Below, piece by piece: positions 1 through 15,107 of a stretch of DNA of 15,107 bases (the stretch's first letter is position 1; each line of letters opens with the position of its first letter). The stretch covers positions 1 to 15,107 of the forward strand of contig JALGZO010000036.1 in assembly GCA_025774865.1 (NCBI GenBank). Direction: 5' to 3'. The translations under genes and the position numbers were made by a program. The notes beneath the pieces are model-generated. The model did not search any database and was not told where the DNA came from. It was given only the letters and a program-made list of their open reading frames with translations. This DNA is from a bacterium (GTDB lineage: Bacteria > ARS69).

Positions 1-77
1 GGGACGACCTTCGGGATCGACTGCAGCCCGTCGCGGGCCCAGCACTCGCACAGCTTGACGGAATCGGGAAAGGCCAT
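1..77 (-). CDS. HMG-CoA lyase-like DRE-TIM lyase, 5' end only
   Basis: Only the first 25 codons are in the window; the gene continues beyond the left edge. The ATG at 77-75 is preceded on the minus strand by a GAGGGAA Shine-Dalgarno about 4 nt upstream. Residues 16-19 are RDGL in the context ECWARDGLQS, which matches the first beta strand of DRE-TIM metallolyases such as HMG-CoA lyase, where the Arg and Asp serve catalysis and metal binding. HMG-CoA lyase splits HMG-CoA into acetyl-CoA and acetoacetate. The divergent HMG-CoA synthase operon next door supports this reading over isopropylmalate synthase or pyruvate carboxyltransferase relatives, which share the fold. The usual EVGPRDGLQ is here ECWARDGLQ, so it may belong to a side branch of the family. 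Confidence 0.7.
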   Translation of the reverse strand, partial: MAFPDSVKLCECWARDGLQSIPKVV

Positions 78-95
78 CGGTTCCCTCGGAAGACG

Positions 96-125
96 GTGGA
101 GGTCCGCAGTGTGGAGGTCCGCAGT
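96..125. repeat. Tandem 15-bp direct repeat (2 copies) upstream of the lyase gene
   Basis: The 15-mer GTGGAGGTCCGCAGT occurs twice head to tail (96-110 and 111-125) with no mismatch, and a degraded third start (GTGAAGGC) may follow at about 125. It sits in the 5' leader of the minus-strand lyase gene, 19 bp from its start codon. A TATCAT hexamer on the minus strand (136-141) could be a -10 element just upstream, but no convincing -35 accompanies it. The repeat could be an operator or a recent slippage duplication; the sequence does not decide. Confidence 0.6.
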
Positions 126-165
126 GAAGGCGGACATGATACTCGACAGGGTCTTTCCGGGGTAG

Positions 166-352
166 ATGGTTGCGGGGTCTCGCCCGAGCCGCCGAGGAGA
201 TCCGCATGGGAGGCGACTCTCCCGCATCCCTGAAGAACGGGGATCAGGGCGCCGTGGCGGCGACCTTCGAGGTCCACGCCTTCACGGTGGACGCGGCCCG
301 GCGGCATCTGGCGAGCGCAGATTCCGAGCTCGCCGCCTCACGTTCCCGGTAG
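166..352 (+). pseudogene. Frameshifted paralog of the small HTH-like protein at 3197-3418
   Basis: From about 194 the reading frame encodes EEIRMGGD..., then VAATFEVHAFTVDAARRHLAS, ending at TAG 350-352. This is clearly related to the C-terminal half of the protein at 3197-3418 (VAAVFGVHAFTVDAARRELAG). The matching 5' part lies in another frame: ATG at 166, then MVAGSRPS, where RPS aligns to the YRPS of the intact copy. Between the shared CGC and the shared GAGGAG there are 13 nt here (181-193) but 12 in the intact copy (3233-3244), so one extra base breaks the frame near 187-193. It also lacks about seven residues of the middle. A TTG at 170 or ATG at 206 could start a shortened protein, but neither has a good Shine-Dalgarno. 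Pseudogene is the best reading; a sequencing error is possible. Confidence 0.6.
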
Positions 353-360
353 CCCCACGA

Positions 361-390
361 TTCAAGACCTGCCCGCCTCCGCACGATAAT
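361..390 (+). promoter_or_regulatory. Candidate promoter for the HMG-CoA synthase operon
   Basis: TTCAAG (361-366) and GATAAT (385-390) are separated by 18 bp. The -10 matches the sigma-70 consensus at five of six positions; the -35 matches at only three. It lies in the gap between the pseudogene and the operon and would give a leader of roughly 140 nt. Prediction by eye only. Confidence 0.3.
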
Positions 391-457
391 TCCTGACAGG
401 ACAACCTGGAATAGACGGCGGACCTGCCGTAGTTTGGGGCATTGCCACTCCGCCCCG

Positions 458-469
458 GGTCGGCCGACC
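458..469. promoter_or_regulatory. 12-bp perfect palindrome in the operon leader
   Basis: GGTCGGCCGACC reads the same on both strands and lies 67 bp before the HMG-CoA synthase start codon, in the presumed 5' leader. It could be a dimer-binding operator, and the operon's last gene has an HTH-like segment. GC-rich DNA yields such palindromes often, so this is weak. Confidence 0.2.
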
Positions 470-535
470 ACCGTCACATCCTCGGCGTTTGCCCGGAGAG
501 GCTTTTCCGCCGGCGGCACCGAAAGGAGCATGAGC

Positions 536-1588
536 ATGACCGTAGGGATCGTCGGGTACGGCGCCTGCATTCCCCGCCACCGGATCAAGGTCGAGGAGAT
601 CGCGAAGGTCTGGGGGGCCGATGCCCCCAGCTACAAGAGGGGCCTGCAGCTACGGGAGAAGTCGGTCCCGGCCCCCGACCAGGACGTCATCACTCTCTCG
701 GTCGAGGCGTCTCGCAACGCGCTGGCCCGCGCCGGCGGACTCGACCCCCAGGACATCGGGGCGATCTACGTCGGCTCCGAGTCGCACCCTTACGCCGTGA
801 AGCCGACCGGAACCGTTCTGGGTGAGGCGATCGGCGCGACCCCGAACGTTCACGTCGCTGATTTCGAGTTCGCGTGCAAGGCGGGCTCGGAGGCGATGTT
901 CGTGGTCGGAGGACTGGTGGCCGGAGACGCCATCCGTGTCGGGCTCGCGGTGGGCGCCGACACGTCCCAGGGCGCTCCGGGCGATGCGCTCGAGTACTCG
1001 GCTTCGGGAGGTGCGGCGGCATTCCTCATCGGCAGCGACGACCTCGTGGCCACGATGGACCACACGCACTCGTACATGACCGACACCCCCGACTTTTGGC
1101 GGCGTGAGTACATGCACTACCCGCAGCACGCTGGTCGCTTCACCGGCGAGCCGGCCTACTTCAAGCACGTGCTCGGGGCCTCGCGCGCGCTGCTGGAGAA
1201 GACAGGCACGAAACCGTCCGATTTCCAATACGCCGTCTTCCACCAGCCGAACGGCAAGTTCCCGATGGCGGTGGGCAAGAGGCTCGGCTTCACGCGCGAA
1301 CAGATCGAGACGGGGTGGCTCGTGCCGACGCTGGGCAACACCTACTCGGGCTCGTCTCCGATGGGTCTCACGGCGATCCTCGACGTAGCGAAGCCCGGCG
1401 ACCGGATCTTCATGTGCTCGTACGGGTCCGGATCCGGATCCGATTCGTTCATCTTCACGGCCACCGACCGCATCACCGAGGTGCAGGGACTCACGGCCAA
1501 GACGCGGGACATGCTCGATCACGACCAGATCTACCTCGAGTACGGGGAATACGCGAAGTTCCGCCACAAGATCCTCAGAGCGGAGTAG
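536..1588 (+). CDS. Hydroxymethylglutaryl-CoA synthase, archaeal type
   Basis: This enzyme condenses acetyl-CoA with acetoacetyl-CoA to HMG-CoA. The 350-aa product has the short archaeal-type length, not the longer eukaryotic form. Catalytic residues are visible: Glu82 (GSESHPY), nucleophile Cys114 (FEFACKAGSE) and His236 (VFHQPNGKF), plus the C-terminal glycine-rich SYGSGSGSDSF loop. Two in-frame ATGs occur at 530 and 536. AGGAG at 524-528 is only 1 nt from the first and 7 nt from the second, so 536 is chosen, giving MTVGIVGYG. It is followed after 9 nt by the thiolase and then a DUF35 protein, the arrangement of the archaeal thiolase/HMG-CoA synthase complex in which acetoacetyl-CoA is channelled. 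The role may be mevalonate or acetoacetate formation; the divergent HMG-CoA lyase favours the latter or a cycle between them. Confidence 0.93.
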   Translation: MTVGIVGYGACIPRHRIKVEEIAKVWGADAPSYKRGLQLREKSVPAPDQDVITLSVEASRNALARAGGLDPQDIGAIYVGSESHPYAVKPTGTVLGEAIGATPNVHVADFEFACKAGSEAMFVVGGLVAGDAIRVGLAVGADTSQGAPGDALEYSASGGAAAFLIGSDDLVATMDHTHSYMTDTPDFWRREYMHYPQHAGRFTGEPAYFKHVLGASRALLEKTGTKPSDFQYAVFHQPNGKFPMAVGKRLGFTREQIETGWLVPTLGNTYSGSSPMGLTAILDVAKPGDRIFMCSYGSGSGSDSFIFTATDRITEVQGLTAKTRDMLDHDQIYLEYGEYAKFRHKILRAE

Positions 1589-1597
1589 GAGCTGACC

Positions 1598-2755
1598 ATG
1601 CGAGATGTCGCAATCATCGGCGTCGGCGTCACGAAGTGCGGCGAGCTGTGGGACAAGTCGCTGCGCGACCTCTATGTCGAGGCCGCCCTGAAGGCAATCC
1701 GAGACTCTGGAGTGGATCGGCTCGACTCGATGGTCGTGGGGTGCATGTCGAGCGGGCTCTTCGTGGGGCAGGAACATCTGGCCCCGCTCCTGGCCGACTA
1801 CCTGGGGCAGTGCCCGATCCCGTCCACGCGGGTGGAGTCGGCGTGCGCGTCAGGCGGAGTGGCGATGCGGACGGGGTTCCTCGAGGTGGCGAGCGGCGTG
1901 AGCGACGTCGTGCTCGTCGGCGCGGTCGAGAAGATGACCGACGTCGGCGGGGACGAGGCGACGTACGCGCTGGCCACTGCGGCCGACCAGGAGTGGGAAG
2001 GGTTCAGCGGAGTCACGTTCCCCGGCCTCTACGCGATGATGGCCGTGTCCCACATGGAGCAGTACGGCACCACCCGCGAGCAGATGGCGGCAGTGGCCGT
2101 GAAGAACCACGAGAGCGGATCGAAGAACCCCAACGCGCAGTTTCCGATCCGGATCACGATCGACGACGTGCTGAACTCGGTGAAGGTCGCCGATCCGTTG
2201 CGCATCCTCGACTGTTCGCCGATCTCCGACGGGGCGGCGGCGGCGATCCTCTGTCCCGCCGATGTGGCGAGCCAGCTCGGGAAGAAGCAGCCGGTGAAGA
2301 TCCTGGGGATCGGACACGGCACCGACACCATTGCGCTTCACTCCCGCGAGAATCTCGCCGAGCTGGCATCGGCCGGCCGAGCGGCGCAGAAAGCGTACGA
2401 AATGGCCGGCAAGAAGCCCGCGGACATCGACGTCGCCGAGGTCCATGATTGCTTCACGATCTCCGAGATCATGGCGACCGAAGCGGTCGGTTTCTTCGAG
2501 AAAGGGAAGGGTGGACCGGCCGTCGAGGCAGGCGAGTCGGCGATCGGAGGGAGGATTCCCGTCAACCCGAGCGGCGGCCTCAAGTCGAAGGGGCACCCCG
2601 TCGGGGCGACCGGCGTTGCTCAGGTCGTCGAGATCGTCGAGCAACTCTGCGGTGAGTCAGGGGAGCGACAGGTGCAGGGTGCCCGTACGGGCCTGACGCA
2701 GAACATGGGCGGAACCGGCGCGAGCTCGGTCGTCCACATCCTGGAGGCGATGTGA
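1598..2755 (+). CDS. Acetoacetyl-CoA thiolase (SCP2/archaeal-type thiolase)
   Basis: This is a 385-aa thiolase-superfamily protein that would condense two acetyl-CoA into acetoacetyl-CoA for the preceding HMG-CoA synthase. The nucleophile is Cys83 in VESACASGG. His283 lies in EVHDCFT and His333 in [10 protein letters not shown], followed by NMGGTGAS near the C-terminus. The HDCF and GHPxGATG motifs are typical of SCP-x-like and archaeal thiolases, which lack the second catalytic Cys of classical thiolases. The Shine-Dalgarno AGGAG (1587-1591) overlaps the HMG-CoA synthase stop codon, suggesting coupled translation. Thermodynamically unfavourable condensation is expected to be pulled by direct transfer to the synthase through the DUF35 protein, as known from the archaeal complex. 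Confidence 0.92.
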
Positions 2756-2756
2756 C

Positions 2757-3149
2757 ATGCCGACCGCGAGAGCATGGAGGGAGTATCCACGGCGGTATCG
2801 CTACGAGGCGGCCGTCTGTACGGGGTGCGGCAAGTGGCACTTCCCGGCCCGGCTCGTGTGCGATGCGTGTCGTGGCGAGGAGTTCGAGACGAAGACCATG
2901 CGGCGCACGGGCAAGATCCTGACGTACACCGTCATCCGCGTGCCGCCAGCGCCGTTCAAGGACGAAGCACCCTTCGCCGTGGCCGTGGTCGAGATGGACG
3001 ACGGACCGCGTCTCACGACTCAGGTTGCCGACTGGAAAGAGGACGAGCTGCAGATCGGACAGAAGGTAAGACTCGAGTTTCGCCGCATCCAGAGCGACGG
3101 CGAGGCGGGGCCGATTCATTACGGCTACAAGGCCGTTCCGGTGAAATAG
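2757..3149 (+). CDS. DUF35 zinc-ribbon/OB-fold protein (thiolase-HMGS bridging subunit)
   Basis: The product is 130 aa. Residues 21-38 form a rubredoxin-like zinc ribbon with two CxxC pairs (Cys21/Cys24 in CTGC, Cys35/Cys38 in CDAC). Residues about 48-130 fit the OB-fold half of the family (TGKILTYTVI..., VRLEFRRI). In the archaeal complex this protein bridges thiolase and HMG-CoA synthase and helps hold the CoA pantetheine in a shared site. The ATG follows the thiolase stop after a single base, with GGAGG inside the thiolase end, so the two are translationally coupled. Acyl-CoA-binding DUF35 proteins also accompany other thiolases, but the context here fits the HMG-CoA role well. Confidence 0.92.
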   Translation: MPTARAWREYPRRYRYEAAVCTGCGKWHFPARLVCDACRGEEFETKTMRRTGKILTYTVIRVPPAPFKDEAPFAVAVVEMDDGPRLTTQVADWKEDELQIGQKVRLEFRRIQSDGEAGPIHYGYKAVPVK

Positions 3150-3196
3150 AAGGGCGCGCCGACACGACGTCCTCCGCCCGAAAGGGGGATCTCCGG

Positions 3197-3418
3197 ATGA
3201 GCGATCCACACGACGATTGCCGGTGTCATTATCGCCCGTCGCCCGAGGAGGTCGCTGATCTCATCGCGCGGGCGAAGCGGCACGAACTCGGAATCGACTT
3301 TCTTCGCCACGGATCGCAGGAATCCGTCGCCGCCGTCTTCGGCGTGCACGCGTTCACGGTGGACGCCGCCCGGCGCGAGTTGGCCGGTGGCGGACCGGAC
3401 CCCCGGGAGAGTGGGTGA
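3197..3418 (+). CDS. Small protein of unknown family with HTH-like segment
   Basis: This 73-aa protein is not from a family I recognise. The ATG has a strong AAGGGGG Shine-Dalgarno (3182-3188, 8 nt spacing). Residues 8-11 (CRCH) give a small Cys/His cluster. Residues about 14-30 look helical. Residues about 42-64, ESVAAVFGVHAFTVDAARRE, resemble a helix-turn-helix (A-x-x-FGV-x-x-x-TV-x-x-A-x-R), so DNA binding is a possible inference. It sits 47 nt after the DUF35 gene, probably as the operon's last gene. A frameshifted relative lies at 166-352 before the same operon. It could be a local regulator or an accessory subunit of the thiolase/synthase complex. Confidence 0.7.
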   Translation: MSDPHDDCRCHYRPSPEEVADLIARAKRHELGIDFLRHGSQESVAAVFGVHAFTVDAARRELAGGGPDPRESG

Positions 3419-3493
3419 CGCTGGCTTGCCTCAACGAATAGGGACTCGTCGCGGCACCTGATCAACCGGAGCTCGGTGGAAGTCCCGATTCAA

Positions 3494-3521
3494 GGAACGC
3501 GATATGGACTCGCAGCGTTCC
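3494..3521. terminator. Hairpin between convergent genes, possible terminator
   Basis: GGAACGC (3494-3500) and GCGTTCC (3515-3521) form a perfect 7-bp stem around a 14-nt loop. It lies 75 bp after the small-protein stop (plus) and 3 bp after the 701-aa gene stop (minus), so it could end transcription from both sides. There is no T-run on either strand, so it is not a classical intrinsic terminator. Confidence 0.35.
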
Positions 3522-3524
3522 ACA

Positions 3525-5630
3525 TCATCGAAGGAGGATTCCTTTCGTCGTGCGGGAGTCCTCCGACGACTCCAGATGGAAGAAATAAATACCGCCAGCA
3601 ACCCGTGAGCCGGAGTCGTTCCGTCCGTCCCATCGGAGAGAGGTCCTGCCGGACGGCGCCACTCCGTCCACCAGGCTCCTCACCACCCTTCCGCTGACGT
3701 CCGTCACGAACAGGCGAACGGGCTGCGCCCGATCCAACGCGAAGCTGATACGTGTCGACCCGACGAACGGGTTCGGTTCGCTCGGGAAGAGTGCGAACCC
3801 ACTGTCTCCGGCCGGCGCGAGCACGGTCGTTGTGCCTCCATGCGGCGCGCGAATGTCGAGGAAGACGTGACTGCCGGTGCCCGGCCGGTGGATGCGCAGC
3901 AGGGCGGAAGCACTCTGGGGCGCCACGTCTGCGTCGAACCAGAAGTTGTAAAGCGACTGGAACTCGACGGGATTCGAAGACGTCGGCCCCCCGTACGGCA
4001 GGGTCTCCCAGGTCGCGAGCCCCTCACTGGCGGCGAACGTCCAATCGTTCTCGGCGTCCTGGTCGATGTCGCGGAACCCCGCGTTCGTGATGACGGCGTT
4101 GCCGACGGGGATGGTGATCGCTTCCACGGCCCGGGCGCTGGTCTGGTTGTAGAGGGCCCATTCGTAGTGCCACGTGCCGCCCCCGAGGTCCGTGATGTCC
4201 TCGCTCAGGATCACGATTCCGTCGTCCGGAGCGACCGGATCCGTATACTGCTTCTGACCCCAGTTGAGCATGAACGGCCCCGGGTTCGCGAGCAGGCCTC
4301 CGCCGACGTCGCCAAAGTCCCAGTCCGACCCGTTCCAGTGCGTCGTGACCTCGCGCCACCCGAAGTTGTTGAAGAGCGTATCGTCATCGGCGACGTAGTA
4401 GATGCCCTCGTAGTAGTACTTGGCGCCCGGGATCTCCAGATCGCTCTCCCGAACCTCGAGGCGGGATTCGGTGGGACCGGACCCGGAGCCGTCATTGTCA
4501 CGAACGCAGTCCACCGGGATCCCGTCGAACCAGGAACCCCAGCAGTCCCACACCACCGTGTGCGGATTCACTTCGTCCCGAGGCCCCAGGTAGTACAGCG
4601 AGCCGTTGTTCCCGGCCGAGTAGGTGTCCGAACAGCCCACGTCGAGAATGCCGCCTCCGCCACCGGCGCAACCGAGATCGCACTGGTCGTTCGCCAGCGC
4701 CAGAAACGCATGCTTGAGCCAACTCCTCCCGATCATCTCCATCCGGCCGTTCATCTCACGGAACATCGCCATGCCGATCACGGGATGATCCTCGGCCATC
4801 GGAGCGTGCCAGGGAACGGGCACGTTCCCGTTGTTGCACGAGGTCGTCGCGAAGGAGAGACCGAGAAGGCCGTTCGGATACGTGCCTGAGCGTCCCAGGT
4901 AGTCCGTCAATCCGTAGACCTCGAGGAGCAGCACGTCGATGACGGGAGGATCCCCGCGGCGCGGATTCCGCGGTGCTACGTCGGAGGCCTCGCGACGCAC
5001 CAGCTGCGACTCGAGTCGAAGATCGTAGAGGCCGACGTATTCCCCGGCGAGCTCCGGCCGCCCGATTTCTCGAGCCCAATCGCCGCCGATCACGAGATCC
5101 CCTCCGCGGACCACCAGCTCGCCCGACGAGGCGTCGAAGCCGAATCCGGTGTTCCGGATTTCGAGCGGAGCGGACCGCGAGCCTTCCGGCCCCCGGATCC
5201 TGGCGAGGAGTCCCTCTCCCGGATCCACTTCGACCGCGAAATCGAAAAGCGCCGTCGAAGAGACGAGCTGTCGGAGGTGTGGATCCTCCACGCCGAGAAC
5301 GAACCCGCCTTCGTGGGGAAGCCTCACGTCATCCGTGAATCCCACGAACCCGTGATCCCGGAGGCGGAACGAGATGTCGACGCCGCTCGGAATGGCAAAC
5401 GAGTAGTGGTTGGCGGACGGGTTCAGCCCGACGAAGCGCTCGGCGCTAGCGGACTGGCGGAGCCGATCCAGCGTCAAGCCGAGCGACTCGAGACGTTGGT
5501 CGGTGATCGAGAGGGAGGTGATGCCCTGGGTCACACGCCGGATCTGGGTGTCGGCACTGGCGGCGACGGCAAATCCCAGAACGAGAAGCGCGATTCCCGG
5601 AGCTCGAGGGACGGATACGCGTCTACGCAT
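3525..5630 (-). CDS. Secreted protein of unknown function with C-terminal FlgD-like sorting module
   Basis: The product is 701 aa. Residues 1-26 form a signal peptide (RRR, hydrophobic core IALLVLGFAVA, cleavage after ASA). The body has no domain I can name. Residues about 260-380 hold six cysteines (265, 317, 321, 333, 363, 375), a Gly-rich run and WHAPMAEDHPV, SWLKHAFLAL and VGCSD segments. From memory these resemble large secreted hypothetical proteins of planctomycete-like bacteria, which I could not verify. Residues about 613-701 are a FlgD/T9SS-like Ig module: EPNPF, RLFVTDVSGRVV, LRWDGRND, VAGGIYFFHLE. Such modules end many exported proteins in Eisenbacteria and relatives. The AGGTG Shine-Dalgarno is 4 nt before the ATG. 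Likely extracellular or surface-bound; role unknown. Confidence 0.85.
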   Translation of the reverse strand: MRRRVSVPRAPGIALLVLGFAVAASADTQIRRVTQGITSLSITDQRLESLGLTLDRLRQSASAERFVGLNPSANHYSFAIPSGVDISFRLRDHGFVGFTDDVRLPHEGGFVLGVEDPHLRQLVSSTALFDFAVEVDPGEGLLARIRGPEGSRSAPLEIRNTGFGFDASSGELVVRGGDLVIGGDWAREIGRPELAGEYVGLYDLRLESQLVRREASDVAPRNPRRGDPPVIDVLLLEVYGLTDYLGRSGTYPNGLLGLSFATTSCNNGNVPVPWHAPMAEDHPVIGMAMFREMNGRMEMIGRSWLKHAFLALANDQCDLGCAGGGGGILDVGCSDTYSAGNNGSLYYLGPRDEVNPHTVVWDCWGSWFDGIPVDCVRDNDGSGSGPTESRLEVRESDLEIPGAKYYYEGIYYVADDDTLFNNFGWREVTTHWNGSDWDFGDVGGGLLANPGPFMLNWGQKQYTDPVAPDDGIVILSEDITDLGGGTWHYEWALYNQTSARAVEAITIPVGNAVITNAGFRDIDQDAENDWTFAASEGLATWETLPYGGPTSSNPVEFQSLYNFWFDADVAPQSASALLRIHRPGTGSHVFLDIRAPHGGTTTVLAPAGDSGFALFPSEPNPFVGSTRISFALDRAQPVRLFVTDVSGRVVRSLVDGVAPSGRTSLRWDGRNDSGSRVAGGIYFFHLESSEDSRTTKGILLR

Positions 5631-5964
5631 GGCGCACCTATCCCGGGACCGCTCGTCGTCAGCGACCCCGAGCGACGAAGTGGCTCCCCCGAAATGGCCG
5701 CGACTGCTCGCTCAATACTAGAGTGAGTAGTCCACTGAATCAAGCGGCCTTTGGAGCGGCTGCGACGCCGCGGACGACTGATCGAAGCAACCTGGCTTCC
5801 CTGACGCAGATCATGGATCCGAGTGACCCGCCGGGCTAGCCTCGCGTCAGTCCCGGTGTGCTGGCGCGGCGTCCAGAGAGGCTGTCGAGCCCGGCGGCGG
5901 ATCGCGCAACACCGCGAGCCGATCCAGGGCCCGGGCAAAGCACATCACGAGGGGGGACGGTACG
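5631..5964. other. 334-bp divergent intergenic region
   Basis: This gap separates two divergent secreted-protein genes. It contains the candidate minus-strand promoter at 5715-5743 and the Shine-Dalgarno sites of both genes. A plus-strand frame reads through from 5823 but overlaps the lectin-like gene out of frame and has shadow-type Arg-rich composition. I see no RNA gene, and no clear plus-strand promoter. Confidence 0.6.
5715..5743 (-). promoter_or_regulatory. Candidate sigma-70-type promoter for the 701-aa secreted protein gene
   Basis: On the minus strand TTGATT (5743-5738) and TAGTAT (5720-5715) are exactly 17 bp apart, each matching the consensus at four of six positions. It lies in the most AT-rich part of the gap and predicts a leader of roughly 75-80 nt before the ATG at 5630. 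Prediction by eye; this lineage's sigma consensus is unknown. Confidence 0.4.
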
Positions 5965-6534
5965 ATGCAGCGAGTGACCCCTTGGGCATTGCTCTGCGTG
6001 GCAGCGTGCGTCCCGGCCGTCTCGACCGCGACGCCGATTTTCTTTCCTACCTCGGATCGATACTACGACTACGACCAGTCCCCCGTCTGTTGGCCCGCTG
6101 CTCTGGACATGGCCCGGTTCCCGAGTTTCGTGGATTCCTCAGGTGTCACCTGGGTGGGTCACCTCGCCACCGTGACCTCTTCGGAGGAAGACGACTTTTT
6201 GACGACCACGTTCGGTCAGGATGGCTGGCTTGCCGGGGCGGACCTGGACAGAGATGGCGCGTGGACTTGGGAAGCCGGGGACGAGGTGGGCCAGGTCTTC
6301 TGGGACAACGGGAAGACCGTGATCTATGTAAACTGGTGCCCAGGCGCACCGTCTGGAGATCCTGCAGCTATCTGTCTCTTGAAGCTGGGGTCGCAGGAAA
6401 ATGGGGAGTGGGATGCCGTGGACGCCGTAGACGTCCACGGTTTCTACGTGGAGTACGTGCCCGATCCCGCATCCGGAGTTGAAGGTACGATCGAAGCGAC
6501 CTCCTGGGGAGCGATCAAGAACCTCTTCTGGTAG
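5965..6534 (+). CDS. Secreted C-type-lectin-like domain protein
   Basis: This 189-aa protein starts after a strong GAGGGGGGA Shine-Dalgarno. Residues 1-22 are a signal peptide (core WALLCVAACV, cleavage near STA). Residues about 42-165 match a C-type-lectin-like fold: CWPAALDMA and GHLATVTSSEEDDFL for the first helix-strand unit, GWLAGAD plus WTWEAGDEV for the WIG-like core, WCPGAPSGD, CLLKL, then WDAVDAVDVHGFYVEY as the closing strand. Cysteines 42, 125 and 137 are present; canonical EPN/WND sugar motifs are not clear, so sugar binding is unproven. The last residues, EATSWGAIKNLFW, form a detached tail that may be a sorting signal. Likely an exported binding protein. It is convergent with the giant gene, with 24 bp between stops. 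Confidence 0.82.
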   Translation: MQRVTPWALLCVAACVPAVSTATPIFFPTSDRYYDYDQSPVCWPAALDMARFPSFVDSSGVTWVGHLATVTSSEEDDFLTTTFGQDGWLAGADLDRDGAWTWEAGDEVGQVFWDNGKTVIYVNWCPGAPSGDPAAICLLKLGSQENGEWDAVDAVDVHGFYVEYVPDPASGVEGTIEATSWGAIKNLFW

Positions 6535-6546
6535 TCGCGGGACCTC

Positions 6547-6558
6547 CGCCGATCGGCG
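6547..6558. other. 12-bp palindrome between convergent stop codons
   Basis: CGCCGATCGGCG fills the 24-bp gap between the stop codons of the lectin-like gene (plus) and the giant gene (minus). It has no loop and no T-run, so it is not a standard terminator; cruciform or protein-binding roles are possible but unsupported. Confidence 0.2.
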
Positions 6559-9500
6559 TCAGCTGGCCGGAGACGAACCGGATCCCGGGGAAGCGGACGA
6601 CTGAACGACGTCGTCGAGGGCGGGACCTGGGGCGTGACGGTGTCGGGAGCTGGGGTGTGACGTCGCGGAGCGCGCGATCGGGCGCGAGCCAAGGTAGACC
6701 TCGCCCGTGGTCCCGTGCAAGGACACCACGTCACCCTTCGCGATGCGGTGAACCACGTCGCCGGATTCGTCCACGATCTCGGCCAGGTGGCGGCGGCTGT
6801 CGACCCGGAGGCCGACGGCGCTCATGACCGCGTGCAGCGGCTTTCTCTGGAACCCGTTGATGGCCACGGCCGCGTGGGACGTCGCCCCTCCCTTGGCGGC
6901 GAGGAGTGCATCGGCGGAAAGGATCACCGGGATGTCGTCGGGGGTGGGGTTCTCCATCACCATCAGGATCCCGTCCACGTCGTCGCGCTCCTCGAGGCCG
7001 GAGGCCGTCAGTTCGTCCCGGTCCGCCTCGTCGAAGGCGGCCACTCCCCGGAACGCGCAACCGCACACACCGATGCCCTGAGTCGACTCGGCCCCCGGGT
7101 CCACGAAGGCGGTGGCCTCGGTATCGGTCTTCTTCTCCGACGTCCGGGATTGCAGGATGCTGAGGACGCCGCGATCGACCGTGAACTCGACCTCCTGGTC
7201 GGTTCCCTGGAAGCGCCTCAGGCGTGCCACCACGTGCCTGAGCCTCCGGTAGAGCATGGGCATGAGATTCTCGAGCTCGGAGATCGCGCGGAACGAGCCG
7301 AGGCCGGTCACGCCGCTCACCAGGTCGTCCCCGGCCGCCGAGAACTTGTACTCGCCCTCGAGCTCACGGACCCCGCTCTCGGTCAACCGCGTGTGCGGCA
7401 CCACGCCGGTGAGTGAAGCCGTGGTCTCGTCCAGATCGGGAGGCGCCTCGAGGTTGGTGCGGTTCCCGAATGCCATCTCCTGGACGATCGCGGCGGTGTG
7501 CCAGTCGTCGCAGATTCGTTTGATCTCCCGGTATCGGCACGCTGCATTCTTCTCCCACGAATTGAACACGGCGTGGACCGCGGCGATGACCTGACGATGC
7601 GGCTCTTCCAGGAAGGTATCGAGCTCCTTCCCGTGACCGCGCTGCCGCAGGACCGCCTTCGACGCCTGCACCACCTCTTTCATCCCTTCCCAGGGAACGT
7701 CGTCCTTGGCCTGGACGCCGTAGCGGGTCTTCATCTCCTCCACCAGGCCGTACGACTCGATGTCCACCCCCCAGACCGCCACGGCGAAGGAAGCGAGGAA
7801 GCGCCGATAGGAGTCGTACGCATGCCACGGATCCTCCGCGGCCAGCGTCTGGGCGATCGTGTCGTTCATCCCCACGAACACGACGGTGGATAGGAGTCCG
7901 GGCAGCGAGAGGACGGAGCCGCCGCGCACCGCCAGGAGGAGAGGCTGGTTCTCGTCCCCGAAGCAGCGGTGCAAGCCGTCGCGGTTCGCGATGTCCGCCT
8001 CGAGGATGCGCAGGTGTCGCTCGACGGCCCGCTCGAACCGGGTCCGGTCCCCGTGGTGCAGTCCGGAGCGCGGCAAGGCCGTGGGCAGGATGAAACCATC
8101 GCGGGTCGGCAGGCTCAGGTGGGAGATGTACAGGAGGCTGCAGCCCTTGCCGCCGTAGCGGGCCCGGAGACAATCTGCGGGATCTTCGCTCTCGACCCTT
8201 CGCTGGATCTCTCCGCGGTGCGAGATGTGGATGATGTCGAACGCGTCCTCCTCGTCCTTGCGATTCGAGATCGGCTGGCCGTCCAGTCGCTCGTTGAGGT
8301 TGCTCACGTGGTCCCGAATGTGACGGCCGGTCAGCTCGGTGAACTGGACCATGCAGTTCAGGTCGAAGAGTCCCCGCTGTAGGTTCCCGATCACGGACTG
8401 AAGCTCTTGCTTTCCCATCCCGAGCCGCTCGCGCATCGCTTCGAACGGAGAGATCACTCGCTGGAGCATCTTGTGGAAGCAGCGCTGGATCCCGTCGAGC
8501 AGATTCAGGGCCTCGGCGTACGTCCTCGAGCGGTCCACCAGCATGTCCGTCAGGTCGTGGAGCTCCCGGGACCGGACCCCGTCCAGCTCGAGGTTTCGAG
8601 CGCACGTGCGGATGATCCGCAGGCACGGTTGGAGCTGAACTCCTTCCTCCTCGTACCGGGATGCGACGCGTCGCAGGGCCAGGTACGCCGTCTCCTCCAG
8701 CAAGCAGTCCAGATGGTAGAGGTACCGGCGCTGGACGGGAAAACCCACGAGCTCCGTACACTGTCGCAAGTGACGCCGGAGCTCCCCGACGGCCTCCGTG
8801 GCGTCGAGCAGAGCCTCGCTCCGGTGGCACTCGAGAACGCGCTCGAGGCGTGCGAACAGCTCCTGCTGGGATACGCGGCGGATCTCTCCCTCCAGGCGGC
8901 CTACGACGTCGCGGAGCGCCTGCTCCGTTTCGTCGATGTTCAGGGAAGGGTCGCTCGGGTCGCGGTCGAGGAAGGTCTGCAGTGCGTCGGCGCAGGTTCG
9001 GATCTCCGGCAGGTCGCCGGAAAACGTCTCCGCCTTCGCCTTCAGGATCCGCAGATGATGGTAATAGACGAAGCGGTTGCGCTCCCGGAGACTCGTGACC
9101 GTCTCCTCGAGCTCCTCGCTCAGGCTCTTTCCGAACTCGCACCGAACGAGGGTGGCCGCGTACTGTTCCTGCCAGTCTTGTAGCCGCTCGATCACGTCGC
9201 CGGAGCCAAGTAGCTTTTCGAGATCCTCGACGATACGACTCGTGATCGTGAGGGGCGTGCTGCGCGAGCGCGCTTCTTCGTCCGCCGGCCCGGGCTCCGC
9301 ATGTCCTTCCACGACGAGTCCGCTCGTGTCGCCGGTCTCCAGATAGGTCTGGTACGCCCGGGCGAGTCGAAGAGTCGCGTCGCCGAGGGCGTGATGCGTG
9401 CTCCGGCGAAGCTCGTTCACGATGGAGCTGCCGCGCACGTGGACTTCCGCGATGTCGATGGTGTCGGTCCAGAGGCGGTCGATCACGGTGGGCTTGGAGG

Positions 9501-12500
9501 CGAGCCCGCCGATGTTGCGCATGAGGATCCGTACGAGCAGTGGCACCCGTCGGGCGAGCGTGCCATTGAGGAACCGGTCCAGCTCGGCGTTGAGGTCACG
9601 CACCTCGGGCTGCATGTTCTTGGCGTTCAGAAACGTCTTGAACGAAATGCCGGCGACCTTGGCGGCCAGACAGCGCAGCGCGAACACGCCTTGAGTCCGG
9701 TTCACCGACGAGTTGACGCGCTGGATCGCGGCCGCGACGTCGCGGATGCGTGAGCCCTCGATCCGTTCGGCTTCGTCGTCTCGGAACTCGAACAGCAGGG
9801 GCTCGAAATCGATCACCTCGCCCGGGCGACCGGCGAGCTCACTGATCCACCGGTCGGTGAGCAGGGTCCCCTTGCCGATGAGACGCCGACCGAGCATCTC
9901 CACACGACCATCCTGCACGCCGTGGATGACGAGGGAGTCCCCGATCATGTAGGGCACCGCGAGGGACTCCCCGCTGCGGAAGATGCGGTTGTTGACGAGC
10001 CCGAAGGCCCCGAGACGGGAAGCGAGGGGATGTTTGATCTTCAGATAGTGGTGAATGGCCTCCGTTCGGTTCGCCTCGTTCGGTTGCGCCACGCATGCGT
10101 GGTGAAGCATGCGGTCGAGCTCCTCGAGCAACGCCTGGTCATCCTCGTCGAGTGCGGTGGGCTCTCCGGCGGAACCGTCGACCGCCGCGGCGTCCGGCTC
10201 CGCCGGGACGGGCTCGACCGGGGCGGGAGCCTCGGGCGTCGGGGTCGCGACCTGCGGCACCGGCACGGCCGGGGCCTCTGCTTCGGCCGTCTCTTCCGCC
10301 TCGTATATGTGGGTCACCTCGCGAAGGGCTTCGTAGAGCGGTGTTCCGCGGGATTCCAGCTTCGCTGCGGCTTCGCGGAGCGCCGTCACGTAGTGGTCGA
10401 GCCGACTGCCCGGGATCGGGATCTGCTCCCGTTCGCACAGCCGCGCCACGATCGCGATCATCTCCTCGCGAAGCAGCTCGTAGAGTTCCTGCCCCTTGAG
10501 ACAGGCGAGACCGCGCGCCAGTGCGAGTGAAACCGCGAGAAGCGCGTTCATTCCGAGGTTCTGCTTGCGCTGCATCACGTGAACGCGCTCCTCGGCGGTG
10601 GCGTCGTCCCCGATCTTGCCGCGCCGCCGGGCGACTCGCTCTTCCAATCCCAGGAGAATCCGGTCCACGTCCTGCAGCGTCATGGACACGGCGCCGCGCC
10701 CCTCGATCACGGGAGCGATGATCTCCAGCACGTTCTCGACCGCGTTGAGGCAGCCCTTGCCCCCGTACCGCTGCGCCCGCGCGAACAGCGCCTGCAAGGA
10801 ATCGTCGCCGGACTCCTGGATTTGACCTTCACGGACTTCCTCGCGGAACGAGCTCACGCCCGGCTCCATCTCGCGGAACAGCTCGCCGTAGCGCTGGATC
10901 AGCTCGCGGTGCTCGGCCTGCTCCACGCGGGAGTCCACGAGATGGATGGCTTCCCCGGTACCGGCCGACGTCCCGAGGGGCGTGGCCCCGCGGAAGCGCA
11001 GCGTCACGCCCGATCCCGGCAACGCGATCTCGACGGTGGCGCCCACCGTGGGGACCCCGGCGTTGGTCGGCTCCTCGTACGCGGTCAGTCGTTGGAAGAC
11101 CGCTCTTTGACCTTCGGCGAGAGCGCTCGGCTCTTCGGCGGCGGCCCCCTTGCTCATGATCTCCGCCACGGCCTGGTACTTGACGAGGCGCTCCGTGTTC
11201 GCGCCGCCCCCCGCCTTGAGGCCGAGCGCGTTCACGGCCAGCGCGATGTGGGCTTCCATGTCGTCATTCGGGCTCTTGGAGCGGTGCGAGACCACGATCT
11301 CCAGGTTCTTCCCGAGCGCCACGAGCATGGCGATCAGTGTCTCGTAGAGCGATCCGATCTGGTTCGCCTTGATGAGCGCCGTGTTGATCAGACCCTTTCC
11401 AGCGTCCTCTTCGATCGTGCGGTCGTTCGTGGTCACGAGGTCGTCGCCGATCACGAAGATCCGATCGCCGAGGGCTTCGAGCAGCATTCGCCAGCCCTCG
11501 TGATCGTCCTCGGAGAAACCGTCCTCGATCGAGGCGATGGGCACGTCGTACTCGGTGATCGCCCGGCGATAGATCTCCAGGACGCCGTCCCGGTCGAGGA
11601 CGGCCTTGGCCTTGTCGCGCCAGAAGAGGTACATGCCCACGCTGTCCGGCATGTTGAACTCGTCACGATAGGCCTTTTCGAGCTCCGCCATGGCGGGGTC
11701 GAGGGCGATCGCCACGTCCGTGCCGGGACGGAGGCCGCACTCCTGAATCGTCTGTTTCATCATCGTCCACAGGCGGACCTCGGGCAGTGGAAACGAGCCC
11801 TTCTCGATGAACGGCGCGAGGCCGCCCTCGAGGCCGATGCCGATCACCCGGCACCCTTCAGCCTTCTCGATGATCTCCTTGAGGCGCGTCTGGAGGCGGT
11901 AGGTGATCTCCTGACACTCCTGATAGTCGGGAGCGCCCAGAATGAGGAACATCGCTTCCTGCATGCTGACGTTCGATTCGGGGTACTCCTTCTCCGTGTG
12001 TCGGCCCCCCATGCCGCAGTTTCGGTACTGCCAGGGCGCGGTGACCGGACCCAGCCGCGGGTGAGTGATCTCTTGCACGCGCCCCTCGAGCATGCGCTTT
12101 CTCACGGCGGAGGCACGCTCGATCCAAGTGCCCTGCTCGCCAACGGAGGCCGCGCGCTCGGCGGCCCGGCTTTCCCGCTCATTGAACTCCTTGTACTTCC
12201 CGGGATCCGCGAGCAGGAAATCGAGAAGTCCGACGGTTCCGAGGCCGAGCAGGAGACGGCCGACGTGGACGATCGGCAGCAGGTCCAGCGTCAGTCCGAC
12301 GGCCAGCAGGATCCCGGCGGGGGGAAGCGCCACGAGGGCGAGATTGCGGCTGGCCCGAGGCCCGGCCGCGGCCACCGCGAGGTTGTAGGGAGCGTCCGGA
12401 TAGTAATTGAGGCCCTCCCGCTTGATTCCGCGCGCGGTGCCGTACGGGGCGCGAAGGAAGGTCCCCAGATGAAAGAGCATTCTCGCCGCGAAGGGTTTCT

Positions 12501-12801
12501 TCAGGTGCGGGGTGACCTGCTCGAGTATTTCCGTGTTCAGAGCGTTGAGCCGGGCGGCCGTCAGGAAGTGACCGATCTCGTGGACGGCGACCCCGAAGTG
12601 GAAGCTTAGGTACATGAACAACGCCGAAACGATAGTCTCGGAGCTCAAGAAGATGAAGGAGAGCACCTCCGATTTGTGGACGGCCACGGACGGGAGGACG
12701 AGAACCGAGGAGATGAAGGCGACGTGGAAGGAGACCAGGATGTGGTTCGCGATGACCCACCCTTCGTGAAGGTGCGCCCGCGTCCGAACATCGCGACTCA
12801 T
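6559..12801 (-). CDS. Giant fusion: M50 membrane protease domain + circularly permuted enolase + PPDK-type ATP-grasp and phosphohistidine domains
   Basis: One unbroken 2080-aa frame. Residues 1-200: membrane domain with HEIGH (74-78), AAAGPRASRN (144-153) and LLDFLLADP (192-200), the layout of M50 site-2 proteases. Residues 226-550: enolase barrel with Glu282, Glu325 (LEGG), Asp368, Glu426 (SIEDGF), Asp453, Lys478 (ALIKANQIGS), His506-Arg507-Ser508 and Lys529, matching yeast Glu168, Glu211, Asp246, Glu295, Asp320, Lys345, 373-375 and Lys396. Residues 583-780: enolase capping domain placed after the barrel, with Ser612 (yeast Ser39), GGKGCLNAVENV and NLGMNALLAVSLA. Residues 834-885: Pro/Ala/Glu linker. 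Residues 890-1540: mostly helical, unknown. Residues 1545-1890: PPDK-like ATP-grasp with Lys1552, Arg1626, Glu1872, Gln1884 and Arg1886. Residues 1900-2040: swivelling domain with GGATSHAAV (His1976). The C-terminal PEP/pyruvate barrel of PPDK is missing; a Ser/Pro-rich tail ends the protein. The domains imply 2-phosphoglycerate/PEP chemistry and ATP-driven His phosphorylation at a membrane. The start ATG overlaps an upstream small frame (ATGA); its Shine-Dalgarno is weak. Confidence 0.9.
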   Translation of the reverse strand: MSRDVRTRAHLHEGWVIANHILVSFHVAFISSVLVLPSVAVHKSEVLSFIFLSSETIVSALFMYLSFHFGVAVHEIGHFLTAARLNALNTEILEQVTPHLKKPFAARMLFHLGTFLRAPYGTARGIKREGLNYYPDAPYNLAVAAAGPRASRNLALVALPPAGILLAVGLTLDLLPIVHVGRLLLGLGTVGLLDFLLADPGKYKEFNERESRAAERAASVGEQGTWIERASAVRKRMLEGRVQEITHPRLGPVTAPWQYRNCGMGGRHTEKEYPESNVSMQEAMFLILGAPDYQECQEITYRLQTRLKEIIEKAEGCRVIGIGLEGGLAPFIEKGSFPLPEVRLWTMMKQTIQECGLRPGTDVAIALDPAMAELEKAYRDEFNMPDSVGMYLFWRDKAKAVLDRDGVLEIYRRAITEYDVPIASIEDGFSEDDHEGWRMLLEALGDRIFVIGDDLVTTNDRTIEEDAGKGLINTALIKANQIGSLYETLIAMLVALGKNLEIVVSHRSKSPNDDMEAHIALAVNALGLKAGGGANTERLVKYQAVAEIMSKGAAAEEPSALAEGQRAVFQRLTAYEEPTNAGVPTVGATVEIALPGSGVTLRFRGATPLGTSAGTGEAIHLVDSRVEQAEHRELIQRYGELFREMEPGVSSFREEVREGQIQESGDDSLQALFARAQRYGGKGCLNAVENVLEIIAPVIEGRGAVSMTLQDVDRILLGLEERVARRRGKIGDDATAEERVHVMQRKQNLGMNALLAVSLALARGLACLKGQELYELLREEMIAIVARLCEREQIPIPGSRLDHYVTALREAAAKLESRGTPLYEALREVTHIYEAEETAEAEAPAVPVPQVATPTPEAPAPVEPVPAEPDAAAVDGSAGEPTALDEDDQALLEELDRMLHHACVAQPNEANRTEAIHHYLKIKHPLASRLGAFGLVNNRIFRSGESLAVPYMIGDSLVIHGVQDGRVEMLGRRLIGKGTLLTDRWISELAGRPGEVIDFEPLLFEFRDDEAERIEGSRIRDVAAAIQRVNSSVNRTQGVFALRCLAAKVAGISFKTFLNAKNMQPEVRDLNAELDRFLNGTLARRVPLLVRILMRNIGGLASKPTVIDRLWTDTIDIAEVHVRGSSIVNELRRSTHHALGDATLRLARAYQTYLETGDTSGLVVEGHAEPGPADEEARSRSTPLTITSRIVEDLEKLLGSGDVIERLQDWQEQYAATLVRCEFGKSLSEELEETVTSLRERNRFVYYHHLRILKAKAETFSGDLPEIRTCADALQTFLDRDPSDPSLNIDETEQALRDVVGRLEGEIRRVSQQELFARLERVLECHRSEALLDATEAVGELRRHLRQCTELVGFPVQRRYLYHLDCLLEETAYLALRRVASRYEEEGVQLQPCLRIIRTCARNLELDGVRSRELHDLTDMLVDRSRTYAEALNLLDGIQRCFHKMLQRVISPFEAMRERLGMGKQELQSVIGNLQRGLFDLNCMVQFTELTGRHIRDHVSNLNERLDGQPISNRKDEEDAFDIIHISHRGEIQRRVESEDPADCLRARYGGKGCSLLYISHLSLPTRDGFILPTALPRSGLHHGDRTRFERAVERHLRILEADIANRDGLHRCFGDENQPLLLAVRGGSVLSLPGLLSTVVFVGMNDTIAQTLAAEDPWHAYDSYRRFLASFAVAVWGVDIESYGLVEEMKTRYGVQAKDDVPWEGMKEVVQASKAVLRQRGHGKELDTFLEEPHRQVIAAVHAVFNSWEKNAACRYREIKRICDDWHTAAIVQEMAFGNRTNLEAPPDLDETTASLTGVVPHTRLTESGVRELEGEYKFSAAGDDLVSGVTGLGSFRAISELENLMPMLYRRLRHVVARLRRFQGTDQEVEFTVDRGVLSILQSRTSEKKTDTEATAFVDPGAESTQGIGVCGCAFRGVAAFDEADRDELTASGLEERDDVDGILMVMENPTPDDIPVILSADALLAAKGGATSHAAVAINGFQRKPLHAVMSAVGLRVDSRRHLAEIVDESGDVVHRIAKGDVVSLHGTTGEVYLGSRPIARSATSHPSSRHRHAPGPALDDVVQSSASPGSGSSPAS

Positions 12802-13016
12802 GGAGATACCACCGACTCGTCAGCTGGCCGTCGCCCGGTGTCGAAGGCGCGCAGGTTCGAGCCCCACGGGCGGTGGATTCCCGCTTCTCGGACCCCTCGC
12901 GCGATCGCCTCTTTCGTCGACATGAGCCGCTTCATCTGAGCCCCCCAGTCCTCCCGACGGCCGTCCGTCAGGCCGGTGACGGTCCGGCGCTCCCCGCCCA
13001 AGGTACAGGAATTCAC
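12798..13016 (-). CDS. Doubtful small ORF between hydrogenase protease and giant gene
   Basis: A GTG-started 72-aa frame ends in an ATGA overlap with the giant gene. Its second half (MKRLMSTKEAIARGVREAG...) has plausible composition and mostly G/C-ending codons; the first half is unconvincing. A 19-codon frame (MDELEIAARAGRILESARA) starts at 13072, overlapping the protease end, and stops in a GTGA overlap with this one. The two may be parts of one frameshifted small gene of about 90 codons. An alternative frame from ATG 13068 (overlapping the protease stop) to 12820 is also open but Arg/Gly-rich in its second half. I recognise no family. The 263-bp stretch between protease and giant gene holds nothing else I can support. 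Confidence 0.25.
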   Translation of the reverse strand: MNSCTLGGERRTVTGLTDGRREDWGAQMKRLMSTKEAIARGVREAGIHRPWGSNLRAFDTGRRPADESVVSP

Positions 13017-13064
13017 GCTCTGGCACTCTCCAGAATTCGTCCGGCGCGAGCGGCGATTTCGAGC

Positions 13065-13541
13065 TCATCCATCTTCGCCCACCAACCGCAGAATGATGTC
13101 GACGGCGGCGGGGATCGCCTCCCCCACGGCCGGGTGCATGGGTCCCCCGATCGTGGTGCAATCGGCCACCTCGACGGTCACGATGGTCACTTCGTCGGCC
13201 ACCGGAAGCCCGATCCGCCGGCCCACCTGAAGCGGTTCGAATACCCCCACGTAGTGGGGAGATCCGCCGGGAACGATGTCGATGTCCTTCTCCCGGAGCA
13301 CCTGCAACGTCCCCGGCTCGGACTTTCCGGTCTGGGTCGCGTCGACGATCACGAGGCGAGAGACCCCGAGCAGCTCATCCATCAGGCGGAAGCCGGTGTC
13401 GGTCGTGTGCACGGCCTCGAGCCCGTCCGGTGACCTCTTCCTCAGTTCCGTAGCTACGGCGAGTCCGAAGGCGTCGTCGGCGAGCAGGTCGTTCCCGAGC
13501 CCGACGACTCGGACGGTCCTAGTCGCGGTGGATCGCGCCAT
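13065..13541 (-). CDS. [NiFe] hydrogenase maturation endopeptidase (M52/HycI-HyaD family)
   Basis: The 158-aa product matches peptidases that trim the C-terminal tail of the hydrogenase large subunit after nickel insertion. Signature residues are GLGNDLLADDAFG (residues 14-26; Asp23 at the first metal-ligand position), IVDAT (Asp67) and SPHYVG (His96), equivalent to Glu16, Asp62 and His93 of E. coli HybD. The length is typical. The ATG lies 23 nt inside the end of the large-subunit gene in another frame, so the enzyme is made together with its substrate. The gene's stop overlaps an ATG (ATGA) of a doubtful downstream frame. Confidence 0.92.
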   Translation of the reverse strand: MARSTATRTVRVVGLGNDLLADDAFGLAVATELRKRSPDGLEAVHTTDTGFRLMDELLGVSRLVIVDATQTGKSEPGTLQVLREKDIDIVPGGSPHYVGVFEPLQVGRRIGLPVADEVTIVTVEVADCTTIGGPMHPAVGEAIPAAVDIILRLVGEDG

Positions 13542-15078
13542 CGGAGTCCCGCCTGAGAGTGGTCTTCGTGTCCCCGCTCCGGTCGCGGATGCTCACGACG
13601 AGCGGCATGCTTCCCGGCAACGCGTGTGTCGCGCACCCGTGGCACGGGTCGTACGCGCGAAACGCCATCTCCACTTCGTTCAGGATCCCGTCCGGAACGT
13701 CCGGACCGGAGATGAGGCCCTTGGCCGCCTTCTCCACGCTCATCGCGATCCGCGCGGAGTTGTTCTGAGTAGCCACGATGAGATTCGCCTTCTCGATCAC
13801 GCCCTTCTCATCCGTCTGGTAGTGGTGGAAGAGCGTTCCGCGGGGGGCTTCGACCACTCCCACGCCTTCCCGGGGGGTGGCTTCGGGGAGCGTCCGTACG
13901 TGGGGATCGGTGATTTCCGGGTCGTTCGCGAGCTGCTTCAGCCGCTCCGCGGCGTAGAGGAGCTCGACGACCCGCGCCCAGTGGTTCGCGAGCGTGTGAT
14001 GTACCGGTTTGCCGCCGAGCGTTTCGTAGAGCTTCTCGTACGCCTCCTGGGCCGCCGGGGTCGTGAGGCGGTCCGCGACGTTGAGCCGGGCGAGCGGCGC
14101 CACGCAGTAGATGCCGCTGTCCTCGCCGTCGCGGAAACCGTGCCATCCGACCGGCTTCAGGTAACAGAATTTCACGTAACTCCACGGCTCGACGTGCTCG
14201 GCCACGTGATCCAGGTAGTCGGCGGCCGGGAACTTCACGTACTCACGACCGTCGGGTGCGACCACCCGGATCGTGCCGTCGTAGAAGTTCACGCAGTTGT
14301 CGCGGTCCACGAGGCCCATGTAGTAGGTGCGGTGCGTGAACGCGTCGGAGACGATGAGATCCACGTACTCCTGGTTCGCGAGAACCACGTCCTCGAAGAT
14401 CTTCAGCGTGAACTTCCCGAACTCGAGCGCCTCCTCGGCGACCTCCCGGATGGTCTCCGCCTCCCCGGGCTTGATGGATTTCGCGACGCCGCCGGGGAGA
14501 CCGAGGACCGGGTGGATGGCCTTCCCGCCGACCAGCGTGATGATCTCCCGGAGCCTTCTCCGCATGGAGATCACCTTCTGCCCGACCTCCACTCCCACCT
14601 TCGAGATGACTCCGAGGACGTTCCTCTCCTCCGGCGGAGCCGTCGGGCCCACGACGAAGTCCGGTCCCCCGAGGAAGTAGAAATGGAGCGCGTGATCCTC
14701 CGCCATGAAAACGCTGTAAATGAGCTCGCGAATCCTCTTGGCGGCCGGCGGGGGATCGATCTGGTAGAGGGCGTCGAGCGCCTTCGTGGCCGCCATGTGG
14801 TGAGCCGTGGGACAGACGCCGCAGATCCTCGAGGTGATCTGGGGCATGTCCTCGGCCGGCCGCCCGACGACGAACTTCTCGAACCCCCGCAGCTCCGGGA
14901 CCTGGAAGTACGCCCGCTCCACCTCGCCCTCGTCGTCGAGGAAGATGTCGATCTTGCCGTGGCCTTCCAGGCGAGTGATGGGGTCGATGGTGATCCGTCG
15001 ACGCATGTACTGGGCGTTTGCTCTCGAGGCGGCCGTCTGCAACGTCTCCTTCCGAGCTTCGGTCTTCGTGTCAGACAT
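13519..15078 (-). CDS. [NiFe] hydrogenase large subunit, group 3 (probably 3c/MvhA-like)
   Basis: This 519-aa catalytic subunit would oxidise H2 or reduce protons at a Ni-Fe(CN)2CO centre. The L1 motif RICGVCPTAHH gives Cys86 and Cys89; the L2 motif DPCHGCATH gives Cys479 and Cys482. There is no selenocysteine. The N-terminal ITIDPITRLEGHGKIDIF and the extended C-terminus after His485 (34 residues, beginning ALPGSMPLVV) resemble cytosolic group 3c enzymes such as MvhA, usually partnered with a small subunit, MvhD-like and heterodisulfide reductase proteins. The peptidase encoded next would remove that tail. The ATG at 15078 has AGAGGTGG about 6-7 nt upstream, preferred over the internal Met25. 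No twin-arginine signal would be expected here, since that signal is on small subunits. Group assignment is from memory of family patterns. Confidence 0.95.
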   Translation of the reverse strand: MSDTKTEARKETLQTAASRANAQYMRRRITIDPITRLEGHGKIDIFLDDEGEVERAYFQVPELRGFEKFVVGRPAEDMPQITSRICGVCPTAHHMAATKALDALYQIDPPPAAKRIRELIYSVFMAEDHALHFYFLGGPDFVVGPTAPPEERNVLGVISKVGVEVGQKVISMRRRLREIITLVGGKAIHPVLGLPGGVAKSIKPGEAETIREVAEEALEFGKFTLKIFEDVVLANQEYVDLIVSDAFTHRTYYMGLVDRDNCVNFYDGTIRVVAPDGREYVKFPAADYLDHVAEHVEPWSYVKFCYLKPVGWHGFRDGEDSGIYCVAPLARLNVADRLTTPAAQEAYEKLYETLGGKPVHHTLANHWARVVELLYAAERLKQLANDPEITDPHVRTLPEATPREGVGVVEAPRGTLFHHYQTDEKGVIEKANLIVATQNNSARIAMSVEKAAKGLISGPDVPDGILNEVEMAFRAYDPCHGCATHALPGSMPLVVSIRDRSGDTKTTLRRDSDGAIHRD

Positions 15079-15107
15079 CGGAAACCACCTCTGTTTCTGG
15101 GCCGTCG
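15071..15107 (-). CDS. 3' end of upstream gene, possibly hydrogenase small subunit
   Basis: On the minus strand the frame reads DGPETEVVSDV and stops at TGA (15073-15071), overlapping the large-subunit start by 8 nt (ATGTCTGA). Only eleven codons are visible, so identity rests on context: in cytosolic group 3 operons the small subunit commonly precedes the large one. The other two frames are also open to the edge, so this is tentative. Confidence 0.4.
   Translation of the reverse strand, partial: DGPETEVVSDV

What the first reader, a model, noticed from the sequence alone, without database searches (positions are those of the whole stretch)
6559..12801. 2080-residue membrane protease-enolase-dikinase fusion
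Seen: one uninterrupted frame with M50 motifs, enolase motifs and PPDK ATP-grasp/His motifs, each with key residues intact. Known: enolase makes PEP from 2-phosphoglycerate; PPDK/PEP synthase link ATP, a phospho-His and PEP/pyruvate. Inference: a membrane-tethered device that couples glycolytic PEP formation to ATP-driven phosphoryl transfer. I know of no described protein with this domain order.
Basis: partly seen in the sequence, partly recalled or inferred. Interest (0 to 1): 0.95.

Follow-up and report, generated by a model that had tools for sequence, protein, structure and literature searches.

The report
Membrane-bound rearranged enolase–dikinase protein
Several groups of little-studied bacteria carry a giant membrane protein in which enolase, an enzyme of central metabolism, has its two halves in swapped order yet keeps its whole active site, and works beside a phosphate-transferring enzyme, apparently an undescribed metabolic machine whose function is not yet known.

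Summary
In detail: window 12801-6559 (-) is one open frame of 2080 aa with an M50-like membrane domain, enolase and a PPDK-type ATP-grasp/His module. It is not a chimera. Thirteen other genomes, mostly from further bacterial lineages, carry the same complete single-ORF architecture (three more are cut by contig ends), and dN/dS is 0.13-0.33 in every domain. (1) The enolase is circularly permuted: the barrel (226-556) precedes the N-domain (557-800). All 12 active-site residues are kept in 30 of 30 compared members and in an independent stand-alone permuted enolase. (2) The dikinase part has no PEP/pyruvate barrel, so it cannot be a PPDK; it resembles truncated or small-molecule dikinases (VadK, RPH, HpeHI). 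A 645-aa middle domain has no known relative. Where M50-cpEnolase is not fused, a special dikinase gene lies beside or near it (10 loci). In 74 genomes of the WOR-1 phylum the two occur together in 6 and separately in none. Best guess: a membrane-tethered two-step enzyme in which the dikinase phosphorylates a hydroxy acid and the enolase dehydrates it (0.35); a regulatory phospho-His role is the main rival. The parts are known; I found no description of the permuted enolase or the combination.

The parts
6559..12801 (-). Whole ORF, 2080 aa plus stop: M50-like / permuted enolase / MID / ATP-grasp / His swivel
   Evidence: codon-position GC 0.82-0.92 at third position throughout, dN/dS 0.25 vs G002
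12127..12801 (-). aa 1-225: M50-like membrane domain; four hydrophobic segments; HEIGH at 74-78 (12568-12582), D194 (12220-12222) candidate third metal ligand
   Evidence: Pfam M50 sub-threshold; HExxH kept in all aligned members covering it except L070 and L086; hydropathy; coordinates
11134..12126 (-). aa 226-556: enolase C-terminal TIM barrel placed first; H268, E282, E325, D368, E426, D453, K478, H506, R507, S508, K529
   Evidence: Enolase_C E 3e-44; PDB enolases; rotated alignment
10402..11133 (-). aa 557-800: enolase N-terminal domain placed second; S612 (10966-10968) = Mg-II loop serine (yeast S39)
   Evidence: Enolase_N E 3e-12; rotated alignment
10135..10311 (-). aa 831-889: Pro/Ala/Glu-rich linker
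   Evidence: 39% identity to G002, dN/dS 0.61, the least constrained part
8197..10134 (-). aa 890-1535: MID, conserved mostly helical domain without known relatives
   Evidence: A6 alignment; no significant PDB or Pfam relative; found in all fused members and as the N-terminal part of a separate gene in G484
7117..8196 (-). aa 1536-1895: PPDK-type ATP-grasp; K1552, R1626, E1872, Q1884, R1886
   Evidence: PPDK E 3e-52 in PDB; residues 17/17 conserved
6667..7116 (-). aa 1896-2045: swivelling phospho-His domain, GGATSH with H1976 (6874-6876); no PEP barrel follows
   Evidence: PEP-utilizers 3.5e-5; His 17/17 in fused forms and in all partner dikinases

Best explanation
A conserved membrane-bound enzyme with two coupled active sites. 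SHOWN by sequence: an M50-like membrane domain with an intact HExxH motif; a circularly permuted enolase with every catalytic, metal and phosphate-binding residue; a barrel-less PPDK-type dikinase (ATP-grasp plus swivelling His1976), fused through an unknown MID domain here and encoded next door elsewhere. INFERRED, strong: the permuted enolase folds as an enolase and acts on a 2-phosphoglycerate/PEP-type phospho-acid; the dikinase makes phospho-His from ATP, releasing AMP. INFERRED, weaker: as in rifampin phosphotransferase and HpeHI, the His domain swings to an acceptor site (MID or enolase side) and phosphorylates a hydroxyl on a glycerate-like hydroxy acid; the attached enolase dehydrates the product to an enol phosphate (PEP or a close analogue) at the membrane. 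The M50-like domain is mainly the membrane anchor.
For: Permutation with 12/12 active-site residues in 30/30 members and in the stand-alone permuted enolase L086. Dikinase K/R/E/Q/R/H 17/17 in fused forms, with no PEP barrel. Enolase and dikinase are linked repeatedly: one complete ORF in 14 genomes counting this one; two adjacent ORFs in G484 (953 + 1179 aa); a nearby gene of a different dikinase subfamily in 10 loci; three genes in a row (dikinase, M50-like, permuted enolase) in G196. Co-occurrence in 74 genomes of the WOR-1 phylum: 6 both, 68 neither, Fisher p about 5e-9, not corrected for relatedness. Two sister loci have a two-domain PPK2 directly downstream, which would fit recycling of the AMP a dikinase makes; that two-domain PPK2 commonly acts on AMP is my own knowledge (a review, PMC8776046, was located but not read). 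Precedent for barrel-less dikinases phosphorylating hydroxyls: PMC4844700, PMC12167813.
Against: No acceptor is known and MID has no relative that would name one. The four named MAGs that carry the system also keep an ordinary enolase, so simple glycolytic duty is not needed. No neighbouring gene is broadly conserved apart from the dikinase, and PPK2 occurs in only two sister loci. HExxH conservation in nearly all members suggests that the M50 part does more than anchor. Structure models were too poor (pLDDT 51 and 44) to show domain contacts.
Confidence: 0.35

Rival explanations
1. Regulatory device (VadK-like): the barrel-less dikinase autophosphorylates and the phospho-His controls the attached enolase (or the M50 part) according to ATP/AMP/Pi, so that PEP formation at the membrane is switched rather than chemically coupled.
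For: M. tuberculosis VadK is a truncated PPDK with only ATP-grasp and His domains; [quoted passage not shown] The domain content of the dikinase part here is the same.
Against: VadK is short, without a large extra domain; here a 645-aa conserved MID (fused forms) or N- and C-terminal extensions (partners) accompany the dikinase, as expected for an acceptor site. Two different dikinase subfamilies keep the same linkage.
Confidence: 0.27
2. Regulated intramembrane protease: the M50 domain cuts a membrane substrate, and the enolase and dikinase parts sense PEP/2-PG and adenylate status.
For: HExGH and a downstream Asp are conserved in nearly all aligned members covering the region; the paralogue that lost the motif (L070) also lost the enolase site.
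Against: The M50 Pfam score is below cut-off; the G196 system has an M50-like protein without HExxH beside an intact permuted enolase. Pure sensors need not keep all 12 catalytic residues.
Confidence: 0.15
3. One reading: direct ATP-driven interconversion of pyruvate/PEP coupled to enolase.
For: Enolase and PPDK-type modules in one chain; a further neighbouring gene in G691 (L071:3-2384) has PPDK-type ATP-grasp and His segments with the canonical PPDK His-site signature.
Against: The PEP/pyruvate barrel of PPDK is missing from the fusion and was not detected in the partner dikinases; enolase barrels are not known to cleave PEP.
Confidence: 0.07
4. Assembly chimera or pseudogene without function.
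For: The genome is a fragmented draft (785 contigs, 8.3% contamination).
Against: Same architecture in 13 other genomes, purifying selection, all active sites conserved.
Confidence: 0.01

Closest known systems
Enolase (phosphopyruvate hydratase)
   Same: TIM barrel plus N-domain; all 12 active-site residues incl. SHRS phosphate site and Mg-II loop serine; about 35% identity in rotated alignment
   Different: Domain order reversed (circular permutation), tethered to a membrane domain, the residues after SHRS differ (KSPND instead of GETED), and an insertion of about 60 aa in the N-domain
Pyruvate phosphate dikinase (PPDK)
   Same: ATP-grasp and swivelling His domain with catalytic residues and GGxTSH signature
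   Different: No PEP/pyruvate barrel; preceded by MID instead; far below the PPDK equivalog cut-off (249.6 vs 843 bits)
Barrel-less dikinases: VadK, rifampin phosphotransferase, HpeHI/PpsAB
   Same: ATP-grasp plus phospho-His module without PPDK's barrel; another acceptor or target
   Different: Order, candidate acceptor domain (MID) and fusion/pairing with a permuted enolase; acceptor unknown
M50 (site-2 protease-like) family
   Same: HExxH in a hydrophobic N-terminal region, AGP motif, downstream Asp
   Different: Pfam score below cut-off; fused to metabolic enzymes; HExxH lost in two relatives

Membership tests
Enolase | Catalytic, Mg and phosphate-binding residues (yeast S39,H159,E168,E211,D246,E295,D320,K345,H373,R374,S375,K396) | tested here: met
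   12/12 in P0001, 30/30 members
Enolase | N-domain followed by C-terminal barrel | tested here: not met
   Barrel 264-548 precedes N-domain 582-721; permuted, so not filed as an ordinary enolase
Enolase | NCBIfam TIGR01060 equivalog cut-off (300 bits) | tested here: not met
   202.8 bits
Enolase | 2-PG dehydration activity | not testable with these tools
   needs an assay
PPDK | ATP-grasp with K22/R92/E323/Q335/R337 and His455 | tested here: met
   17/17 fused members
PPDK | PEP/pyruvate-binding C-terminal barrel | tested here: not met
   absent; the PPDK match ends at its residue about 513 of 874 and the chain ends
Small-molecule dikinase (RPH/HpeHI type) | separate acceptor-binding domain | tested here: inconclusive
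   MID is a candidate by position only; no relative found
VadK-type regulatory dikinase | autophosphorylation on His and control of a metabolic partner | not testable with these tools
   domain content alike
M50 peptidase | HExxH and third-ligand Asp in membrane segments | tested here: inconclusive
   HEIGH 74-78 and D194 conserved, but Pfam score below cut-off

The most novel reading that the evidence does not exclude
A previously undescribed, multi-lineage membrane-bound metabolic system: the first naturally occurring circularly permuted enolase that I could find, nearly always paired with a barrel-less phospho-His dikinase (two subfamilies, apparently recruited separately) and an M50-like membrane domain, catalysing ATP-driven phosphorylation and dehydration of a hydroxy acid at the membrane.
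Probability: 0.4. Interest if true: 0.88.

Novelty: categorically new. Interest (0 to 1): 0.78.

Why it matters
Enolase is one of the most conserved enzymes known, and I know of no natural enolase with a different domain order. A family that swapped the halves, kept the whole active site, moved to the membrane and stayed linked to a dikinase across several bacterial lineages points to an unrecognised reaction or control point around PEP. The fusion also names its own partner genes, so the hypothesis is directly testable with recombinant protein. It warns annotators too: these genes score as enolase or PPDK but cannot be counted as an ordinary copy of either.

Tried and rejected
Misassembly/chimera: rejected by homologues. 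Ordinary enolase plus PPDK fusion: rejected because the enolase is permuted and the PEP barrel is absent. 'The permuted enolase replaces the missing canonical enolase of this genome': not concluded; no other Enolase_C match in G000, but the genome is 92.7% complete and family members G002 and G003 have canonical enolases. Defence system: no PADLOC match. Mobile or viral: none of 23 pattern matches in viral contigs was a relative; on plasmids no record covers 80% of the query and the listed ones match only the enolase barrel. Conserved context: none apart from the dikinase. MID: no relative in PDB sequences or Pfam; scattered sub-threshold hits ignored. Literature: no paper on a permuted enolase in the open-access library.

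Full report
WHAT IS THERE. The frame 12801-6559 (-) is open for 2080 codons. Third-position GC is 0.82-0.92 all along it. Pfam and NCBIfam find, in order, a weak M50 match (65-159), Enolase_C (264-548), Enolase_N (582-721), PPDK_N (1613-1782) and the PEP-utilizers mobile (His) domain (1946-1984). Sequence search of solved structures gives PPDK for 1544-2043 (E 3e-52, ending near PPDK residue 513 of 874) and enolase for 264-550.

In ordinary enolases the N-domain comes first. Here it follows the barrel. After rotating the halves, the family aligns with four canonical enolases and all twelve active-site residues are identical: S612, H268, E282, E325, D368, E426, D453, K478, H506, R507, S508, K529 (yeast S39, H159, E168, E211, D246, E295, D320, K345, H373, R374, S375, K396). 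This holds in 30 of 30 members compared. A separate permuted enolase in G196 (L086:1899-3560-) keeps all twelve, too. One paralogue (G479:C59, L070) has lost all of them. Identity to canonical enolase is about 35% over 416 aligned residues. The dikinase part has K1552, R1626, E1872, Q1884, R1886 and H1976, conserved in 17 of 17 fused members, but the chain ends after the His domain: PPDK's PEP/pyruvate barrel is not there. Between enolase and dikinase lie a fast-evolving linker and a conserved 645-aa helical domain (MID) with no significant Pfam or PDB relative.

IS IT REAL. A genome-contig scan found relatives in two Aminicenantes MAGs, a Chromatiales MAG and a WOR-1 MAG. Whole-genome searches with a profile of the M50/start-of-barrel region found it in 10 of 247 genomes of the Aminicenantes' phylum, 6 of 74 of the WOR-1 phylum and 10 of 151 of the order of the Chromatiales MAG, but in only one of 398 drawn across that MAG's phylum, which was the MAG itself. 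In 386 relatives and domain-wide genomes it was found in G000 and G002, with a weak M50-like match in G196. Thirteen other genomes have the complete architecture in one ORF of about 2024-2216 aa; three more are cut by contig ends. Between this gene and G002's, dN/dS is 0.13 (barrel) to 0.33 (MID), and 0.61 in the linker. A chimera is excluded.

MODULARITY. The same parts occur separately. In G484 the protein is two adjacent genes, 953 aa (M50-cpEnolase) and 1179 aa (MID-dikinase). In the WOR-1 phylum and some genomes of the Aminicenantes' phylum, M50-cpEnolase has no dikinase part, but a dikinase-like gene of another subfamily lies next to or near it. The ten loci are L017, L065, L066, L067, L071, L072, L073, L074, L075 and L086. 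In G196 dikinase, M50-like protein and permuted enolase are three consecutive genes. Only L068, L069 and L070 show no neighbouring dikinase; L068 instead lies beside a canonical enolase. In the 74-genome WOR-1 phylum, the full-length partner dikinase (468-1267 bits; next, ordinary PPDK, at most 191) is present in exactly the six genomes that carry M50-cpEnolase (Fisher p 5e-9, relatedness not corrected). In a set of 30 chosen genomes it is in five that have a permuted enolase and in none of twelve controls; the other fused-form genomes, G458 and G479 lack it. A tree of the rotated enolases groups the fused forms with G484's split form (100/100) and the WOR-1-phylum forms together; placement of L070 and L086 is unsure because of long branches.

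M50 PART. Four hydrophobic segments lie in the first 200 residues. HExGH (HEMAH in L068) is conserved in all aligned members covering the region except L070 and L086, together with an Asp in the LLD motif (D194), a candidate third ligand (L069 and L071-L075 were not in that alignment). Pfam scores stay below the M50 cut-off, so I call it M50-like.

HOW IT MAY WORK. From established chemistry, ATP-grasp plus swivelling His makes phospho-His and AMP from ATP; without the PEP barrel the phosphate must go elsewhere. Known barrel-less relatives phosphorylate hydroxyls of small molecules (rifampin phosphotransferase, PMC4844700; HpeHI, PMC12167813) or act as regulatory His kinases on metabolic partners (VadK, PMC13400623). 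Enolase removes water from a phosphorylated hydroxy acid. Phosphorylation followed by dehydration is a coherent sequence, and the enolase's intact phosphate site fits it. I therefore favour a membrane-tethered kinase-dehydratase (0.35) over a regulatory device (0.27). The acceptor, the role of MID and any proteolysis are not shown. A two-domain PPK2 directly downstream in two sister loci (L081, L084) would fit AMP recycling, but is a single weak lead.

NOVELTY. Text search of the open-access library found no permuted enolase and no such fusion. Subscription papers were not searched. The folds are known; the permutation, MID and the combination appear undescribed. I rate it categorically new at the level of the system, with the function open.

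Noticed in passing
window 434-3149 (+): Three consecutive genes: ketoacyl/HMG-CoA-synthase-like (ACP_syn_III_C), thiolase, and zinc-ribbon/OB-fold (DUF35-like) protein, an arrangement known to me from archaeal mevalonate pathways.
   Followed up: partly
window 13065-15105 (-): NiFe hydrogenase large subunit and HycI-type maturation protease lie upstream of the fusion on the same strand; not seen beside the relatives examined.
   Followed up: partly
window 3525-5630 (-) and 5965-6534 (+): A 701-aa protein ending in a FlgD Ig-like sorting-type domain, and a small secreted-looking C-type lectin domain protein.
   Followed up: no
L070:2-2911 (-) (G479:C59): Degenerate paralogue: all 12 enolase residues and the M50 Glu are lost, and a second M50-like stretch follows in the same ORF at 856-887; a possible pseudoenzyme.
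   Followed up: partly
L086:1899-7110 (-) (G196): Three-gene run dikinase / M50-like without HExxH / permuted enolase; the genome has a second partner-type dikinase at C7 (L099:6367-9159) without a permuted enolase nearby.
   Followed up: partly
L081:3919-5436 (-) and L084:6881-8428 (+): A two-domain polyphosphate kinase 2 gene lies directly downstream of the fusion.
   Followed up: partly
L087:4964-11611 (-) (G002): The His domain of the closest relative lacks an in-frame stretch of about 28 aa shortly after the catalytic His; real or assembly-related is unknown.
   Followed up: no
L100:848-3460 (-) (G683:C145): An extra, more diverged partner-type dikinase lies beside genes that look like trehalose-6-phosphate synthase and phosphatase (names by eye, not tested).
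   Followed up: no
G000 whole genome: No enolase other than the permuted one was found in this draft genome, whereas family members G002 and G003 have a canonical one; incompleteness is the simplest reason.
   Followed up: partly
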